Source of the DNA: Haloechinothrix halophila YIM 93223
GTDB taxonomy: Bacteria; Actinomycetota; Actinomycetes; Mycobacteriales; Pseudonocardiaceae
DNA length: 64,000 nucleotides
Direction of reading: 5' to 3'
Assembly (NCBI RefSeq): GCF_000504245.1
Contig: NZ_KI632509.1
Coordinates: forward strand, 991,723-1,055,722
A program made the translations under genes and the position numbers. The notes under the pieces are model-generated. The model made no database searches. It was not told where the DNA came from and saw only the letters and a program-made list of their open reading frames with translations. Positions within the stretch are counted from its first letter, which is position 1. Each line of letters starts with the position of its first letter. This document shows, piece after piece, positions 1 to 64,000 of this stretch.

Positions 1-1409
1 AACCTGCCGTCCGGGGTGATCTCCTCGACGCAGCATTTCATCAGCTGCTTGACGTTGAGCGTGTACGGGTCGAGGAAGTCCTGCACCACGATCATGAACG
101 CCCGGTCGGTCAGGTCCGCCATGGCCTCGGGCAGGTTCACGCCGCAGGCGTCCGCGCAATCCAACGCCTCAGCCGCTACGCGCAGCCGGTCCTCGGTCAC
201 GTCGGTGCCCATGAACGCCGACGCGCTCCACAGCTTCTCCAGCGCCTCTCGGATGGCGTAGTCCGGCACTACCCGGTTCGACACATAGTCCAGGTAGTCC
301 TCCACCTGCAACAACCGGGGGATCGGTAGCACCCCGAAGTCCGGTTCGCCGGGAGCGCCCTCGGTAACTAGATACGTGATCGACCGGCACGTCGGGAAGC
401 AGCACGGCACCGGGAAGAAGTCGTCCTTGCGGAACCAGTCCGGTCGCTGCTCGACCAGCAGTTTGATCACGTCGGGGTTGGTCAGCCGCGTCATCGGATC
501 GAACTCGACGTGCCTGCCCGAGTGCGTCACCGGCTGGAACGCCACCGACCGCACAGCGGGATGGGATAGTCCGAACTCGACGACGTCGCCGATCTCGTGC
601 TCGTTCAGCCCGCGTTCGATCGCGGCGACCAGTGTGACCGTGAGGCCGGCCTCGGCGCAGTTGTCCAGCGCGCGGCGTTTGATCTCCCGCAAGTCCTTCC
701 CGCGGATCTCCCGATGGGTGCGCTCATCGAAGCCGTCGAACTGCAGGTAGATGTTGACCGAGCGGTCCTTGACGTCGTTGCGCTCCCCGAGCGCGGCGAC
801 GAACCGGGTGTCCGAGGCGAGCCGGATGCCGTTGGTGTTGAGGTTGACGCTGCGAATCGGCCGCTGCTGCGCCAGGTCGATGAACTCCAGAATCTGCTTG
901 TGGATGGTGGGCTCGCCCCCGGAGAACATGACGACCTCGGCCTCGCCCTCGGACTCCACGAAGACGTCCAGCATCCGCTCGCACTGCTCCCGTGTGATCG
1001 AGTAGCCATCCGGCTGGTGCCCGGAATCGGCGAAACAGATCGGGCAGTCCAGGTTGCAGCCGGTGTTGACCTCGATGATCCCCAGGCAGGCATGCTGCTT
1101 GTGCTCCGGACACAACCCGCAGTCTGACGGACAGCCGTCCTTGACCTCGGTCTGGAATGTCAACGGCAGCGTGCCGGGCTTGTTGAACCGGGCCGACTCG
1201 AGGTACTGCTCGGCGTCCCCATAGGTCAACGCCTCGAACCAGCCGTGCTCACGGCAGCGTTTGCGCAGGTACACCTTGTTGTCACGGATGTTGACCTGTG
1301 CGTCGACCGGCACCTTGCAGACCGGGCAGATCGACTTGGTGAACTCCACGAACACCTCGTCGCGGTCCTGCTTCTGACCCGGGTGGTCGACCTGACCGTT
1401 GCCTGTCAC
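1..1409 (-). CDS. Radical SAM enzyme of the Tes/MJ0619-like group, C-terminus cut by the window
   Basis: The reverse strand is open from a GTG at 1409, preceded by GGAGGAC, to the window edge, giving at least 469 residues. Near the N-terminus is a CPVC zinc-ribbon-like pair, then a second cysteine cluster (CPSDCGLC, about residue 98), then the radical SAM motif CNLDCPICF (CxxxCxxC, about residue 117), which binds a 4Fe-4S cluster and S-adenosylmethionine. SGGEP and LNTNG follow, as usual for this fold. Extra cysteine clusters ahead of a CNLxCPxCF core are typical of the family containing archaeal tetraether lipid synthase (Tes, MJ0619) and its uncharacterised bacterial relatives. The substrate is unknown; a lipid-modifying role is only an inference. 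No gene overlaps the start, and tRNA-Ser lies upstream on the same strand. Confidence 0.85.
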   Translation of the reverse strand, partial: MTGNGQVDHPGQKQDRDEVFVEFTKSICPVCKVPVDAQVNIRDNKVYLRKRCREHGWFEALTYGDAEQYLESARFNKPGTLPLTFQTEVKDGCPSDCGLCPEHKQHACLGIIEVNTGCNLDCPICFADSGHQPDGYSITREQCERMLDVFVESEGEAEVVMFSGGEPTIHKQILEFIDLAQQRPIRSVNLNTNGIRLASDTRFVAALGERNDVKDRSVNIYLQFDGFDERTHREIRGKDLREIKRRALDNCAEAGLTVTLVAAIERGLNEHEIGDVVEFGLSHPAVRSVAFQPVTHSGRHVEFDPMTRLTNPDVIKLLVEQRPDWFRKDDFFPVPCCFPTCRSITYLVTEGAPGEPDFGVLPIPRLLQVEDYLDYVSNRVVPDYAIREALEKLWSASAFMGTDVTEDRLRVAAEALDCADACGVNLPEAMADLTDRAFMIVVQDFLDPYTLNVKQLMKCCVEEITPDGR

Positions 1410-1634
1410 ACGTCCTCCGCTCGCCGTCGCTCTCTCGACGTCATGGGAGCACAAACACGGCCGGTCAACCTGAGAATTGTCGCCCTGCGGACAGAGGTGG
1501 GCAGAAGTTGTGCACGAGGGACTCACTTCGCCGGGCAGATGGCCGTGGAAAACGGACAAACTACGGCGAATCCGGCGCCAATTACGCGATATCCCCGGCG
1601 AAGCTGCGGTCGGCTTACAGTGCGACCACAACGA

Positions 1635-1675
1635 CGAAACGCCGGGCGACGTTCGATCCGTCACCCGGTGTTTCG
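1635..1675 (-). terminator. Hairpin downstream of tRNA-Ser(CGA)
   Basis: Arms CGAAACGCCGGG and CCCGGTGTTTCG (one G-U pair) flank a loop of about 15 bases just after the 3' end of tRNA-Ser(CGA). The same 13-base arm CGAAACGCCGGGC recurs in the hairpin after the second tRNA-Ser gene (19936). There is no strong U-tract, as is common in actinomycetes. Confidence 0.65.
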
Positions 1676-1689
1676 CCTGTTCATAAGCG

Positions 1690-1774
1690 CGGTAGCGGTG
1701 GGATTTGAACCCACGGAGGGTTGCCCCTCACTCGCTTTCGAGGCGAGCTCCTTCGGCCGCTCGGACACGCTACC
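1690..1774 (-). tRNA. tRNA-Ser(CGA)
   Basis: Read on the minus strand, the acceptor strands GGTAGCG and CGCTACC pair, with G as discriminator. The anticodon stem CTCGC/GCGAG closes the loop CTCGAAA, giving anticodon CGA. A long variable arm and a T-arm with GGTTCAAATCC are present, as expected for a class II serine tRNA. CCA is not encoded. Confidence 0.97.
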
Positions 1775-1826
1775 GCCGACTAGGCTACCGGACGGGCCAA
1801 GCCGGATCGTGCATGGGGGTGGGGCC

Positions 1827-2297
1827 TTACCGGAGTTCACGATGGGTCAGGAAGAACTCGTCCAGCAGTGCGGCGCACTCGTCGGCTAGCACCCCGGCGA
1901 CCACCTCGGGGCGGTGGTTGAGCCTGCGGTCGCGGACGACGTCCCACAGCGAGCCGACCGCCCCGGTCTTCGGTTCCCACGTGCCGAACACCACTCGCGC
2001 GACCCGCGCGAGCACGATCGCCCCCGCGCACATCGTGCACGGTTCCACGGTTACCGCCAGGGTGCAGCCTTCCAGTCGCCAGCCGTCGCCGTGGCGCGCT
2101 GCCGCCTCCCGCAGTGCGAGGATCTCCGCATGCGCGGTCGGGTCGCCGGTCGCTTCCCTGGCGTTGTGCGCGCGGGACAACTCGCTGCCGTCCGGCGCGA
2201 ACACCACCGCGCCGATGGGCACGTCATCGCCGTCGAATGCGGCACGGGCCGTCGCGAGCGCAGCACGCATCGCCGTCGTCGGTTCCACCGGTGACAC
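1827..2297 (-). CDS. tadA: tRNA-specific adenosine-34 deaminase TadA
   Basis: A 156-residue zinc deaminase that converts adenosine to inosine at the wobble position of tRNA-Arg(ACG). The catalytic HAE motif (H and proton-shuttling E) follows DPTA near residue 55, and the second zinc motif PCTMCAGA is near residue 86. Length and motif spacing fit the TadA family rather than cytidine or guanine deaminases. The start is a GTG at 2297, six bases after the stop of the upstream gene, so the two are very probably co-transcribed and perhaps translationally coupled. Confidence 0.93.
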   Translation of the reverse strand: MSPVEPTTAMRAALATARAAFDGDDVPIGAVVFAPDGSELSRAHNAREATGDPTAHAEILALREAAARHGDGWRLEGCTLAVTVEPCTMCAGAIVLARVARVVFGTWEPKTGAVGSLWDVVRDRRLNHRPEVVAGVLADECAALLDEFFLTHRELR

Positions 2298-2303
2298 GTC
2301 GGG

Positions 2304-2786
2304 TCAGAGCCGGTCGAGCAGATCATCGAACTGGTCGCCGAACCCGCAGCGCCGCGCGATCATCCGCAGCTGCTCGTCCGGGTAGAGGTCGATGTCGCTG
2401 GCGATCATCTCCAGCTCCTCGGACGGCAGGCCAAGGTCGGACATCATGCCGAGATCGCCTTCCGCCCAGGTCTCTTCTTCGTCCTCGTCCGGCATCTCCG
2501 CCCGCAGCATGTCAAGCACGTCGGCGGCGATGTCGTAGTCGAGCGCGGCGGCGGCGTCCGACAGCACCAGTTCCGTGCCACTCGGGGCTAGCCGGATCAG
2601 TACGAAGAACTCGTCGTCGACGGACAGTAGTGCCACCACGGCACCCGTCGTGACGATCTTGCCTAGCTCCGTGATCGCCGCGTCGAGGTCGGTCAGCGCG
2701 TTCGGGTCCAGTTCACTGCACCGCCAGCCGCCGTTCTCGAGCACGGCGGCTACCGCGAATCCCGCTCTCGGCTTTTGCACCGTCAT
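2304..2786 (-). CDS. tRNA adenosine deaminase-associated protein
   Basis: A 160-residue acidic protein directly upstream of tadA on the same strand. Its opening (a conserved GFAVAAV-type strand, then WRCSELD) and the tadA neighbourhood match the actinobacterial family named 'tRNA adenosine deaminase-associated protein'. The family has no established biochemical role; constant linkage to tadA suggests support of TadA or a shared tRNA task. The protein has no membrane segment or signal peptide. The centre (DVLDMLRAEMPDEDEEETW) is strongly acidic. It is divergent from tyrA, with about 55 bases for both promoters. Confidence 0.85.
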   Translation of the reverse strand: MTVQKPRAGFAVAAVLENGGWRCSELDPNALTDLDAAITELGKIVTTGAVVALLSVDDEFFVLIRLAPSGTELVLSDAAAALDYDIAADVLDMLRAEMPDEDEEETWAEGDLGMMSDLGLPSEELEMIASDIDLYPDEQLRMIARRCGFGDQFDDLLDRL

Positions 2787-2841
2787 TCACACACGGTATT
2801 CCGAGGGATGCGGTCCTGACCACTCGAATCGATGAGAGACT

Positions 2842-3843
2842 GTGCGTGTGCGAGATCTGTGCGTGATCGGCCTTGGGCTGATCGGTGGCTCGTTACTTCG
2901 CGCCGCCACCCAAACCGGCAGGACAGCCTGGGGTGCTACGGAGTCCAGTGCGGACGCCGACGCTGCCCGCACCGACGGCTTCGACGTCGAACCGGCCGTG
3001 GAGTCGGCGCTGCGCCGCGCGGCGGAACGCGACGCCATGATCGTGCTCGCAGTACCGCTGACCGAGGCCGAGACGGTGCTGCGCACGGTGGCAGAGCTGG
3101 CGCCGCACTGCCTGCTCACCGACGTCACCAGCGTCAAGAGTCCGATCGTCGGCTTGGCGGAGCGGATCGCGCCGCAGGCGAGTTTCGTCGGTGGTCATCC
3201 GATGGCGGGTACTACTCGATCGGGCTGGCAGGCGGGCGACGCCAACTTGTTCGCGAAGGCCGCCTGGGTGGTCTGCGTCGACGAGGGTACTGATCTGGCG
3301 AGCTGGGCCGAGGTCGCCGAGTTGGCCATCGCCGTCGGCGCCGAGGTCGTACCGACCACGTCGGAGCAGCACGACGAGGCGGTCGCGCGCATCTCCCACC
3401 TGCCGCACCTGCTCGCCGCGGTGCTCGCCCATGTGGGGGCCGAGGACGGGGCGCTGCCACTGTCGCTGGCAGCCGGGTCGTTCTCCGACGGCACGCGGGT
3501 CGCCGCGACCCGCCCCGAGTTGACCCGCGCGATGGCGGAGGGCAATCGGGCCGCGCTGCTTCCGGTGCTGGACTCGGCGTTGGGCATGCTCGGCGCGGCA
3601 CGCGGCGCGCTGGCGTCGACCGGCTCCCTTGGCGCGACCATCAACGCCGGGTACGAGGCCACGCGGGCCCGCGCCACCCAGGCAGGGTCGCCGCGCTCAC
3701 CGGTGCGCATCGAACTGACCGCGGCCGACGCGCCCGAGGCGCTGCTGGCGCTCGGCTCGCAGGGCGGGCGAGTCACCGAGCTGAGTGATGACGTCGCCGT
3801 CGGCGCGCTGCCGATGCTCGACGAGGACCACGAGCAGCAGTAA
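2842..3843 (+). CDS. tyrA: Prephenate dehydrogenase
   Basis: A 333-residue NAD(P)-dependent enzyme that decarboxylates and oxidises prephenate to 4-hydroxyphenylpyruvate in tyrosine synthesis. The N-terminal Rossmann motif GLGLIGGS lies near residue 9. Further on are LLTDVTSVKSPI (the D-V-x-S-x-K segment) and the catalytic-region GGHPMAGT near residue 116, all diagnostic of the family. The helical C-terminal domain follows, with no chorismate mutase or full ACT domain. The start is a GTG at 2842; another in-frame GTG two codons later cannot be excluded. A strong terminator follows immediately. Confidence 0.93.
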   Translation: MRVRDLCVIGLGLIGGSLLRAATQTGRTAWGATESSADADAARTDGFDVEPAVESALRRAAERDAMIVLAVPLTEAETVLRTVAELAPHCLLTDVTSVKSPIVGLAERIAPQASFVGGHPMAGTTRSGWQAGDANLFAKAAWVVCVDEGTDLASWAEVAELAIAVGAEVVPTTSEQHDEAVARISHLPHLLAAVLAHVGAEDGALPLSLAAGSFSDGTRVAATRPELTRAMAEGNRAALLPVLDSALGMLGAARGALASTGSLGATINAGYEATRARATQAGSPRSPVRIELTAADAPEALLALGSQGGRVTELSDDVAVGALPMLDEDHEQQ

Positions 3844-3870
3844 GGGCGGGCACCACGTCGGTGCCCGCCC
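3844..3870 (+). terminator. Terminator after tyrA
   Basis: A perfect 11-bp inverted repeat, GGGCGGGCACC / GGTGCCCGCCC, with a 5-base loop begins at the last base region of the tyrA stop codon. It also stands between the convergent tyrA and the small gene at 3960. Confidence 0.85.
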
Positions 3871-3959
3871 CTGCCGCGTGGCGGTACTCGTGGCCGCCGA
3901 GGTTCACCCGGCTGCCGGTGTGTGACTCGGCAGCGGGCTTCAACGCACGGCCGCTGGTG

Positions 3960-4148
3960 TTACTGCTGGCCGCCGTCGTCGCCGCCGAGGAAGTCCCTCG
4001 CCTTGTCAGCGGCATTGTCGATGGTGTCGGCGTGGTCACCGAACTTGTCCTTGGCGAACTCGGCGGCCTTGTCGACGCCGCCCTCCAGCTTGTCGCCGTG
4101 CTCGTTCATGGCGTCCTTGGCCTTGTTGGACAGGTCGTTCAAGTCCAT
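3960..4148 (-). CDS. MT0933/Rv0909-type antitoxin-like small protein
   Basis: A 62-residue hydrophilic helical protein (start MDLNDLSNKAKDAMNEHGD) with repeated KA-D/E-F-A-K-D patterns. It resembles the short actinobacterial family named after MT0933/Rv0909, annotated as the antitoxin of a pair in M. tuberculosis whose toxin, Rv0910, is an SRPBCC-fold protein. A very good ribosome site (AAGGAGG, 7 bases before ATG) supports the start. No gene sits in the usual toxin position, but an SRPBCC gene lies at 5300 on the other strand beyond a broken AraC gene. Many members of this family are solitary, so an antitoxin role is unproven; a CsbD-like stress role is an alternative. Confidence 0.75.
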   Translation of the reverse strand: MDLNDLSNKAKDAMNEHGDKLEGGVDKAAEFAKDKFGDHADTIDNAADKARDFLGGDDGGQQ

Positions 4149-4322
4149 CTCGCATCCTCCTTAGATGTCCCCTGCCGGATGGCGGGGCACGGCGGCAGGC
4201 GCTCGTACCTGCCTGCGTTGCGTAGCCGCACGACTACTCCAGCGCGGGTTCGGGTGGTTCGCAATTCGGTGCCGGGTCTCATTGGGGGGAAACACCCGGT
4301 TTGGTGACGGTTGTCGTGCGGG

Positions 4323-4943
4323 CTACCGCGGCCAGGCGGCTCGCAGCAGTCCGGTGACGACCTCGCGCCGAAGTACGGTCACCCGGTGTGGTGGGAGGCT
4401 GCCCGGTTCATATTCGTCAAGCACGTCGACAAGCCGCTGCACGGTGGCCCGCCAGCGTTGCCCGTGCTCCCGGGTGAGGTCCAGGCTCGGCGCGAGTTCC
4501 ACTGGCCGTCGTTCGGGCAGGTTCATGCCGCTCTCTTCGGCTCGGAGAAGGTGCCGCGCCTCGTCCTCGACGCATTCGTGTGCGAGATGCAGCCAGATCG
4601 CTCCGGCGTCGGCCGACCAGCGTTGCGCGGTTTCCGCGCGCGGGTCGATGATCACCGCACGCCTGGGGTTGGCGACGACGTCCCCGGCGCCGAGGTCGAC
4701 GGTGATCTCCCCGGTGAGTGGGATGGTGACCAGGTACCTGGTCAGGAGTGGCTCTGTCTCGACCTCAACCGGTCCGCCCCAGCTGATGGCGCTGACCTGC
4801 ACGCCTCCGCCGATGTCCACATGGCGCATGTCCGTGTGAAATCGTTCCGGATCAAGTGAGACCAATCGGCGAATCCGAACATTGGCTGGAATATCGCCGC
4901 CACAGTCCATATCGGACCTGTTGGGCACATCGCGAATCGTCAT
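4323..4943 (-). pseudogene. AraC-family regulator lacking its helix-turn-helix domain
   Basis: From an ATG at 4943 with GGAG seven bases upstream, 206 residues match the N-terminal AraC_binding_2-type sensor domain (LDPERFHTDMRHVD near residue 30, then a cupin-like barrel and RVTVLRREVVTGLL). The reading frame stops right after the linker helix, where a full-length member (about 310-330 residues) would continue into two HTH motifs. No HTH sequence is found in any frame in the 170 bases downstream. The open frame continues upstream to 5234, but the extra residues look non-coding. The protein is therefore a truncated regulator, either decayed or acting as a sensor without DNA binding. Confidence 0.75.
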
Positions 4944-5299
4944 CAGCTGCTCCGACGGATAGTGACGTGAGCGCTGCCGACTCGCGTGATCAGCATGGTC
5001 GAGATCATCGCGGCTCTCTCCGGCTAGGTGCGGGGGCCTGGTTAAGTCGGCTGATGGCGTCCGTCGGCGGTCTCCAGTATAAGCGCCCACGAATACAGGA
5101 CAAAGTATTCGTGTTGACAGGTGAAACAGGTTCCACTCTGGGTGGTAGCTTTGTCCAGCGACCGACGACAACGCCGACATGCTTGCCGATCTTTCTGTCG
5201 GGAAGGCCCGGTAGCCGTCCTCCGATTGGTGCACCTGGGGGTGACCCGGGGTGACGGCATAGGCTGTCGCGACGTGAAGTGATCACCGAGGAGGCAGCC

Positions 5300-5749
5300 A
5301 TGCCAGCAGAGTCGTTCACCTTTGAAGTCACCCGGACGAGCAACGCCGACGCGGCGACACTGTTCGCGCTGGTCAGCGACGGGGCACGCTGGTCGGAGTG
5401 GGCGAAGCCGCTGGTCGCGAGTTCGTCGTTGGTCAAGCCGGGCGCTGACGCTCCGAACGGTGTCGGTGCGATCCGCAAGCTCGGTGCTGGCCCGGTCGGG
5501 GTCAAGGAGGAGACCACGGCGTACGAACCGGACCGCAGGCACGCCTACAAGCTGCTGACGCCCGGCCCGGTGAGCAACTATCAGGCCGAGGTGCGGCTGG
5601 AGTCGCGCGCGGGCGGTGGGACTCAGCTGACCTGGCGCGGGACGTTCGACGAGCGGATCCCAGGCACGGGCAAGATCGCCCAGCGCGGCCTGGCGAAGTT
5701 CATCGGCGCCGTCGCGGACAAGGCCATCAAGGCGGCGGAGCGGAAGTAA
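5300..5749 (+). CDS. SRPBCC (START/polyketide cyclase-like) family protein
   Basis: A 149-residue single-domain protein starting at the ATG at 5300 behind GAGGAGG. The sequence runs SFTFEVTRTSNADAATLFALVSDGARWSEWAKP, then a beta sheet and a long C-terminal helix, which is the helix-grip fold of the Bet v1/SRPBCC superfamily that binds hydrophobic ligands. No catalytic residues can be assigned, and the family is too broad to give a substrate. It is monocistronic and followed by a hairpin. The M. tuberculosis toxin Rv0910 is a distant member of this fold, which is of interest because an Rv0909-like gene lies 1.2 kb away. Confidence 0.85.
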   Translation: MPAESFTFEVTRTSNADAATLFALVSDGARWSEWAKPLVASSSLVKPGADAPNGVGAIRKLGAGPVGVKEETTAYEPDRRHAYKLLTPGPVSNYQAEVRLESRAGGGTQLTWRGTFDERIPGTGKIAQRGLAKFIGAVADKAIKAAERK

Positions 5750-5765
5750 CCGCTCTGCCTGTGGT

Positions 5766-5831
5766 GTCGGCAGGCGCATGGTCCGTGCGTGCGCTCTCGG
5801 GGTTGCGTGCGCCGGACGTGCGCCTGCCGGC
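5766..5831. terminator. Long hairpin after the SRPBCC gene
   Basis: Thirteen-base arms GTCGGCAGGCGCA and TGCGCCTGCCGGC (one G-U pair) are separated by 40 bases, in the 319-base stretch 5750-6068 between two convergent genes. The rest of this stretch shows no gene; it contains an AT-richer patch near 5925-5960. Confidence 0.5.
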
Positions 5832-6068
5832 ATCCGTAGTTGGGTGGCCGGACGGCGCGTCAGGTCCGTCCGGCGGTCCGGGGGCACCGTTTCCTGTCGA
5901 TCTTGAGGCGTTGTGGTCGCTATAACGACCATTCTGTCTCTAGATCAACAGATTTCGTGCCGCTCTCGACGTCGACCCGAGCGACGGTGCAGTTCGCGCG
6001 CCGTAGGGTGAAACTCGCGCACAACAAGGTGCGACTCGCGCGGTGCCGGCCCCGTCCGCCGCGCCGCG

Positions 6069-6566
6069 TCAGTCCACGCCGTCGGCGTACTGGGCCTCGA
6101 GGCGGCGGGCATGCCAGCGTTCGAACAGTAGTGGCATCTCCTCAGCGAAGAACTCGAAGAAGTCGCGCATCTCGGCGAGGCGTTGGCCAGCGGGAGTGTT
6201 CGCGCCGAGGATGTCGATGCCTTGGTTCGCGGTATCCACCCACACCTTCATCAGCCGGTCCTGCTTGAGGAAGCTGGCGTACCACATGTCGTCGCGGACC
6301 CGGTAGGAGTCGCGCCGCTCGCCGGGTACGCGCTCCTTGATGATCAGCCCGACCTGGTCCAGGTAGCGCACCGCACCCGAGATCGCGGCTGGGCTCACCG
6401 ACAGCATTGATGCCAGCTCACCCGCGGTCAGCCTGCCGCTGTCGGTCACCATCAGCGCGGCGAACACCCGCGCCGCCATCCGCTGCCAGCCCATTTCGGC
6501 GAGCCCCAGTGCGAGCTTCTCCACGAACTGCAGCAGTGCGTCGTCCCGTTTCGCGTCCCGAGTCAC
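6069..6566 (-). CDS. GbsR/MarR-family transcriptional regulator
   Basis: A winged-helix regulator of about 165 residues. The HTH lies in LTAGELASMLSVSPAAISGAVRYLDQVGLI (about residues 47-76), followed by the wing (KERVPGERRDSYRV) and a C-terminal helical dimerisation region. I chose the GTG at 6566 because GAGAGAGGA lies eight bases upstream; a GTG at 6584 would add six residues. It is divergent from an ABC exporter, and the shared intergenic region has a perfect 16-base palindrome, so it is very probably the local regulator of the exporter and of itself. Regulators of this group next to ABC-2 exporters usually act as repressors released by a drug or lipid ligand. Confidence 0.88.
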   Translation of the reverse strand: MTRDAKRDDALLQFVEKLALGLAEMGWQRMAARVFAALMVTDSGRLTAGELASMLSVSPAAISGAVRYLDQVGLIIKERVPGERRDSYRVRDDMWYASFLKQDRLMKVWVDTANQGIDILGANTPAGQRLAEMRDFFEFFAEEMPLLFERWHARRLEAQYADGVD

Positions 6567-6628
6567 CGGGGCATCCTCTCTCACCTGAACCGCTCGCCAG
6601 CATGCTGACCATGTGAACTTTTATCATC

Positions 6629-6644
6629 TTCACAAAGTTGTGAA
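6629..6644. promoter_or_regulatory. Probable operator of the GbsR/MarR regulator
   Basis: The perfect palindrome TTCACAAAGTTGTGAA sits between the divergent regulator and ABC exporter genes, 20 bases before the exporter start. MarR-type proteins bind such 16-20 base dyads. A weaker related half, GTGAAC, precedes it at 6613. Confidence 0.7.
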
Positions 6645-6664
6645 ACAAGTGTAGCTTCCCGGGC

Positions 6665-7591
6665 ATGGACGACACCACACCCGCGATCGCGGTTACCGGG
6701 CTCCACAAGTCGTTCGGACGCACCCGCGCGCTCGACGGTCTCGACCTGACCGTCACAAGGGGGGAAATCCACGGCTTCCTCGGGCCCAACGGCTCAGGCA
6801 AGACCACGACCATCCGCGTGCTGCTCGGCCTGCTCAAGGCCGACTCGGGCACGGCGCGCCTGCTCGGCGGCGACCCGTGGACCGACGTCGCCAGCCTGCA
6901 CCGGCGCCTCGCGTACGTGCCAGGCGACGTCAACCTCTGGCCCAACCTCTCCGGCGGCGAGGTCATCGACCTGCTCGGCAGGCTGCGCGGCGGGCTCGAC
7001 ACCCGCAGGCGCGACGATCTGGTCGAGCGGTTCGATCTCGACCCGAGGAAGAAGGGCCGCACCTACTCCAAGGGGAACCGGCAGAAGGTCGCGATCATCG
7101 CGGCGCTGTCGTCGCGCGTCGACCTGCTGCTGCTCGACGAGCCCACCGCGGGCCTCGACCCGCTCATGGAGGCGACGTTCCAGACGGCGATCCAGGAAGA
7201 CCGGGCGCAAGGTCGCACGGTGTTGCTCTCCAGCCACATCCTCGCCGAGGTCGAGGCGCTGTGCGACCGGGTCAGCATCATCCGCAACGGCAAGACGGTC
7301 GAGACCGGCACGCTCGCCGAACTGCGGCACCTCACCAGGACGTCGATCACCGCTGAGCTGGCCGGGCCCGCCGACGGGCTCGCCACGCTGGCCAATGTGC
7401 ACGACCTTGAGATCGAGGGCAGCAAGGTGCGGTTCGACGTCGAAACCGCCGCGCTCGACGATGCGCTCCGGCAGCTCACCTCGATCGGTGTGCGAAGCCT
7501 CGTCAGCCAGCCGCCCACATTGGAGGAGCTGTTCCTGCGGCACTACACCGAGGAGACCGCTCGCGGCAACGGCAAGGCGACCACGTCATGA
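6665..7591 (+). CDS. ABC exporter, ATP-binding protein
   Basis: A 308-residue nucleotide-binding protein. Walker A is GPNGSGKTT (about residue 39). In place of the usual LSGGQ signature stands YSKGNRQKV (about residue 135), and Walker B plus catalytic glutamate is [12 protein letters not shown]. The C-terminal extension of about 90 residues is typical of ABC-2 drug and lipid exporters such as the mycobacterial Rv1218c and the tetronasin system. It works in the cytoplasm with the permease encoded next, whose ATG overlaps this stop (ATGA). The operon is probably controlled by the divergent MarR-type gene. Confidence 0.92.
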
Positions 7592-9225
7592 GCACGACTG
7601 TCGTGAGAGCACAGTCCACCCGCACCTCCGACAGCATGCTCACCGGCGTCGGCACGTTGCTGCGGTTCGCATTGCGGCGGGAGCGCGTCCGGATGCCGGT
7701 CTGGATCGCGGCGCTGACATCGCTGACGGTGTCCACCGTGGCCGGATTCCCCGGCCTGTATCCGACGGCGGAGTCGCGGCAGTCCCGCGCGGCCTTGATG
7801 GACACACCCGCCGCCACGGCCATGAGCGGTCCTGGCTTCGGGCTGGACGACTACACATTCGGCGCGATGCTGGCCAACGAAATGCTCGGCTTCCTCGCCA
7901 TCTTCGTCGCGCTGATGAGCGTGTTGATGATCAGCAGGCACACACGGCACGAGGAGGAACAGGGCCGCGCTGAGCTGATCAAGGCGGGCGTCGTCGGCCG
8001 CCACGCCAGCCTCACCGCCGCACTGGCGGTCACCGTCATCGCCAACCTGCTGCTCGCGGTCGTCCTCACCGTGGTGCTTGGCGGGCTCGGCATCGAGACG
8101 ATCACCTGGGGCGGATCGGCGTTGTTCGCCGTGTCGCTGGCGATGGTCGGCGTCGTGTTCGCCGCAGCGGCCGCTGTGTCGGCGCAGGCATTCGAGCACG
8201 GCAGGGCGGCATCCGGCATGGCGGGCGCGCTGATCGGCATCGCGTTCGCGCTCCGGGCGGCTGGCGACATGGGAATCGACGCGCTGTCGTGGCTCTCACC
8301 GATCGGCTGGGCACAGCGGACGAAGGCCTATGTGGACGGTACGGCGTGGCCGCTGCTGCTCGGGCTTGTCGTCGCGGGCGTGCTGATCGCGGCCGCGTTC
8401 GTGCTCAGCACCCGCAGGGACGTCGGGGCAGGACTGCTGCGCCCCCGGCCAGGAGCGGCGAGTGCGTCGGACGCGTTGAGCACGCCGGTCGGCTTCGCGT
8501 CGCGGCTGCATCGAGGTGCGGTGATCGGCTGGACGTCGGCGCTGTTCCTGTTCGGCGCGATGTACGGCTCGCTGGCCGCGGAGGTGGAGACGTTCGTCGA
8601 GGACAACCCGGCGATGCAGGACTTCATCCGCGCCATGGGCAGCGCGTCGTTCATGCAGTCCTGGCTCGCCTCGATCATGGCGATGCTGGCGATGGTGTGC
8701 TCGGTGTTCGGCGTGCTCGTCATCGCGCGGATGCGCACCGAGGAGACGGCGGGGCGCGTGGAAGCGGTGCTGTCCACCGCGCTGACCCGCACCAAGTGGG
8801 TGGCGGGACACCTGGCCGTCGCGCTCTGCGGCGGCGCGGTGGTGATGCTGGCCAGCGGGCTCGGCCTCGGCTTGAGCGCCATGGCGAGCACCGGCGATTC
8901 CGCGTTGTTGGCTGATCTGCTCGGCGCGGCCCTCGCCTACATCCCCGCGGTGTGGCTGACGACCGGGATCGCGCTGATGCTGTTCGGGTTGCTGCCCGGC
9001 GCGGTGCACGCCACGTGGGTGGTGCTCGGCTACGGGCTGTTCATCGGCATGCTCGGCCCGCTGCTGCGACTGCCGTCCTGGCTGAACAACCTCTCGCCGT
9101 TCTCGCACGTGCCGCAGCTGCCCGCTGTCGAGGTCGAGGTCACGCCGCTGGTGCTGCTCACGGTGGTCGCGGCGGCCCTGGTCAGTGCCGGTCTCGCGGC
9201 GTTTCGTCGTCGCGATATCGGCTGA
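7588..9225 (+). CDS. ABC exporter permease, Rv1217c/TnrB3-like
   Basis: A 545-residue integral membrane protein with about twelve hydrophobic segments in two similar halves (for example [14 protein letters not shown], then [19 protein letters not shown], and near the end [19 protein letters not shown]). The two-half layout and length match the fused ABC-2 permeases of actinobacterial antibiotic exporters. It forms the membrane channel for the ATPase encoded directly upstream with a four-base overlap. The transported compound cannot be read from sequence; polyketide-like drugs or lipids are the usual cargo. Confidence 0.9.
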
Positions 9226-9306
9226 CGCCGGGGCTCGGACGGCGGCCACAACAGCGGTGGGAGACGCGCGTGGGCGTTGTCATGCGGGATGAGGGAGGAT
9301 TCCTGC

Positions 9307-10992
9307 ATGACCGAGCAGCAGCACACCAACAAACCCCGCAGCTCCGAGGTGACCAGCGGCTATGAGCGCGCGCCCGCGCGGGCGATGCTGCGCGCCGTTG
9401 GCATGACCGACGAGGACTTCGAGAAGTCGCAGATCGGCATCGCGTCGTCGTGGAACGAGATCACGCCGTGCAACCTGTCGTTGCAGCGGCTCGCGGCAGG
9501 CTCCAAGGGCGGCGTTCGCGATGCGGGCGGCTTCCCGATGGAGTTCGGCACCATTTCCGTGTCGGACGGCATTTCCATGGGCCACGAGGGCATGCGTGCC
9601 TCGCTGGTCAGTCGCGAGATCATCGCCGACTCCGTCGAGTGCGTGGTGCACGCGGAACGCCTCGACGGCACGGTGCTGCTCGCCGGGTGCGACAAGTCGT
9701 TACCCGGCATGCTGATGGCCGCCGCGCGTCTCGACCTGGCCTCGGTGTTCCTCTACGCCGGGTCGACACTGCCTGGCCACATCGACGACCACGACATCAC
9801 CATCCAGGACGCCTTCGAGGGCGTCGGCGCGTGCGCGCTTGGCCGCATCACGGCCGAGGAACTGGACGACATCGAGCGCAACGCGTGCCCCGGCGAGGGT
9901 GCGTGCGGCGGGATGTTCACGGCCAACACCATGGCGAGCGCGGCCGAGGCGTTGGGCATGTCGCTGCCAGGGTCCGCGTCGCCACCCGCACCGGACCGTC
10001 GCAGGGACGACTACGCGCACCGATCAGGGGCCGCCGTCGTGGACCTCATCAAGAACGGCGTCACCGCGCGACAGATCATGACGCGCAAGGCGTTCGAGAA
10101 CGCCATCACCGTGGTCACCGCGCTCGGCGGCTCGACCAACGCCGTGCTGCACTTGCTCGCCATCGCGCGTGAGGCCGAGGTTGAGCTGAACATCGACGAC
10201 TTCAACCGCATCGGTGAGCGGACTCCGCTGCTGGCCGACGTCAAGCCGTTCGGCCGGTACGTCATGAGTGACATCGACGGCGTCGGCGGGCTGCCGGTGG
10301 TGATGAAGGCGCTGCTTGACGCGGGCCTGCTGCACGGCGACACGCTCACCGTCACCGGCGCGACGATGGCGGAGAACCTGGCGGAGATCAGCCCGCCCGA
10401 CCCGGACGGCAAGATCATCGCGGCGGCGGCGAGCCCGCTCGCGCCGACCGGCGGGCTGACGATCCTGCGCGGCTCGCTCGCCCCGGAAGGCGCGGTGGTC
10501 AAGAGCGCGTCGCTGGCTGGTGGCGTGACGGAGGGCCGCGCGCGGGTGTTCGACGACGAGACCGACGCGATGCACGCGGTGACCGAGGGCGAGATCAAAC
10601 CGGGTGACGCGGTGGTGATCCGCTACGAAGGCCCGGCAGGCGGGCCTGGGATGCGCGAGATGCTGGCGGTGACCGCGGCGATCAAGGGCGCCGGTCTCGG
10701 CTCGGACGTCCTGCTGCTGACCGACGGCCGGTTCTCCGGGGCTACCCACGGTCCGTGCATTGGGCACGTCGCGCCGGAAGCCGCGCACGGCGGGCCAATC
10801 GGGCTGGTCGCTGATGGCGACCGGGTGCGGCTCGACCTCGATGCCCGCACGCTGGACCTGCTGGTGGACGACGCGGAGCTGGAACGGCGGCGGAAGGCAT
10901 GGCAGCCCCGCCCGCCCCGCTACACCACCGGTGTCCTGGCGAAGTTCGCGAAGCTGGTCGGGTCCGCCGCGGATGGCGCCGTGTGTGGGTGA
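9307..10992 (+). CDS. ilvD: Dihydroxy-acid dehydratase
   Basis: A 561-residue iron-sulfur enzyme of valine, leucine and isoleucine synthesis that dehydrates 2,3-dihydroxy acids to 2-keto acids. Diagnostic segments are the cysteine-bearing TPCN near the N-terminus, [42 protein letters not shown], and [19 protein letters not shown] near the C-terminus. Together these supply the cluster ligands and the active site. The start at 9307 (ATGACCGAGCAG) is preceded by GGGAGGA eight bases away; the longer frame from 9277 lacks such a site. The gene is monocistronic with a strong terminator. Confidence 0.96.
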
Positions 10993-11005
10993 CGCGCTGA
11001 CACAA

Positions 11006-11044
11006 CGAAGGGCTTCTTACTCGCAGCGAGTAAGAAGCCCTTCG
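11006..11044. terminator. Bidirectional terminator between ilvD and the choice-of-anchor B gene
   Basis: A perfect 18-bp inverted repeat (arm CGAAGGGCTTCTTACTCG) with a 3-base loop lies between convergent genes. It would end transcription from both sides. Confidence 0.93.
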
Positions 11045-11074
11045 TCGCACTGAGGCAGGAGTACCTCACCAGAT

Positions 11075-12358
11075 TTACTTCACCTTGAGGATGAACAGCC
11101 CCCGGTCCATCGTGCTGACACCCACGATGTCCCGCTCGAAGTAGGGGTAGTTGCTCCAGGTGCCACCCTCGAACGACGCGTTGTCGTTCTCCGGGTAGAC
11201 GTCGAAGAACGCCTTCTCCTCCAGCTCGCCGGAGGCGACGTCCTTCGTGCTGTACACGCGCAAGCCCGATGTGTAGTTCGAGGCGTAGGCGCGCTGGTTC
11301 TTCGTGTAGATGTTGTGGTCGATCGACGTCGTGTCGTTGTCGAACGTCCCGATGTGCTTCGGGTCGTCGAGGTCACGCATGTCCCAGATCCGGGTCCGGG
11401 TGTTGTTGCCGTGGAAGACCTCGTCGAGCTCGTCACCGTGCAGGAAGTACTTCTGGTCCGGAGTCAGCCAGCCCTGGTGGCTGTAGCCAGCGTCCGAATA
11501 CGGCACACGGGCGACCCTGGTTGGGTTGTCCTTGTCGGTCACGTCCGTGATGGACACGAAGTGGCCGTCCCCGCCGCGGTCGGCGTTCGAGTTGAAGCAC
11601 AGTTCCCGGCCCTGGTAGTCGGCGTCCGGGCCCGAGTACGTCACGCACTGGGTGTCGTGGATGTAGCCGTCGTCGGCGTAGCAACCGGCGCCGGTCGGGT
11701 TGGTCGGGTCGTTGATGTCGACCATGTGCAGGCCGCCATCGCAGGTGCTGGTGCCGATCGCGTAGGCGTAGCCGGTGTCCTCGTTGATCGCGACGTTGTG
11801 GGCGTTGCCGAACCCGTCGTAATGCGCGTCCTCGGTGAACGTCCCGCTCTCGTCGCGCAGCCGAGTCAGGTCGAAGACCTGCATGCCGTGTGGACGTTGC
11901 TCGGAGACGATGAAGGCGTGGTTGTCGTGCACCTTGATGTCGCGCCAGTACGGCCGGTGCTCGTCGAGCACGTGCGCAGGCAGCATGCCGACGACCTCCG
12001 CCTTGCGCGGGTTCTTCAGGTCGACGAACACGGTGCCTTCGGTGCCACCGACGATGGCGTAGTCCGTGCCGGTCGCCGGGTCGGTCCAGCCCCACATGTC
12101 GTTGGCGAAGCTGAGGCCGAGGTCTTCTAGCCACAGATGGTCGAGCATGTCGATGCCATCGCAGCTGTAGGTGTCGGCGGCGACGCCGTTGACGCAGGCC
12201 GCGGTGCCGTTCGGGGCGCTTTGCAGTTCCGCCTCACGTTCTTCCGCCGTTGGCGGTGAGACATCATCGAACACCTGTTCGTGCGCCGATGCCGGGATAG
12301 CACCGATGATCGACGCCGTGAACAGCGCGATCGTCGCGGTAGCGAGCGTTGCTCTCAT
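11075..12358 (-). CDS. Secreted choice-of-anchor B family protein
   Basis: A 427-residue exported protein with a Sec signal peptide (MRATLATATIALFTASIIGAIPASA, cleaved after ASA). The mature part contains LVIVD-like beta-propeller strands (FVDLKNPRKAEVVG, MVDINDPTNPTGAG, ITDVTDKDNPTRVA, IWDMRDLDDPKHIGTF) and histidine motifs such as GNAHNVAINEDTGYAY and SIDHNIYTKNQRAY. This arrangement is that of the 'choice-of-anchor B' family. There is no C-terminal membrane anchor here, so it is released or held by other means. The strands are rich in D/N, a pattern compatible with metal binding. Function is not known; a scaffold or adhesin-like role is a guess. Confidence 0.85.
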   Translation of the reverse strand: MRATLATATIALFTASIIGAIPASAHEQVFDDVSPPTAEEREAELQSAPNGTAACVNGVAADTYSCDGIDMLDHLWLEDLGLSFANDMWGWTDPATGTDYAIVGGTEGTVFVDLKNPRKAEVVGMLPAHVLDEHRPYWRDIKVHDNHAFIVSEQRPHGMQVFDLTRLRDESGTFTEDAHYDGFGNAHNVAINEDTGYAYAIGTSTCDGGLHMVDINDPTNPTGAGCYADDGYIHDTQCVTYSGPDADYQGRELCFNSNADRGGDGHFVSITDVTDKDNPTRVARVPYSDAGYSHQGWLTPDQKYFLHGDELDEVFHGNNTRTRIWDMRDLDDPKHIGTFDNDTTSIDHNIYTKNQRAYASNYTSGLRVYSTKDVASGELEEKAFFDVYPENDNASFEGGTWSNYPYFERDIVGVSTMDRGLFILKVK

Positions 12359-12659
12359 TCATCCCTCCCGGGTTGTCCGCCGTTGTGCAGCGGCTCGTGA
12401 CCCCGATCACCCAATCGGGTATGAATGCCGTTCACAATAGGCTGAACGGGGGAACATTTTTGCCGGAGCGTGAGCGCCGCGCATGACCTGCTCGACTGCG
12501 GCATGGCACCGGGTCACTGCGCCGATTCCGTGGCATAACCGACGAAAGTAGTGAGCCAACCGGGTGTAGTTCGTCGTAATCGTCAATTCGCCTTCTTTCG
12601 CCGTTCATTCCACTGAGCGACGATGTCGTCACCGTCCATAATTGAGAGGGGGCGCGGTG
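12359..12659. other. Divergent intergenic region, no gene seen
   Basis: These 301 bases separate two divergent secreted-protein genes and must hold both promoters. No convincing coding frame or long palindrome was found. The stretch 12420-12600 is clearly less GC-rich than its surroundings. Confidence 0.5.
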
Positions 12660-14513
12660 ATGATCCGGCAACGGTTGGCCCGCACAGCGACGGTCGCGCT
12701 CGCCACGGCAGCGGTGATCGGCAGTGGTGTTACGGCGGCAGCGGCGGAAAACACGCAGACCATCGCGGGTATCCAGGGAACGACGTGGCTCTCGCCGCAC
12801 GCTGGCGAGACGGTCTCCGGTGTCAGCGGCGTGGTCACCGCGATCAAGCGGTTCGGCTCCGCACGCGGGTTCTGGTTTCAGGACCCGGATGGCGACGACG
12901 ACCCGCGCACCAGCGAGGGACTGTTCGTGTTCACCGGCGCGACCACGCCGGACGTCGAGCCGGGCGATGCCGTCCAGGTCACTGGCACGGTGAAGGAGTT
13001 CTACCCGACCAATCCTGCCGACTCGCCGTATCTGTCCACAACGGAGCTAGTGGATGCACAGTGGACAGTTCGGTCGCCCGGAAACCCGCTGCCAGACGCC
13101 GAGTTGCTGAAGCCGGACACCCTGTCCGATGTGCTCACCGATACCCCAGGCGGCACCATCGAACCGTCCGAACTAGCTCCGGACAGCTACGCGCTTGACT
13201 TCTGGGAGTCGCGCGAGGGCATGCGGATGGCGGTGGACGGCCCGCGTCTCGTCGGTCCGAGCACGCCGTACTACGAGCTGTACGTGACCACCAAGCCAGA
13301 CCAGTACGCCTCGCCGCGCGGCGGCACCGTCTACACCGGATACGAGAACGACAACACCGGCGTACTCAAGATCGAGTCACTGATTCCGTTCAGCGAGCGG
13401 CCGTTCCCCGACGCTGACACTGGCGACACGCTGTGCGGCACGACGTCGGGCGTCATCGAGTACGACCGCTTCGGCGGATACACCCTGCAGGCGACCGAAC
13501 TCGGCCGCGTCGTTGATGGCGGGCTGGCACGGGAGACCACCCGCGAGCAGCGGCCGAACGAGCTGTCGGTGGCCAGCTACAACGTGGAAAACCTGTCCGG
13601 TGTGGATAACCAGGCCCGGTTCGACGCGCTGGCGCGAGAGCTTGTGGATAACCTGCGCTCGCCAGACATCGTGGCGCTGGCCGAGATCCAGGACAACAAC
13701 GGTCCCGCGGACACCGACGACGGCGTGGTCGCGGCCGACGAGACGTTGCGGCGGTTCACCGACGCGATCGTCGACTCGGGCGGGCCGCGCTACGAATGGC
13801 GGCAGATCGACCCGCTTGAAGGGCAGGACGGCGGCCAGCCCGGCGGCAACATCCGCGTCGGGTTCTTGTTCGATCCACATCGCGTGTCGTTCGTCGACCG
13901 CGAGGGCGGCGACGCCACAACGCCGGTCGAGGTCACCTCGGACCGCGGCGAGCCCCAGCTCTCGATCTCCCCCGGCCGTATCGCGCCCAACGATGATGCC
14001 TTCGTGGACAGCCGAAAGCCGTTGGCGGGTGAGTTCACCTTCCGGGGCAGGACGGTGTTCGTGGTGGCGACCCACTTCAGCTCGAAGTTCGGTGATCAGC
14101 CGGTGCACGGCCGATTCCAGCCGCCGGAACGCGTCTCGGAGCAGGAGCGGATCCCGCAGGCCGAGCGGGTGCGCGGGTTCGTCGACGACGTCCTCGCGGT
14201 CGACGAACACGCCAACGTCGTGGTCGCCGGCGACATCAACGACTTCCAGTTCTCCCCGACCATCGGAACGCTGACCGAGGGCGGTGCGCTGCGTGCGCTG
14301 GTCGACGAGTTACCAACCCACGACCAGTACACCTACATCTACGAGGGACGTTCGCAGGTGCTCGACCACATCCTGGTCTCGCCAGCGCTGGACGAGGCCG
14401 ACATCGACGCGGTGCATATCAACGCGGAGTTTCATGACCAGAGCAGCGATCACGACCCGCTGATCAGCCGGTTGCGCCCTGCGGGCGGGAAGTCCGCGGC
14501 GCACCGGCCGTAG
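12660..14513 (+). CDS. Secreted endonuclease/exonuclease/phosphatase-family nuclease, ExeM/NucH-like
   Basis: A 617-residue exported protein. The signal peptide (MIRQRLARTATVALATAAVIG, cleavage near AAAA-EN) is followed by an OB-like domain (VSGVVTAIK, FWFQDPDGDDDPRTSEGLFVF) and then the EEP catalytic domain: ASYNVENLSG, ALAEIQDNN (metal-binding E), VFVVATHFSSKFG, VVAGDINDFQ (D and N) and SSDHDPLI (catalytic DH). The order matches extracellular nucleases such as ExeM and NucH. It probably degrades extracellular DNA for nutrients. The start at 12660 has GAGAGGGGG upstream; a TTG at 12642 is less likely. Confidence 0.88.
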   Translation: MIRQRLARTATVALATAAVIGSGVTAAAAENTQTIAGIQGTTWLSPHAGETVSGVSGVVTAIKRFGSARGFWFQDPDGDDDPRTSEGLFVFTGATTPDVEPGDAVQVTGTVKEFYPTNPADSPYLSTTELVDAQWTVRSPGNPLPDAELLKPDTLSDVLTDTPGGTIEPSELAPDSYALDFWESREGMRMAVDGPRLVGPSTPYYELYVTTKPDQYASPRGGTVYTGYENDNTGVLKIESLIPFSERPFPDADTGDTLCGTTSGVIEYDRFGGYTLQATELGRVVDGGLARETTREQRPNELSVASYNVENLSGVDNQARFDALARELVDNLRSPDIVALAEIQDNNGPADTDDGVVAADETLRRFTDAIVDSGGPRYEWRQIDPLEGQDGGQPGGNIRVGFLFDPHRVSFVDREGGDATTPVEVTSDRGEPQLSISPGRIAPNDDAFVDSRKPLAGEFTFRGRTVFVVATHFSSKFGDQPVHGRFQPPERVSEQERIPQAERVRGFVDDVLAVDEHANVVVAGDINDFQFSPTIGTLTEGGALRALVDELPTHDQYTYIYEGRSQVLDHILVSPALDEADIDAVHINAEFHDQSSDHDPLISRLRPAGGKSAAHRP

Positions 14514-14602
14514 CGCCGTGGCCGTACCGAGCGACCATCGTCGCAGGTGGTGCTCGTGCGCCCGGAGGAAGCGCCGCCGGAGGTCGAGCGGAACGGAGAA
14601 GG

Positions 14603-15154
14603 CTAGGCGACCTTGGTGACTGTGTCGCCAGGGCGCACGACGCCGGGGGTGACGACCTTGGCGTTGAGCCCGCGCAGCCGCAGCTCACGGCGATGCGGCG
14701 AGTTGACGAACCGCAGCGCGTCGATGCCGAAGCGGTCGGAGAACTTGGCGCATCCCCGGTGCGGTTGCTCGGTGACCTCGATGACCGCGGTGCCCAGCGC
14801 CAGTCGGGTGCCCGCTGGCAGGTTCGCCTCGGTGATGTCGAGATCGAGGTAGAGCTGGTCGCCCGCGAGCGCCCTGCGATCAGGATCGCCCGCGATGTAG
14901 GAGATGATCCGGGCGTTCATGACGTTGAGCTGCATGTCCGGGTGCGATGACCCGTCGTCGGTGCGCTTGCTGCCGCGTTCGATCCAGGTGTCGCCAACGA
15001 GTCCGACAGCCGGGTCCAACTCCCCTTCGGCGAGGACTTCGCGCTGGTCAACGGCCGGCCTGCGCACCACGAGCTCGACGGTTCCCACGTCGGCGGGGGC
15101 ATCGAGGAAGTAGTCGAGCTTGGCCTCCAGCTGCGCCATGCTGCGTTGCGTCAT
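14603..15154 (-). CDS. MOSC domain-containing protein (short type)
   Basis: A 183-residue protein consisting of little more than a MOSC (molybdenum cofactor sulfurase C-terminal) domain. The region EVTEQPHRGCAKFSDRFG holds the conserved cysteine that binds the molybdenum cofactor or handles sulfur. It is followed by LRGLNAKVVTPGVVRPGDTV, which closes the beta barrel. Such short proteins (YiiM/YuaD-like) act on N-hydroxylated compounds or carry sulfur or molybdenum cofactor; no specific substrate can be inferred. A second, longer MOSC protein is encoded 1.8 kb away on the other strand, but the two are not in an operon. Confidence 0.85.
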   Translation of the reverse strand: MTQRSMAQLEAKLDYFLDAPADVGTVELVVRRPAVDQREVLAEGELDPAVGLVGDTWIERGSKRTDDGSSHPDMQLNVMNARIISYIAGDPDRRALAGDQLYLDLDITEANLPAGTRLALGTAVIEVTEQPHRGCAKFSDRFGIDALRFVNSPHRRELRLRGLNAKVVTPGVVRPGDTVTKVA

Positions 15155-15807
15155 GTTCGCAGTCTGCCCCTGTGACAGCGCGCGATGCTACGGATTTCCG
15201 CGGGCGTGGCCAGCGCCACAGCCAGTTGGCGCGGGACGCCATTCAGCGATCAGGGGGTTCGTTCGTGCCAACGATGCCGGCGCCGTGGGTTACCGAACGG
15301 AACTTGCGCTGTTGTCTCGCGCTACACGACGTCCCTGAGTGACGTGGCCGCCTTCAGCTTCCCAGCTATGGGTAGCCGCGGCTGCCGAAGGGATCGGGGC
15401 CACCACGCACCGTCGACATGTCCCGTTGTGGGCGCCTCCGGCTTCAGCTGCATGCGCGGCGTGGGAGGAGGCTGCTCGCTGGCCATCATGGCCGGTGGGG
15501 CAGTGACGTGCGTGGATGGTCCCGACTTCATGGTGGTGACTCCCGCCTTCGGCCGCGAAGCGACCGATCTGGGTGTTGTCGAGGACGACGTGAGCTTGAC
15601 CGCTCTCGTGCGAAATGCCTTCGACACCATTCACCCTACGCTTCGTGGGCCCTCGGGGTGTGATCGTCGCATCGTGACCGGAGGGAGATGCGCTCCTGGG
15701 CGATGAGGAGGATCATGGGGGGCATAGATCAAGCCAGGTCGACATGGGTCTGCCGGTCGATGTGACACGACCCGTTCACCCGTCGACCTCGCGGTGTGGA
15801 GGCCATC
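15155..15807. other. 653-base stretch without a supported gene
   Basis: Frames of 170 residues on the plus strand and about 110 on the minus strand are open here, but neither shows a recognisable motif, a ribosome site or actinomycete-like third-position GC. The sequence may be the remains of a decayed gene or simply the leader of the small membrane-protein gene at 15808. Confidence 0.45.
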
Positions 15808-15966
15808 ATGCTCGTGCTCTTCATTGTTTTGCTCGCTGTGTGGGTGATCGTCTCGGTCGTCGGGTTCGCGGTCGAGGGATTGATGTGGATCGGGATCATC
15901 GGCGTCGTGCTGTTCGTAGGTACCGCCGTGATCGGAGCCGTGCGCCGTAAGGCGCTTCATCGTTAG
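15808..15966 (+). CDS. Small hydrophobic membrane protein
   Basis: A 52-residue protein that starts MLVLFIVLLAVWVIVSVVG and ends IGAVRRKALHR. It has two hydrophobic stretches (residues 1-20 and 27-45) and a positive C-terminus, so it probably forms a two-helix hairpin or one kinked helix with the C-terminus in the cytoplasm. A good ribosome site (GGAGG, five bases before ATG) supports it. Similar tiny 'hydrophobic proteins' are common in actinomycetes and have no known role. The frame was recognised by its hydrophobicity and ribosome site rather than by homology. Confidence 0.7.
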   Translation: MLVLFIVLLAVWVIVSVVGFAVEGLMWIGIIGVVLFVGTAVIGAVRRKALHR

Positions 15967-16002
15967 CAGCTCGAGCAGTTGCGCGCGAAGTGGGAGCGGA
16001 CG

Positions 16003-16917
16003 CTAACCGTGGAGCGCCGATGCCGTGGCTACCCAGCCTTCGCGGGCACTGGGGTAGCGCGGCTCCCATCCGGTGATATCTCTGAACCGGGCGTTGCTGA
16101 CTCGCAGCGAGCGAGTGAGTGAGGCCATCCGATCACCGAAGAGTAAGGCCGCCCTGCCCGGCACCCGCACCCAAGCCCGCTTGCCTGCTGCCGCTTCGAG
16201 CGCTGCGGCGAAGTCGTGGGTAGTCAATGGTTCGTCGTCGACAATGTTGTAGATCCCGGCAGGGACGTCGAGCGCGTGGGTGACGGCAGCACCGGCGTCA
16301 GCCATGTGGATGGTGGGCGTGTAGCTGTCTGATGGGCCGACCGCCGTGACGATGTGTGAGCGGGCGAGACTAAACATTTGCTCGCTGTGTTGAGCGCCTT
16401 GGCCGTAGAACAAACCAAACCGCAGCACGACGCCGATGCCGCCCGCTTCGGTGAATCGCTGCGCGCTGGCTTCGGCGGCCAGGTTGCCGCGGGCGATCGG
16501 GTACGGATCCGGTGGCACGCTCTCGTCGATCCATTCCGCACCCTTGTCGGGATACAACATGCTTACCGACTCCTGCACGATCCGCCTTACACCAGCGTCG
16601 ATCGCCGCGTCGACGACGTTCGCCGAACCTTCTGTGCGGATACGTGCGCTCTCCCGCCAAGCCGCGGCACGCAGGAACCGCGCCATCGACGGCTGCGCCG
16701 TCGCGAGATTGATGACGGCGTCATGACCCGCGAATGCGTCGGCGAGTGCTGCGCGGTCGAAGAGTGAGACCGTAATCGGCGCTGCGCCTTGGGCCTGTAG
16801 CGCGGCGGCCTTGTCCGGAGTGCGGGCGAGCGCGGTAACCGAGTGGCCTGCGTGGATGAGTGCGGGCACCGCATGGCCACCAATCGCTCCGGTGCCGCCA
16901 GTGACGAAAACCCTCAT
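16003..16917 (-). CDS. NAD(P)-dependent epimerase/dehydratase family protein
   Basis: A 304-residue extended-type short-chain dehydrogenase. The N-terminal nucleotide motif is TGGTGAIGG (residues 6-14), followed by ALARTPDKA and HDAVINLAT, the usual atypical-SDR pattern. In place of the classical YxxxK, the sequence SMLYPDKG is seen, and the tyrosine/lysine spacing is not canonical, so this may be an atypical NAD(P)-binding member rather than a sugar epimerase. No operon partner is obvious. The substrate is unknown. Confidence 0.85.
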   Translation of the reverse strand: MRVFVTGGTGAIGGHAVPALIHAGHSVTALARTPDKAAALQAQGAAPITVSLFDRAALADAFAGHDAVINLATAQPSMARFLRAAAWRESARIRTEGSANVVDAAIDAGVRRIVQESVSMLYPDKGAEWIDESVPPDPYPIARGNLAAEASAQRFTEAGGIGVVLRFGLFYGQGAQHSEQMFSLARSHIVTAVGPSDSYTPTIHMADAGAAVTHALDVPAGIYNIVDDEPLTTHDFAAALEAAAGKRAWVRVPGRAALLFGDRMASLTRSLRVSNARFRDITGWEPRYPSAREGWVATASALHG

Positions 16918-16986
16918 GCGTCAAAAAGGTAGCGCGGTAGAGCTGACGGTACGCGCGCTCTCGTACCGGTCGGATAACGTCGTGTC

Positions 16987-17829
16987 GTGACGTCCGGAGC
17001 TACTGTGCGTGCCTTGCGCTACTACCCCATCAAAGCCTGTGGCGGCGTGACGGCGGAACGCGCGCACGTGACCGAGGCCGGATTGGAGCACGACCGCACA
17101 TTCACGGTGGTCAACGCCGATGGCGTGTGTCTCACCCAGCGTGAACACCGCACGATGGCAGCCATCCGAGTAGCGGTCACGAACGAACACCTCACCGTGC
17201 GGCACCCGGCGGCCGGGACGCTCACGCTCGCCGTGCGGCGGGACGGCACGCGGATTCCTGTCACGGTGTTCAAGCACATCGGCCACGGCATCGACCAGGG
17301 TGACGAGGTCGCAGAGTGGTTCGCCACTGTGCTTGGTGAACCGTGCCGGCTGGCTCGCGTTCCCCAGGACCACCGACGGCAGACCAGCGGACTGCACCGC
17401 GGAACCGCAGGGTTCGCCGATGGTCACGCGGTCACCGTGGCCTCGCTCGCCTCGCTGGACGAGCTCACCGCGCGCATCCTGGAACGCGGCGGCGAACCCG
17501 TGCCGATGGATCGGTTTCGCGTCAACATCGTGCTCGACGGCTGGCGCAGGCCGCACACCGAGGACGACGTCCGCACCATGTCGATCGGCACCGCCCGGTT
17601 CGGCTACGCCAAGCGCGACATCCGGTGTCAGGTGACCACGATCGATCAGGACAGCGGCGAGAAACCGGGCCCGGAACCGCTGCGCACGCTGGCTACCTAC
17701 CGGCGTGACGCCGATGGTGGTGTCGCGTTCGCGATGAAGGCAGCCGTCACGCAGCCGGGCGACATCGCCGTGGGCGACGTGGTGGACGTCCACGAGTGGG
17801 AGCTCGGGCACTCCGCGAGTGCGCCGTAA
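16987..17829 (+). CDS. MOSC domain-containing protein (mARC-like)
   Basis: A 280-residue protein with an N-terminal MOSC_N beta-barrel domain (ALRYYPIKACGG at residues 8-19, HDRTFTVVNADG, LTQREHRTMAAI) and a C-terminal MOSC domain with MDRFRVNIVLDG, the conserved cysteine in YAKRDIRCQVTTIDQDSGEK, and GDVVDVHEW at the end. The layout is that of the mARC/YcbX family, molybdenum enzymes that reduce N-hydroxylated compounds. YcbX has an extra ferredoxin domain, which is missing here, so an external electron donor would be needed. The start is a GTG at 16987. Confidence 0.88.
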   Translation: MTSGATVRALRYYPIKACGGVTAERAHVTEAGLEHDRTFTVVNADGVCLTQREHRTMAAIRVAVTNEHLTVRHPAAGTLTLAVRRDGTRIPVTVFKHIGHGIDQGDEVAEWFATVLGEPCRLARVPQDHRRQTSGLHRGTAGFADGHAVTVASLASLDELTARILERGGEPVPMDRFRVNIVLDGWRRPHTEDDVRTMSIGTARFGYAKRDIRCQVTTIDQDSGEKPGPEPLRTLATYRRDADGGVAFAMKAAVTQPGDIAVGDVVDVHEWELGHSASAP

Positions 17830-17859
17830 ACGTTCGCTCCGGACGTTGATCGACCGCCG

Positions 17860-18243
17860 CTAGAAGCTGTCGCGGTAGCGGTCCAGCGCTTCCCTGAGCA
17901 GGTCGTCATCCCGGCTCGTGGCCGGTAGCAGGACTTCCTGGACGACGTCGATCACTTCAGCGACGTGCCGGTTGAGCTGCCGTTCTAGCCGCAGCTCGGT
18001 TTCCAGGCTTGCGACTCGGTCTTGGAGTTGGCGGATCTGGCGTTCGGCCGCCGCATGTCGGCGGCGTTCCAGTTTCTCGACCCGATGGCGCAGTGCCATT
18101 GTGCGTTTGGTGGCGGTGGCCGCGCGTTGCTGCGCCTGTCGCACCTCTGCGCGCAGGCGCGGGACATCGGAGATCGACGCCATCACAGTAGGGGCAAGCT
18201 GTTCGGCGAGGCGGCGGGCGCCAGCTCGGAGCTGCCTTTTCAC
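17860..18243 (-). CDS. Coiled-coil protein coupled to the LicD-methyltransferase gene
   Basis: A 127-residue protein. A basic N-terminus is followed by a long heptad region (residues about 40-95: LRAEVRQAQQRAA, RHRVEKLERRR, IRQLQDRVASLETEL) and a short conserved-looking tail, LNRHVAEVIDVVQEVLLPA. The tail resembles the small C-terminal domain called DUF6752, found with surface-polysaccharide enzymes, although I cannot confirm this. I chose the GTG at 18243 because it overlaps the upstream stop (GTGA) with GGTGGAG just ahead; a longer frame from 18270 also exists. Translation coupling suggests it works with the upstream enzyme, perhaps as an oligomerisation or localisation partner. Confidence 0.75.
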   Translation of the reverse strand: MKRQLRAGARRLAEQLAPTVMASISDVPRLRAEVRQAQQRAATATKRTMALRHRVEKLERRRHAAAERQIRQLQDRVASLETELRLERQLNRHVAEVIDVVQEVLLPATSRDDDLLREALDRYRDSF

Positions 18244-19820
18244 TGGCTCCACCTCACGGCGAGTCGGCACACGTGCGGGTCCTCGTCTTTGTATACGGCC
18301 AAGCCGTGATTTTCCTCCCGGTATTCGATGTGTCCGCCACGGGCCTCGATCTCGTTGACCACAGCGTCCGGGTCAAGGAAACGGCGGAAATGCTCGCCGA
18401 AAGCGTGTTCCGTTTTGGCGTCCGCGCCGGTGCGGAACTCGAGATAAAGAAGTCCGCCCGCTCGCAGCGCCATTTGGGCGAGTCGCCAAACGTGCTGGCG
18501 GCCGTCATCTTCCAGAGCGTGCAGCAGAAAGCGCCCGTAGAGTGTTTTCGGTGTCGCGTCCTGCGCCAGGCGGGCTCCCATTGCCAGGACCTGCCGTAGC
18601 TCATAGAGATTGAAAACCTCGAACTCCGCCGACACGTCTGTGGCATTCGCGGTGTCGCGAGCGTGTTCCACAGCGGAGTGCGCGTATTCGAGCCCGTGGA
18701 CCTGGTATCCCAGGCCAGCGAACCACAGCGCGTCTCGACCGGTGCCGAAGCCGATTTCTACGAGCGGGCGCGACGTCGACTCGCGTTCGTGCACCCATTG
18801 CGCGAAGGCGGACGGTTCGTCTGGGACGGCCGCGCTCTTCTGTCCGCTGTAGAAGGACTCCCAGTATTGATGTTGTTTTCGCAAACCGCGTACCCATCCT
18901 GTGAGGCGTTGACGCGTCGACCGAGGCGGCCGGAATGTGAATGACGGGTCCGGCACTCGCCAGTTCTCGCCGTACGTTGCTTCGAGAAGAGCTTCCTTGT
19001 CGGCTGGTGCTGGCAGTTGCCGACCGTGCAGGGTCACTTCGCCCAGGGGGAGGATCGCCGAGCGGGGCAACGGGGCCTTAACGGCAGGAAGCAGATGGAA
19101 GTCGTCGTCGACGATGAAGCCAGCGAAGACATCGATGCCGCGAGTGTCGCCGTCCGCGTCGGTAATCAATGTTTTGAAGCTTGCCGCGGAGAGCGGGCTG
19201 ATTGTGTGACCGTGTCGGCGGAGCACTCGGCGCAGGTGGAACGATTCCCGGGCGACGTCGAGCGGATGCGTATAGTCGCTGAGATACGCGAGATCAGCAT
19301 CGCTGTCGTGCCCGATGAGTTCGCCTTCTCGAACCGCGCCGAGCAGTGCGCCGAACGCGATGAACGCGTGGATGCCGCACTCCTCGCGGAGATCCCTGAG
19401 TAGTGTCTCGACGCCGTCAAGGAGGGAATCGACCATCGCCGTGCTGCCAGTGTCAAAAGCACGCTGCAGATGACCGTTCTTGTCCAGCGACAGCGGCTGA
19501 CCGGCCGCGTCAACGATGCGGACTTCCCCGTCACCGGTGCCGAACCAGTGGTCCTGGTCCGCCAGCACACGCTTACTGATGTGCTCGCGAATGGTGACTT
19601 GCGCTTTCCCGTCGAGATAGGGCCGCAGGGCGTGCGGCCACGGGATGCGGCGCGAGGTGCCTTGAGCGGCTGCTCGCCGAGAAGGTGGCGAAATAGACCA
19701 CACCCACTGCCCGCCGATACAGACATCCACAACCGCGTCCCAGTCGCTCGGTAGGCGCAGTGCGTCGTCATCAATGAAGGGAGCCTCAGCGGAGGTTCCC
19801 CCCGTCAGGGGCTCCGTCAT
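18240..19820 (-). CDS. LicD-type nucleotidyltransferase domain fused to a SAM-dependent methyltransferase
   Basis: A protein of about 526 residues with two catalytic parts. The middle section, GALLGAVREGELIGHDSDADLAY, carries the LicD-family nucleotidyltransferase pattern G-x-LLGA-R-x-G-x-I-x-x-D-x-D-x-D; this fold transfers phosphocholine or phosphosugar-like groups to surface glycans. The C-terminal section is a class I methyltransferase with motif I VEIGFGTGRDALWFA. The start is taken at 19820 (MTEPLTGG); upstream residues to 19919 look non-coding. The downstream coiled-coil gene overlaps the stop. A role in decorating a cell-surface polysaccharide or teichoic-type polymer is inferred from LicD; no glycosyltransferase is nearby. 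Confidence 0.82.
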   Translation of the reverse strand: MTEPLTGGTSAEAPFIDDDALRLPSDWDAVVDVCIGGQWVWSISPPSRRAAAQGTSRRIPWPHALRPYLDGKAQVTIREHISKRVLADQDHWFGTGDGEVRIVDAAGQPLSLDKNGHLQRAFDTGSTAMVDSLLDGVETLLRDLREECGIHAFIAFGALLGAVREGELIGHDSDADLAYLSDYTHPLDVARESFHLRRVLRRHGHTISPLSAASFKTLITDADGDTRGIDVFAGFIVDDDFHLLPAVKAPLPRSAILPLGEVTLHGRQLPAPADKEALLEATYGENWRVPDPSFTFRPPRSTRQRLTGWVRGLRKQHQYWESFYSGQKSAAVPDEPSAFAQWVHERESTSRPLVEIGFGTGRDALWFAGLGYQVHGLEYAHSAVEHARDTANATDVSAEFEVFNLYELRQVLAMGARLAQDATPKTLYGRFLLHALEDDGRQHVWRLAQMALRAGGLLYLEFRTGADAKTEHAFGEHFRRFLDPDAVVNEIEARGGHIEYREENHGLAVYKDEDPHVCRLAVRWSQ

Positions 19821-19935
19821 AGTGCCGCCGGACGGTACCAAAGTGTTCACTGCGCGCTCAAGTTTGCGATCTTGACAGGGCTCGGACTGTTTGGACTGGT
19901 CCGTTGAACTGCGACTCAAACCGCGACCCGACAGA

Positions 19936-19977
19936 CGAAACGCCGGGCGGCCGTCGCTGGGCCTGCCCGGCGTTTCG
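19936..19977 (-). terminator. Terminator of tRNA-Ser(GGA)
   Basis: Perfect 13-bp arms CGAAACGCCGGGC / GCCCGGCGTTTCG flank a 16-base loop, directly downstream of tRNA-Ser(GGA). The first arm is identical to that of the hairpin after tRNA-Ser(CGA) at 1635. Confidence 0.85.
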
Positions 19978-19990
19978 CCAGTTCAGTGAG

Positions 19991-20076
19991 CGGAGGATAC
20001 GGGATTCGAACCCGTGAGGGCTATTAACCCAACACGATTTCCAATCGTGCGCCTTAGGCCGCTCGGCCAATCCTCC
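19991..20076 (-). tRNA. tRNA-Ser(GGA)
   Basis: Acceptor strands GGAGGAT / ATCCTCC pair, with G as discriminator. The anticodon stem CACGA/TCGTG closes TTGGAAA, giving anticodon GGA. A long class II variable arm (TTGGGTTAATAGCCCTC) and the T-loop GGGTTCGAATCCC are present. CCA is not encoded. Confidence 0.97.
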
Positions 20077-20276
20077 GCCGGTTAGGCTACCTGACCAGCG
20101 GGTCTGGCCGTGCGGCGGCCTCTGTGACTCATCGAATCCGCAGCGCACCTCGCGGATGACCACCCGTTTACCCTTCGCAGCCCGTCAGGGGTGGCCCCGT
20201 AGCATTGGAGCCGACACTATGCCGTGTGCTGGCCGCCGCGTCGCGGCTGCTCCAACTCGTCATCGAAGGGCAACGT

Positions 20277-21596
20277 ATGACCGACCAGCAGCTGGTCAAA
20301 CCTCTCCCCATCAGTGGTTTCCCCGAATGGGTGCCCGAGGTGCGGCTGGTCGAGCAGCATTGGATCGACGCGATCCGCCGGAAGTTCGAGCAGTACGGCT
20401 TCTGCTCGATCGAGACGCCGTCGGTGGAGTCGCTCGAAGTCCTGATGGCCAAGGGCGAGACCTCCCAGGAGGTCTACACGCTGCGCCGGCTGCAGGCCGA
20501 TGCGGACGACGACAGCGACGCGCGCCTCGGTTTGCACTTCGACCTCACCGTGCCGTTCGCCCGGTACGTGGCTGGCCACCTGAACGACCTGGTCTTCCCG
20601 TTCAAGCGGTATCAGATCCAGCGCGTCTGGCGCGGTGAGCGCCCGCAGGAGGGCCGCTTCCGCGAGTTCACCCAGTGCGACATCGACGTCATCAATCCGG
20701 AGCGGGTGCCGCTGCAGTTCGACGCCGAGCTGCCTCGGATCGTGCACGAGATCCTGACCGAGCTCGAACTGCCAGCCTGGTCGCTGTACCTCAACAACCG
20801 CAAGATCCTGCAGGGCTTCTACGAGGGCCTTGGCATCGCGGACCCGATCGAGGCTATCCGGATCGCGGACAAGATGGACAAGATCGGCGCGGACGGCGTC
20901 GGCCAGCTGCTGTCCACCCGGCTCGGGCTCTCGGACGAGCAGGTCAACGCGTGCCTCGACCTGGCGCGGATCAACGGCGGCGACTCGTCGATCGTGGCCG
21001 CCATCGGCAGGCTCGGCGTCAAGTCCGACCTGCTGTCCGAAGGCCTTGATGAGCTGGCGTTCGTGCTGGACTCGCTGTCCGATCTGCCGGAAGGCTCCGT
21101 CCGTGCCGACATGTCGATCGCGCGTGGCCTTGACTACTACACCGGCACGGTCTACGAGGCGAAGTTCCTCGACTGGCCGTCCTACGGCAGCATCTGCGCC
21201 GGTGGCCGGTACGAGAATCTCGCTGGCAGCTTCACCAAGCGCAGCCTGCCCGGTGTTGGCATCTCCATCGGCCTGACCAGGATCTTCGCGAAGCTGCTCG
21301 CGGAGGGCCTACTGTCGACCGGCCCGAGCTGCCCCACCGAGGTGCTCGTCGTGCTGCCGAGTGAGGAACGTCGCTCCGACGCGACGACGACGGCGGCCGA
21401 ATTGCGCGGCAGGGGGCTCAACGTCGAGCTGTACCACCAGCCGGACAAGGTCGGGAAGCAGATCCGCTACGCGTCGCGAAAAGGCATCCCGTACGTCTGG
21501 TTCCCGCCGTTCGACGACGGCAAGCCGCACGAGGTGAAAGACCTCGACTCCGGCGAGCAGATCGTGGCCGACCCGGCGACCTGGCACCGCGACTGA
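20277..21596 (+). CDS. hisS: Histidyl-tRNA synthetase, divergent type
   Basis: A 439-residue class II aminoacyl-tRNA synthetase. Motif 2 is seen in YQIQRVWRGERPQEGRFREFTQCDIDVI, and the histidine-specific motif RGLDYYTGTVYE near residue 285 identifies HisRS. A C-terminal anticodon-binding domain (EVLVVLPSEE, VELYHQPDKVGKQIRYA) completes it. The N-terminus (KPLPISGFPEWVPE) and the HFDLTVPFARYV region differ from the usual actinobacterial HisRS (which has TKEMY and ALRPEGTA) and look closer to a eukaryote/archaea-like subgroup. It could be the only HisRS or a second copy. The ATG at 20277 has AAGGG upstream. Confidence 0.93.
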   Translation: MTDQQLVKPLPISGFPEWVPEVRLVEQHWIDAIRRKFEQYGFCSIETPSVESLEVLMAKGETSQEVYTLRRLQADADDDSDARLGLHFDLTVPFARYVAGHLNDLVFPFKRYQIQRVWRGERPQEGRFREFTQCDIDVINPERVPLQFDAELPRIVHEILTELELPAWSLYLNNRKILQGFYEGLGIADPIEAIRIADKMDKIGADGVGQLLSTRLGLSDEQVNACLDLARINGGDSSIVAAIGRLGVKSDLLSEGLDELAFVLDSLSDLPEGSVRADMSIARGLDYYTGTVYEAKFLDWPSYGSICAGGRYENLAGSFTKRSLPGVGISIGLTRIFAKLLAEGLLSTGPSCPTEVLVVLPSEERRSDATTTAAELRGRGLNVELYHQPDKVGKQIRYASRKGIPYVWFPPFDDGKPHEVKDLDSGEQIVADPATWHRD

Positions 21597-21662
21597 CGGG
21601 CTCCCCGCTGGCCTTGTCGCGTGGCTCACACGGTGTTTGCCGCACATCGTAAGCTGGCCGTC

Positions 21663-22043
21663 ATGGCTGTGAACCCCACTGGGCAAGGACTGAAACGTTT
21701 CCTGGAAGCCGCTCCCGACGAGCCGGTCGTGATGCTGAACCTGCTGCGGTTCGCCGACGGCGGCAAGGACTCCTACGAGCGCTACCTCGCGCACTTCGGT
21801 GACTGTGCGCGCGAGGTCGGCGGCGAGGTCCTCTACTACGGGGAGGGCGACTCGGCGCTGGTAGCCGAGGAAGGCCAGGCGTGGGATGCGGTACTGCTTG
21901 TCCGGTATCCGACCAGGCGGGCGTTTTCCGAGATGGTGCGCAACCCGCGCTACCAGGAGGGCACGCACTTCCGGGAGGAAGCGCTCGTAGAGGCAGTGCT
22001 GCAGCCGACGACGATGCGGCCGCTGCCGACGCCGGCGAACTGA
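21663..22043 (+). CDS. DUF1330 family protein
   Basis: A 126-residue protein with a ferredoxin-like dimeric alpha-beta barrel pattern. The segment EPVVMLNLLRFADGGKDSYERYLAHFG opens the domain, WDAVLLVRYPTRRAFSEMVRNPRYQEG closes it; both are characteristic of DUF1330. I took the ATG at 21663; the frame extends to 21621, but the extra residues resemble leader sequence. The family has no known function. It follows hisS on the same strand with a 66-base gap and may be expressed separately. Confidence 0.82.
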   Translation: MAVNPTGQGLKRFLEAAPDEPVVMLNLLRFADGGKDSYERYLAHFGDCAREVGGEVLYYGEGDSALVAEEGQAWDAVLLVRYPTRRAFSEMVRNPRYQEGTHFREEALVEAVLQPTTMRPLPTPAN

Positions 22044-22402
22044 GTCCGCCACCAGGGGCGCCGTGCTGCCGAGGAGCCGACGCCGTGACGCACTGCCAGG
22101 CCGATATGCCGCGGGGGACGGCGTGCCGGAGGTGATCCATCCGGGCGGGGTCACTGATCCATCCGGGCGGGACCAGGAGTCCGGTAACTCACAGTGAGTA
22201 CCACGTGGTTTACGGGCAGTTTCCCGTCTAGCCACCAGCGTGCGTAACGCATTAGGGTGACGCTCGGTGGTGGGAATCCGTACGAATGTCGTGTCCGTCC
22301 GGTGTTGATCACTTGACAGGACACGGATGAGTACGGACCGCAACGACGGACTGCGAGGACTGGCTACGGCTGGTTCTAGTGGGGGTAAGGATAGATTCAA
22401 CA
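22044..22402. other. Intergenic region upstream of glnX with a 17-bp direct repeat
   Basis: TGATCCATCCGGGCGGG occurs at 22133-22149 and again at 22155-22171, a 22-base period. The near-palindrome GTAACTCACAGTGAGTAC follows at about 22183. No coding frame is supported. The region should contain the promoter of the signalling operon starting at 22403. Confidence 0.55.
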
Positions 22403-23770
22403 GTGAGCACTGCGCTGCGGCCCGACGTCGAAGGGACTTCGGAACGGCGAGCGGACAAGCGGGGCGGGCGCTGGTCGCGGCCTGCCGAGATGGTGGCGAG
22501 ATCCTGGGCCACGACGCCAGGACGTCTCTCGATCATCGCGGGCGGGCTCGTCGTGCTGATCCTGCTGACGGGTGCCGTCGCCGCCGCGACCACGATGTCC
22601 AAGTCGGATACCACGACGGACCTTGTCGAGATCCACGAGCCGACCGCCGCCGACGTGCAACGGCTGTACCGGGTGCTGTCCGACGCAGACGCGGCCGCGG
22701 CGAGTTCGCTGCTCGTCGCCGGTGACGAACCCATCGAGATGCGGGAACGCTACGAGGACGACATCGCCCTCGCCGGTCCGACGCTAGGCCTCGCCGCGCT
22801 CGACCGCTCCGGTGACCCGAGAGTGACTGAGCAGATCGAGATCGTCGGACGGCAAGTGCCCACCTACGCGGGCCTCGTCGAGACGGCGCGGGCGAACGGT
22901 CGTCAAGAGCTGCCCATCGGTGGCGCCTACCTGCGGGAAGCGTCTCATCTGATGCGCACCGAGATCTTGCCCGCCGCGGAACGGCTGTACCGAATCCAGG
23001 TGGAGCGGGTGGCCGACGAGCGGGATTCGGCCGTCAGCTTCCCGTACACCGCGACAGCGCTCGCCGTGATCTTGTTCGTCGCGCTCCTGATGGCACAGGT
23101 CCAGATCAGACGACTATCGAAACGACGACTCAACATCGGCCTCATCGTCGCGACGGGGGCGATCGGGCTCGCCGTCGCCTGGAGCGCGGTCGCCATGACC
23201 GCGCACTCCGACCTCGTCAACGAGGGTCACGAGCACGGCTCTGCGCAGGTGAACCTGCTCGCCGACACCAGGATCACGGCACTGCAGGCGCGCGCGGACG
23301 AGCTGCTCACCCTGGTCGCGCGGGGCAGTGGCGGCGCATACGAGGAGGAGTTCGTCAAGCTGTCGCGCACCATCACTGGTGAGGTCGGCGATGGTGGGAC
23401 GCTGCGGGAGGCGCGCGGCATGACCGAGGACGCCGAACTATCGGCCCACCTCGACAAGGCCATCGGCGCGGCCGAGCGGTGGTTGACCACCCACGGCGAG
23501 ATCCGCGAGGCCGACGACGGCGGCCAGTACGAGGAGGCCGTCGAGCTCGCCGTCGACCGCAGGCGGGTCGGATCGAGCGCGCAGGAGTTCGCCGCGCTCG
23601 ACGACAGCCTCAGTGCCGCGATCGCCAGCGCGCGGCAGCACTTCGTCGACGAGACGGTCGGCGGCGGGCGGGCGTTGACCCTGCTCACGACGGGATGGGT
23701 ACTGCTCGCGCTGGTCGCGGTGGCGGGAGTCGTCGGCGGCATACGGCAACGACTGCGGGAGTATCGATGA
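22403..23770 (+). CDS. glnX: GlnX-type membrane signalling protein
   Basis: A 455-residue membrane protein. An N-terminal transmembrane helix (IIAGGLVVLILLTGAVAAATT) is followed by an extracellular helical region of about 150 residues, two central membrane helices (ALAVILFVALLMAQV and IGLIVATGAIGLAVAWSAVAM), a second extracellular helical region and a C-terminal helix. The order glnX-glnH-pknG matches M. tuberculosis Rv0412c-Rv0411c-Rv0410c, where GlnX is thought to pass the amino-acid signal from the lipoprotein GlnH to the kinase PknG. I chose the GTG at 22403 (AAGGA upstream); a GTG at 22379 would add eight residues. The stop overlaps glnH. Confidence 0.88.
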   Translation: MSTALRPDVEGTSERRADKRGGRWSRPAEMVARSWATTPGRLSIIAGGLVVLILLTGAVAAATTMSKSDTTTDLVEIHEPTAADVQRLYRVLSDADAAAASSLLVAGDEPIEMRERYEDDIALAGPTLGLAALDRSGDPRVTEQIEIVGRQVPTYAGLVETARANGRQELPIGGAYLREASHLMRTEILPAAERLYRIQVERVADERDSAVSFPYTATALAVILFVALLMAQVQIRRLSKRRLNIGLIVATGAIGLAVAWSAVAMTAHSDLVNEGHEHGSAQVNLLADTRITALQARADELLTLVARGSGGAYEEEFVKLSRTITGEVGDGGTLREARGMTEDAELSAHLDKAIGAAERWLTTHGEIREADDGGQYEEAVELAVDRRRVGSSAQEFAALDDSLSAAIASARQHFVDETVGGGRALTLLTTGWVLLALVAVAGVVGGIRQRLREYR

Positions 23771-24726
23771 AGCGTTGCGTCCGGATCGTGCTCGCGACAC
23801 TGCTTGTCGGGTTCGTCGCGTCGTGTGACGCCGCGGGTGAGCCGCGTTCGCTGGTGCCCGTCGTGCCGGCGGAGCGTCCCATGCCAGCCGGTGTCGACCT
23901 GTCCCCTGAAGCCCCGGAGGGCGGATCCGGCGAGGACTGCGGCGACCCGACCGCGAGCCTCGCGCCGAAGGGGCTCGCTACCCCGGCAGGGTCCACTATG
24001 GCTGAGATCAAGGAGCGCGGACGGCTCATCGCTGGTGTCGACCAGAACACCTACCTGTTCGGTTTCCGCGACCCGTCGACCGGCGAGCTCGAAGGATTCG
24101 ACATCGACATCGCCCGCGAGGTGGCCGAAGCGCTGTTCGGCGACCCGAACAAGGTGCAGTTCAAGACCGTGAGCGTGCAGGACCGGATCACCGCACTGGA
24201 GGACGGCTCGGTCGACATCATGGCCTATGCCATGACCATCACCTGTGAGCGGAGCGAGCAGGTCGAATTCTCCAGTGTGTATTTCGAGGCCGGTCAACGG
24301 GTGTTGGTACGGAAGGGTTCCGGCTATTCCAGTTTGTCCGACCTTGGCGGTAAGAAGGTATGTGCACCAAAGGAGTCGACGTCGCTGGCGAACCTGGTGT
24401 CGGCCGACCCCAAGCCAGTGCCGGTCGCGGTCAACGATCTGGCCGACTGCCTGCTGCTGTTGCAGCAACGGCAGGTCGAAGCTGTCTCGACGGATGACAC
24501 CGTGCTGGCCGGTATGGCGAGCCAGGACCCGTCGATCGAGGTGGTCGGCGAGACGTTCAGTAGCGAGCCCTACGGCATCGGAATCCCCAAGGACAACAAG
24601 GACATGGTGCGTTATGTCAACGCTGTGCTCGAAAAGGTGCGGGCCGAATCGTGGCAGGACATCTACGGCCGCTGGTTCGAGCCCGTCCTTGGCTCTGCCA
24701 CCCCACCGTCTCCGACGTACCGGTAA
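23767..24726 (+). CDS. glnH: Solute-binding lipoprotein GlnH (Asp/Glu sensor of PknG)
   Basis: A 319-residue lipoprotein. The signal peptide ends in the lipobox VASC (cysteine near residue 20), followed by a Pro-rich linker and a family 3 periplasmic binding domain (LIAGVDQNTYLFGFRDPSTGELEGFDIDIAREVAEALFG, then VDIMAYAMTITCERSEQVEFSS). Its ATG at 23767 overlaps the glnX stop (ATGA). In mycobacteria GlnH binds aspartate and glutamate and signals to PknG rather than feeding an ABC transporter; no permease gene is nearby here, which supports that role. Two cysteines in the mature domain may form a disulfide. Confidence 0.92.
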   Translation: MKRCVRIVLATLLVGFVASCDAAGEPRSLVPVVPAERPMPAGVDLSPEAPEGGSGEDCGDPTASLAPKGLATPAGSTMAEIKERGRLIAGVDQNTYLFGFRDPSTGELEGFDIDIAREVAEALFGDPNKVQFKTVSVQDRITALEDGSVDIMAYAMTITCERSEQVEFSSVYFEAGQRVLVRKGSGYSSLSDLGGKKVCAPKESTSLANLVSADPKPVPVAVNDLADCLLLLQQRQVEAVSTDDTVLAGMASQDPSIEVVGETFSSEPYGIGIPKDNKDMVRYVNAVLEKVRAESWQDIYGRWFEPVLGSATPPSPTYR

Positions 24727-24747
24727 CGCGATGCTGGAGTGGTACTC

Positions 24748-26976
24748 ATGACGCGCTGCCCGCGTGCCGGGTGTGCCGGAACGGTCGACGAGGACGGCTT
24801 TTGCGACGTCTGCGGGCTCGAGGCGGTCCCAGCCGAGGCCGGATCCGAACCGCAGAGCAAGCCCTCGACGCGCACCGGCGCGTCGAGCAGCAGCGGTGCG
24901 AAGTCCTGGACGGCCGCATCGTCGTCGTCGAACCCGGTGTCGTCGCGGTCCGGCTCGTCCGGCAGGGGCATGCTCGGCGTCGGGTTGATCGAAGTCCCTC
25001 CGGTGCCCTATCGCGATCCGAGCGACGTCGTGCTGGACAACCCCGTGGTGCCGGAGCGGCAGCGGTTCTGCGGTCGGTGTGGCGCTGAGGTCGGTAGATC
25101 GCGCGGCGAACGACCGGCTCGCCCCTCGGGGTTCTGCCCGAAGTGCGGGCAGCGGTACTCGTTCACGCCCGCGCTCAGTCCGGGGCAGGTCGTCAACGAC
25201 CAGTACGAGGTGCTCGGCTGCCTCGCCCACGGCGGGCTCGGCTGGATCTACCTCGCCCGTGACCAGGCGGTATCCGGGCGATGGGTGGTGCTCAAGGGCG
25301 TCATCGACGGCGCGGACGCCGACGCGACGGCCGCCGCGATCGCGGAGCGGCATTTCCTCGCAAAGGTCGAGCACCCGAACATCGTCAAGATCCACAACTT
25401 CGTGCAGCACGGCGACGAAGAGACCAGCGTCGGCTACATCGTCATGGAGTACGTCGGCGGGCAGTCGCTGAAGGAGCTGCTCAAACAGCGGCGCATCGAT
25501 CGTGGCCCAACCGAGTGCCTTCCGGTGGAGCAGGCCATCGCCTATGCGATCGAGGTGCTGCGCCCGCTTGGCTACCTGCACGCCAATGGGCTGCTGTACT
25601 GCGACGTCAAACCGGACAACGTGATCCAGACGCAGGAGCAGCTCAAGCTGATCGACCTTGGCGCCGTCCGGCACACTGACGACGATACCGGCGCGGTTTT
25701 CGGCACCGAGGGTTACCAGGCGCCCGAGGTGTCCGAGGAGGGCCCGTCGCCAGCGTCCGATTTGTATGCGGTTGGCCGGATGCTCGCCGTGTTGTCGATC
25801 CCGTTCGACTTCCGCTCCGCCTACGTCGACCGGCTGCCGTCGCAGGCGGAGGCACCGCTGCTCGCCGAGCACGAGTCGCTGTGGCGGCTGCTGGCGCGGG
25901 CGTGCCACCGCGATCCGCGACGTCGGTTCGACTCCGCCGTCGAGATGGCCGAGCAGCTGACCTGCGTGCTGCGCGAGGTGCTTGCCGCCGCCGACGGGCA
26001 GCCGAGGCCCGCGTCGTCGACGAACTTCGGCCCCGAGCTGGAGAGTTTCGGCACGCAGTCGCACGACAGCGAGGTCGTCGCCACGGTGGATGGCCTCACG
26101 GTCGCCCGCGCGTTGCCCGTGCCGAGGGTGGATGGATCGGACCCGGCCGCCGGCCTGCTGACCGCGCTCGGTTCGGCCAGCCCCGCCGACCTGCTCGACG
26201 AGGTCAAGGACACGTCGCCGACGGTCGAGGTGCGGCTGCGCCGTGTCCGCGCGCATATCGAACTGGGCGACATCGCCGCCGCGTGGTCCGAGGCGGAGGA
26301 GACGTCCGGCGACGCATGGCGGGCGCACTGGGCGAGGGGACTCGCCGCACTGGCAGCTGACAAACCGGTCGACGCGGGGCGGGCGTTCGACGCCGTGGTC
26401 GACCTGCTGCCCGGCGAGCTGGTCGCGAAGCTCGCGCTCGCCGCTGCCGCCGAGCTGAGTGGCGACCTCGCGGACGCCGCGCGCTACTACGGTGTCGCGT
26501 GGCGCACCGACCGATCGCTGGTCAGCGCGGCGTTCGGTCTGGCGCGGGTGCTGCTCGCGGACGGCGCACGGACCGAGGCGGTCGCGGTGCTCGGGTCGGT
26601 GCCGACAACGTCGGCGCACTACGTCGCCGCGCACGAAGCGGCGATACGCGCGGTCGCGAACACGCCGAACCCGGTGTCGCTGACCTCGACGGAGCTGGTC
26701 GCTGCTGGCCAGCGCCTCGGCGAGATAGAGATCGGCGAGGCGCGCAGGGCCAGGCTGGAGGCCGAACTGCTGGAGACCGCGCTGGAACGGGCGTTCGCGG
26801 ATGGACCGGACGCACCGGACGGCTCGCGAATGCTCGGCTGCCGGCTCGAAGAGGACGAACTACGGCTCGGTCTCGAACAGCGTTACCGCACGCTGGCGCG
26901 GCACTCCGCGAGTGTGCTCGAGCGTTACTCCTACGTGGACCGTGCCAACCAAGTGCGTCCGTGGACGTGGGTGTGA
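24748..26976 (+). CDS. pknG: Serine/threonine protein kinase PknG
   Basis: A 742-residue soluble kinase with an N-terminal zinc ribbon (CPRAGC, CDVC), a serine-rich linker, a rubredoxin-like pair (CGRCG near residue 110 and CPKCG near residue 130), the kinase domain (GGLGWIYLARD, VVLKG with the catalytic lysine, YCDVKPDNV, DLGAV) and a C-terminal TPR region. M. tuberculosis PknG (about 750 residues) has the same rubredoxin-kinase-TPR order and phosphorylates the FHA protein GarA to control 2-oxoglutarate metabolism. The catalytic loop is CDVKPDN, as in PknG, not HRD. The ATG at 24748 has GGAG eight bases upstream. A PP2C phosphatase gene follows after one base. Confidence 0.95.
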   Translation: MTRCPRAGCAGTVDEDGFCDVCGLEAVPAEAGSEPQSKPSTRTGASSSSGAKSWTAASSSSNPVSSRSGSSGRGMLGVGLIEVPPVPYRDPSDVVLDNPVVPERQRFCGRCGAEVGRSRGERPARPSGFCPKCGQRYSFTPALSPGQVVNDQYEVLGCLAHGGLGWIYLARDQAVSGRWVVLKGVIDGADADATAAAIAERHFLAKVEHPNIVKIHNFVQHGDEETSVGYIVMEYVGGQSLKELLKQRRIDRGPTECLPVEQAIAYAIEVLRPLGYLHANGLLYCDVKPDNVIQTQEQLKLIDLGAVRHTDDDTGAVFGTEGYQAPEVSEEGPSPASDLYAVGRMLAVLSIPFDFRSAYVDRLPSQAEAPLLAEHESLWRLLARACHRDPRRRFDSAVEMAEQLTCVLREVLAAADGQPRPASSTNFGPELESFGTQSHDSEVVATVDGLTVARALPVPRVDGSDPAAGLLTALGSASPADLLDEVKDTSPTVEVRLRRVRAHIELGDIAAAWSEAEETSGDAWRAHWARGLAALAADKPVDAGRAFDAVVDLLPGELVAKLALAAAAELSGDLADAARYYGVAWRTDRSLVSAAFGLARVLLADGARTEAVAVLGSVPTTSAHYVAAHEAAIRAVANTPNPVSLTSTELVAAGQRLGEIEIGEARRARLEAELLETALERAFADGPDAPDGSRMLGCRLEEDELRLGLEQRYRTLARHSASVLERYSYVDRANQVRPWTWV

Positions 26977-26977
26977 C

Positions 26978-27988
26978 ATGGCGCAGCGCTGTTCCTCGTG
27001 CACTGAGCCGGTCTGGCCCGAGGACGCCTTCTGCGAGGCATGCGGGCAGCGGCTCGCTGGCGCGCAGGTGGTGGCGCTCACGCGCAGGACGCCAACGGGC
27101 GGACCAGTGCTCGTGCAGTCCGACGAGTGCGTGTACTGCCACCACCAGGCGATCGACGACCAGTTCTGCATGCGATGCGGGCGGCAGCAGCCGGACGCGC
27201 GCGACCGTATGGAGTGCGATCTCGGGTCGGTGTGCGGCATCAGTGACCGCGGCATGCTGCGCGACCGCAATGCCGACGCGATGGCGTTCGGCTGGGCGGG
27301 CGCGACCGGCGATCCCGCCACGATCGTCGCTGTCGTCTGCGACGGCGTCGGCTCGACGCCCAAGTCTGACTTGGCCGCCCAGGTCGCCGCGGACTCCGCG
27401 ACCGACGAACTGCTGCGCTGCGTCGTCGAGGGCATAGCCGCGCGGGAGGCGTCGATGCTGGCCACCGCTGCCGCGTCGAAGGCCGTGGCCGCGCTGCCAG
27501 GCAACGACGCTCCATCCACGACGTTCGTCGCGGCCATCGCGACGACGACCGAGATCACCGTCGCGTGGCTCGGCGACAGCAGGGCGTATTGGATCTCGGC
27601 GGATGGCACCCATGCCGACACCCCGGTCGACGGCGACGTCGTGCGCGGTTCCGCGTGCCTGACGGTGGATCACACCGAGCGGAACACACTGCTCAACGAG
27701 GGCCTCGCCGCGCGGCACACGCTGACCCGCTGGATGGGCGCCGACGCCATCGACCTGGAACCACAGGTCGTCACCGTCCGGCCAGCCGGGCGGGGCAGCA
27801 TCCTGCTGTGCAGCGACGGGCTGTGGGGCTACGTCACCGACACCGGCGCGCTGGCGACCCATGTGCTTTCCGGCTCGACGCCGTACCAGGTCGTCAACGG
27901 ACTCGTCGACAACGCCATCAAGTGCGGCGGGCGGGACAACATCACCGGCGTGGTCGTGCCGTTCCCGCCGGCGGTGGTCCAGCCATGA
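26978..27988 (+). CDS. PP2C-type protein phosphatase with N-terminal zinc ribbons
   Basis: A 336-residue protein. Two double-zinc-ribbon pairs lead (CSSCTEPV with CEACGQ near residue 25; CVYCHHQ with CMRCGRQ near residue 65), then a PP2C domain: RDRNADA, VVCDGVGSTPKSD (metal-binding D), WLGDSRAYW, LLCSDGLWGYV and GGRDNITGVVV (C-terminal metal-binding D-N). It starts one base after the pknG stop and ends in a four-base overlap with the VWA gene, so all three are made together. The likely role is to reverse phosphorylation by PknG; the paired zinc ribbons on kinase and phosphatase suggest a shared binding partner. That functional link is inference. Confidence 0.92.
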   Translation: MAQRCSSCTEPVWPEDAFCEACGQRLAGAQVVALTRRTPTGGPVLVQSDECVYCHHQAIDDQFCMRCGRQQPDARDRMECDLGSVCGISDRGMLRDRNADAMAFGWAGATGDPATIVAVVCDGVGSTPKSDLAAQVAADSATDELLRCVVEGIAAREASMLATAAASKAVAALPGNDAPSTTFVAAIATTTEITVAWLGDSRAYWISADGTHADTPVDGDVVRGSACLTVDHTERNTLLNEGLAARHTLTRWMGADAIDLEPQVVTVRPAGRGSILLCSDGLWGYVTDTGALATHVLSGSTPYQVVNGLVDNAIKCGGRDNITGVVVPFPPAVVQP

Positions 27989-29259
27989 CGACACCGACCT
28001 TCACCGTCGACGTAGCGCACAACAAGCATCTCGCTCGTGGCACCGCTGAGACGGACGCGATCATCACCGTCACCGCGACGGACGCCGACGCGGCGACGTC
28101 GCACGCCGCCGTGGTGATCATGCTGGACACGTCGGCGTCGATGTTCCGGCCGAGCAAACTCGCCGCGGCCCGGCGCGCGGCCTGCGCCGCGATCGACGCG
28201 CTGCGTGACGGTACGGCGTTCGCGGTGCTCGCGGGTACCGACCAGGCCGAGATGGTGTATCCGGACGACCGCCAGCTCGCCGTGGCAGGCGAGGGCACGC
28301 GGGCGGATGCGCGGCAGGCGATCGAGGGCATCGCGGCGCAGGGCGGGACGGCGATGAGCCGGTGGCTGTGGCTCGCGGACGAGCTGTTCGCCAGGAGCGG
28401 CTGCGAGGTCAAGCACGGCATCCTGCTGACGGACGGCCGCAACACCTCGGAGCCTGCCGAAGACCTCGTGTCGACATTGGATCGGTTGCGCGGGCGGTTC
28501 ACCTGCACCTGCCGTGGCGTCGGTACCGACTGGGAGGTCGGTGAGCTGCGGCAGATCGCGGACGCGCTGCTCGGCGACGTCGACATCGTGGCGGAGCCCG
28601 CTGAGCTGGCCGCGGACTTCAGCGCTATCGCCGCGCGGACGATGCGCAAGAGCGTCCCCGACGTCGCGTTGCGGATCTGGACGCCGCAGCATTCCGAGAT
28701 CACCGAGCTGCGGCAGGTCGACCCGTCGGTCGCGGACCTGACCGAACACGGCCACCGGTCGCAGCAGCAGTCGATCGATTTCCCGACCGGGGCGTGGGAG
28801 CGGGAGACCCGCGCCTATCACGCGCGGATCGCGATGCGGCCAGGCGGAATCGGGGAGCGGATGCTGGTGTGCCGCGCGAGCATCGTCGGCGGTGCCGCGC
28901 AGTCCAAGCCGGGCAAGGTCGTCGTCAGCTGGACGGATGACGCCGCGCGCTATGGGGTCATCGACCCGACTGTCGCCCACTACACCGGGCAGGAAGAATT
29001 GGCGGAGGCCATTCAGGACGGTCTCGCCGCACGCCGGGAGGGTGATCTCGATACCGCGACCGGCAAACTGGGCCGCGCGGTCGCGCTCGCGAACGAGTCC
29101 GGCCACGCGGAGACGTCCCGGCTGCTGTCCAAGGTGGTCGACATCGACGACGCCGTCACCGGCAAGGTACGTCTGAAGCAGACGGTGTCCGCGGTGGACG
29201 AGATGACCCTCGACACCCGCTCGGTCGTTACCTCCCGGATGCGCCGCTCCGGCACCTGA
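27985..29259 (+). CDS. VWA-domain protein of the PknG operon
   Basis: A 424-residue protein whose N-terminal half is a von Willebrand factor A domain with an intact MIDAS motif (MLDTSASM near residue 47), the conserved threonine (GGTAMSRWL) and a late aspartate (LLTDGRNT). The C-terminal half is beta-rich and ends in a short helical repeat-like stretch (IQDGLAARREGDLDTATGKLGRAVALA). There is no signal peptide or membrane helix, so it is cytoplasmic. Its ATG overlaps the phosphatase stop. VWA proteins beside PP2C and kinase genes often assemble signalling or effector complexes through metal-dependent contacts; the partner here is not known. Confidence 0.88.
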   Translation: MTTPTFTVDVAHNKHLARGTAETDAIITVTATDADAATSHAAVVIMLDTSASMFRPSKLAAARRAACAAIDALRDGTAFAVLAGTDQAEMVYPDDRQLAVAGEGTRADARQAIEGIAAQGGTAMSRWLWLADELFARSGCEVKHGILLTDGRNTSEPAEDLVSTLDRLRGRFTCTCRGVGTDWEVGELRQIADALLGDVDIVAEPAELAADFSAIAARTMRKSVPDVALRIWTPQHSEITELRQVDPSVADLTEHGHRSQQQSIDFPTGAWERETRAYHARIAMRPGGIGERMLVCRASIVGGAAQSKPGKVVVSWTDDAARYGVIDPTVAHYTGQEELAEAIQDGLAARREGDLDTATGKLGRAVALANESGHAETSRLLSKVVDIDDAVTGKVRLKQTVSAVDEMTLDTRSVVTSRMRRSGT

Positions 29260-29273
29260 CCCCGGCCCACCGC

Positions 29274-29378
29274 GTCGTGTCCCGCGTTCCCGACGTCGTG
29301 TCCTGCGTTCCCGACGGTGTGTCCTGCATTCGGGACGTCGTGTCCTGCGTTCCCGACGCTGTGTCCTGCATTCCCGAC
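29274..29378. repeat. Five tandem 21-bp repeats between convergent genes
   Basis: Units of consensus GTCGTGTCCTGCGTTCCCGAC begin at 29274, 29295, 29316, 29337 and 29358, followed by a degenerate partial copy. Each unit has weak dyad symmetry (GTCC...GGAC, best in the third copy). The array sits between the ends of the VWA gene and the acyl-CoA ligase gene. The 21-base period would encode a seven-residue repeat in any frame, but no real gene is supported. There are no spacers, so this is not CRISPR. Confidence 0.9.
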
Positions 29379-29421
29379 GCCGTATGGCGCACTCGGCGCC
29401 CCGCGCTCTCGACTCCTCCGC

Positions 29422-30960
29422 TCACACGTGGCCGCGCAGCGCCTTCCGGTCGAGCTTGCCGACACTGGTCAGCGGAAGCTGGTCCTGGATGTGGATGATC
29501 CGCGGGTACTTGCTGCCAGCCAGCTTGGTCTTGGCGAACGCGATCAGCTCCTCCTCGGTCGCCTCCGCACCCGGCGCGAGGGACACGAACGCTACGACCT
29601 CCTCGCCGACGGCGTCGTTCCGCTGCCCGACGACACCAGCCATCGCCACCGCGGGGTGCTCCACAAGGACGTCCTCGACGTCGCGAGGATAGACGTTGAA
29701 GCCATTGCGGATGATGAGGTCCTTCTTGCGGTCCACAATGGTCAGGAAGCCGTCGTCGTCCAGCCGTCCGATGTCACCGGTGAACAGCCAGCCGTCGCGC
29801 AGCGCGGCCTCGGTGGCGTCCGGCGCGTTGCGGTAGCCGCGCATGATGCCTTCCGCGCGCACCGTCACTTCGCCGTCGCTCCCGGTCGGCACCTGCTGGC
29901 CGTCCTCATCGACGATGCGGACCTCGTAGCCGGGAATCGGCGGGCCAACGCTGCCGATCTTGCGCCGCCCCGGTGGGTTGGCCGACACGACGCCACCGCT
30001 CTCGGTGCAACCGTAGCCCTCAAGCACCTGCACACTAGGTATCCGCTGTTCCAGCGTGTCAATGGTCTCGCGAGCGAGCGGGGCGGCACCGATGTTGAGG
30101 TAGCGCAGGCTGGACAGATCGGCGTTCTCGAGTTGCTGGGTGAGCAAGAGCTGTGCCATTGCGGGCACTAGCGTGCCGCGCTCAATGCGGTTTTGCTCGG
30201 CGAGGCTGACCCACTGGCCGGGATCGAACCAGCGCATCAGCACTGCGATGCCCGGCTCGGGCGCGTGCATTCCGCTGACGGTGACGATCATGCCGAACGC
30301 GTGCGAGATCGGCAGCGGGTTGAGCACCCGGGTGAGGCCAGGCACGTACGACGCGTCGTGTGCGCTTCGGCCGCAGTGCCAGAGGTTGCGGTGGCTCAAC
30401 TCGACACCCTTGGACCTGCCGGTAGTGCCACCGGTGTACATCAGGGCGGCGAGGTCGTCCTCGTCCCGATCCACGACGGCGATCGCCTCGGCGGACTCCA
30501 ACGCATCGAACGTGGTGACGTCGAAACCATCCTGCTGCTCCGCGCCGTTCGCTTCCGCGACGACGATGTGCGGCTTCGTGCCAAGCTCGCTGGCGGCCTC
30601 GACCACCTTCGGCACGAAATCTCCTGTCGTGACAACGGCTTTCGCGCCGGAGTCGATGAGCACGTGCCGTAGCTCGGGCGCGGTCAGCAGAAAGACGACC
30701 GGCGTCACCACCGCGCCCATGCGCCAGATCGCGTTGTAGACGACCGGAACTTCAGGGCAGTTCGCCATCATGACGACGACTCGGTCGCCAGGCTCGACGC
30801 CGATCTCGCGCAGTCCGCCAGCGACGCTCCGAGCACGGTCGAGGAGCTCGGCCGAGTGCCAGCTGCGGCCTTCGAAGATGAGCGACTCGTGGTCGCCGTT
30901 GCGATCCAGCGACTCTTCGGAGAGAGCGCCGAGGTGTACCGAGGTCGCGGCCGTGCTCAT
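29422..30960 (-). CDS. Acyl-CoA synthetase (class I adenylate-forming ligase)
   Basis: A 512-residue ligase that activates a carboxylic acid to acyl-AMP and then to acyl-CoA. The P-loop-like motif YTGGTTGRSKG lies near residue 175, the GYGCTE motif near residue 315, then GWLFTGDIG and DRKKDLIIRNGFNVYPRDVE, and the C-terminal catalytic lysine in TSVGKLDRKAL. Long- or medium-chain fatty acids are likely but not certain substrates. The ATG at 30960 has GGAGG six bases upstream. A TetR-type dyad lies just ahead of the start, and a TetR gene is encoded 400 bases away, divergently. Confidence 0.92.
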   Translation of the reverse strand: MSTAATSVHLGALSEESLDRNGDHESLIFEGRSWHSAELLDRARSVAGGLREIGVEPGDRVVVMMANCPEVPVVYNAIWRMGAVVTPVVFLLTAPELRHVLIDSGAKAVVTTGDFVPKVVEAASELGTKPHIVVAEANGAEQQDGFDVTTFDALESAEAIAVVDRDEDDLAALMYTGGTTGRSKGVELSHRNLWHCGRSAHDASYVPGLTRVLNPLPISHAFGMIVTVSGMHAPEPGIAVLMRWFDPGQWVSLAEQNRIERGTLVPAMAQLLLTQQLENADLSSLRYLNIGAAPLARETIDTLEQRIPSVQVLEGYGCTESGGVVSANPPGRRKIGSVGPPIPGYEVRIVDEDGQQVPTGSDGEVTVRAEGIMRGYRNAPDATEAALRDGWLFTGDIGRLDDDGFLTIVDRKKDLIIRNGFNVYPRDVEDVLVEHPAVAMAGVVGQRNDAVGEEVVAFVSLAPGAEATEEELIAFAKTKLAGSKYPRIIHIQDQLPLTSVGKLDRKALRGHV

Positions 30961-30975
30961 GGAAATCCTCCGTCA

Positions 30976-31010
30976 CCGGTATTTTTCTTACCGGTTGGTA
31001 GAAATACCGG
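30976..31010. promoter_or_regulatory. Probable TetR operator upstream of the acyl-CoA ligase
   Basis: Outer arms CCGGTATTT / AAATACCGG enclose the inner dyad TACCGGTTGGTA (30989-31000). This type of nested ACC-GGT dyad is typical of TetR-family regulators of lipid genes in actinomycetes. It lies 16-50 bases upstream of the ligase start, where a bound repressor would block transcription. Confidence 0.75.
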
Positions 31011-31088
31011 AGGTCGAGTGATCGGTCAAGAGTTTGACGTGGACCGTACTTATTGCTATTTCTACTTGCGGGTAAAATTTAGGTGTGA

Positions 31089-31340
31089 CGATGTCCAGCT
31101 ACGATCCGGCGAGATCAGCGGGCGGGTACCGTGGCCGGAAGGCGACAGCAGATGCTTGCCCTGACCAGATCGATGGTTCTTGGACCGACACTGCTGATCG
31201 ACGGCCTAGAGCCGAAGATCGCTGAGCGTGCTTACATCATGGAACGTGGCAGCATTCGGTTCGACGGGCCGCCGGCTGAGCCGCACGGACGCGACGACCT
31301 GCTGCGCACCGTGTTTCTGTCGTCGACGGGTGGACCCTAG
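31089..31340 (+). pseudogene. Remnant of a LivF-type branched-chain ABC transporter ATPase
   Basis: The frame after the stop at 31086 reads RAGTVAGRRQQMLALTRSMVLGPTLLIDGLEPKIAERAY and then a LivF-like C-terminus (MERGSIRFDGPPAEP, DDLLRTVFL). It matches the signature-to-end part of LivF-family proteins, but Walker A and the whole N-terminal half are missing, the signature LSGGQ has become VAGRR, and the Walker B DEPSLGL has shrunk to DGL with an internal deletion behind PKI. It is a decayed gene. Its presence suggests that the acyl-CoA ligase and TetR genes once flanked a HAAT-type transporter operon. Confidence 0.75.
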
Positions 31341-31363
31341 CGCCGGAAGGTCGAAAGCACGGT

Positions 31364-32065
31364 ATGAGCACCGACACCGAGGGGACGCAGCCGGCGAAGC
31401 GGCGTCGGGGCAGGCCGCCCCGATACCCGTTGCCGGACCCGGAGGATCGTGCCGCGAGCATCCTCGATGCGGCGCTTGTCGAGTTCGCCCAGCGCGGCTA
31501 CGCGGCCACCGGCATGAACGACATCGCGCGCGCCTGCCGGATGACCAAGCCGACCATCTACGAGTGCTTTTCTTCGAAAATCGAGCTGTTCGGCGCACTG
31601 ATCGAGCGGGAGCGCAGCGCGCTCATCTCGCTGCTACGGCAGACCTACCAGGACACCACCGACCTGGGATTATGGGAGAAGGTGCGTGTCGACACCGCCG
31701 CGTTCGTGCACTGGGTGTGCGAGAACCCGGACGCCTTCGCGCTGCTGTACCTGATGCCGTCGCCGAAGACCGGGCTCACTCAGCGCGCGGAATTGCAGGC
31801 CGAGGTGGCCGCCGCGCTGGTGGAAAGCATGGAGAAGTTGCTGGCCAAGCATGGCCGGAGTGGTGGGCAGTCGTTGATGACGCTGGCGTACATGGCGACC
31901 AGCAGCGCGCTCGGGGCGGTGCTCGCCAGCAAGCACCTGCTGCCAGAGCACGCCGAGACGGTCACTGACTTGGCGGCGGGCTTCATCGCCGCCGCCTTCC
32001 GCGACGTCCCCACCGACGCCATCGCTGCTTTCGACCAGGTCAGCGAGGCCGCGCGGGAACGCTGA
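31364..32065 (+). CDS. TetR-family transcriptional regulator
   Basis: A 233-residue regulator with an N-terminal Arg/Pro-rich tail (KRRRGRPPRYP) and a TetR HTH (AASILDAALVEFAQRGYAATGMNDIARACRMTKPTIYECFSSKIELF, residues 30-76). The ligand-binding domain is helical. It is divergent from the acyl-CoA ligase and very probably binds the dyad at 30976-31010, controlling that gene; acyl-CoA or a free fatty acid is the likely effector by analogy. The LivF remnant lies directly upstream on the same strand. Confidence 0.9.
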   Translation: MSTDTEGTQPAKRRRGRPPRYPLPDPEDRAASILDAALVEFAQRGYAATGMNDIARACRMTKPTIYECFSSKIELFGALIERERSALISLLRQTYQDTTDLGLWEKVRVDTAAFVHWVCENPDAFALLYLMPSPKTGLTQRAELQAEVAAALVESMEKLLAKHGRSGGQSLMTLAYMATSSALGAVLASKHLLPEHAETVTDLAAGFIAAAFRDVPTDAIAAFDQVSEAARER

Positions 32066-32076
32066 CGCCGGGCGCG

Positions 32077-33081
32077 CTACCCCCGCGCCCAGGCGACCAC
32101 GTCATCCGCCGACCAGGTGTTCACTACCCGCTCCGGCGGGACGCCGCATTCTTCCGCGCGGGCGCAGCCGTAGCGTTGCCAGGCGAGCTGGCCCGGCGCG
32201 TGCGCGTCGCTGTCGATGGCGAAGCGGCACCTGGCCTCCAGCGCACGGCGGAGCAGTCGCCGGGGTGGGTCGAGCCGGTCCGGCCGCGAGTTGATCTCCA
32301 CGGCGACGTCGTGCTCGTGGCAGGAGTCGAACACCGCGTCGGCGTCGAATTCCGACTCCGGCCTGCCCTTGCCGACGACGAGCCGTCCGGTGCAGTGCCC
32401 GAGTACGTTCACCCTGGGATTCGATACCGCCGTCAGCAGGCGCCTTGTCATCGCCCGTTCCGACATCCGCAGCTTGGAATGCACCGAAGCCACCACGATG
32501 TCCAACTCGGCAAGCAGCTCGGGCTCCTGGTCGAGCGCGCCATCGTCGAGGATGTCGACCTCGATGCCGGTCAGGATGCGAAACGGTGCCAGCTCGGCGT
32601 TCAGCTCAGCGACGACGTCCAACTGCTCGGCCAGTCGGTCCGCCGACAGGCCGCGCGCCACGGTCAGCCGGGGCGAGTGGTCGGTGAGTGCCAGCCACTC
32701 GTGGCCCAGCTCGCGTGCGGCCTCCGCCATCTCGCGAATCGGACTGCCACCGTCTGACCAGTCCGAATGGCTGTGGCAGTCGCCCGTGAGCGCGGCAAGC
32801 AGCTCGGAACCACCGGACACATCTGGCTCCGCGCGCGCGAGCAGTTTCGTCAGGTACTCCGGCTCGCGGCCCGCGACGGCGTCGGCGATGACCTCGGCGG
32901 TGCGCTTACCGATGCCCTTCAGCTCGGTCAGCGTGCCCCGCCGCACCCGTGCGCCCAGCTCGTCCTCGGACAACCCGCCCACGACCTCTGCGGCGCGCCG
33001 GAACGCCGCGACCCGGTACGTGGGCTCCCCCGCGCGTTCCAGGTGGAACGCGACCGTGCGCAGCGCCCGTTCCGCGTCCAT
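32077..33081 (-). CDS. PHP-domain phosphoesterase with helix-hairpin-helix region (PolX C-terminus-like)
   Basis: A 334-residue protein. The N-terminal part (HLERAGEPTYRVAAFRRAAEVVGGL, then LTELKGIGKRTAEVIADA) is a helix-hairpin-helix DNA-binding region like that of family X polymerases, but no polymerase palm follows. The rest is a PHP domain with metal-binding motifs DCHSHSDWSDGG (near residue 103), LALTDHS, GIEVDIL, ASVHSKL, LGHCTGR, EINSRPDRLD and DSDAH. It resembles the stand-alone C-terminal half of bacterial PolX, a 3'-5' exonuclease or phosphatase. Its ATG at 33081 overlaps the CPBP stop (TGATG), so the two are coupled. Confidence 0.87.
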   Translation of the reverse strand: MDAERALRTVAFHLERAGEPTYRVAAFRRAAEVVGGLSEDELGARVRRGTLTELKGIGKRTAEVIADAVAGREPEYLTKLLARAEPDVSGGSELLAALTGDCHSHSDWSDGGSPIREMAEAARELGHEWLALTDHSPRLTVARGLSADRLAEQLDVVAELNAELAPFRILTGIEVDILDDGALDQEPELLAELDIVVASVHSKLRMSERAMTRRLLTAVSNPRVNVLGHCTGRLVVGKGRPESEFDADAVFDSCHEHDVAVEINSRPDRLDPPRRLLRRALEARCRFAIDSDAHAPGQLAWQRYGCARAEECGVPPERVVNTWSADDVVAWARG

Positions 33082-33866
33082 CAGCTCGCGAGAATGCCGG
33101 TCGTGGAGAACAACAGCGCGAGCGCGGGCAGGAAGTTGTTCACTTGGTGGGCGACGACGCTCGCCGTCAGGTTTCGGGTGAATAGCCGAGCCAGCCCGAT
33201 CGGGATCGACAGCACCAGCAGTAACGGTGTGCGCAGCAGCTCCATGTGCGCGACGGAGAACACAACCGTCGTGACCGCGAAGATCACCCAGCCATGCCAG
33301 CGCCAATGTTCGAACGTGCGCCACAGCACACCCCGGAACATCACCTCCTCGCACAGCGGTGCGATCAGCCAGACGCCGAGGAACGCGATCAGCCCGGCGA
33401 CGATGCCGAGCTGCTCGCCCTTGAACACCTCGCCGACGGCGGATTCCGCCTTGTCAGCGCCTACCCAGGACGCCCAGACCGCCGCGGCGGGGATGGTGAT
33501 CACTAGGCCGGCGACACCGAAGCTGAGGCCGCGGAAGGTGTCCCGCCAGTTCCAGTTCCACGCCAGTTCCCTGCGCACCCTGCCCTGACGTGGGCCCGCG
33601 CCGAACAACGCCGTGCCCGCGACCGCGACCAGCGCGGCGAACACCGGTGGTATCACCAATATCGCGACCAGTGGCGCGGGCGACAGTGGCGCACCCTCGG
33701 TCAGCGACGGGTCGGCCACCGCGAACGGCACCAGCACGATGAGCGGGGACAGCACGAGCGTCAGCTCGGCGGCGATGAACACGAGAAACAGCGCGCCTCC
33801 CGTGCGCGCAGCGCGCCCCCGCGCGCGGGTGTCGTCTGTTCCGTGCTGTGATGTGCTCACGTCCAT
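33081..33866 (-). CDS. CPBP-family intramembrane metalloprotease
   Basis: A 261-residue membrane protein with about seven or eight hydrophobic helices. The conserved catalytic motif is [10 protein letters not shown] (EExxxR, near residue 180), with the second motif FSVAHME and third HQVNNFL. It belongs to the CAAX protease and bacteriocin-processing (CPBP/Abi) family. Such proteins process prenylated or leader peptides, or anti-sigma factors; the substrate here is unknown. The start at 33866 (MDVSTSQHG) gives the best fit, although a GTG at 33899 is also possible. It shares an operon with the PHP gene. Confidence 0.85.
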
Positions 33867-34035
33867 GCCGGATGTATACCCCTCGGCTGTGGTGTTCACC
33901 CCCGGTCAAAGACGACAGTACGCCGCAAACGAGGTCGTTTCACCGTCTGCCAGCGCGGTGAAGGTAACCCGCCTGCTGGCCGGAACCGGCGGAACGCATA
34001 ATGACCATCACCGCCGACCAGTAGAGGTGCACTCC

Positions 34036-34935
34036 ATGAAACTAAATCACCTTGACCGGCTGGAGGCCGAGAGCATCGACATCTTCCGAGAGGCCGTTGC
34101 CGAGAGTGAGCGCCCAGCGCTGCTGTACTCCATCGGTAAGGACAGCTCGGTGTTGGTGCACCTCGCCCGGAAGGCCTTTTACCCGAGCACACCGCCGTTC
34201 CCGCTGGTGCACGTCGACACCACGTGGAAGTTCCGCGAGATGATCGAGTTTCGCGACAGAACCGCGGCCGAGCTCGGCATGGAACTGATCGTCCACAAGA
34301 ACCCGGACTGCATCGCCCAGGGGATCAACCCGTTTGACCATGGCTCGGCGGTGCACACCGACATGTGGAAGACGCAGGGGCTGCGGCAGATCCTCGACAA
34401 GCAGAAGTTCGACGCCGTGTTCGGAGGTGCTCGCCGCGACGAGGAGGCCTCGCGCGCGAAGGAGCGGGTGTTCTCGTTCCGGTCCGCCCAGCACCGGTGG
34501 GATCCGAAGAACCAGCGGCCCGAGCTGTGGCGCCTCTACAACACCCGTACCGCGCCAGGCGAGAGCGTCCGCGTGTTCCCGCTGTCGAACTGGACAGAGC
34601 TGGACATCTGGCACTACATCCACCGGGAGAACATTCCGATCGTCCCGCTGTACTTCGCCAAGGAGCGCCCGGTTGTCGACCGTGACGGCACGCTGATCAT
34701 GGTTGACGACGACCGGATGCCGCTCGCGGAAGGCGAGAAGCCGGAGATGAAGATGGTGCGGTTCCGTACGCTGGGGTGTTATCCGCTTACCGGTGCCGTC
34801 GAGAGCTCGGCGGCGACGCTGCCCGAGATCGTCTCCGAGATGCGTGCCGCGACCACGTCCGAGCGGCAGGGCAGGGTTATCGACCGCGACCAGTCCGGGT
34901 CGATGGAGCGCAAGAAGCAGGAGGGGTACTTCTGA
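34036..34935 (+). CDS. cysD: Sulfate adenylyltransferase subunit 2
   Basis: A 299-residue ATP sulfurylase catalytic subunit that makes adenosine 5'-phosphosulfate from sulfate and ATP. The PP-loop motif [14 protein letters not shown] is near residue 31, followed by [32 protein letters not shown] and [11 protein letters not shown], all typical of CysD. The start at 34036 (ATGAAACTAAATCACC) has GAGG eight bases upstream. The stop overlaps the ATG of cysNC (TGATG), so the two subunits are translationally coupled. A seven-codon frame (34001-34024) precedes it. Confidence 0.96.
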
Positions 34936-36833
34936 TGGGTCAGCCCCAAGTACAGGTCGATCTGGAAGCCGAGCTCGCCGAGCAGGAGCGCGTCGGCCTG
35001 CTGCGCTTCATCACCTGCGGCAGCGTTGACGACGGCAAGTCCAGCCTGATCGGTCGCCTGCTGTACGAGTCCAAGCTGCTCTACACCGACCAGCTCGAGG
35101 TCCTCGAGGCCGACTCGAAGAAGGTCGGTACGCGTGGCGGTGAGCTCGACTTCGCGCTGCTTGTCGACGGCCTCGCCGCCGAGCGCGAGCAGGGCATCAC
35201 CATCGACGTCGCGTACCGGTTCTTCGCGACCGACCGGCGCCGGTTCATCGTCGCCGACACCCCTGGTCACGAGCAGTACACGCGGAACATGGTCACCGGC
35301 GCGTCGATGTCGGAGGCCGCGGTGATCCTGTGCGACGCCCGCAAAGGTGTGCTGACGCAGACCCGCAGGCACGCGCACCTGGTATCGCTGCTCGGCATCA
35401 AGCACGTCGCGCTCGCGATCAACAAGCTCGACCTCGTCGACTATTCGCAGGATGTCTTCGACAAGATCAGTGAGGACTTCAAGGCGTTCGCGCACGACAT
35501 CGGCATCCACGACGTCGCGTGCGTTCCGATGTCGGCTGTGTTCGGCGACAACGTCGTCACCAGCAGCGACCGGACCCCGTGGTACCAGGGGCCGACGTTG
35601 CTCGGCTGGCTGGAGAACGTCGAGCTGACCAGGGACGAGGAGGACCTCTCCGGCCCGGCCCGGCTGCTGGTGCAGTGGGTCAACCGGCCCAACTCCGAGT
35701 TCCGTGGTTTCTCCGGCAGGGTCCTCGCAGGCGTGCTGCGCAAGGGCGACCGGGTGCGTGCCCTGCCTGGCGAGGCGGAGTCGACCATCGAACGCATCGT
35801 CACCATGGATGGTGACCTGGACGAGGCGGTCGTCGGCGCATCGGTCACCGTTGTCCTTTCCGATGAGATCGACGTCAGCCGTGGCAGCGTGATCGCGGTC
35901 GCTGACGAGCCTGCCGACGTCGCCAACGCCTTCCAGGCGCATATCGTCGGCATGGACGCCCACGACCTGGTGCCCGGCAGGCACTACCTCGCCAAGATCG
36001 GTGCACGGACCGTCGGCTTCACCGCCGACCACCCGAAGTACCGCATCGACGTCGACACGGGTGCGCACTTGCCCGCGAAGACGATCGGGCTGAACGAGAT
36101 CGCGGTCGCCAACGTCCACTTCGACGTGCCGGTGGCCTACGAGGAGTTCAAGCGCAGCCGCGACCTCGGGTCGTTCATCGTGCTTGACCGGCTGTCCAAC
36201 GCGACATTGGGCGCGGGCATGATCGACTTCGCGCTGCGCCGCTCGGCCAACGTGACCTGGCAGGCGCTGACCGTCGACAAGCAGGCCCGCGCGGCGCAGA
36301 AGGGCCACCAGCCTGCCGTCGTCTGGTTCACCGGGCTGTCCGGCGCTGGTAAGTCCACCGTCGCCGACCTGGTCGAGAAGCAGCTGCACGCCCAGGGCAA
36401 GCACACCTTCGTGCTCGACGGCGACAACGTGCGGCATGGGCTGAGCAAGGACCTCGGCTTCACCGACGCGGACCGGGTGGAGAACATCCGCCGGATCGCC
36501 GAGGTGGCCTCGCTGATGGTCGACGCTGGCCTGATCGTGCTGGTCTCGTTCATCTCGCCGTTCCAAGCCGAGCGTGACCAGGCACGTGAGCTGGTCGCGG
36601 AGGGCGAGTTCTGCGAGGTGTTCATCGACACGCCGCTCGACGTCGCTGAGCGGCGTGACCCGAAGGGCCTCTATGCCAAGGCCCGTCGGGGTGACCTCAC
36701 GAACTTCACCGGTGTCGACTCCGAGTACGAGCGCCCGGAGACCCCTGAGGTGCACGTCGACACCACGCAGCTCGACCCGGAGCAGGCCGCATCCGCTGTG
36801 GTGGCCAAGCTGCGCGACATGGGCGTGATCTGA
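34935..36833 (+). CDS. cysNC: Bifunctional sulfate adenylyltransferase subunit 1 / adenylylsulfate kinase
   Basis: A 632-residue fusion. The N-terminal part is the CysN GTPase: P-loop GSVDDGKSS, switch [19 protein letters not shown] and NKLDLVD, which drives APS formation by CysD. From about residue 455 the CysC kinase follows: P-loop [27 protein letters not shown] and [20 protein letters not shown], which phosphorylates APS to PAPS. The fusion is usual in mycobacteria and relatives. PAPS feeds sulfate reduction or sulfotransfer. No reductase or sulfate transporter is in this window. Confidence 0.96.
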
Positions 36834-36849
36834 GCTAGCTGATTTGTCG

Positions 36850-36889
36850 CGAAGGGCGCCTCGTACCGGCTGGTGCGGGGCGCCCTTCG
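36850..36889. terminator. Bidirectional terminator between cysNC and the formate dehydrogenase operon
   Basis: Arms CGAAGGGCGCC / GGCGCCCTTCG are separated by 18 bases and stand between two converging operons. Confidence 0.85.
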
Positions 36890-36908
36890 TCGTGTCGGCT
36901 TCCGGTGG

Positions 36909-37850
36909 CTACTGCCCGGGCGAGCCGGTTCGCGCCATGCGTTCCCGCTGCGGGACGACGGTGTACTTCGGGTCGCGGGCGGAGGCCACACCAGCGGCGT
37001 AGACGCCGAAGCGGGTGCATACGCCCGCCGCGAGGTAGGCCGCGCCCGCGGCGGCGGCGGCGACTCTGCTGCGCTTGCTCAGCAACGACAGCCCCGCACC
37101 GAGGGCTGTCAGCGCCTTGCCAGCCTTGAGTAGCGTGCCAGCGCGCCCGCCGCGGTAGGTCTCCGAGACGACGCCGAGGTTGTGCTCCAGCCGGTGTCCC
37201 GCCGCCAGCTCGGCGGCGGCGCCCGCGAGACCGAGACGCCGCGCTGGCGCGGTCTCCGTTGCCGGAACCAGCAGCAGAGCGGCCCCCGCGCCACTGGTGG
37301 CCGCGCTGCCAGCGAACAGCACGGGCAGGTCACCACGTCCCTCATGCCAGGCGGGCGTCGCGGTGTCCGCGAGCAGCACCGCCGTGTAGGTGCACATCGC
37401 TGGCCCGAGCAGCCCGGCCGCGCCACCGGCGAGCGTGCCGATCGGTCGCAGCCGGCCGGTCAGCATCGAGGCAGCCGACGCCGTCGCGAGCCCGGAGAAC
37501 GGTGCCAGGATCCACGAGCCGACCGACAGCGGCGACGTCGGCTTGAACACCCGCAGCATGTACAGGAACCGCTCCGGCCTGCCGAGGTCGTGGATCAGCG
37601 CCGCCACACTCGCCAGTGACCCACCTGCCGCGACCAGCGTGCCCACGCGCGCCAGCTTCGGCAGGCCGGACACTCGCGCCATCGTGGCCATCGACGCCGA
37701 CGCGCCCGCCGTGCCGCCGAGGAACAGGTATAGCGGCACGTCTGGTTGCTCCCACGCCGGTTCCTTGACGATCGGCCTGCCGTAGTAGGAGCGGAACTCC
37801 GCGGGCTCCACCATGGCCCGCTCACGCCGGGACGGCTGCGCGCGGCTCAT
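36909..37850 (-). CDS. Formate dehydrogenase membrane anchor, NrfD/PsrC type
   Basis: A 313-residue membrane protein. After the conserved lead FRSYYGRPIVKEPAWEQPDVPLYLFLGG, about eight hydrophobic helices follow (for example IGTLAGGAAGLLGPAMCTYTAVLLA). This is the NrfD/PsrC fold, which moves electrons from the iron-sulfur subunit to the quinone pool without heme. It is the third gene of the cluster; its ATG at 37850 overlaps the stop of the iron-sulfur gene (ATGA). Use of NrfD rather than a cytochrome b subunit is common for actinobacterial formate dehydrogenases. The frame extends upstream to 37922 but without a better start. Confidence 0.88.
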   Translation of the reverse strand: MSRAQPSRRERAMVEPAEFRSYYGRPIVKEPAWEQPDVPLYLFLGGTAGASASMATMARVSGLPKLARVGTLVAAGGSLASVAALIHDLGRPERFLYMLRVFKPTSPLSVGSWILAPFSGLATASAASMLTGRLRPIGTLAGGAAGLLGPAMCTYTAVLLADTATPAWHEGRGDLPVLFAGSAATSGAGAALLLVPATETAPARRLGLAGAAAELAAGHRLEHNLGVVSETYRGGRAGTLLKAGKALTALGAGLSLLSKRSRVAAAAAGAAYLAAGVCTRFGVYAAGVASARDPKYTVVPQRERMARTGSPGQ

Positions 37851-38719
37851 CGCCGTGCCCCAGCGAACGACGCGACCACAGCCGCCGCGACACCCAGCGC
37901 CGCAGCGCCTGCCCGCCGCCACATCGCGGGCAGGTCCCGCGTGGTGACCACCGGGTCGGGCGGCAGGCCATACACCTCGGGCTCGTCCAGCAGCAGGAAG
38001 AACGCGCCGGTGCCGCCGACGCCGTCGTCCGGGTCGTCGCCGTACAGCCGCGCCTCGGTGACGCCGTCGGCGTGCAGCGCCTGCTTACGCTCCACCGCGC
38101 GCTGCCGCAGCTCGGACACCTCGCCGTACTGGATGGAGTCCGTCGGGCACGCCTTCGCGCACGCGGGTTCGAGCCCGTCACCGATGCGGTCGTAGCACAG
38201 CGTGCACTTGAACGCCCTGCCGTCGTCCTCCCGCTTCTCGATCACGCCGTACGGGCAGGCTGGCACGCAGTAGCCACAGCCGTTGCAGATGTCGGGCTGC
38301 ACCACGACGGTGTCGAACTCGGTGCGGAACAGCGCGCCGGTCGGGCAGACGTCGAGGCAGGCGGCGTGGGTGCAGTGCTTGCAGACGTCCGATGACATCA
38401 GCCACCGAACCCCGGTGTCGTCTTCCTGCTCCGGCGCACCGATCGTCGGCATCCCCAGGTTATCCACATCCGACTTGTTCACACGCGATGCGGGAACCTG
38501 CTGCTCGATGAACGCGACGTGCCGCCAGTTGTTCGCGCCGAGATCGCCGGTGTTGTCATAGGACAGTCCGAGTAAGTCCATTCCGGACGGATCATCTGGC
38601 GCGGGGACGGCGTTCCACTCCTTGCAGGCGACCTCGCACGCCTTGCAGCCGATACACACCGATGTGTCGGTGAAGAACCCCATGCGGGGCTGTGCGTCGG
38701 CGTACCCGGACTCGCTCAC
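37847..38719 (-). CDS. Formate dehydrogenase iron-sulfur subunit
   Basis: A 290-residue protein with four ferredoxin-type cysteine clusters: CIGCKACEVACKEWN (near residue 22), CKHCTHAACLDVCP, CNGCGYCVPACPYG, and CTLCYDR with CAKACP, together able to bind four 4Fe-4S clusters. A hydrophobic C-terminal segment (AALGVAAAVVASFAG) probably lies in the membrane and contacts the NrfD anchor. It carries electrons from the catalytic subunit to the quinone-reducing anchor. Its ATG overlaps the catalytic-subunit stop, and its stop overlaps the anchor start. Confidence 0.94.
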   Translation of the reverse strand: MSESGYADAQPRMGFFTDTSVCIGCKACEVACKEWNAVPAPDDPSGMDLLGLSYDNTGDLGANNWRHVAFIEQQVPASRVNKSDVDNLGMPTIGAPEQEDDTGVRWLMSSDVCKHCTHAACLDVCPTGALFRTEFDTVVVQPDICNGCGYCVPACPYGVIEKREDDGRAFKCTLCYDRIGDGLEPACAKACPTDSIQYGEVSELRQRAVERKQALHADGVTEARLYGDDPDDGVGGTGAFFLLLDEPEVYGLPPDPVVTTRDLPAMWRRAGAAALGVAAAVVASFAGARR

Positions 38720-41700
38720 GCCTCACTCCCTTCGACTCCCGCACGTCGCTGGTACTCCCGCACCAGCTCCGGCAATGCCGCGCCGCGTGGCCGCCTGCCT
38801 GGCCGGATGTCGCACGTCGCGGCCTTGGCCTCCTGGATGTGCACGTTCGGGTCGAGCACGACGGAAAGCAGGTCGTTCGCCGAGTCGCCGGTGGACAGTC
38901 CATTGGATCCCCAGTGATACGGCAGACCGACCTGGTGGATCGTTCTTCCCCGCACCCGCAGCGGCTTGATTCGCTCGGTGACGAGCACTCTCGCCTCGAT
39001 CGCGGTGCGCGCGGAGATGATCGTCGCCCAGCCGCCGTGCTCAAGACCGGTTTCCTCGGCGAGCTGCGGGGAGACCTCGCAGAAGAACTCCGGTTGCAGC
39101 TCGGAGAGATACGGCAGGCCCCGGCTCATGCCGCCCGCTGTGTGGTGCTCGGTGAGCCGGTAGGTGGTGAACACGTACGGATAGATCTCGTTCGCCACCG
39201 GGTTGTACCGGTTGTGCTCGCCGCCGAACGTCTGTCGTGCCGGGTTCGCCTGCTGGGTATAGAGCGGATTGTCTACTGGGGATTCGTGCGGCTCATAGTG
39301 TGTCGGGAGTGGACCGTCAGTCAGCCCCGCTGGTGCGAACAGCCATGCCTTGCCGTCGGCCTGCATGATGAATGGGTCCGAACCGGACAGTGCATCCTGT
39401 GCCCGCGCGCCCGCTGGCGGGGTGTAGTCCGGTGGCTTGGTTGCCTCGAAGTCCGGCACGTCGGGGCTGATCCACGTGCCCTTCTCGGCGTCCCACCAGA
39501 CGTAGCGTTTGCGCTCGCTCCACGGGTTGCCGTCCGGATCGGCCGAGGCCCGGTTGTAGAGGATCCGCCGGTTGGACGGCCATGCCCACGCCCAGCGCGA
39601 CGCTACCCAGTCCTGTTTGGCGCCGGGAACGCGGTCGGCCGCGTGGTTGTGGCCGTCGGCGTAGACGCCGCAGTAGATCCAGCAGCCACACGACGTCGAG
39701 CCGTCATCGGCCAGCGCGGTGAAGGTGGCCAACGGGCCGTCAGGGCCGGACCCGTTGATCTCGGCGAGCACCGATTCCGCGTCCGGCTCATCGGTCGGCC
39801 CATGCGTGGGGTACGACCAGGTCAGCTCCCGCAGCGGCACGTCGCGCGGGTCGGTGGAGTCGCGCAGCTTGTCCCGGATGAGACGGCCGAGGTGGTAGTA
39901 GAACCACAGCTCGCTGCGGGCGTCCCCGGGTGGCTCTACGGCCTTGTGGTGCCACTGCAACAGCCGCTGCGTGTTGGTGAAGCTGCCGTCCTTCTCCACG
40001 TGCGACGCCGCTGGCAGGAAGAAGACCTCGGTGCCGATCTCCTCGCTCGCCAGCTCCCCGGTGGCGATCTCGGGCCCGTCCTGCCAGAACGTCGCGCTCT
40101 CGATCAGCTGCATGTCGCGGACGACGAGCCAGTCCAGATTGGCCATGCCGAGACGCTGCAGCTTGCCATTGGCCGAGCCGACCGCGGGATTCTCCCCGGC
40201 GAGAAAGTAGCCCTTACACTTTCCTGACAGTTGGTTGTAGACGGTCTGATATGTACCGTGATCGCCGGTCAGCCGGGGCAGGTGATCGAACCGGAAGTCA
40301 TTCTCGGCGGTGGCGTGCTCGCCCCACCACGCCTTGAGCAAACTGACCACATAAGACCGCATATTGCCCCAGAACCCGGTCTTGCCCGCATCGAGCCCGA
40401 CGAACATGTCAAGGTCGAGGTGCTGGTGGGCGTGCGGCATCGGGATGTAGCCCGGCAGGATGTTGAATAGCGTCGGGATGTCGGTGGAGCCTTGAATGCT
40501 GGCGTGCCCGCGCAGTGCGAGGATGCCGCCGCCCGGCCTGCCGATGTTGCCGAGCAGCAGCTGCAGGATTGACGCCGCCCTGATGTACTGCACGCCGACC
40601 GTGTGGTGCGTCCAGCCGACCGAGTACACCCACGCCGTCGTTCTGCGCCGCCCGGAGTTCGCCGTGATGGCCTCGGCGACGTCGAGGAACTGCTCTGGCG
40701 ACACCCCGCAGATGTCGGCGACGACCTCGGGCGTGTAGCGCGCGTAGTGCCGCTTGAGCACCTGGAACACGCAGCGGGGATGTTCCAGCGTCTCGTCGGA
40801 ACCGCCCTCGTACGCCCAGCTCTCGACGTCGTACTCGCCTGTCTCCGGGTTGAAGCCGGAGAAGAGTCCGTCCAGGTCTTCTGTGTCGGCGAAGTCCTCC
40901 CGCAGAATCGCACCCGCGTTGGTGTAGGCGACGACGTAGTCGCGGAACTCCTTGCCGTTGCTCAGCACGTAATTGATCAACCCGCCGAGGAACGCGATGT
41001 CACTTCCGGCTCGCAGCCCGACGTGCTCATGTGCCAGCGCGCTCGTTCTGGTGAAGCGAGGATCGACGTGGATGATCTTCGCGCCCCGGTTCTTCGCCTC
41101 CATCACCCATTGGAAACCGACCGGATGGCACTCGGCCATGTTCGACCCCTGGATGACGATGCAGTCCGCGTTGGCGAGGTCTTGCTGGAACGTCGTAGCG
41201 CCGCCACGACCGAAGGAGGTCCCCAGACCGGGAACCGTGGCGGAGTGTCAAATGCGGGCCTGATTCTCGATCTGTACCGCGCCGAGCGACGTGTACAGCT
41301 TCTTCATCAGGTAGTTCTCTTCGTTGTCCAGCGTCGCGCCGCCGAGGCTGGCGATGCCCTCGGTGCGATTGAGCCGGACGCCGTTCTCGTCGGTGTCCTC
41401 CCAGGTCTCCCGCCGGGTCTTGATCACACGATCAGCGATCATGTCCATCGCCGTATCGAGTGGCAACGACTCCCACTCGGTCCCGTATGGCCGCCGATAC
41501 AGTACGCGGTCGACGCGGTTCGGGCTGGTGACGAGTTGCTTGCTCGCGGAGCCCTTCGGGCACAGCCTGCCGCGCGAGATCGGCGAATCCGGGTCACCCT
41601 CGATCTGGCTGACCGCGCCGTCTTTGACGTATACCCGCTGGCCACAGCCGACCGCGCAGTACGGGCAGACCGACTGGACGACACTGTCGGCGTCTTCGGT

Positions 41701-41817
41701 GCGAGCGCGCAGTCGCTTGGAGCGATCAGACTGGGCCGCAGCGCCGAGACCGAGGCGATCAGCCCCGGTCAGCTGCCGGTAGACCGGCCAGCCTTCGACC
41801 CACTGCCGAATACCCAC
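38716..41817 (-). CDS. Formate dehydrogenase catalytic subunit, selenocysteine-containing
   Basis: A protein of about 1033 residues when the in-frame TGA at 41250-41248 is read as selenocysteine (residue 190). Before it lies an N-terminal part with CPYCAVGCG and LCPKGS, the 4Fe-4S ligands, ending in NQARI; after it HSATVPGLGTSFGRGG continues without a gap. The sequence NQAR-x-Sec-HSATV is exactly that of FdnG/FdhA enzymes. The following sections bind bis-MGD molybdenum or tungsten cofactor. Automated ORF finding breaks the gene into two pieces at 41248. No twin-arginine signal is seen, so the enzyme is probably cytoplasmic-facing. The GTG start at 41817 has GGAGG upstream. Confidence 0.95.
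41201..41250 (-). promoter_or_regulatory. Bacterial SECIS element in formate dehydrogenase mRNA
   Basis: Immediately after the UGA (41250-41248), the RNA folds into an 8-bp lower stem CCGCCACG / CGUGGCGG, an upper stem GUUCCC / GGGGAC (one U-G pair) and an apical loop GGUCU. A ten-base bulge on the 3' side separates the stems. The GGUCU loop is the SelB-binding element known from E. coli fdhF and fdnG. It is read while coding for protein. Confidence 0.9.
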
Positions 41818-41903
41818 GCCGCCCTCCCGGACTTGGCTGCGGTTTCCCTTCTACCGTAAGGGGATCGGGAGCGACACGCACACTGTTCACACCGCGGTGG
41901 CGA

Positions 41904-43202
41904 TCACTCGCATCGGCGCACAGCCTCCAGCAGCCTGTCGTCGGCCTCGACGTCGATGGTGCGCAGGTCGAGCAGGCACCGTCCGCGCTCCACCCTGCCC
42001 ACCACCGGCGGCTCGCCCGCCCGCAACGCCGCCGCGTAGGACTCCGGGAGGCTCACCGCGGCGCTGGGCAGTGTCACGCCGGGCGCACCCCCACCGCCGA
42101 CCATCGCCTCGGACTCAACCGCCTGCGCGTCGACGTCGTACTCGCGCAGCCGCGCGGCCAACTCTTCGGCGCGCGCGGTGAGCGCGGTGGGGTCGGCGTT
42201 CAGGGCCCTGGTGACCGGCGGCTCCGGTCCGCGCAGCGTGGCCTCCAGCGCGGCGAGGGTGAGCTTGTCCACGCGCAGCGCACGGGCGGACGGGTGTCTG
42301 CGTAGTCGCGTAACCAGCGCGTCGTCGCCGAGGAGCAGTCCGGCCTGCGGGCCGCCGAGCAACTTGTCGCCGCTCGCGGTGACTAGGTTCGCGCCGTCGC
42401 GCAGCGCGCTCGTGGCATCCGGTTCGTCCGGCAGCGTGGGGTGCGGCGTGAGCAGTCCTGAGCCGATGTCGACGACCAGCGGCACGCCGAGCCCGGTCAA
42501 TTCGCGCACCGACGGCGTCTCGGTGAACCCGGCGACCAGGTAGTTCGACGGGTGCACCTTGAGCACGAACCCGGTGTCGGCGTTGATGGCGTCGGCGTAG
42601 TCGCGCGCCGTGGTGCGGTTGGTGGTGCCGACCTCGCGCAGCCGCGCGCCGGTCGATGCGAGCAGGTCGGGGATACGGAAGCCGTCGCCGATCTCGATCA
42701 GCTCGCCCCTGCTGATGACGATCTCGTTGCCTTGCGCGAGCGCCAGCGCGCAGAGCAGCAGTGCGGCGGCGTTGTTATTGACGACGTGCACCGCCGTGGC
42801 GTCCGGCACCGCGTTGCCGAGTGCGGCCAGCGCACCGCGTCCCCTGCGCGCGCGGCTGCCGGTGGCCAGGTCGAACTCGACGTCCGTTGTGCCGCTGGCG
42901 GCGTGGATGGCGTCCAGTGCGGCGGCCGACAGCGGTGCCCGGCCGAGGTTGGTGTGGACGAGCACGCCGGTCGCGTTGAGCACCGGATGGCACTGGCTCG
43001 CGGTGGGTGGCAGTGCGTCGAACGCCGCGTCCGCGACGTTATCCGGGCTGATTTCACCCGCGCGGGCACGTTGCTGCGCCGTGGTGATCGCGGCCTTGAC
43101 GACGTCACGACCGAGCGAGTCCTGTGCCTTCGCGAGGCGCGGCATGGCCAGCAGCGTGTCGGTCCCTGGAATGTGGCGGCGTGGGTCGGCGTGCTCGGTC
43201 AT
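41904..43202 (-). CDS. selA: L-seryl-tRNA(Sec) selenium transferase
   Basis: A 432-residue PLP enzyme that converts seryl-tRNA(Sec) to selenocysteyl-tRNA(Sec) using selenophosphate. Seen are VLNATGVLVHTNLGRAPLS near residue 70, RGELIEIGDGFRIPDLL, GTTNRTTARDY, VVDIGSGLL, and the PLP-binding lysine in SGDKLLGGPQAGLLLG near residue 285; all are SelA hallmarks. The ATG at 43202 has GGAG seven bases upstream, and lies only 18 bases after the tRNA-Sec 3' end, so both are probably on one transcript. The formate dehydrogenase gene follows 86 bases downstream. selB and selD are not in the window. Confidence 0.96.
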   Translation of the reverse strand: MTEHADPRRHIPGTDTLLAMPRLAKAQDSLGRDVVKAAITTAQQRARAGEISPDNVADAAFDALPPTASQCHPVLNATGVLVHTNLGRAPLSAAALDAIHAASGTTDVEFDLATGSRARRGRGALAALGNAVPDATAVHVVNNNAAALLLCALALAQGNEIVISRGELIEIGDGFRIPDLLASTGARLREVGTTNRTTARDYADAINADTGFVLKVHPSNYLVAGFTETPSVRELTGLGVPLVVDIGSGLLTPHPTLPDEPDATSALRDGANLVTASGDKLLGGPQAGLLLGDDALVTRLRRHPSARALRVDKLTLAALEATLRGPEPPVTRALNADPTALTARAEELAARLREYDVDAQAVESEAMVGGGGAPGVTLPSAAVSLPESYAAALRAGEPPVVGRVERGRCLLDLRTIDVEADDRLLEAVRRCE

Positions 43203-43220
43203 CGCGAGACTCCATGGGCA

Positions 43221-43315
43221 TGGCGGAGGCGGACGGGAATCGAACCCGCCAATGACAGGACCTGCCATTCAACGGTTTTGAAGACCGCGCCAGCCACCAG
43301 GCTAGATACGCCTCC
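43221..43315 (-). tRNA. selC: tRNA-Sec(UCA)
   Basis: A 95-nt tRNA including an encoded CCA. Acceptor strands GGAGGCGT / CCGCCTCC give an extended stem (seven pairs plus a possible mismatched eighth). The D-stem is six pairs (CTAGCC/GGCTGG) with a four-base loop, as in bacterial tRNA-Sec. The anticodon stem GCGGT/ACCGT closes CTTCAAA, giving anticodon UCA, complementary to UGA. A long variable arm (AATGGCAG...CTGTCATT) is present. These features identify the selenocysteine tRNA rather than a suppressor or tRNA-Ser. Confidence 0.97.
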
Positions 43316-43627
43316 TCGCGCCATGGCTCCATGATCGCAAGATTTGGGGGCGGATGCGACAACCGCAGGTCACTAGGCTAAACGAATGAAGATCGAATTT
43401 TCTTTGATGGCGGGCCGTGACCGGAGAGAGGGCCGCTCGTTCCACCGTTCGGCCCAGGCAGCCGGCATGCTGTCTTCGGGGTTGAGGAGAGACAAACGTC
43501 CCCAGGGACGTGCCCGCGCACGGGGCGTCGAGCGGTGACTCGGCGCCCCGAGCGCAACCCCCTCGGGTGAACCCTGTCCCGGTGTTTCGCGTCGTCCGCG
43601 AGAGAACGACTCCGCTACGTTCGTCGC
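43316..43627. other. Divergent region between tRNA-Sec and carbonic anhydrase
   Basis: These 312 bases must hold the tRNA-Sec/selA promoter on the left and the carbonic anhydrase promoter on the right. A 12-bp hairpin, arms CGGGGCGTCGAG / CTCGGCGCCCCG (one G-U), lies at 43521-43550, about 80 bases before the carbonic anhydrase start. No gene is supported. Confidence 0.5.
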
Positions 43628-44344
43628 ATGGGTCACAACTCTGTGCAACCGAACAGATTCTCGCGCAGGCGCGCGCTTGGCGCTGGCGCGCTGGCCGCGA
43701 CGGCAGGAGTCGTCGGGGTGCCCGCCGCGGCGGCGGTTCCGCCAGAAGGGGCGATGCATCCGGCGCATGCGTGGCGCAGACTGGTCGAAGGCAACGAACG
43801 GTTCATCGAGGCGCGACAGCAGCACCCGCATCAGGGCCTGCCGTGGCGCGAGACGCTTGTCGATGGCCAGGAGCCGTTCGCCTGCGTCCTCGGCTGTGCT
43901 GACTCGCGGGTGCCGCCGGAGCTGATCTTCGATCAGGGGCTCGGCGACCTGTTCACGGTACGCACCGCGGGCGAGGTACTGGACGAATCGATCATCGGCA
44001 GCATCGAGTACGCCGTCGAACACCTCAGCGTGCCGCTCGTCGTCGTCCTCGGTCACGAGAGCTGTGGCGCGGTCACCGCCGCGGTGGACCTGGTGCGCAG
44101 CGGCCACGGCGGCACGGGCTCCATCAGCACGTTGGTACGCGGCATCGAGGCCAGCGTGCTCAGTACGCCCCAGGACGATGACCCCGATGCGTTCCTCGCC
44201 GCCTGCATCGTGGCTCAGGCCCGACGCGTCGTCACCCAGCTGCGGGAACGCTCCGAACTGATCCGCGAAGCCGTCGACTCCCACCGCGTCGGCCTGGTGC
44301 CAGCCGTCTACGACCTGGATGAGTATCGGGTGACGCGCCGCTGA
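43628..44344 (+). CDS. Beta-class carbonic anhydrase with Tat signal
   Basis: A 238-residue exported zinc enzyme. The N-terminus SRRRALGAGALAATAGVVGVPAAAA has the twin-arginine motif and a cleavable signal, so it folds in the cytoplasm and is sent to the cell surface. The zinc ligands are in GCADSRVPPE (cysteine and catalytic Asp-Arg dyad, near residue 92) and VLGHESCGAV (His and Cys, near residue 146). It interconverts CO2 and bicarbonate. It is divergent from the formate dehydrogenase locus, whose product is CO2; a link is plausible but not shown. Confidence 0.93.
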   Translation: MGHNSVQPNRFSRRRALGAGALAATAGVVGVPAAAAVPPEGAMHPAHAWRRLVEGNERFIEARQQHPHQGLPWRETLVDGQEPFACVLGCADSRVPPELIFDQGLGDLFTVRTAGEVLDESIIGSIEYAVEHLSVPLVVVLGHESCGAVTAAVDLVRSGHGGTGSISTLVRGIEASVLSTPQDDDPDAFLAACIVAQARRVVTQLRERSELIREAVDSHRVGLVPAVYDLDEYRVTRR

Positions 44345-44464
44345 ATGGTGTTGTGCAGGGCGTCCTTGCCGTCGGAGCGACGATGCCTTCACGCCACGAC
44401 GTCGTCACTCGACTCGTGGTACACAATGCGGATGTGTGCATGACGTCGACGCCTGCGGCCACTC

Positions 44465-45298
44465 GTGACTGACCTGGAGTTCCGGGGCAAACGACCCAAG
44501 CGTGATCGTGCGCTGATCATGGCGATCATCAATCGCACGCCGGACTCCTTCTACGACCGAGGCACCACCTTCACGGCAGATGATGCGCTGGCCGCTGTCC
44601 GTCGCGCCGTCGCTGACGGCGCGGACGTCGTCGACATTGGCGGCGTCAAGGCTGGCCCCGGTGCCTCGGTCGGACCAGCGGAGGAAGCCGACCGGGTGTT
44701 ACCGCTGATCGAGTGCATCCGGCAGGAGTTCCCCGAGCTGGTGATCAGTATCGACACTTGGCGCGCGTCGGTCGGCAGGCAGGCGTGCGAGGCTGGCGCG
44801 GACCTGCTCAACGACACCTGGGCGGCGGCCGATCCGGGGCTTGCCGACGTCGCCGCCGAGTTCGGCGCGGGCTACGTCTGCTCGCACACCGGCGGCATCC
44901 CGCCGCGCACCAGGCCGCACCGCGTGCACTACGATGACGTCGTCGCCGACGTCCTCACCGAGACGACCACCCGCGCGGAGCAACTGCTCGCGTCCGGTGT
45001 GCCGCGCGAGGGCATCCTGATCGACCCGACCCACGATTTCGGCAAGAACACCTGGCACGGTCTTGAGCTACTGCGACGGGTGGATGAGCTGGTCGACAGT
45101 GGCTGGCCGGTGCTCATGGCGTTGTCCAACAAGGACTTCATTGGCGAGACGCTCGGCGTCGGGCTGCGCGAGCGCGTCGAGGGCACGCTGGCCGCGACGG
45201 CGTTCTCCGCCGCGGCGGGCGTGGCGATGTTCCGGGTGCACGAGGTCGCGGAAACCCGGCGCGTGCTGGAGACGGTGTCCACGCTGATTCGCGAGTAA
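44465..45298 (+). CDS. Dihydropteroate synthase-like protein (FolP2 type)
   Basis: A 277-residue TIM-barrel protein of the pterin-binding family. The opening MAIINRTPDSFYDRG is the DHPS signature (family form MGIxNxTPDSF), followed by GADVVDIGGVKAGPG, LVISIDTWRASVG, NDTW and IDPTHDFGKNTWHGLELLRR. M. tuberculosis has two such proteins: FolP1, the true sulfonamide target, and FolP2, which lacks DHPS activity. The sequence KAGPG rather than the ESTRPG motif at the DHPS pABA site resembles FolP2. The gene starts at a GTG at 44465 and has no folate-gene neighbours, so folate synthesis is not certain. Confidence 0.88.
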   Translation: MTDLEFRGKRPKRDRALIMAIINRTPDSFYDRGTTFTADDALAAVRRAVADGADVVDIGGVKAGPGASVGPAEEADRVLPLIECIRQEFPELVISIDTWRASVGRQACEAGADLLNDTWAAADPGLADVAAEFGAGYVCSHTGGIPPRTRPHRVHYDDVVADVLTETTTRAEQLLASGVPREGILIDPTHDFGKNTWHGLELLRRVDELVDSGWPVLMALSNKDFIGETLGVGLRERVEGTLAATAFSAAAGVAMFRVHEVAETRRVLETVSTLIRE

Positions 45299-45340
45299 GG
45301 TGACGGTGGAGATCGACTTTCGGCTGCGTGGAGGGTGCAG

Positions 45341-45748
45341 ATGCTGTTCGGGGATGAACATGTCCGGCGCTACGAGGAGACCGACGGCGAAGAGGGCCAC
45401 ATCTGGCTCAATGGCGTCCCGTGCCTGGTGCTGACGACGACCGGACGCAAAACCGGCAAGGAGCGCAAGTTCGCCCTGATCTATCAGGAGCACGATGGTG
45501 ACTACGTCGTTGTCGCGTCAAAGGGCGGCGCCGAGAATCACCCAGACTGGTACCTGAACCTCGTCGACAACCCCGACGTGACCGTGCAAGTCGGCGCCGA
45601 CAAGTTCTCCGCGAAGGCGCGCACGGCCAGCGGTGAGGAGCGTGCGGCGTTGTGGTCGAAGATGGCCGCCGTCTGGCCCGACTACGACAAGTACCAGGCC
45701 AAAACCGAGCGTGAGATTCCGGTCGTGGTACTGGAACCGATCCGGTAG
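45341..45748 (+). CDS. F420-dependent deazaflavin nitroreductase-family protein (Ddn-like)
   Basis: A 135-residue split-barrel protein. [46 protein letters not shown] is the central signature of the Ddn/Rv3547 family, which uses reduced F420 to reduce nitroimidazoles, quinones and other compounds. The ATG at 45341 is preceded by GGAGG six bases away; the GTG at 45335 would overlap that site. It is in the same direction as folP-like and lpd, but gaps of 42 and 32 bases do not prove an operon. The natural substrate is unknown. Confidence 0.9.
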
Positions 45749-45780
45749 TCCTCGCGTCACCCGATAGGGGTGGATCCCAT

Positions 45781-47193
45781 ATGCTCGCGACTATGGGCAC
45801 ACACTTCGACGTGGTCGTCCTCGGGGCCGGGCCCGGTGGATATGTCGCCGCGATCAGGGCAGCGCAACTCGGCTTCTCCACGGCGATTGTCGAGGAGAAA
45901 TACTGGGGCGGGGTATGCCTCAACGTGGGGTGTATTCCCTCGAAGGCGCTGCTCCGCAACGCCGAGTTGGCGCACCTGTTCCACAACGACGCGAAGACGT
46001 TCGGCATCGAGGTCGATGGCACGGTGCGGTTCGACTACGGTGCCGCGTTCAAGCGCAGCCGCGACGTCGCCGATGGTCGCGTCAAGGGTGTGCACTACCT
46101 GATGAAGAAGAACAAGATCACCCAGTTCAACGGATGGGGTGAGTTCGCCGACGCCAACACGATGCGCGTCAGGCTGAGCGACGGCGGCAGCGAGACCATC
46201 ACCTTCGGCCACTGCATCATCGCCACCGGCGCGACGACGAAGCTGCTGCCTGGCACGTCGCTGTCCGAGCGGGTCGTGACCTATGAAGAGCAGATCATGA
46301 CCGAGCAGCTGCCGGAGAGCGTCGTGATCGCCGGTGCCGGGGCGATCGGCGTCGAGTTCGCGTATGTGCTGCACAACTACGGGGTGAAGGTCACCATCGT
46401 CGAATTCCTCGAACGGATGGTGCCGCTTGAGGACGCCGACGTCTCCAAGGAGCTGGCCAAGCGCTACAAGCGGATGGGCGTCGATGTGCTGACTGGCACC
46501 CGGGTCGACGCTATCGACGACTCCGGCGCGAAGGTGTCGGTAACAGTCACACAGAACGGTGAACAGCGCACGCTGGAGACCGACAAGGTGCTGCAGGCGA
46601 TCGGCTTCCAACCACGAGTCGAGGGCTACGGGCTGGAGAACACCGGTGTCGCGCTGACCGAGCGCGGTGCGATCGACATCGACGACTACGGCCGGACGTC
46701 GGTGCCGAACATCTTCGCGATCGGCGACGTCACGGCGAAGCTGATGCTCGCCCACACGGCTGAAGCCATGGGCGTGGTCGCCGCGGAGAGCATCGCTGGC
46801 GCGGAGACCATGCCGGTGGAGTACGTGATGGTCCCGCGTGCGACGTACTGCCAACCGCAGATCGCCAGCTTCGGTTACACCGAGGAGCAGGCCCGCGAGC
46901 TGGGTTACGACGTGCAGGTGGCCAAGTTCCCGTTCATGGCCAACGGCAAGGCGCATGGCCTCGGCGACTCCACCGGGTTCGTGAAGCTGATCAGCGACGG
47001 CCGCTACGGCGAGCTACTCGGTGGCCACCTGATCGGGCCGGAGGTGACCGAGCTGCTACCCGAGCTGACGCTGGCGCAGCAGTGGGACCTGACCGTGCAC
47101 GAGGTCGCGCGTAACGTGCACGCCCACCCGACGCTGACCGAGGCGGTAAAGGAAGCCGTCCACGGCCTCGCGGGGCACATGATCAACATGTAA
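45781..47193 (+). CDS. lpd: Dihydrolipoamide dehydrogenase
   Basis: A 470-residue flavoprotein. The FAD motif is [21 protein letters not shown], the redox pair is [17 protein letters not shown] (CxxxxC), the NAD motif is [14 protein letters not shown], and the C-terminal catalytic histidine-glutamate pair is [12 protein letters not shown]. The sequence is very similar to M. tuberculosis LpdC, the E3 of pyruvate and branched-chain dehydrogenases and of the peroxynitrite reductase system. In mycobacteria the protein begins near MTHYDVVV, matching the second ATG at 45793; the ATG at 45781 has the better ribosome site, so either may be used. Confidence 0.95.
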
Positions 47194-47309
47194 GAGGAAA
47201 CCCGCTGTGAAGCACCGGATCTTGATGCTGTGTGGTTACACGTATCGCCAGAACGCATCATGATCCGTCGACCCGCTAAATGTCAGTGGTCGGTCGTACT
47301 GTCCACGCC

Positions 47310-47801
47310 ATGACGACTTGGACAGAGTTCACCGCCGACGCACCGAGGATTGCCGAGATCTTCGGTCGACGTCATGCGGCCACGCACAACCTCTGCATGC
47401 TGGCGACGCTTCGCGCGGATGGGTCGCCGCGGATCAGCCCAATGGAGCCGAGGGTTTTCGAAGGTCAGTTGTGGCTCGTCGGCATGCCGAACACCACGAA
47501 GTTCCACGATCTCGCCCGTGATCCACGCTTCTGTTTGCACACCGCGACCGTCGACACGCAAGTAAGCGACGGCGACGCGAAGGTATGGGGCGTCGTGCGC
47601 AACGTCCAGGACATGGAGCTGCAGCAGCGGTTCGCGGCCGACTTGTTCGAGGACATCGAGCTTGACTTGCGCGGGCAGGAGTTCGACCCGTTCTACGCTG
47701 CCGATCTGACCGGTGCGTCCTCGGTGGAGATCCGGGATGGTGGCCTGGATATCACCATTTGGAAGCCGGGCGAGCCGGAACGGGTGGTGCGGAAGACGTA
47801 A
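47310..47801 (+). CDS. Pyridoxamine 5'-phosphate oxidase-family protein
   Basis: A 163-residue split-barrel flavin-binding protein. MLATLRADGSPRISPMEPRVFEGQLWLVGMPNTTKFHDLARDPRFCLH is the typical PPOX/FMN-binding beginning, binding FMN or F420. The rest (DAKVWGVVRNVQD, ELDLRGQEFDPFYAADLTGASSVEI) includes an acidic middle. The start at 47310 (ATGACGACTTGG) gives a normal family length; a longer frame from 47280 is possible. No operon partner is seen. Function is unknown, since members reduce F420, oxidise PNP, or act on other compounds. Confidence 0.85.
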   Translation: MTTWTEFTADAPRIAEIFGRRHAATHNLCMLATLRADGSPRISPMEPRVFEGQLWLVGMPNTTKFHDLARDPRFCLHTATVDTQVSDGDAKVWGVVRNVQDMELQQRFAADLFEDIELDLRGQEFDPFYAADLTGASSVEIRDGGLDITIWKPGEPERVVRKT

Positions 47802-47826
47802 CCGCCGCTGATGATTGGTCCGCGTG

Positions 47827-47927
47827 CTCGGCGTGTTGATCAGGGACCCTGCTGGTAGGCCCAGAGTCTGTCTGATATGTCCGGTTGTCATGGTTCTCAG
47901 CGCAGGGTCCCTGATCAACACGCCGAG
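47827..47927. repeat. Long-armed palindromic intergenic element (copy 1)
   Basis: Perfect 26-bp inverted arms (from CTCGGCGTGTTGATC and ending with GACCCTGC) are separated by 49 bases, between two plus-strand genes. Two similar elements occur at 55426-55506 and 62799-62885. All share GTTGATC at the outer end of the arm and a (C)CTGC inner end, but their middles differ. The rest of the 47802-48128 gap shows no gene. Confidence 0.85.
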
Positions 47928-48128
47928 TTAGCCGCAGCGCGCACCGGTCGTCGATCGCGGCAGAGTATGCCGTTGGCGCAGCCGACGCGTCTCGCAGCGC
48001 GTCGTGTCCCGATGACGAGTGGCGAGGCCGTGGCGTGGCAGCCCCCTCCATGTGCGTGAGTCAGATTACTGGCGCGTAGCTTTAGACTGACTCGAGTCGT
48101 CATGCCGCTACCCAACGAGGAGGTTTCC

Positions 48129-48611
48129 GTGGCTGAACCGACCGCGCAGAGCTCGATTGAGATCGCCGCGCCGCCCGAGCTCGTGTACGAGCTGGTCTCT
48201 GATGTGCCAAACCTCCCGGACTGGGCTGCCGAAATCGAGCGCTGCAGTTGGATCGATGGCGCGACCGGACCGGCCGTCGGCGCCAAGTTCACGGGGCGCA
48301 ACGAACACAAGAAGCGCAAGTGGGGCACCCTCTGCATCGTGACGGCGGCGGAGCCTGGCAGGGAGTTCGCGTTCCAAGTGCGAATCGCGGGTGCGCCGTC
48401 CGCGCTGTGGCGGTACCAGATCGAGCCGACCGACACCGGTTGCCGGGTCACCGAGAGCACTCGACGTCTTGTCCCTCGGCCGCTGGCGCTCACTGTGAAC
48501 CGGCTGTTCCTCGGGATCCGTGACCGCGACAACCACAACCAGGCCAACATCGAGCGCACGCTGGCCAAGCTCAAGGAACACGCCGAGTCGTTGGCGGCCA
48601 AGCGCTCCTGA
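48129..48611 (+). CDS. SRPBCC family protein (polyketide cyclase-like)
   Basis: A 160-residue helix-grip protein. TAQSSIEIAAPPELVYELVSDVPNLPDWAAEIERCSW opens the family fold, and a long C-terminal helix (NHNQANIERTLAKLKEHAESLAA) closes the cavity. The GTG at 48129 has an excellent ribosome site (GAGGAGG, five bases upstream), so the ATG at 48102 is less likely. Related mycobacterial proteins are membrane- or lipid-associated, but the ligand is unknown. It is convergent with the Imm5-like gene, with only four bases between stops. Confidence 0.85.
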   Translation: MAEPTAQSSIEIAAPPELVYELVSDVPNLPDWAAEIERCSWIDGATGPAVGAKFTGRNEHKKRKWGTLCIVTAAEPGREFAFQVRIAGAPSALWRYQIEPTDTGCRVTESTRRLVPRPLALTVNRLFLGIRDRDNHNQANIERTLAKLKEHAESLAAKRS

Positions 48612-48615
48612 GTCT

Positions 48616-49029
48616 TCAGCGCCGTGCCAGCGCCGGATACACCACCGGCCGCAGGTGTTCCGGCAGGTCCCGGTACTGCTGCTCGCGTTCTTGTGCCGCG
48701 GCGGCGCCTTGGACACACGCGGCGGCGTAGGTGGCGGCGTGCCGCGCGTGCTCGGCGACGTGCGCTGTCGCGGCCGCATGACCAGCGGCGTGGGCAGCGG
48801 AGCGCGCGGCAGGATGTCCGGCATCGCGGGCCGCGGCATGGGCAGCGGACGCGGCAGCCCGCGCCTCGCTGACCGTGATCTCGCCCTGTGCCCATGCGCA
48901 GGCGGCCTCGACGGCGTCTCGTGTCCGGTAGTCCTGCGGACGGTGCCGCTCGAACGTCGAGAGCACACGCGCCGCGCAGTCCGCAGCCCAGCGCGCCAGC
49001 GCCTTGTGGTCGGGTTCGTCGAGCGTCAT
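48616..49029 (-). CDS. Imm5-like putative immunity protein
   Basis: A 137-residue Ala/His-rich helical protein. Its centre has repeated patterns (AAASAAHAAARDAGHPAARSAAHAAGHAAATAH) and it ends in REQQYRDLPEHLRPVVYP. The composition and the short HA-AA repeats match actinobacterial proteins called 'putative immunity protein' or Imm5-like, often mis-annotated as exonuclease SbcC. No toxin, WXG100 or polymorphic-toxin gene is nearby, so a cognate toxin is not seen. The ATG at 49029 has AGGGAGAACC just ahead. Confidence 0.7.
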   Translation of the reverse strand: MTLDEPDHKALARWAADCAARVLSTFERHRPQDYRTRDAVEAACAWAQGEITVSEARAAASAAHAAARDAGHPAARSAAHAAGHAAATAHVAEHARHAATYAAACVQGAAAAQEREQQYRDLPEHLRPVVYPALARR

Positions 49030-49093
49030 GGTTCTCCCTGCGAGTGGCGTAAATCTCAAGGGTGCCGAGGACGTCGCGTGCTGGCTACCCTGA

Positions 49094-50527
49094 TCACCGC
49101 ACTGGCTCAGCCGAACCGTCCGAGCCGAGCCGGCACGGCGTCACCACGGTGCCGATCGGTTCGCGTACCCACCAGGCGCCGGTTTCCTTCTGTTCCGCGC
49201 GGGTTGTGTAGCGGTAGTGGAACAGTCGCGCCCGCATCAGCGCGGGCGGTTCGTCCGGGAACGGGTTGTGGCGCAGCAGCTTCAACGTCGTGCGATCACC
49301 GCTGAGTAGCTTGCCGACCAGCGCGGGCAACCAGCCGGAGCCGTAGCGCGGTGATAGCGAGGCAAACCACAGCAGCCAATCCAGCCGCAGGTGATACGGC
49401 GCGATCTGCGGGGGACGTCGTTGCGGATCGCCCGGTTTGCCCTTGAACTCGTACTCGCGCCACTCGGGGTCGTCGGCGTCAGCGGCACCCTCGATGATCA
49501 CCTCGTTGCGCCGGCGCGTCACCGAGCCGAACGCGCCATAGGTGTTGACCAGGTGGTACTTGTTGAAGCTGAAGTTCATCAGCTGGGTGCCGCCGAGCAG
49601 GTTGCGCACCGGCCAGTAGCTGAGCACCACGGTCAACGCCGTCACACCGATCACGACGCCGCTGAACCATGTGGGTGGCGTGGCTAGGTCCGGCGGCGCT
49701 TGCCACACGAGTGAACCATCCACAGCGGACACCGCGATGGTGATCGTGACGACGTTCAGCCAGGCGAAGTTGCCGGATGCCACCAGCCAACACTGCGTGA
49801 CGATGATGATGGCGGCTGCCACGGTCGCCGCGGGTTGTGGCGCGAACAGCACGAACGGCACCACGAGCTGTGTGGCGTGATTGGCGGCGACCTCGATCCG
49901 ATGCAGCGGCTTCGGCAACTGGTGGAAGTACCAGCTCAGCGGCCCGGGCATCGGCTGGGTCTCGTGGTGGTAGTACAGGCAGGTCAGGTTCCGCCAGCAC
50001 GGGTCGCCGCGCATCTTGATCATCCCGGCGCCGAACTCGACGCGGAACAGCAGCCACAGCAGCAACCACAGCGTCAGCACCGGCGGTTCGGTGTGCGCCG
50101 GACCGAGGAAGATCGCCAGGAACCCGGTCTCAAGCAGTAGCGACTCCCAGCCGAACGAGTACCAGATCTGACCGACGTTGACGATCGACAGGTACAGCAC
50201 CCACGGCACCGCCCACAGCAGCATGTAGCCCCACACCGGCAGCAGGTCCGCGAGACCAAGCAGCAGTGCCGCCGAGACGACGACGCCGACCCACGCCATC
50301 GCGGCGAAGAACCGATCGGAGTAGTGCCAGTGGAAGATGCTCGGTGCCTGCCGGAAACCGCGCGCGGCGAGGAAACGCGGGATCGGAGTCAGGCCGTGCT
50401 CACCGAGGAGCGCGCGGAACTGGTTGACCGCGACCAGGAACCCCACCAGGTACAGGGCAGCGAGCATGCGCTGGAACACCAGGCGTGATGTCCAGTACGT
50501 CGGATCCGCGAACCAGTCCCAGCTCAC
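49094..50527 (-). CDS. Lipase maturation factor family membrane protein
   Basis: A protein of about 477 residues with many membrane helices. It contains SWDWFADPTYWTSRLVFQRML at the start, FGWESLLLETGFLAIFLGP, FRVEFGAGMIKMRGDPCWRNLTCLYYHHETQPMPGPLSWYFH and DDPEWREYEFKGKPGDPQRRPPQIAPYHLRLDWLLWF, all hallmarks of LMF1 (DUF1222). In animals LMF1 is needed to fold secreted lipases; bacterial members have no settled role. The GTG at 50527 fits the usual family start; a longer frame runs to 50563. It is adjacent to the MFS exporter on the same strand. Confidence 0.9.
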   Translation of the reverse strand: MSWDWFADPTYWTSRLVFQRMLAALYLVGFLVAVNQFRALLGEHGLTPIPRFLAARGFRQAPSIFHWHYSDRFFAAMAWVGVVVSAALLLGLADLLPVWGYMLLWAVPWVLYLSIVNVGQIWYSFGWESLLLETGFLAIFLGPAHTEPPVLTLWLLLWLLFRVEFGAGMIKMRGDPCWRNLTCLYYHHETQPMPGPLSWYFHQLPKPLHRIEVAANHATQLVVPFVLFAPQPAATVAAAIIIVTQCWLVASGNFAWLNVVTITIAVSAVDGSLVWQAPPDLATPPTWFSGVVIGVTALTVVLSYWPVRNLLGGTQLMNFSFNKYHLVNTYGAFGSVTRRRNEVIIEGAADADDPEWREYEFKGKPGDPQRRPPQIAPYHLRLDWLLWFASLSPRYGSGWLPALVGKLLSGDRTTLKLLRHNPFPDEPPALMRARLFHYRYTTRAEQKETGAWWVREPIGTVVTPCRLGSDGSAEPVR

Positions 50528-50596
50528 CGCCCCGATTCTCGCGCGTCCAGGCGAGGGCCGCATGCGAAAGGATGCGGCAGGCGATGGCGATCCGGG

Positions 50597-51853
50597 TTAC
50601 GACGCGCTGTTCGTGGCGGCCTGGCGCGGCGCGGGTCGCAGTGCCGCACGGAGATCGACGCCGCTCGGCCGGGCCAGCACCAGCACCGCGATGACGGTGC
50701 AGGCGATGGTCAGGATGCCGCCGCCGAGCAGTGACCACCTGGCGCCGAACTGTTCAGCCACCCAGCCGATCACCGGTGCCCCCGCGGGGGTACCGCCCAT
50801 CAGGATCATCACGTAGAGAGACAGCACCCTGCCGCGCATGTGAGCGGGCACGGTCGTCTGGATGTAGCCATTGGCCGCGGTGAGTACGGTCATGGTCAGC
50901 ACACCGATCGGCACCAGCGTTACGGCGAACAGTACGTAGTTCGGCATCAGTCCGGCGACCAACTCCATCACGCCGAACGCCACCGCGCCGCCGACGACCA
51001 GCCGCTGCCTCGGCGTCGTACGACGTGCCGCGAGCAGTGCGCCGGACAGGCTCCCGATGGCGAGAATCGAGCCGAGCAGACCGTAGGCGTCCGGGCCCTT
51101 GTCGTAGATCGCGGTGGCCATCAGGGCGGTCGTCATCTGGAAATTCAGGCCGAAGGTGCCGACGCCGAAGATCACCAGCAGCACCAGCATCAGGTCGGGA
51201 CGGCCACGCACGTAGCGCACGCCCTCAGCGAGGCGGGTGAGTGCGCCGACGCCGTCCGCGGCCGATGCCGCCGCGGGAGCAGGCCTGCTCAGCAGCATCA
51301 GGGCCAGCACCGGCGCGACGAACGAGACGGCGTTGAGCAGGAACACCGGGCCGGTACCGATGGTGCCGATCAGCACGCCAGCGAGTCCGGGGCCGATGAG
51401 CCGGGCGGCGTTGAACGACGCGCTGTTGAGCGCGACGGCGTTGGCGAGTTCACCGGTGTCGACCAGTTCGCCCACGAAGGCCTGCCGCGCGGGGTTGTCC
51501 AGCGCGGTGCCGACGCCCAGCAGGAACGCGAGCACATAGACGTGCCAGATCTGGGCCGTTCCGGTGACGACGAGGATGCCGAGGGTGAGACCGGTCGCGC
51601 CCATGAAGGTGTTGGTGGCCAGTAGCAGGGTGCGTTTCGGCAGCCGGTCCGCCAGCAGCCCGCCAAGCGGGGTGACCAGGAGGAAGGGAAGGAACTGAAG
51701 TCCGGTGGTGATGCCGACGGCTTCCGCGCCGCCGCCGAGGACGACGAGCACCAGCCAGTCCTGCGCTACCCGCTGCATCCAGGTGCCGATGTTGGAGATC
51801 ACCATGCCGAACCAGAACAGTCGGTAGTCGCGGTGGCGCAGTGATCGGAACAT
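50597..51853 (-). CDS. MFS exporter
   Basis: A 418-residue twelve-helix transporter of the enterobactin-exporter-like MFS group. FRSLRHRDYRLFWFGMVISNIGTWMQRVAQDWLVL at the start is typical, with LGGLLADRLPKRTLLL as the A-motif loop near residue 60. The C-terminal half contains GLMPNYVLFAVTLVPIGV and GGTPAGAPVIGWVAEQFG. It exports a small molecule across the membrane by proton exchange; the substrate is unknown. A perfect MarR-like dyad lies about 120 bases ahead of the start, but no regulator is encoded next to it. Confidence 0.92.
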   Translation of the reverse strand: MFRSLRHRDYRLFWFGMVISNIGTWMQRVAQDWLVLVVLGGGAEAVGITTGLQFLPFLLVTPLGGLLADRLPKRTLLLATNTFMGATGLTLGILVVTGTAQIWHVYVLAFLLGVGTALDNPARQAFVGELVDTGELANAVALNSASFNAARLIGPGLAGVLIGTIGTGPVFLLNAVSFVAPVLALMLLSRPAPAAASAADGVGALTRLAEGVRYVRGRPDLMLVLLVIFGVGTFGLNFQMTTALMATAIYDKGPDAYGLLGSILAIGSLSGALLAARRTTPRQRLVVGGAVAFGVMELVAGLMPNYVLFAVTLVPIGVLTMTVLTAANGYIQTTVPAHMRGRVLSLYVMILMGGTPAGAPVIGWVAEQFGARWSLLGGGILTIACTVIAVLVLARPSGVDLRAALRPAPRQAATNSAS

Positions 51854-51956
51854 GGACTTCGATGACGGGGCTTTGCGCAGCAGCGGGAACTCTCCTTCAC
51901 GGCTCGGTAGCGGTGAATCGGAACGACTGGCGGCGCGGGTAAGCAGGCCAACCGAT

Positions 51957-51986
51957 AGTTAGTCTAGCTCATTAGCGTTGCTAACT
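51957..51986. promoter_or_regulatory. MarR/TetR-like dyad upstream of the MFS exporter
   Basis: TTAGC-GTT-GCTAA (51972-51984) is a perfect inverted repeat, nested within AGTTAG...CTAACT (51957-51986). The site is AT-rich, unlike its surroundings, and lies in the likely promoter of the exporter gene. The binding regulator is not in this window. Confidence 0.6.
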
Positions 51987-52075
51987 TAAAGCGAGAACGG
52001 TGTGATTTAGGCACACCCGTACCAGACTGCCTCGGAGGCCATGCAAACCGCAGCGGCAAGATCACCCGCCGATCG

Positions 52076-52687
52076 TCAGTCGCGCGAGGTGCGTCGTTTC
52101 AGCCACACGCCCAGCGCGCCGGCGATCCCGAGTGCGGCGACGCTACCGACGGCCCACCACCAACTGGTCTCCGTGCCGGAGTCGATCTGGGTGCCATTCG
52201 CCTGGTCGTGTGCCATTTTCTCGGTGCCACCGCTGCCCGCGGGTGGCCTGCCCTCGCCGAGCACGGCAGGCACTGTCTCCGGCAGGTCCCGGGTGCCCCC
52301 GCACAACGAGGCGGTAAGTCCGTTCTCATCGAACGTCGTGAAGACAAGGAACGGGCCCTCGCCTTCGATCTCAAGACCGCAGCTCGCGCCGGAGCTGGCG
52401 GTGCGCACCTGCGTCATCGCGCCGACCTGGCCCTTATAGACCTCGGAGACGGCGAACGTCAGCGTGACCAGGTCGCGGCTGGAGACGATCTGGCCCGACG
52501 GTGGTTCTTCCCTGTCCAGCAGGGTTCCCGCGAAGATGACGTCGGCGTTGCCGACGTACTCCGCGTCCGTCATGGGCGTGCACGAGCACGCTAGCGCTGG
52601 TGCCGCGCCCAGCGTCGTGGCCAGTTGCAGCAGTCCCGCGAGTGCGGTCGTCGTCAGCACCGCGCCAATTGCTCTGCTCCGTACCAC
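52076..52687 (-). CDS. Membrane-anchored TIMP-like protein
   Basis: A 203-residue exported protein. The signal peptide (LTTTALAGLLQLATTLGAAPALA) is followed by ACSCTP, the mature N-terminal CxC that resembles the start of tissue inhibitors of metalloproteases, and an OB-like beta fold (ADVIFAGTLLDRE, RDLVTLTFAVSEVYKGQ, SCGLEIEGEGPFLVF). A single C-terminal helix (WWWAVGSVAALGIAGALGVWL) and a basic end anchor it in the membrane. Two cysteines in the domain may form a disulfide. Bacterial members have no tested function; inhibition of proteases is only a family analogy. Confidence 0.82.
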   Translation of the reverse strand: MVRSRAIGAVLTTTALAGLLQLATTLGAAPALACSCTPMTDAEYVGNADVIFAGTLLDREEPPSGQIVSSRDLVTLTFAVSEVYKGQVGAMTQVRTASSGASCGLEIEGEGPFLVFTTFDENGLTASLCGGTRDLPETVPAVLGEGRPPAGSGGTEKMAHDQANGTQIDSGTETSWWWAVGSVAALGIAGALGVWLKRRTSRD

Positions 52688-52780
52688 GGAATCCTCCCCG
52701 TTGTGCCCGCCCCCGAATCGTTACCTAGTTGTCTACCTGACGACGGCGATAAGCGCGAGGTTGCATCCCATCGTTGACCG

Positions 52781-52831
52781 ATACCCCCAAGGGGTATACT
52801 GTGCCGTGTAATTGATACCCGTGAGGGGTAT
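52781..52831. promoter_or_regulatory. Two CsoR-type copper operators
   Basis: Site 1, ATACCCCCAAGGGGTAT (52781-52797), and site 2, ATACCCGTGAGGGGTAT (52815-52831), are the classic TACCC...GGGTA inverted repeats bound by the copper sensor CsoR. Their centres are 34 bases apart, about three helical turns. They lie 33 bases ahead of copZ. No csoR gene is within the window. Confidence 0.92.
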
Positions 52832-52863
52832 ATTCGAACCAGGCGACACAGGAGGAGAACGTC

Positions 52864-53076
52864 ATGACTACCGCTACCTACACCGTCACCGGCATGACCT
52901 GCGGACACTGCGCGCAGTCGGTTACCGAGGAGGTCAGCGAGGTTCCTGGCGTCACAGACGTCGCCGTGGACCTGCCGACCGGTGCGGTTACCGTCAGCAG
53001 TGAGCAGCCGTTGTCGCGAGACCGGATTCGTGCCGCCGTGACCGAGGCGGGCTACGAACTGGTCAGTCAGGAGTGA
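52864..53076 (+). CDS. copZ: Copper chaperone CopZ (heavy-metal-associated domain)
   Basis: A 70-residue ferredoxin-like fold. The copper-binding motif GMTCGHC is at residues 10-16, followed by [18 protein letters not shown]. It carries Cu(I) to the ATPase encoded four bases downstream. A very good ribosome site (GGAGGAG, five to six bases away) leads. The two CsoR operators immediately upstream imply induction by copper. Confidence 0.95.
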
Positions 53077-53080
53077 CCCG

Positions 53081-55369
53081 GTGAGTACCGCACAGCGGGA
53101 ACCGGCGACGACCGACGTCGAACTCGCTATCCAGGGCATGACCTGCGCGTCGTGCGCGAACCGGATCGAGCGCAAGCTCAACAAGCTCGACGGCGTGCAA
53201 GCCACGGTCAACTACGCGACTGAGAAGGCATCGGTCAGCTACCCGGCGGAACTCGACCCCGCGAGATTGCTGGACACGGTCTCGGCGGCGGGCTACTCCG
53301 CCACGCTGCCGGAACCGAAGCGCGCGGATGACAGTGGCGATGTCGACGGTGCGGAGGGCTGGCACGACGCTAAGGCGGAGCGGGATACCCGGTCCGCCCG
53401 CGACCGACTGCTGGTCTCCGCCGTGCTGTCGGCGCCGGTGATCCTGCTCGCGATGGTGCCTGCGCTGCAGTTCACCTACTGGCAGTGGATCTCGCTGGTG
53501 CTGGCGAGCCCGGTCGTCGTCTGGGGCGGGTTCCCGTTCCACCGCGCGGCGCTGAAGAACCTGCGCCACGGCACCGCCACGATGGACACGCTTATTTCGA
53601 TGGGCACCATCGCGGCCTACGTCTGGTCGCTGTACGCGCTGCTATGGGGCGGTGCCGGGGTGCCGGGCATGACACATCCGTTCGAGTTCACCATCCAGCG
53701 GGGTGACGGTGCGGCGGCCATCTATCTCGAGGTCGCGGCGGGTGTGACGACGTTCATCCTCGCCGGGCGTTACTTCGAGTCCCGTGCTAAGCGACGGGCT
53801 GGCGCGGCGCTGCGCGCGTTGCTTGAGCTGGGTGCGAAGGACGTCTCTTTACTGCGTGTCGATGGCACTGAGCAGCGCATTCCTGTGGACCAGCTGGCTG
53901 TCGGCGACAACTTCGTGGTGCGACCAGGCGAGAAGATCGCCACCGACGGCGTGGTCGCCGAGGGCAGCTCCGCTATCGACGAGAGCATGCTGACCGGCGA
54001 GTCGGTGCCGGTCGAGGTCGTCACGGGCGATCATGTCACCGGCGGCACCGTGAACGCGGCGGGCAGGCTTGTCGTGCGGGCCGCGCGGGTCGGCTCGGAC
54101 ACCCAGTTGGCGCAGATGGCCAAGCTGGTTGCGGACGCGCAGAGCGGTAAGGCTGCCGTGCAGCGGCTGGCCGACCGGATCTCGGCGGTGTTCGTGCCGG
54201 TGGTGATGCTGATCGCGGCGGGCACGTTGACGTACTGGCTGGTCTCCGGTGGCGGAGCGCAGACCGCGTTCACCGCCGCCGTCGCCGTATTGATCATTGC
54301 ATGCCCATGCGCGCTCGGCCTCGCGACGCCGACCGCGCTGCTTGTCGGCACCGGGCGCGGAGCGCAGTTCGGCATCCTGATCAAGGGTCCTGAGGTGCTG
54401 GAGTCCACCCGCCGGGTCGACACCGTTGTGCTGGACAAGACCGGCACGGTCACCAGCGGGCGGATGTCGCTGGTCGATGTCCACGCCGCCGATGGCGTTG
54501 ACGTCACCGATGTGCTGCGGCTGGCTGGTGCGGTGGAGAACGCGTCGGAGCACCCGATCGCGCAGGCCATCGCCCGGGGCGCGCGGGACAAGTTGGGCGA
54601 GCTGGGCACAGTGGAGGACTTCGCCAACCTGGAAGGCCTCGGTGTGCAGGGCGTCGTCGACGGTCACGCGGTGCTCATCGGGCGGCAGGCGTTGCTGGAC
54701 GACTGGAGCCAGCCGCTGCCGGAGGAACTGCTCGCCGCGAAGCGGGCGGCCGAAGCCGACGGCGGCACCGCTGTCGCCGTCGCCTGGGACGGCCGGGCGC
54801 GCGGGCTGCTGGTCGTGGCGGACACGGTGAAAGACACCTCGGCCGAGGCGATCGGCATGCTGCGCGGGCTTGGGCTCACGCCGGTGTTGCTGACCGGGGA
54901 CAACGAGGCCGTGGCACGGGCGGTGGCGGCGCAGGTCGGCATCGATGCGGAGCACGTCATCGCCGAGGTGCTGCCGAAGGACAAGGCCGACGTCATCAGC
55001 CGGTTGCAGTCCGAGGGCAAGGTGGTCGCCATGGTCGGTGACGGCGTCAATGACGCGGCGGCACTGGCCACCGCCGACCTCGGCCTTGCCATGGGCACGG
55101 GCACCGACGTCGCGATCGAGGCGGGCGACCTGACGCTGGTGCGCGGTGACCTGCGGGCGGCGGCGGACGCGATCCGGCTGTCGCGGCGCACGCTTGGCAC
55201 CATCAAGGGCAACCTGTTCTGGGCATTCGCGTACAACGTCGCGACGTTGCCTGTGGCGGCTGCCGGGCTGTTGAACCCGATGCTTGCCGGTGCGGTGATG
55301 GCGTTCTCATCGGTGTTCGTCGTGTCGAACTCGCTGCGGCTGCGGCGGTTCCGCGCGGTGGTGCGGTGA
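53081..55369 (+). CDS. copA: Copper-exporting P1B-type ATPase
   Basis: A 762-residue ATPase. One N-terminal metal-binding domain (GMTCASC near residue 24), eight membrane helices, the intramembrane copper motif [12 protein letters not shown], the phosphorylation site DKTGT, the ATP-binding SEHPIAQA (HP motif) and the hinge [10 protein letters not shown] are all present. It pumps Cu(I) out of the cell. The GTG at 53081 has CAGGAG eight bases upstream and follows copZ by four bases, so both are under CsoR-type control. The gene has typical length and no odd features. Confidence 0.97.
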
Positions 55370-55425
55370 GGCGGCGCGGCGGGCGGGCCGCCCGCGACAA
55401 CCCGCCGTTAGCCCGCTGTAGATGG

Positions 55426-55506
55426 TGATCAACTTCCTGTGGCGTGTGACGATTTCGTGCCCGGAAAGTCCGGTTCCGTTGGTCGCAGCCCGCAGGAAGT
55501 TGATCA
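55426..55506. repeat. Long-armed palindromic intergenic element (copy 2)
   Basis: Arms TGATCAACTTCCTG / CAGGAAGTTGATCA (14 bp, longer with a bulge) are separated by 53 bases, between copA and the glycine riboswitch. It is related to the elements at 47827 and 62799. Confidence 0.8.
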
Positions 55507-55659
55507 ATATCGCTGGGCAGTCGCGCCGGATGACCGACGACGCCGAGTTGTGTGCACCGAAAGCGGTCTTCACCACACCTCCGACGTCGGGGAGTAGACG
55601 TCGGAGGCGTCGGCGCGTACGTTGATCCCGACGACAATTCCATAACGGGCCGCATGAGC

Positions 55660-55838
55660 CGGAGCGGGAGAGTCCTCGTGTTCGCAGCGAGGCGCCGAAG
55701 GAGCAAGCTCCCCGCCAAACTCTCAGGTACCCATACCGCTTCAGGCCAGGCCACTCTGAAAAGCAGGCGTTCGTCGCCTCACCCACGGTGCAAGCCGGCG
55801 CGTCCGGTGAAGCTCTCAGGTTCATGACAGAGGGGGAG
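55660..55838 (+). promoter_or_regulatory. Tandem glycine riboswitch
   Basis: The first aptamer runs from GAGCGGGAGAGTCC to CAAACTCTCAGGTACCC, with the conserved GCGCCGAAGGAGCAAGCTCCCCGCC inside. The second runs from CCACTCTGAAAAGC through CACCCACGGTGCAAGCC to GAAGCTCTCAGGTTCATGACAGAG. Both end in the CTCTCAGGT...GACAGAG-type 3' stem. This is the known gcvT RNA, which binds glycine cooperatively and turns on glycine-catabolism genes. The gcvT-gcvH-glyA-sdaA genes follow. Confidence 0.95.
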
Positions 55839-55865
55839 TTCCGATCCGTTAACCGAGGAGCTCCC
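55834..55865 (+). terminator. Possible expression platform of the glycine riboswitch
   Basis: GGGAGTTCC / GGAGCTCCC (one G-U pair, loop of 14 bases) overlaps the 3' end of the second aptamer. It could form when glycine is absent and end transcription; there is no U-tract, so Rho or anti-sequestration mechanisms are alternatives. Confidence 0.5.
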
Positions 55866-55941
55866 AGATGTCCGTTTCGTCACCACCGCATCGCCCGGTA
55901 ACGCCGCGGCCTTCGTCCCGCGTTTCCGAGGAGTATCCGGC

Positions 55942-57039
55942 ATGAGCACGCCCTCTCCGCTGCATGAGGTGCACGCCGCGCTCGGCGCGTCGTTCACCGA
56001 CTTCGCTGGCTGGAACATGCCCGTCCGTTACAGCAGTGAGCTGGCCGAACATCACGCGGTACGCGAGGCGGCCGGCCTGTTCGACCTCTCGCACATGGGC
56101 GAGATCGAGATCACCGGACCCGAGGCGGCGCAGGTCCTGGACTACGCGCTGATCGGCAAACTGTCCGCCGTCAAGGTCGGCCGCGCCCGCTACAGCATGC
56201 TGTGCGCCGAAGACGGCGGGGTGCTCGACGACCTCGTCACATACCGGCTCGGTGAGGAGCGTTACCTCGTCGTCGCCAATGCCGCGAACGCAGGGGTTGT
56301 CGCGTCCGCGCTGGTCGAGCGCGCGGAGAAGTTCGACGCGACGGTCACCGACCGCTCCACCGAGTACGCGTTGATCGCGGTGCAGGGGCCGAAGTCCGCG
56401 GACATCGTGCGCGCGGTGAGCGACGCCGACCTCGAGTCGCTGCGCTACTACGCGAGCATGCCCGCCACGGCCGATGGGATCGACCTGTTGCTGGCCCGCA
56501 CCGGCTACACCGGCGAGGACGGCTTCGAGCTGTACTGCGCTCCCGAGCAGGCACAACAAGTGTGGCGGGCGCTGGAGACGGCCGGTGAGCCGCACGGCCT
56601 GCTGCCCGCGGGGCTCGCCTGCCGCGACACGCTCCGGCTGGAGGCAGGGATGCCGCTCTACGGGCACGAGCTGTCAGCGCAGCTCACGCCGTTCGACGCC
56701 GGGTTCGACCGGTTGGTGAAGTTCGAGAAGGATGGCGACTTCGTCGGCCGTGCCGCGCTGACCGAGCGTGCGAAGCAGGAATCGACCAGGGCGCTTGTGG
56801 GGCTGACCGGTACCGGACGCCGTGCGCCGCGCGCCGGTTACGCTGTCCTCGGCCCAGACGGCACGACCGAGATCGGCGAAATCACCAGCGGCGCGCTATC
56901 GCCGACGCTGGGGTATCCGATCGCGATGGCTTATGTTTCCGCCGAGTGCCGTGAGCCGGGCACCAGCCTGCACGTCGACGTGCGGGGCAAGGCACTGCCG
57001 GTCGAGGTGGTCGCCCTGCCCTTCTACCAGCGATCCTGA
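55942..57039 (+). CDS. gcvT: Glycine cleavage system T-protein (aminomethyltransferase)
   Basis: A 365-residue enzyme. FTDFAGWNMPVRYSSELAEHHAVREAAGLFDLSHMGE at the start, then ARYSMLCAEDGGVLDDLVTYRLGEERYLVVANAAN, and later ARTGYTGEDGFELYC and GLACRDTLRLEAGMPLYGHEL are strong GcvT signatures for folate and lipoyl-aminomethyl binding. It releases ammonia and makes 5,10-methylene-THF from H-protein-bound aminomethyl. It is directed by the glycine riboswitch and followed 29 bases later by gcvH. The GcvP and L components are elsewhere; lpd at 45781 could supply L. Confidence 0.96.
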   Translation: MSTPSPLHEVHAALGASFTDFAGWNMPVRYSSELAEHHAVREAAGLFDLSHMGEIEITGPEAAQVLDYALIGKLSAVKVGRARYSMLCAEDGGVLDDLVTYRLGEERYLVVANAANAGVVASALVERAEKFDATVTDRSTEYALIAVQGPKSADIVRAVSDADLESLRYYASMPATADGIDLLLARTGYTGEDGFELYCAPEQAQQVWRALETAGEPHGLLPAGLACRDTLRLEAGMPLYGHELSAQLTPFDAGFDRLVKFEKDGDFVGRAALTERAKQESTRALVGLTGTGRRAPRAGYAVLGPDGTTEIGEITSGALSPTLGYPIAMAYVSAECREPGTSLHVDVRGKALPVEVVALPFYQRS

Positions 57040-57068
57040 CCACCCTGCCGAAAGGACGATTGCGAGCA

Positions 57069-57440
57069 ATGGACATCCCAGAGCACCTCAAGTACACCGA
57101 AGAGCACGAGTGGCTTTCGCTGGACGGCGACGTCGCGACCGTCGGCGTGACCGACTTCGCGCAGGACTCGCTCGGTGACATCGTGTTCGTCGAGTTGCCG
57201 GACCAGGGCGACAAGATCACCGCTGGGGAGCCGTGCGGCGAGCTGGAGTCGACCAAGTCGGTCAGCGAGCTCTACGCCCCTGCCGACGGCGAGGTTGTCG
57301 CGGTCAATGAGGCCGTCAGGGACACACCGGAGTTGGTCAACAGCGACCCCTACGGCGAGGGCTGGCTGTTCCGGGTGCGGGTCGGTGAGCTGCCCGACCT
57401 GCTCGACGCCGCGGATTACGCAGAGATCGTGAAGGAGTGA
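57069..57440 (+). CDS. gcvH: Glycine cleavage system H-protein
   Basis: A 123-residue lipoyl carrier. The start MDIPEHLKYTEEHEWLSL is typical, and the lipoylated lysine is K63 in GELESTKSVSE. It shuttles the aminomethyl group between P- and T-proteins. The ATG at 57069 matches the family start; a TTG nine bases earlier is nearer to AAAGGA, so the exact start is not certain. It is in an operon between gcvT and glyA. Confidence 0.95.
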   Translation: MDIPEHLKYTEEHEWLSLDGDVATVGVTDFAQDSLGDIVFVELPDQGDKITAGEPCGELESTKSVSELYAPADGEVVAVNEAVRDTPELVNSDPYGEGWLFRVRVGELPDLLDAADYAEIVKE

Positions 57441-57446
57441 GCTGGG

Positions 57447-58715
57447 TTGTCCACATTTGATGCCGAGTTGTCCACAGTCGATCCGGAGATCGCGGCAGCG
57501 GTCGACGCGGAGCTGCGCAGGCAGCAGTCCACCCTGGAGATGATCGCCTCCGAGAACTTCGCGCCGGTCAGCGTGCTCGAGGCGCAGGGCTCGGTGCTGA
57601 CGAACAAGTACGCCGAGGGCTACCCGGCCAAGCGCTATTACGGCGGCTGTGAGCACGTCGACGTCGTCGAGAACCTGGCGATCGAGCGGATCAAGGCGCT
57701 GTTCGGCGCGGAGCATGCCAACGTGCAGCCGCACTCCGGTGCGCAGGCGAACGCCGCCGCGATGGCCGCGATGCTGGAGCCTGGCGACACCATCATGGGC
57801 CTGAGCCTGGCGCACGGTGGCCACCTGACGCACGGGATGAAGATCAACTTCTCCGGCAGGCTGTACAACGTCGTCGCGTACGAGGTCGACAAGGAGTCCG
57901 GCCGGATCGACATGGGCGAGGTCGAGCGGCTCGCCAAGGAGAACGAGCCCAAGGTGATCATCGCGGGCTGGTCCGCGTACCCGCGTGAGCTCGACTTCGC
58001 CGAGTTCCGCCGCATCGCCGACGAGGTCGGCGCGAAGCTGATGGTGGACATGGCGCACTTCGCGGGTCTGGTCGCCGCTGGCCTGCACCCGAACCCTGTC
58101 CCGTACGCCGACGTCGTCACCACCACGACGCACAAGACGTTGGGTGGCCCGCGTGGCGGTGTCATCCTGTGCAAGCAGGAGCTGGCGAAGAAGATCAACT
58201 CGACGGTCTTCCCTGGTCAGCAGGGTGGTCCGCTGGAGCACGTCATCGCGGCCAAGGCGGTGGCGTTCAAGATCGCGGCGGGCGAGGAGTTCGCCGAGCG
58301 GCAGCAGCGCGTCATCGACGGCGCGCGGATCCTCGCGAACCGGCTCTCGCAGCAGGACTGCGCTGACAACGGCGTCAAGGTGCTCACCGGTGGCACCGAC
58401 GTCCATCTGGTGCTTGTCGACCTGGTCAACTCCGAGCTGGACGGTCGGCAGGCCGAGGACCGGCTGCACGAGGTCGGCATTACCGTGAACCGCAACGCGG
58501 TGCCGAACGATCCAAGGCCGCCGATGGTCACGTCCGGTCTGCGGATCGGCACCCCGGCGCTGGCGACGCGCGGTTTCGACAACGATGACTTCACCGAGGT
58601 CTCCGACATCATCGCGACCGCGCTGCGGCCGGAATTCGACGACTCGACGCGCGCTGAGCTGCGGACCAGGGTGGAACGGTTGGCAGCGAAGCACCCGCTT
58701 TACCCAGAGATGTAA
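57447..58715 (+). CDS. glyA: Serine hydroxymethyltransferase
   Basis: A 422-residue PLP enzyme that makes serine from glycine and methylene-THF. Hallmarks are [29 protein letters not shown], and the PLP lysine in [16 protein letters not shown] near residue 230. The start is a TTG (57447) with GGAG nine bases upstream. It completes glycine-to-serine conversion with the gcv genes: one glycine is cleaved to methylene-THF and a second takes it up as serine. sdaA follows in the same direction. Confidence 0.95.
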
Positions 58716-58793
58716 CCACCGGCGCTTCGCCGCCGATGTGCTGGTCACAAGGCGGCGAAGCACCACCGCGCGGCATGAGCGCAAGGAGGCGCC

Positions 58794-60185
58794 ATGGCGA
58801 TCAGCGTCTTCGACCTGTTCTCGATTGGCATTGGCCCGTCGAGCTCCCACACGGTCGGACCGATGCGGGCCGCACGGATGTTCGTCGACGACCTGGCGGC
58901 GGCGGGGACGCTGACCGCCACCGCGCGCGTCTCGGCGCACCTGTACGGCTCGCTCGGCGCGACCGGCCACGGGCACGGCAGCGACAAGGCCGTGCTGCTC
59001 GGGCTGGAAGGCGAGACCCCGGAGGACGTCGACACCGACAGCGTGGACAGCCGTATCGCGGCGATCCGCGAGCGACGAGAGCTGCGGCTCCGCGGCGAGC
59101 ACCCTGTGCGGTTCGCCGACAACGACCTCGTGCTGCACCGGCGGGCGAAGGGCGACCCGCTGCCGGGAGGACGTCCGGCACACCCGAACACCATGCGGTT
59201 CACCGCGTTCGACACATCAGGTGCCGAGCTCGCGATGCGAACGTATTGCTCCATCGGCGGCGGCTTCGTGCTGGACGCGTCTGCCCCTGACGGACCGATG
59301 GCCGTGCGCGACGAGACGCCACTGGAGTTCCCGTTCCGCACCGCGGCCGACCTGCTGTCGCACTGCGATGTCACCGGGTTGCCCGTCCACGAGATCATGC
59401 GCCGCAACGAACACGCGTGGCGCACCGACGCCGAGATCGACGACGGCCTCGACGAGATCTGGCGCGTGATGCGGGACTGCGTCGCTCGCGGGTGCCTGCG
59501 CGGCGGCGTGCTCCCTGGTGGACTCAAGGTGCCCCGGCGCGCGAAGGCGTGGCACGACAAGCTCATCGCCGAGGGCGTCTCCGACGACCCGCTGACCGCG
59601 ATGGACTGGGTGAACCTGTTCGCGCTCGCCGTCAACGAGGAGAACGCCTCGGGTGGGCGCATCGTCACCGCGCCAACCAACGGTGCGGCGGGCATCATCC
59701 CCGCGGTCCTGCACTACTACATGCGGTTCGTGCCCGGTGCGGACACGGCAGGCGTGCGGCGGTTTTTGCTGACGTCGGCGGCCATCGGCGTCATCCTCAA
59801 GGAGACCGGTTCGATCTCCGGCGCCGAGGTGGGATGCCAAGGTGAGGTCGGCTCGGCGTGCGCGATGGCGGCGGGCGCGCTCGCCGAGGTGCGTGGTGGC
59901 AGCCCGGCGCAGGTGGAAAACGCCGCCGAGATTGGACTGGAGCACCATCTCGGTCTGACCTGCGATCCGGTGGGTGGGCTGGTGCAGATTCCCTGCATCG
60001 AGCGCAACGCGATCGCCGCGACCAAGGCGATCAACGCCTCGCGGATGGCCCTGCGCGGCGACGGGGCGCACCTTGTCTCGCTGGACAAGGCGATCAAGAC
60101 CATGCGCGACACCGGCGCCGACATGAAGACGAAGTACAAGGAGACGTCGCGAGGCGGGCTCGCGCTGAACGTGATCGAGTGCTGA
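58794..60185 (+). CDS. sdaA: L-serine ammonia-lyase (iron-sulfur type)
   Basis: A 463-residue single-chain serine deaminase. [21 protein letters not shown] at the start is the beta domain; the 4Fe-4S cysteines lie in [13 protein letters not shown] and [17 protein letters not shown]. It turns serine into pyruvate and ammonia, so gcvT-H, glyA and sdaA form a glycine-to-pyruvate route. The ATG at 58794 has GGAGG close upstream. The 78-base gap to glyA is small enough for shared transcription from the riboswitch-controlled promoter. Confidence 0.95.
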
Positions 60186-60204
60186 GGGCGTCAGGCTCTT
60201 CGAT

Positions 60205-60238
60205 GAGGCGTTCAGTGCGCCGAGGCGTTCGGTGCGCC
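60205..60238. repeat. 17-bp tandem duplication
   Basis: GAGGCGTTCAGTGCGCC and GAGGCGTTCGGTGCGCC lie end to end, one base different, in the gap between sdaA and the SRP RNA gene. It appears to be a simple duplication. Confidence 0.7.
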
Positions 60239-60310
60239 GTTTGGCCTGGTGGGGTGGCGGCTGGAGACCTGACCACACCCAGTGTCGGCGTGACCTTTAC
60301 ACTGGAAGAC

Positions 60311-60398
60311 GGACCCCGCGCGGCGTCCATCCTGTGAACCTCCCCAGGGCCGGAAGGCAGCAAGGATAAGCAGGCTCTGACGGGTGCGCGGGGTCCCC
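60311..60398 (+). ncRNA. ffs: Signal recognition particle RNA, small bacterial type
   Basis: GGACCCCGCG and CGCGGGGTCC pair at the two ends. The middle holds the conserved domain IV, with CCCCAGGGCCGGAAGGCAGC (loop GGAA and asymmetric AGCA), which binds Ffh. About 88 nt fits the small 4.5S type of actinomycetes. The gene lies just upstream of dnaX, a common gene order in this phylum. No gene overlaps it, and the 149 bases to dnaX show no reading frame. Confidence 0.96.
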
Positions 60399-60547
60399 TT
60401 ATGTCTTCGTGCGGTCGCATGCGTCAGGGGCGTCAGGCCCAGGGGCCGATGCCGCCTTCAGTCGCGCTGGCCATGGGAGCCGTTACTGGGCGGACGCGAA
60501 GCGTGGGTAGCAGCGCCAAGATCACCGGATGCCGGTACGCTCGCGGC

Positions 60548-62677
60548 GTGGCTCTCGCGCTGTACCGCAAGTACCGTCCGGCGACCTTCGCCGAGGTCGT
60601 CGGTCAGGACCATGTCACGGAACCGCTCCGGGCCGCGCTCGCTGCGGGCCGCATCAACCACGCCTACCTGTTCTCAGGGCCGCGCGGCTGCGGCAAGACG
60701 TCGAGCGCCCGGATCATGGCCCGCTCGCTCAACTGCGTGGACGGCCCGACACCCGACCCGTGCGGCAAGTGCGACTCGTGCATCGCGCTCGCGCCGGAAG
60801 GCCCTGGCAGCGTGGACGTCGTCGAGCTGGACGCTGCCAGCCACGGTGGTGTCGACGACGCCCGTGAGCTGCGGGATCGCGCTTTTTACGCGCCAGCGGA
60901 TTCGCGCTATCGGGTGTTCATCATCGACGAGGCGCACATGGTCACCACGCAGGGCTTCAACGCTCTGCTCAAGATCGTTGAGGAGCCGCCGGAACACCTG
61001 ATCTTCCTGTTCGCGACGACCGAACCGGACAAGGTGCTGCAGACGATCCGCTCGCGCACCCATCACTACCCTTTCCGGCTGATCCCGCCAAGCTCGATGC
61101 GGGAACTGCTTGAGCGCAACGTCGAGGCCGAGGGCGTGCCGGTGGAACCAGCGGTGTATCCGCTTGTCATCCGGGCGGGTGGTGGCTCCGCGCGCGACAC
61201 CCAGTCGCTGCTCGACCAGCTGCTCGCCGGTGCCGGTGAGGAGGGTGTGACCTACGACCGGGCGGTCGCGCTGCTTGGCGTCACCGACCGTGCGTTGATC
61301 AACGACATGGTGGACGCGCTTGCCGACGAAGACGCGGCAGCGGTGTTCGGCACCGTGGAACGGCTCGCTGACGCTGGGCACGACCCGCGCCGGTTCGCGT
61401 CCGACCTGCTCGACCGGTTGCGCGATCTGGTGCTGCTGCGGTCGGTGCCGGACGCGGGTTCGCGCGGACTGGTGAACGTGCCGGACGACGAGCTGTCCAA
61501 GATGACCGCGCAGGCTGACCGCGTCGGGGCTGGGACACTGACCCGCTACGCCGAGATCGTCCACAACGGACTGATGGAGATGCGCGGCGCGACGTCACCT
61601 CGGCTCCTGCTTGAGCTGCTGTGTGCGCGGATGATGCTGCCAGCGGCCGCGCCGGACGCGCAGAGCGAGAGCGCGGTGCTGCAACGCCTTGAGCGGCTGG
61701 AGCGCAGGGCCACCGCGAGCGGTGGTGCGGCTGGTGCTGGTCAGGCTGCCGCGGGTGCCGCGCCTGGCGGCGGTGTCGCCGGGCCCGCGGGTGCTGCCGG
61801 GCATGCTGGCGCTGACGCGCCGCAGTCTGAGCAGCCGCAGCGGGTGTTCCGCAGGCCGTCACAGCGGCAGGAGCAAGACGGTCGGGAGCCGCAGGATCCA
61901 GCGGCCTCGGCCTCGCAATCCGCCCCAGCTTCTGCGCCGCAGCAGCCCGCGCAGCCGGCCGATCAGGACCAGCAGTCAGCGCAACCTGCCGAGACGCGGC
62001 AGCCAGCCCAGCCGACGCGGCAACCCGCCCAGACGCAGCCAGCTTCGCAGGCCCAGCCCGCACCGGAGCCGCAGGCCGACGCGCCCTCGACGTCTGGCGG
62101 GGTGGACGCCACCGGACTACGCGGTGTGTGGCCGCAACTGCTCGCCACGATCCGCAACGCGCCGGGTGGCAGGAGCATCGAGGCGATGCTGACCCAGGCT
62201 GGAGTGCGCAGCGTCGACGGCAACCTGGTCGTCCTCACCCACAAGGCGGCACCGCTGGCGCGTCGGCTGTCCGACCCGACCAACGTCGAGAAGATCGCGG
62301 CGGCGTTGCGCGAGGTGCTCGGCGGCGATTGGCAGGTGCGCTGCGAACACGAGGGTGCGGCTAGCCAGCAGGGCGGGCCGGCCGCGAAGCAGCAACAGCC
62401 TCGCCAGCAGGCGCAGCAACAGGCCCAGACGCAGCGCCCTAGCAGGCCGTCGCAGCAGGAACGCCAGCCGGAGCGCCCGCAGCCACGGCAGGAACAGCCG
62501 CAGGAACAGTCCGAGCCGGACATCCCGTTGCCACCGGAACCGGCAGAGGACGAGGACATGTACACCGAGGAACCCAGCTCGCTCGGCCCGCCGCAGGAGA
62601 CACGGCAATCGGAAGACCCGAGTAGGGCGGCGCACCAGCTCCTCTCCGACCACCTCGGCGCTCGCCGTCTGGACTGA
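60548..62677 (+). CDS. dnaX: DNA polymerase III subunits gamma and tau
   Basis: A 709-residue clamp-loader ATPase. Walker A GPRGCGKT is at residues 44-51; a four-cysteine zinc module (CGKCDSC) is near residue 75; DEAH is near residue 122; and the SRC-like sensor FATTEPDKVLQTIRSRTHHY follows. From about residue 390 a long Gln/Pro/Ala-rich linker leads to a small tau C-terminal domain (RGVWPQLLATIRNAPGG) and a second Gln-rich tail. The GTG at 60548 (VALALYRKYRP) is the conserved start; the open frame to 60401 is not used. No slippery A-tract for the gamma frameshift was found. Confidence 0.95.
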   Translation: MALALYRKYRPATFAEVVGQDHVTEPLRAALAAGRINHAYLFSGPRGCGKTSSARIMARSLNCVDGPTPDPCGKCDSCIALAPEGPGSVDVVELDAASHGGVDDARELRDRAFYAPADSRYRVFIIDEAHMVTTQGFNALLKIVEEPPEHLIFLFATTEPDKVLQTIRSRTHHYPFRLIPPSSMRELLERNVEAEGVPVEPAVYPLVIRAGGGSARDTQSLLDQLLAGAGEEGVTYDRAVALLGVTDRALINDMVDALADEDAAAVFGTVERLADAGHDPRRFASDLLDRLRDLVLLRSVPDAGSRGLVNVPDDELSKMTAQADRVGAGTLTRYAEIVHNGLMEMRGATSPRLLLELLCARMMLPAAAPDAQSESAVLQRLERLERRATASGGAAGAGQAAAGAAPGGGVAGPAGAAGHAGADAPQSEQPQRVFRRPSQRQEQDGREPQDPAASASQSAPASAPQQPAQPADQDQQSAQPAETRQPAQPTRQPAQTQPASQAQPAPEPQADAPSTSGGVDATGLRGVWPQLLATIRNAPGGRSIEAMLTQAGVRSVDGNLVVLTHKAAPLARRLSDPTNVEKIAAALREVLGGDWQVRCEHEGAASQQGGPAAKQQQPRQQAQQQAQTQRPSRPSQQERQPERPQPRQEQPQEQSEPDIPLPPEPAEDEDMYTEEPSSLGPPQETRQSEDPSRAAHQLLSDHLGARRLD

Positions 62678-62706
62678 CGGGAACGACGGCGCCGGAACCG
62701 CCTGCG

Positions 62707-62753
62707 GTGAATGACGCTTTGCGTGTGCTCAGTACAGGCAAAGCGTCATTCAC
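62707..62753. terminator. Terminator after dnaX
   Basis: Perfect 16-bp arms GTGAATGACGCTTTGC / GCAAAGCGTCATTCAC with a 15-base loop start 30 bases after the dnaX stop. Confidence 0.88.
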
Positions 62754-62798
62754 TGGCGTGGGTGATCGCTCGGACGTCGTTGTCGATCGTGCTGCCGT

Positions 62799-62885
62799 TG
62801 TTGATCTACTTCCCCTGCGCTATTACCAATAGAAACGGCCGAAGCGGACGAAATTTGGTCGCAGCGCAGGGGAAGTAGATCAACA
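62799..62885. repeat. Long-armed palindromic intergenic element (copy 3)
   Basis: Perfect 22-bp arms (from TGTTGATCTACTTCCCC to CTGCGC) separated by 43 bases, directly after the dnaX terminator and 170 bases ahead of ybaB. The 62678-63054 gap holds no other feature apart from the terminator. See copies at 47827 and 55426. Confidence 0.85.
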
Positions 62886-63054
62886 CGCCACCCGGGGCGC
62901 TGCGAGCTACACCGGCAACCGCACCGACCGCATCAGACTCCGCACGCCACACCGCACGACACCGCGACGTCCCCGGCGGGCAGCGGGTTAGGCTGGGCAC
63001 CAGCCGCGAAACCAGCCACGTAATCAGGCGAGAACGAACGGATCGAGGGCCGAG

Positions 63055-63414
63055 ATGGTGCAACCAGGGGGCGGCATGCCCGACATGCAGCAGATCCTGC
63101 AGCAAGCGCAGCAGATGCAAGAACAGCTGGCGACTGCGCAGGAGGAGCTGGCGAACACCGAAGTCAGCGGGTCCTCGGGCGGTGGCCTCGTCACCGCGAC
63201 CGTTACCGGTGGCATGGAGCTGAAGGACGTCACCATCGACCCGTCCGTCGTTGACCCCAACGACACCGAGACGCTGTCCGACCTGGTCGTCGCGGCGGTG
63301 CGGGACGCGATGGCGTCCGCGCAGCAGTTGTCCGAGGAGAAGTTCGGTCCACTTGCCGGCGGTCTTGGCGGCGAGGGCGGACTGGGCGGCCTCGGCCTTC
63401 CCGGCGGGATGTGA
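63055..63414 (+). CDS. ybaB: YbaB/EbfC nucleoid-associated protein
   Basis: A 119-residue DNA-binding protein. [29 protein letters not shown] is the long N-terminal helix, [22 protein letters not shown] the central strands, and a Gly-rich tail ([18 protein letters not shown]) closes. It binds DNA as a dimer and is nearly always between dnaX and recR, as here. ATG at 63055 has GAGGGCCGAG just upstream. It overlaps nothing, but recR begins two bases after its stop. Confidence 0.93.
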
Positions 63415-63415
63415 G

Positions 63416-64000
63416 TTGTTCGAAGGCGTCGTTCAAGACCTTATCGACGAGCTGGGCAGGTTGCCCGGTGTCGGGCCGAAAAGCGCCCAGCGCATCGCGT
63501 TTCACCTGATTAGCTCCGAACCGGCCGATATCAAGCGGCTGGTCGACGTCTTGGGCAAGGTCACCGAGGGGGTGCGGTTCTGCGAGCTGTGCGGCAACGT
63601 CTCCGAGCAGCAGCAGTGCCGCATCTGCCGGGACACCCGGCGCGACGGGGCCATGCTCTGTGTGGTCGAGGAACCCAAGGACGTCCTCGCGATCGAGCGC
63701 ACCCGTGAGTTCAAGGGCCGCTACCACGTGCTCGGCGGGGCGCTCGATCCGTTGTCCGGTGTCGGTCCCGATCAACTGCGGATGCGGGAGTTGCTGGCTC
63801 GCATCTCATCGGACGAGGTCACCGAGGTGATCATCGCGACCGACCCGAACACCGAGGGAGAAGCGACCGCGACCTATCTGGTGCGAATGCTGCGCGACTT
63901 CCCCGGGCTGAACGTCACCCGGCTCGCGTCCGGCCTGCCGATGGGCGGCGATCTGGAGTTCGCCGACGAGCTCACCCTCGGCCGTGCCTTCTCCGGCCGC
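63416..64000 (+). CDS. recR: Recombination protein RecR, 3' end cut by the window
   Basis: At least 195 residues, running off the right edge near the C-terminus. The helix-hairpin-helix ([21 protein letters not shown]), the four-cysteine zinc finger (CELCGN, CRICRD) and the Toprim segment ([16 protein letters not shown], then [17 protein letters not shown]) are in the family order. RecR acts with RecF and RecO to load RecA at DNA gaps. The start is a TTG at 63416, two bases after the ybaB stop ([17 protein letters not shown] corresponds to [10 protein letters not shown] in relatives). Confidence 0.95.

Follow-up and report, generated by a model that had tools for sequence, protein, structure and literature searches.

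LicD- and FKRP-type transferases have been described in both bacteria and humans. LicD is the phosphocholine transferase of teichoic acid or LPS, and fukutin and FKRP, the latter a human muscular-dystrophy protein, are CDP-ribitol-dependent ribitol-phosphate transferases. According to the consulted excerpt of one study, FKRP activity requires Asp360, Asp362, Asp364 and Asp416, the aspartates being essential for CDP-ribitol transfer (PMC6965139). LicD-like transferases were also noted near genes for the nucleotidyl activation of phosphonates, as stated in the consulted part of PMC6697681. A different combination of activities is found in WbdD, which, according to the consulted excerpts of two papers, terminates chains with a phosphate followed by a methyl group and has a coiled coil that serves as a ruler (PMC3482155; PMC11231755). 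While LicD and FKRP transferases are thus known, a search of the open-licence literature by title and abstract start retrieved no paper on a LicD-methyltransferase fusion, its coiled-coil partner or a link of either to arabinogalactan, and the open-licence literature likewise returned no paper on the domain DUF6752. The wall galactan and arabinogalactan of actinomycetes, including mycobacteria, are best known for carrying few substituents.

Here we describe a gene pair from Haloechinothrix halophila YIM 93223, located in a stretch of 64,000 nucleotides that was analysed as a whole and is hereafter called the window. The features discussed below all lie on the minus strand of the window.

18240..19820 (-): LicD/FKRP-type transferase fused to a class I methyltransferase, 526 aa (ATG at 19820, TGA at 18240)
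19461..19763 (-): N-terminal beta-rich domain of the fusion, residues about 20-120, from the secondary structure of the model
18930..19460 (-): LicD/FKRP nucleotidyltransferase-fold domain, residues about 121-297, matching FKRP by structure and profile
19293..19352 (-): LicD active-site motif, residues 157-176, with D172, D174 and D176, invariant in 44 of 44 sequences and aligned with the D-x-D-x-D of FKRP
19131..19133 (-): third catalytic aspartate, D230, kept in 43 of 44 sequences and aligned with the 'hvDlw' aspartate of FKRP
18243..18890 (-): class I SAM-dependent methyltransferase domain, residues 311-526, from Pfam and structural matches
17860..18243 (-): downstream coiled-coil/DUF6752 gene, 127 aa from a GTG at 18243
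17866..18027 (-): DUF6752, Pfam PF20537 (E 5e-17; 61.8 bits against a cut-off of 27)
18240..18243 (-): 4-nt GTGA stop/start overlap, probably coupling translation of the two genes

We propose, with a probability of roughly 0.6, that the fusion is a bifunctional tailoring enzyme. It would modify a cell-envelope glycan with a phosphodiester- or phosphonate-linked group and then methylate it, while being held in place by the coiled-coil protein. This proposal draws on the domains, on active sites that are intact, on a conserved pairing of the genes, on genomic context and on purifying selection, all of which are directly supported. The presence of relatives beside cell-wall sugar genes suggests that bacteria decorate their cell-wall sugars in a way not yet described.

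An earlier note on this DNA had read the fusion as a LicD-like nucleotidyltransferase and a class I methyltransferase in one protein, and Pfam, profile and fold matches bear out this architecture. Pfam LicD (PF04991) matches residues 147-178 at 23.1 bits against a cut-off of 22.6, over 32 of 227 positions only, and a whole-genome search with the same family reported no match. This short match is not due to chance, since a 44-sequence profile found fukutin-related protein FKRP in the PDB (E 9.3e-13, profile positions 126-280) and FKRP is the top structural match of a model of residues 1-310 (Z 16.1, rmsd 2.9, 157 residues); an ordinary artefact behind the LicD match was ruled out on the same grounds. 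Residues 1-310 were modelled separately (pLDDT 90.8) because the structural listing for the whole AlphaFold2 model (mean pLDDT 88.4, pTM 0.78, from 44 homologues) was filled by methyltransferases and therefore missed FKRP. With the partial model, Foldseek placed FKRP at ranks 1-13, so that FKRP makes up 13 of the 14 rows under 0.001. The earlier note had named loss of the LicD active-site aspartates as an observation that would speak against its reading. No such loss was seen in the alignment of 44 fused proteins, in which the sole sequence departing from the pattern, at D230, is that of the relative at locus L039 (genome G030), from a phosphonate operon. The alignment also brought out a C-terminal YG-x-x-W-x-x-P-x-P region of LicD common to the fusion family and FKRP. 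By fold and residues, the fusion is a member of the LicD/FKRP group. No family assignment was reached for its first 120 residues, which are beta-rich in the predicted structure; profile matches show that, in other classes of the phylum, this N-terminal domain also precedes LicD in proteins that have no methyltransferase (L142-L146, about 430-810 aa, some with TPR-like repeats).

The methyltransferase half is recognized by Pfam Methyltransf_25 at residues 354-456 (28.4 bits against a cut-off of 27), and VIA-align superposed it on solved methyltransferases with Z up to 21.5 and rmsd 2.6-2.7 over 186-193 residues. Nearly all of the 44 aligned rows retain the glycine-rich SAM motif I and the acidic residue that follows strand 2; together with the fold, these features make the domain a Rossmann-like class I methyltransferase. 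Its C-terminal acceptor side, on the other hand, varies strongly between clades: the window protein, its near relatives, those of Geodermatophilus and some others share an EFRT...GEHFRRY...GLAVY..EDPHVCR type, and many class-level relatives have divergent C-termini. Because of these differences, a single common methylation product is unlikely. Standalone methyltransferases also occur around relatives of the fusion: an extra gene of the same family lies beside it at three loci (L090:8868-9587, L091:10442-10963, L102:3111-3803) and near it at another (L099:5812-6525), and on an Aminobacter plasmid (L127:9025-9675) a relative of the domain stands between glycosyltransferase and aminotransferase genes. 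A link of the fusion to selenoproteins was considered and rejected. The MduS model (NF045649) reached 51.2 bits against a cut-off of 380 and covered residues 315-478 only, and the fusion frame runs to its TGA stop without an earlier stop, despite the presence of a tRNA-SeC gene in the window. The latter gene lies with formate-dehydrogenase-like genes, read from the sequence, at 36909-43315; another fusion gene, in genome G001 (L038:9684-11258), also adjoins a molybdopterin-oxidoreductase-like gene.

The fusion gene ends in CAG TGA and the next frame begins GTG AAA AGG, so that the stop codon at 18242-18240 shares bases with the GTG at 18243-18241. The start of the second gene inside the stop codon of the first, reported previously, thus stands, with its exact position inferred because other starts exist (GTG 18270, ATG 18183). 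The heptad score of the encoded protein was reached by none of 1000 shuffles. We read 47 neighbourhoods from sampled genomes, 43 with a fused gene (46 fused genes) and four without (L121-L124). Genes were called by an in-house script that mis-started some genes and missed the fused genes of L092 and L096, which were recovered by profile. At a threshold of 1e-20, matches were found in 16 of 297 genomes in the family, 29 of 394 in the class and 11 of 396 in the phylum, in overlapping samples and with methyltransferase-only and LicD-only matches included. A coil gene or domain accompanies 40 of the 46 fused genes. The coil-profile match falls directly downstream on the same strand for 38 of them, upstream in the same run of genes at L107 and at the C-terminus of the fusion protein itself at L120; the coil-profile search found none for the remaining six (L039, L097, L098, L099:4059, L118 and L119). 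The profile was made from these same neighbours and therefore measures recurrence, the independent test being the count of DUF6752 genes in the window genome, which has exactly two, one at each of its two fusion genes. The pairing is thus consistent, contrary to the second outcome that the earlier note had listed as a refutation. The called fusion and coil genes overlap in 23 of 32 standalone pairs, and the coil proteins are 61-129 aa long; in three loci (L115, L116 and L125) the coil is fused to a sulfotransferase-like neighbour. Comparison by the NG86 method with the orthologues in a related genome gave dN 0.086 and dS 0.458 for the fusion, whose orthologue is 85% identical (dN/dS about 0.1-0.2), and dN 0.147 and dS 0.512 for the coil gene (dN/dS about 0.28), values from which we conclude that both genes are under purifying selection.

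In the window, none of the 10 proteins flanking the fusion (11.1-27.0 kb) has a glycosyltransferase match, and no glycan gene lies within about 7-8 kb on either side. The lack of glycosyltransferases around the pair, pointed out earlier, therefore applies to this copy, but not to a second fusion-coil pair of the same genome, which does sit among cell-wall glycan genes. This pair, with a fusion 71% identical to that of the window, lies outside the window at 395746-397323, inside the arabinogalactan locus (L037), whose NCBIfam matches, all over cut-off, include a Wzm galactan-export permease (1.2e-119), GlfT1 (2.1e-150), DprE1 (4.2e-237) and decaprenyl-phosphate phosphoribosyltransferase (7.8e-135). 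GlfT2 domains were found there by Pfam, and putative DprE2, GtrA and Glf were read from the sequence; three sulfotransferase-like genes (L037:7452-15236) surround the second copy. No PEP mutase gene was found close to either copy. Two fusion-coil pairs stand in tandem in a MAG of the same genus, labelled Actinophytocola (Pseudonocardiaceae); the tree groups the window copy, with full support, with one of these two fusions, which is the orthologue used for dN and dS above. The window gene itself has a GC3 of about 0.72, the lowest of the 54 called window genes (median 0.87), and adjoins a tRNA-Ser gene (19990-20076), a combination that hints at horizontal arrival. Elsewhere in the surroundings, 22490-26976 holds an ordinary PknG gene with genes for a solute-binding protein and a membrane protein upstream.

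Glycan genes recur around the relatives. GlfT2-type genes are present in 10 of the 47 loci, a UDP-galactopyranose-mutase-like cluster, read from the sequence, in nine, and an EmbC-like arabinosyltransferase in the Geodermatophilus locus L007. Shinella has LicD-methyltransferase proteins, or the two as adjacent genes, in the company of capsule or glycosyltransferase genes, and on a Shinella plasmid such a fusion adjoins a capsule-type glycosyltransferase. LicD and methyltransferase are separate adjacent genes at L121-L123. At 12 of the 43 loci, a gene predicted to make a CDP- or CMP-activated donor (glycerol, ribitol or phosphonate type) is found no more than three genes away from the fusion, and none is within reach in the other 31. 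Six loci (L092, L093, L097, L098, L101 and L107) have a LicC/RmlA-type nucleotidyltransferase, adjoined in all but L101 by a glycerol-1-phosphate-dehydrogenase-like gene (1e-77, below the equivalog cut-off). TagD-type cytidylyltransferases are found at L100, L103 and L109, IspD-reductase fusions at L117 and L120, and a PEP mutase-cytidylyltransferase with phosphonopyruvate decarboxylase and Fe-ADH at L039. When donor genes were placed at random inside each of the 12 loci that have one, to which the test was restricted, none of 20000 trials put all 12 within three genes of the fusion; the test assumes a single donor gene per locus that is free to take any position. These loci are spread over several separate clades of the fusion tree. 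Two further neighbours recur. A secreted-looking PLD-like (PLDc_2) protein, which could act on phosphodiester-linked groups, is encoded in 14 of 47 loci (L097, L098, L104, L105, L107, L108, L110-L116 and L125). A sulfotransferase-like protein (family c2), whose PK(S/T)GTT motif is presumably a PAPS loop, is encoded in 20 of 47. Pfam Sulfotransfer_3 matches seven of 24 members of this family (best 0.0055) and its PDB profile search found no sulfotransferase, which leaves the naming weak.

From these features we infer a reaction, a donor, an acceptor, a site of methylation and a role for the coil. The cytoplasmic LicD/FKRP-type domain would take a CDP- or CMP-activated phospho-alcohol or phosphonate and, by metal-dependent catalysis involving D172, D174, D176 and D230, would pass the group to a hydroxyl on a cell-envelope glycan that is still growing on its lipid carrier. 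Such a transfer from a CDP or CMP donor is the most likely first step, because the fold is that of FKRP, the aspartates are kept and donor-activating genes lie next door in several lineages. The methyltransferase domain would then methylate the added group or the sugar bearing it. The co-translated coiled-coil/DUF6752 protein would bind the enzyme and dock it at the glycan assembly complex, where the coil most likely serves to hold it. The acceptor of the second copy, judging from its neighbours, would most likely be the galactan or arabinogalactan that they make. The earlier note suggested that a phosphorylated and methylated group may be placed on a surface glycan by the fusion. This is supported in part, by context (the arabinogalactan locus, the GlfT2-type genes and the donor genes), by the aspartates and by the pairing. 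In the window genome itself, no dedicated donor-making gene or cytidylyltransferase was recognized. Its two CTP_transf_like matches look like NadD and CoaD, the best LicC-type match reaches 25% identity and is part of a CBS-nucleotidyltransferase protein, the eight NTP_transf_3 matches look like ordinary housekeeping or sugar enzymes, and IspD is flanked by CarD and IspF, an arrangement that is usual for the isoprenoid pathway. Further points against the proposal are the lack of glycan genes beside the window copy, the 31 loci with no donor gene in the vicinity and the loss of D230 in the phosphonate-operon relative at L039. An unrecognized enzyme of this organism could supply the donor, or the LicD domain could use another one.

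Other readings share part of this evidence. The same parts, namely a methyltransferase, a phosphate-adding domain and a coiled coil, together with the Wzm and GlfT genes around the second copy, could also make a WbdD-like chain terminator, in which a methylated phospho-group would cap the non-reducing end of galactan or another ABC-exported glycan and the coil would set the distance to the polymerase, and thereby chain length; the WbdD methyltransferase is indeed among the PDB matches of the profile (E 7.7e-5). We regard this as unlikely, considering that the fusion has no kinase domain, that the coil is short and usually a separate protein, and that most loci have no polymerase beside the pair; general docking also fits better with the coils fused to sulfotransferase-like proteins. 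The nature of the added group is at stake in an amino-alcohol route, whereby the LicD domain would transfer phosphoethanolamine or aminoethylphosphonate and the methyltransferase would N-methylate it to phosphocholine-like groups. The best NCBIfam match of the LicD domain, the phosphocholine transferase Mf1 (NF045866; 6.7e-9, 36.2 bits and thus below the cut-off of 225), is of this kind, Mf1 also uses CDP-ethanolamine according to the consulted portion of PMC11982090, and phosphoethanolamine N-methyltransferases are among the structural matches (Z 18-19). These match no better than many other methyltransferases, however, and the donor genes adjoining the relatives suggest glycerol, ribitol or hydroxyethylphosphonate instead, which makes the amino-alcohol route quite improbable.

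Farther from glycans, the fusion could be a modifying enzyme transferring a nucleotide, for instance NMP to a small molecule or protein. The structural matches that follow FKRP, MenT1 and the antibiotic nucleotidyltransferases LnuA and ANT(2'')-Ia, are enzymes compatible with this at Z 10-11, as is the failure to find a donor synthase in the window genome; but FKRP scores well above them and shares the C-terminal LicD region, and the relatives adjoin glycan and CDP-donor genes, so that we hold nucleotide transfer to be very improbable. The window copy might instead be redundant and leave the work to its 71% identical paralogue in the arabinogalactan locus, given its low GC3 and its lack of functional neighbours. 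Its open frame, intact motifs, own coil partner and dN/dS ratios, as well as the persistence of both copies in the related genome, make this the least credible of the alternatives. Glycan tailoring by phospho-alcohol or phosphonate transfer and methylation is the reading that we retain.

If correct, this reading would have several implications. A methylated phosphodiester- or phosphonate-linked substituent would alter wall charge and recognition by phages or the immune system, and a bacterial relative of FKRP would become available in a genetically accessible system. The pairing with the coil provides a first functional context for DUF6752, a domain of unknown function, and, as the donor genes are interchangeable, several cultured lineages offer a direct test of the idea. 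More speculatively, and with odds that we consider rather low, the system could be a Gram-positive counterpart of WbdD assembled from different parts, in which a LicD/FKRP transferase-methyltransferase and a separate coil would place a methylated alditol-phosphate or phosphonate on galactan or arabinogalactan as a cap or a mark. Lineages would then exchange the donor module (glycerol-1-P, glycerol-3-P, ribitol-P or hydroxyethylphosphonate) around a constant core.

Among the known systems, Mycoplasma Mf1 is the best NCBIfam match of the LicD domain, yet with 36 of 225 bits the fusion is not Mf1. With LicD systems it shares the Pfam LicD domain, over cut-off, but it differs from them by its methyltransferase, and the window is devoid of the licA/licB/licC set. 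WbdD and the Klebsiella O7 methyltransferase-kinase terminators follow the same logic of a phosphate-adding activity, a methyltransferase and a coiled coil, and Wzm/Wzt-type export is found at one copy of the fusion. The phosphate-handling domain of WbdD is nevertheless a kinase, whereas that of the fusion has a nucleotidyltransferase fold, and WbdD carries its coil in the same polypeptide, whereas the coil of the fusion is short and encoded by a separate gene, being fused only in the relative at L120. As the fusion thus lacks two hallmarks of WbdD, a kinase and a coil within one polypeptide, we do not file it there. Phosphonate-tailoring (Pnt) pathways are approached by two relatives, one lying in such an operon (L039) and the other, a LicD protein without methyltransferase (L143), having as neighbours a PEP mutase-cytidylyltransferase and an ABC-transporter ATPase, both read from the sequence. 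These two fit the LicD-like transferases near phosphonate-activation genes in the part of PMC6697681 consulted, a text in which a methyltransferase is not mentioned. Finally, the fusion differs from FKRP and fukutin in being bacterial and joined to a methyltransferase, and possibly in its N-terminal beta domain when compared with the FKRP stem. The fusion and these enzymes have in common the catalytic fold, the D-x-D-x-D motif and a third aspartate, FKRP being the best match in the PDB by profile and by structure.

Follow-up and report, generated by a model that had tools for sequence, protein, structure and literature searches.

Two incomplete selenocysteine gene clusters, one without selB and the other without selA, probably complement each other in Haloechinothrix halophila

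We have analyzed a window of 64,000 nucleotides from Haloechinothrix halophila YIM 93223, which covers positions 991723-1055722 of a 5.55 Mb chromosome, assembled as one contig with 98.9% completeness. A selenocysteine (Sec) locus is found on the minus strand of this window. It begins with a tRNA-Sec gene (43221-43315), 95 nt long, with a TCA anticodon (UCA in the RNA) according to ARAGORN, which scores 79.7 bits with the Rfam model RF01852 (cut-off 47). The selA gene (41904-43202) starts about 20 bases past the tRNA and codes for an L-seryl-tRNA(Sec) selenium transferase of 432 amino acids, with 429.9 bits for TIGR00474 (cut-off 267.9). It is the only copy above this cut-off in the genome, and it is 87-90% identical to the selA of two congeners. 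Three formate dehydrogenase (FDH) genes are found on the same strand: fdhA (38716-41817, GTG start) codes for the catalytic subunit, 1033 residues with one UGA; fdhB (37847-38719) overlaps the fdhA stop and codes for an iron-sulfur subunit of the ferredoxin type; and fdhC (36909-37922) codes for an NrfD-type membrane subunit. FdhB has Pfam Fer4 domains, and its score for the FDH beta family TIGR01582 is 168.9 bits, below the cut-off of 334.7. FdhC is above the cut-off for both PF03916 and PF14589. On the plus strand, in divergent orientation, there is a beta-carbonic anhydrase with an export-like signal at its N-terminus (43628-44344; PF00484, 128.2 bits), followed by a dihydropteroate synthase (DHPS, 44465-45298; TIGR01496, 282 bits). 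The first of these neighbours is kept in three congeners, and the second is also conserved, so it can be used as a synteny marker. An earlier note on this DNA had given the tRNA-Sec, selA, and FDH coordinates exactly as we obtain them with ARAGORN, Rfam, TIGR00474, and NF041513, the NCBI model for actinobacterial formate dehydrogenases.

The fdhA frame, which runs from 41817 to 38716, is interrupted by just one stop, a TGA at codon 190 (41248-41250), and is open before and after it. When this codon is read through, FdhA reaches 1934.5 bits for NF041513 (cut-off 1400) and 952.4 bits for TIGR01553, the formate dehydrogenase-N alpha family (cut-off 814.2). The fragment downstream of the UGA reaches 751.5 bits for TIGR01553 on its own. 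In alignments, the UGA stands opposite the catalytic residue of the Desulfovibrio gigas FDH (1h0h, HQARI-X-HSATV) and, in 9qm0, opposite the Sec/Cys position, in agreement with the placement at the catalytic Sec position that had been proposed before. Purifying selection acts on FDH before and after this codon: dN/dS with respect to the congeners is 0.11-0.15 upstream of the UGA and about 0.11 downstream of it, similar values on either side, as expected if the UGA is read through. These comparisons point to the decoding of UGA 190 as selenocysteine. It had also been claimed that such a gene would be mis-annotated as two truncated genes. Plain calling of open reading frames does split fdhA, but a curated full-length model of the family exists at NCBI.

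In a comparison of 85 FDH genes, the codon at the Sec position is TGA in 66 cases, TAG in 17, and TGC in two. The TAG genes are found in named Geodermatophilaceae (16 of the 17), the remaining one (L056) comes from a metagenome bin titled Frankiales. The use of UAG for Sec has already been described in Blastococcus (PMC5330540). FdhA also lacks a loop of 45 residues which the congeners carry. We have considered this gap as a possible sign of decay and set it aside as a difference in a variable loop, which is also absent from L034. The loss of this loop may have reduced the function of FdhA.

Directly after the UGA there is a SECIS hairpin (41201-41243, minus strand), supported by its fold and by covariation. 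Its apical stem-loop, GGUUCCC-GGUCU-GGGGACC, is found at 41218-41236, and the fold of the window lengthens the hairpin. The folding energy is weak on its own (z = -1.56) and gives no support by itself, so relatives and pair counts have been used. Across 36 distinct relatives, 94.8% of the pairs in the apical stem-loop are kept, and the middle pair (columns 18-30) appears as five standard pair types: CG, UA, UG, GC, and GU. Covariation at this pair is lost in slid versions of the structure. The lower stem is variable among species. The hairpin with a GGUCU loop described in the earlier note is thus confirmed by its covarying stem.

The rest of the Sec machinery is found elsewhere in the chromosome. 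There is a single SelB gene (2953908-2955671), about 1.92 Mb from the window locus, whose product scores 269.4 bits for TIGR00475 (cut-off 242.25) and contains an EF-Tu-like GTPase domain (PF00009) and a C-terminal winged-helix domain (PF09107). There is also a single SelD gene (G000:C1:47010-47936, where G000 is the window genome; TIGR00476, 366.5 bits), about 0.99 Mb from the locus. The earlier note had taken the possible absence of selB and selD from the genome as an argument against its reading. Both are present in the same chromosome, so the set of Sec-decoding genes (selA, selB, selC, selD) is complete. The genome has two tRNA-Sec genes, and the second one (80.9 bits) is directly upstream of selB at 2.95 Mb. 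Both fold fully paired. The window copy has 2-3 differences from the corresponding copies of congeners and 12, in 95 bases, from the other copy of its own genome. A Mutator-type transposase is found about 0.6 kb downstream of selB. In what follows, the window locus is called cluster A and the locus at 2.95 Mb is called cluster B.

The gene missing from each of these clusters is kept by the other: The loss is reciprocal. In cluster A, a selB remnant of 27 nt (41887-41913, minus strand) is found between selA and fdhA. It has eight codons, ATGCGAGTGATCGCCACCGCGGTGTGA (MRVIATAV-stop), and overlaps the selA stop. In congeners, selB opens with MRVIATAGHVDHGK where the window has ATGCGAGTGATCGCCACCGCGGTGTGA, and this comparison places the break near 41891-41893. 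Past the break, the sequence corresponds to that of the congeners around the selB stop and beyond it, and about 1.73 kb are gone. In cluster B, a scar of 21 codons, ATGGAGGATGTTCGACGGCGGATTCCGCGCACAGACGCCGTGTTGGCG and then GCGCGGGGAGGAGCCTGA, is found between the second tRNA-Sec and selB. Its opening 16 codons are those with which a selA begins (MEDVRRRIPRTDAVLA; the counterpart in the congener G050 is MDDVRRRIPRTDAVLA). They are followed by a short tail, which ends in a stop overlapping the start of selB (TGATG). Compared with G050, where tRNASec-selA-selB is intact, about 1.24 kb have been lost. In both deleted genes the two ends align to intact relatives. The bases of the scars differ from every relative compared, which indicates that they have not been copied from another cluster. 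We should also note that the earlier note had overlooked the selB remnant and the second tRNA-Sec.

Two divergent homologous clusters might confuse an assembler, and the scars would then be assembly errors in clusters which are both intact but mis-joined. We find this very unlikely: The genome is a single, almost complete contig, each scar joins two ends of one gene with no exchange of A for B, the scar bases are unlike those of any relative compared, and a similar selB scar is found in another genus (G094/L018). A different suggestion is that the split machinery no longer works, so that FDH would be a pseudogene or only a fragment of 189 residues. The fragmentation of the machinery and the internal loss of 45 residues in FdhA would fit this suggestion, but it is improbable in view of the low dN/dS past the UGA, the intact fdhB and fdhC, and the SECIS pairs, which are kept. 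SelA and SelD are also intact, and so is SelB, with both its GTPase and its C-terminal domain.

The same site has been compared in congeners. In G003 and G082, DHPS and carbonic anhydrase are found next to a divergent tRNASec-selA-selB-fdhABC cluster. The arrangement of fdhABC beside carbonic anhydrase and DHPS is present in three congeners, with 81-93% identity, and the window selA groups with those of G003 and G082 at full support. Such synteny indicates vertical inheritance of the block. According to the earlier note, the block would be a transferable unit, that is, a self-contained selenocysteine island gained horizontally. In fact, tRNASec, selA, and the client gene adjoin, and relatives have compact clusters which include selB and often selD as well; according to published reports, such clusters pass from one bacterium to another (PMC1794560, PMC5029168). 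However, the block does not combine selA, selB, selC, and a client, as its selB is a scar, and the intact selB and selD are far outside it. Two congeners have tRNA-selA-selB in place at this site, no mobile-element genes have been seen within the block, and neither its position nor the selA phylogeny indicates a horizontal arrival. We therefore regard a transferable island as quite improbable.

The third congener, G050, no longer has the tRNA, selA, or selB in cluster A, where about 407 bp are left between carbonic anhydrase and fdhA. It keeps fdhABC with its UGA, and it also has an intact cluster B (tRNASec-selA-selB). Absences are weaker evidence in this case, a draft genome which is 89% complete. 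Since FDH and its UGA are kept beside an emptied cluster A, cluster B appears to suffice for FDH, which suggests that its machinery is able to serve the FDH of cluster A. No flanking homology has been found between the B clusters of G050 and the window genome.

The SelB of the window genome shares 80% identity with the SelB of G050, and about 55-60% with the local SelB proteins found in G003 and G082. A SelB clade limited to the genus (four congeners, including the window genome) is rejected (p-AU 0.001). Judging from these comparisons, the selB that survives comes from another lineage than the local one. The same tree test does not separate the cluster A and B lineages of SelA (p-AU 0.434). 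The transposase close to selB might suggest that selB has merely moved, by transposition of a tRNA-selB segment, with no replacement by a second cluster. This is extremely unlikely: The remote and local tRNA-Sec genes are different, the remote SelB is distant from the local SelB of the congeners, with a genus-only origin rejected, and a selA scar is found between the remote tRNA and selB.

By itself, the window locus is an ordinary Sec-FDH locus, of a type which is common in bacteria. It is similar in FDH family and machinery to the selABCD genes and NF041513 FDH of the Streptomyces incarnatus type, and its close relatives have the gene order tRNASec-selA-selB-fdhABC. It differs from the Streptomyces incarnatus type in the lack of selB, which would be supplied from a distant second cluster. 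FdhA aligns over about 960 residues with Escherichia coli FdnG and with Desulfovibrio W/Mo FDHs (1kqf, 1h0h, 9qm0), and its UGA is found at the same catalytic Sec position. Unlike these enzymes, the window enzyme has an NrfD-type membrane subunit, and inspection of FdhA by eye has revealed no twin-arginine signal. Non-identical tRNA-Sec copies which keep their pairing are also found in other bacteria with two tRNA-Sec genes (PMC5330540, Table 3). The bacterial entries of this Table are clostridia and one enterobacterium, and no case of selA and selB being lost reciprocally is described there.

In the earlier note, selenoproteins were considered rare in actinomycetes, which is contradicted by our counts. 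tRNA-Sec is found in 203 of the 299 genomes of the family (68%) and, in an even sample of 397 genomes from the phylum, in 208 (52%). SelA is above the cut-off in 198 of the 299 family genomes, and the FDH family is above its own in 174; among the matches listed, nearly all have one in-frame TGA. An early survey already placed Actinobacteria among the selenoprotein-rich phyla (PMC1794560), and a Sec-FDH with selABCD has been reported in Streptomyces incarnatus (PMC4498112). Two copies of tRNA-Sec are present in three of the 203 family genomes which contain this gene: the window genome, G094, and G270. The scattering of Sec genes is recurrent. For example, three Actinomadura genomes have a selenocysteine cluster without selB beside selA, and their SelB is found elsewhere. 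Matching scars on both sides are present in the window genome only, among the genomes compared, and one other family genome (G094) has a similar split.

The G094 genome, which is 12.4 Mb long, is Kibdelosporangium-like. G094/JOAA01 (L018, L119, L118) also presents tRNASec-selA-(selB scar)-fdhABC, together with a second tRNA-Sec cluster. The selB scar of G094 has a start, then HVIA-stop. Its second cluster is tRNASec-selB-selD, with a foreign SelB that groups with Phytoactinopolyspora. Unlike the window genome, G094 shows no remnant of selA between its second tRNA-Sec and the selB that follows, and a further SelB homologue is present. Its split is apparently an independent event in a separate lineage. 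An apparent transfer to Rhodococcus rhodnii (L018) has been dismissed: Its selA matches G094, which belongs to the same family as the window genome, so that the species name of this record is doubtful. In a limited literature search, no published case has been found in which selA and selB were lost reciprocally. What is new in this case is the split state, with a scar in each cluster.

In summary, it is very probable that a native cluster of the genus without selB and a second cluster without selA complement each other for a Sec-containing FDH. Cluster A would be the native FDH-linked cluster of the genus, originally tRNASec-selA-selB-fdhABC, in which selB was deleted to eight codons. Cluster B would be a tRNASec-selA-selB cluster with a SelB of a different lineage, in which selA was deleted to 21 codons. 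Both clusters would once have coexisted intact in the lineage. From the gene content, we may suggest that Sec-tRNA is made by the SelA of cluster A on one or both tRNA-Sec genes, with selenophosphate provided by the single SelD at 47 kb. The SelB of cluster B would then bring this Sec-tRNA to the SECIS hairpin which follows UGA 190 in fdhA and so serve the FDH of cluster A. With this machinery presumably expressed, the product would be a membrane-anchored formate dehydrogenase, FdhABC.

We also consider it likely that this is a chimeric Sec machinery which has arisen by reciprocal loss: Clean internal deletions would have made a SelA and a SelB of different lineages interdependent, and replacement by a foreign SelB would be recurrent in the family. 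The scars would catch the replacement of a translation factor part-way. The congeners show cluster A intact (two genomes), cluster A emptied with cluster B intact (one genome), and the half-and-half state of the window genome. They offer a natural test of the interchangeability of SelB, tRNA-Sec, and SECIS elements of different lineages, and of how the use of Sec can outlast the break-up of a gene cluster.

The formate dehydrogenase of the window (FdhA, 38716-41817, minus strand) lacks a loop of about 45 residues at 40792-40806 (residue about 340), which is present in the three congeners and in most relatives. This loop looks like a variable insert, as the FdhA of one relative (locus L034) is also without it. 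No twin-arginine signal was seen by eye at the N-terminus of the window protein; the enzyme may therefore be oriented towards the cytoplasm. On the other hand, the second formate dehydrogenase of the Kibdelosporangium-like genome G094 (L118:2631) carries such a signal, TRREFLGLGA. A record titled Rhodococcus rhodnii (JOAA01000042.1, loci L018 and L119) has a selA which matches that of G094. As G094 is placed within the window's family and has a genome of 12.4 Mb, the name of this record is probably wrong.

In 17 of the formate dehydrogenase genes compared, the Sec codon is TAG instead of TGA (L021, L022, L027, L033, L036, L041, L056, L058, L059, L063, L073, L075, L076, L083, L088, L089 and L091). 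Their hosts are Geodermatophilaceae, except for L056, a Frankiales bin, and this codon fits the use of UAG for Sec that is known from Blastococcus.

Three Actinomadura loci (L037, L053 and L066) have selA directly convergent to fdhA, their SelB being found elsewhere in the genome; in their relatives, selD and selB lie between the two genes. Additional SelB homologues from other lineages are found in the congener G082 (L138, G082:C606) and in G094 (L140, G094:C21), genomes which already have one SelB. The G082 copy has 76% identity to that of G094, and these extra copies may be foreign acquisitions or contamination.

The window also contains, on the plus strand, two RNA elements above the Rfam threshold, a glycine riboswitch aptamer (55655-55748) and a small SRP RNA (60308-60402). 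A carbonic anhydrase gene with an N-terminal export-like signal (43628-44344, plus strand) is divergent from the Sec cluster. This neighbour is conserved, in the same orientation, in all four congeners (window genome included), which suggests a link to formate/CO2 metabolism.
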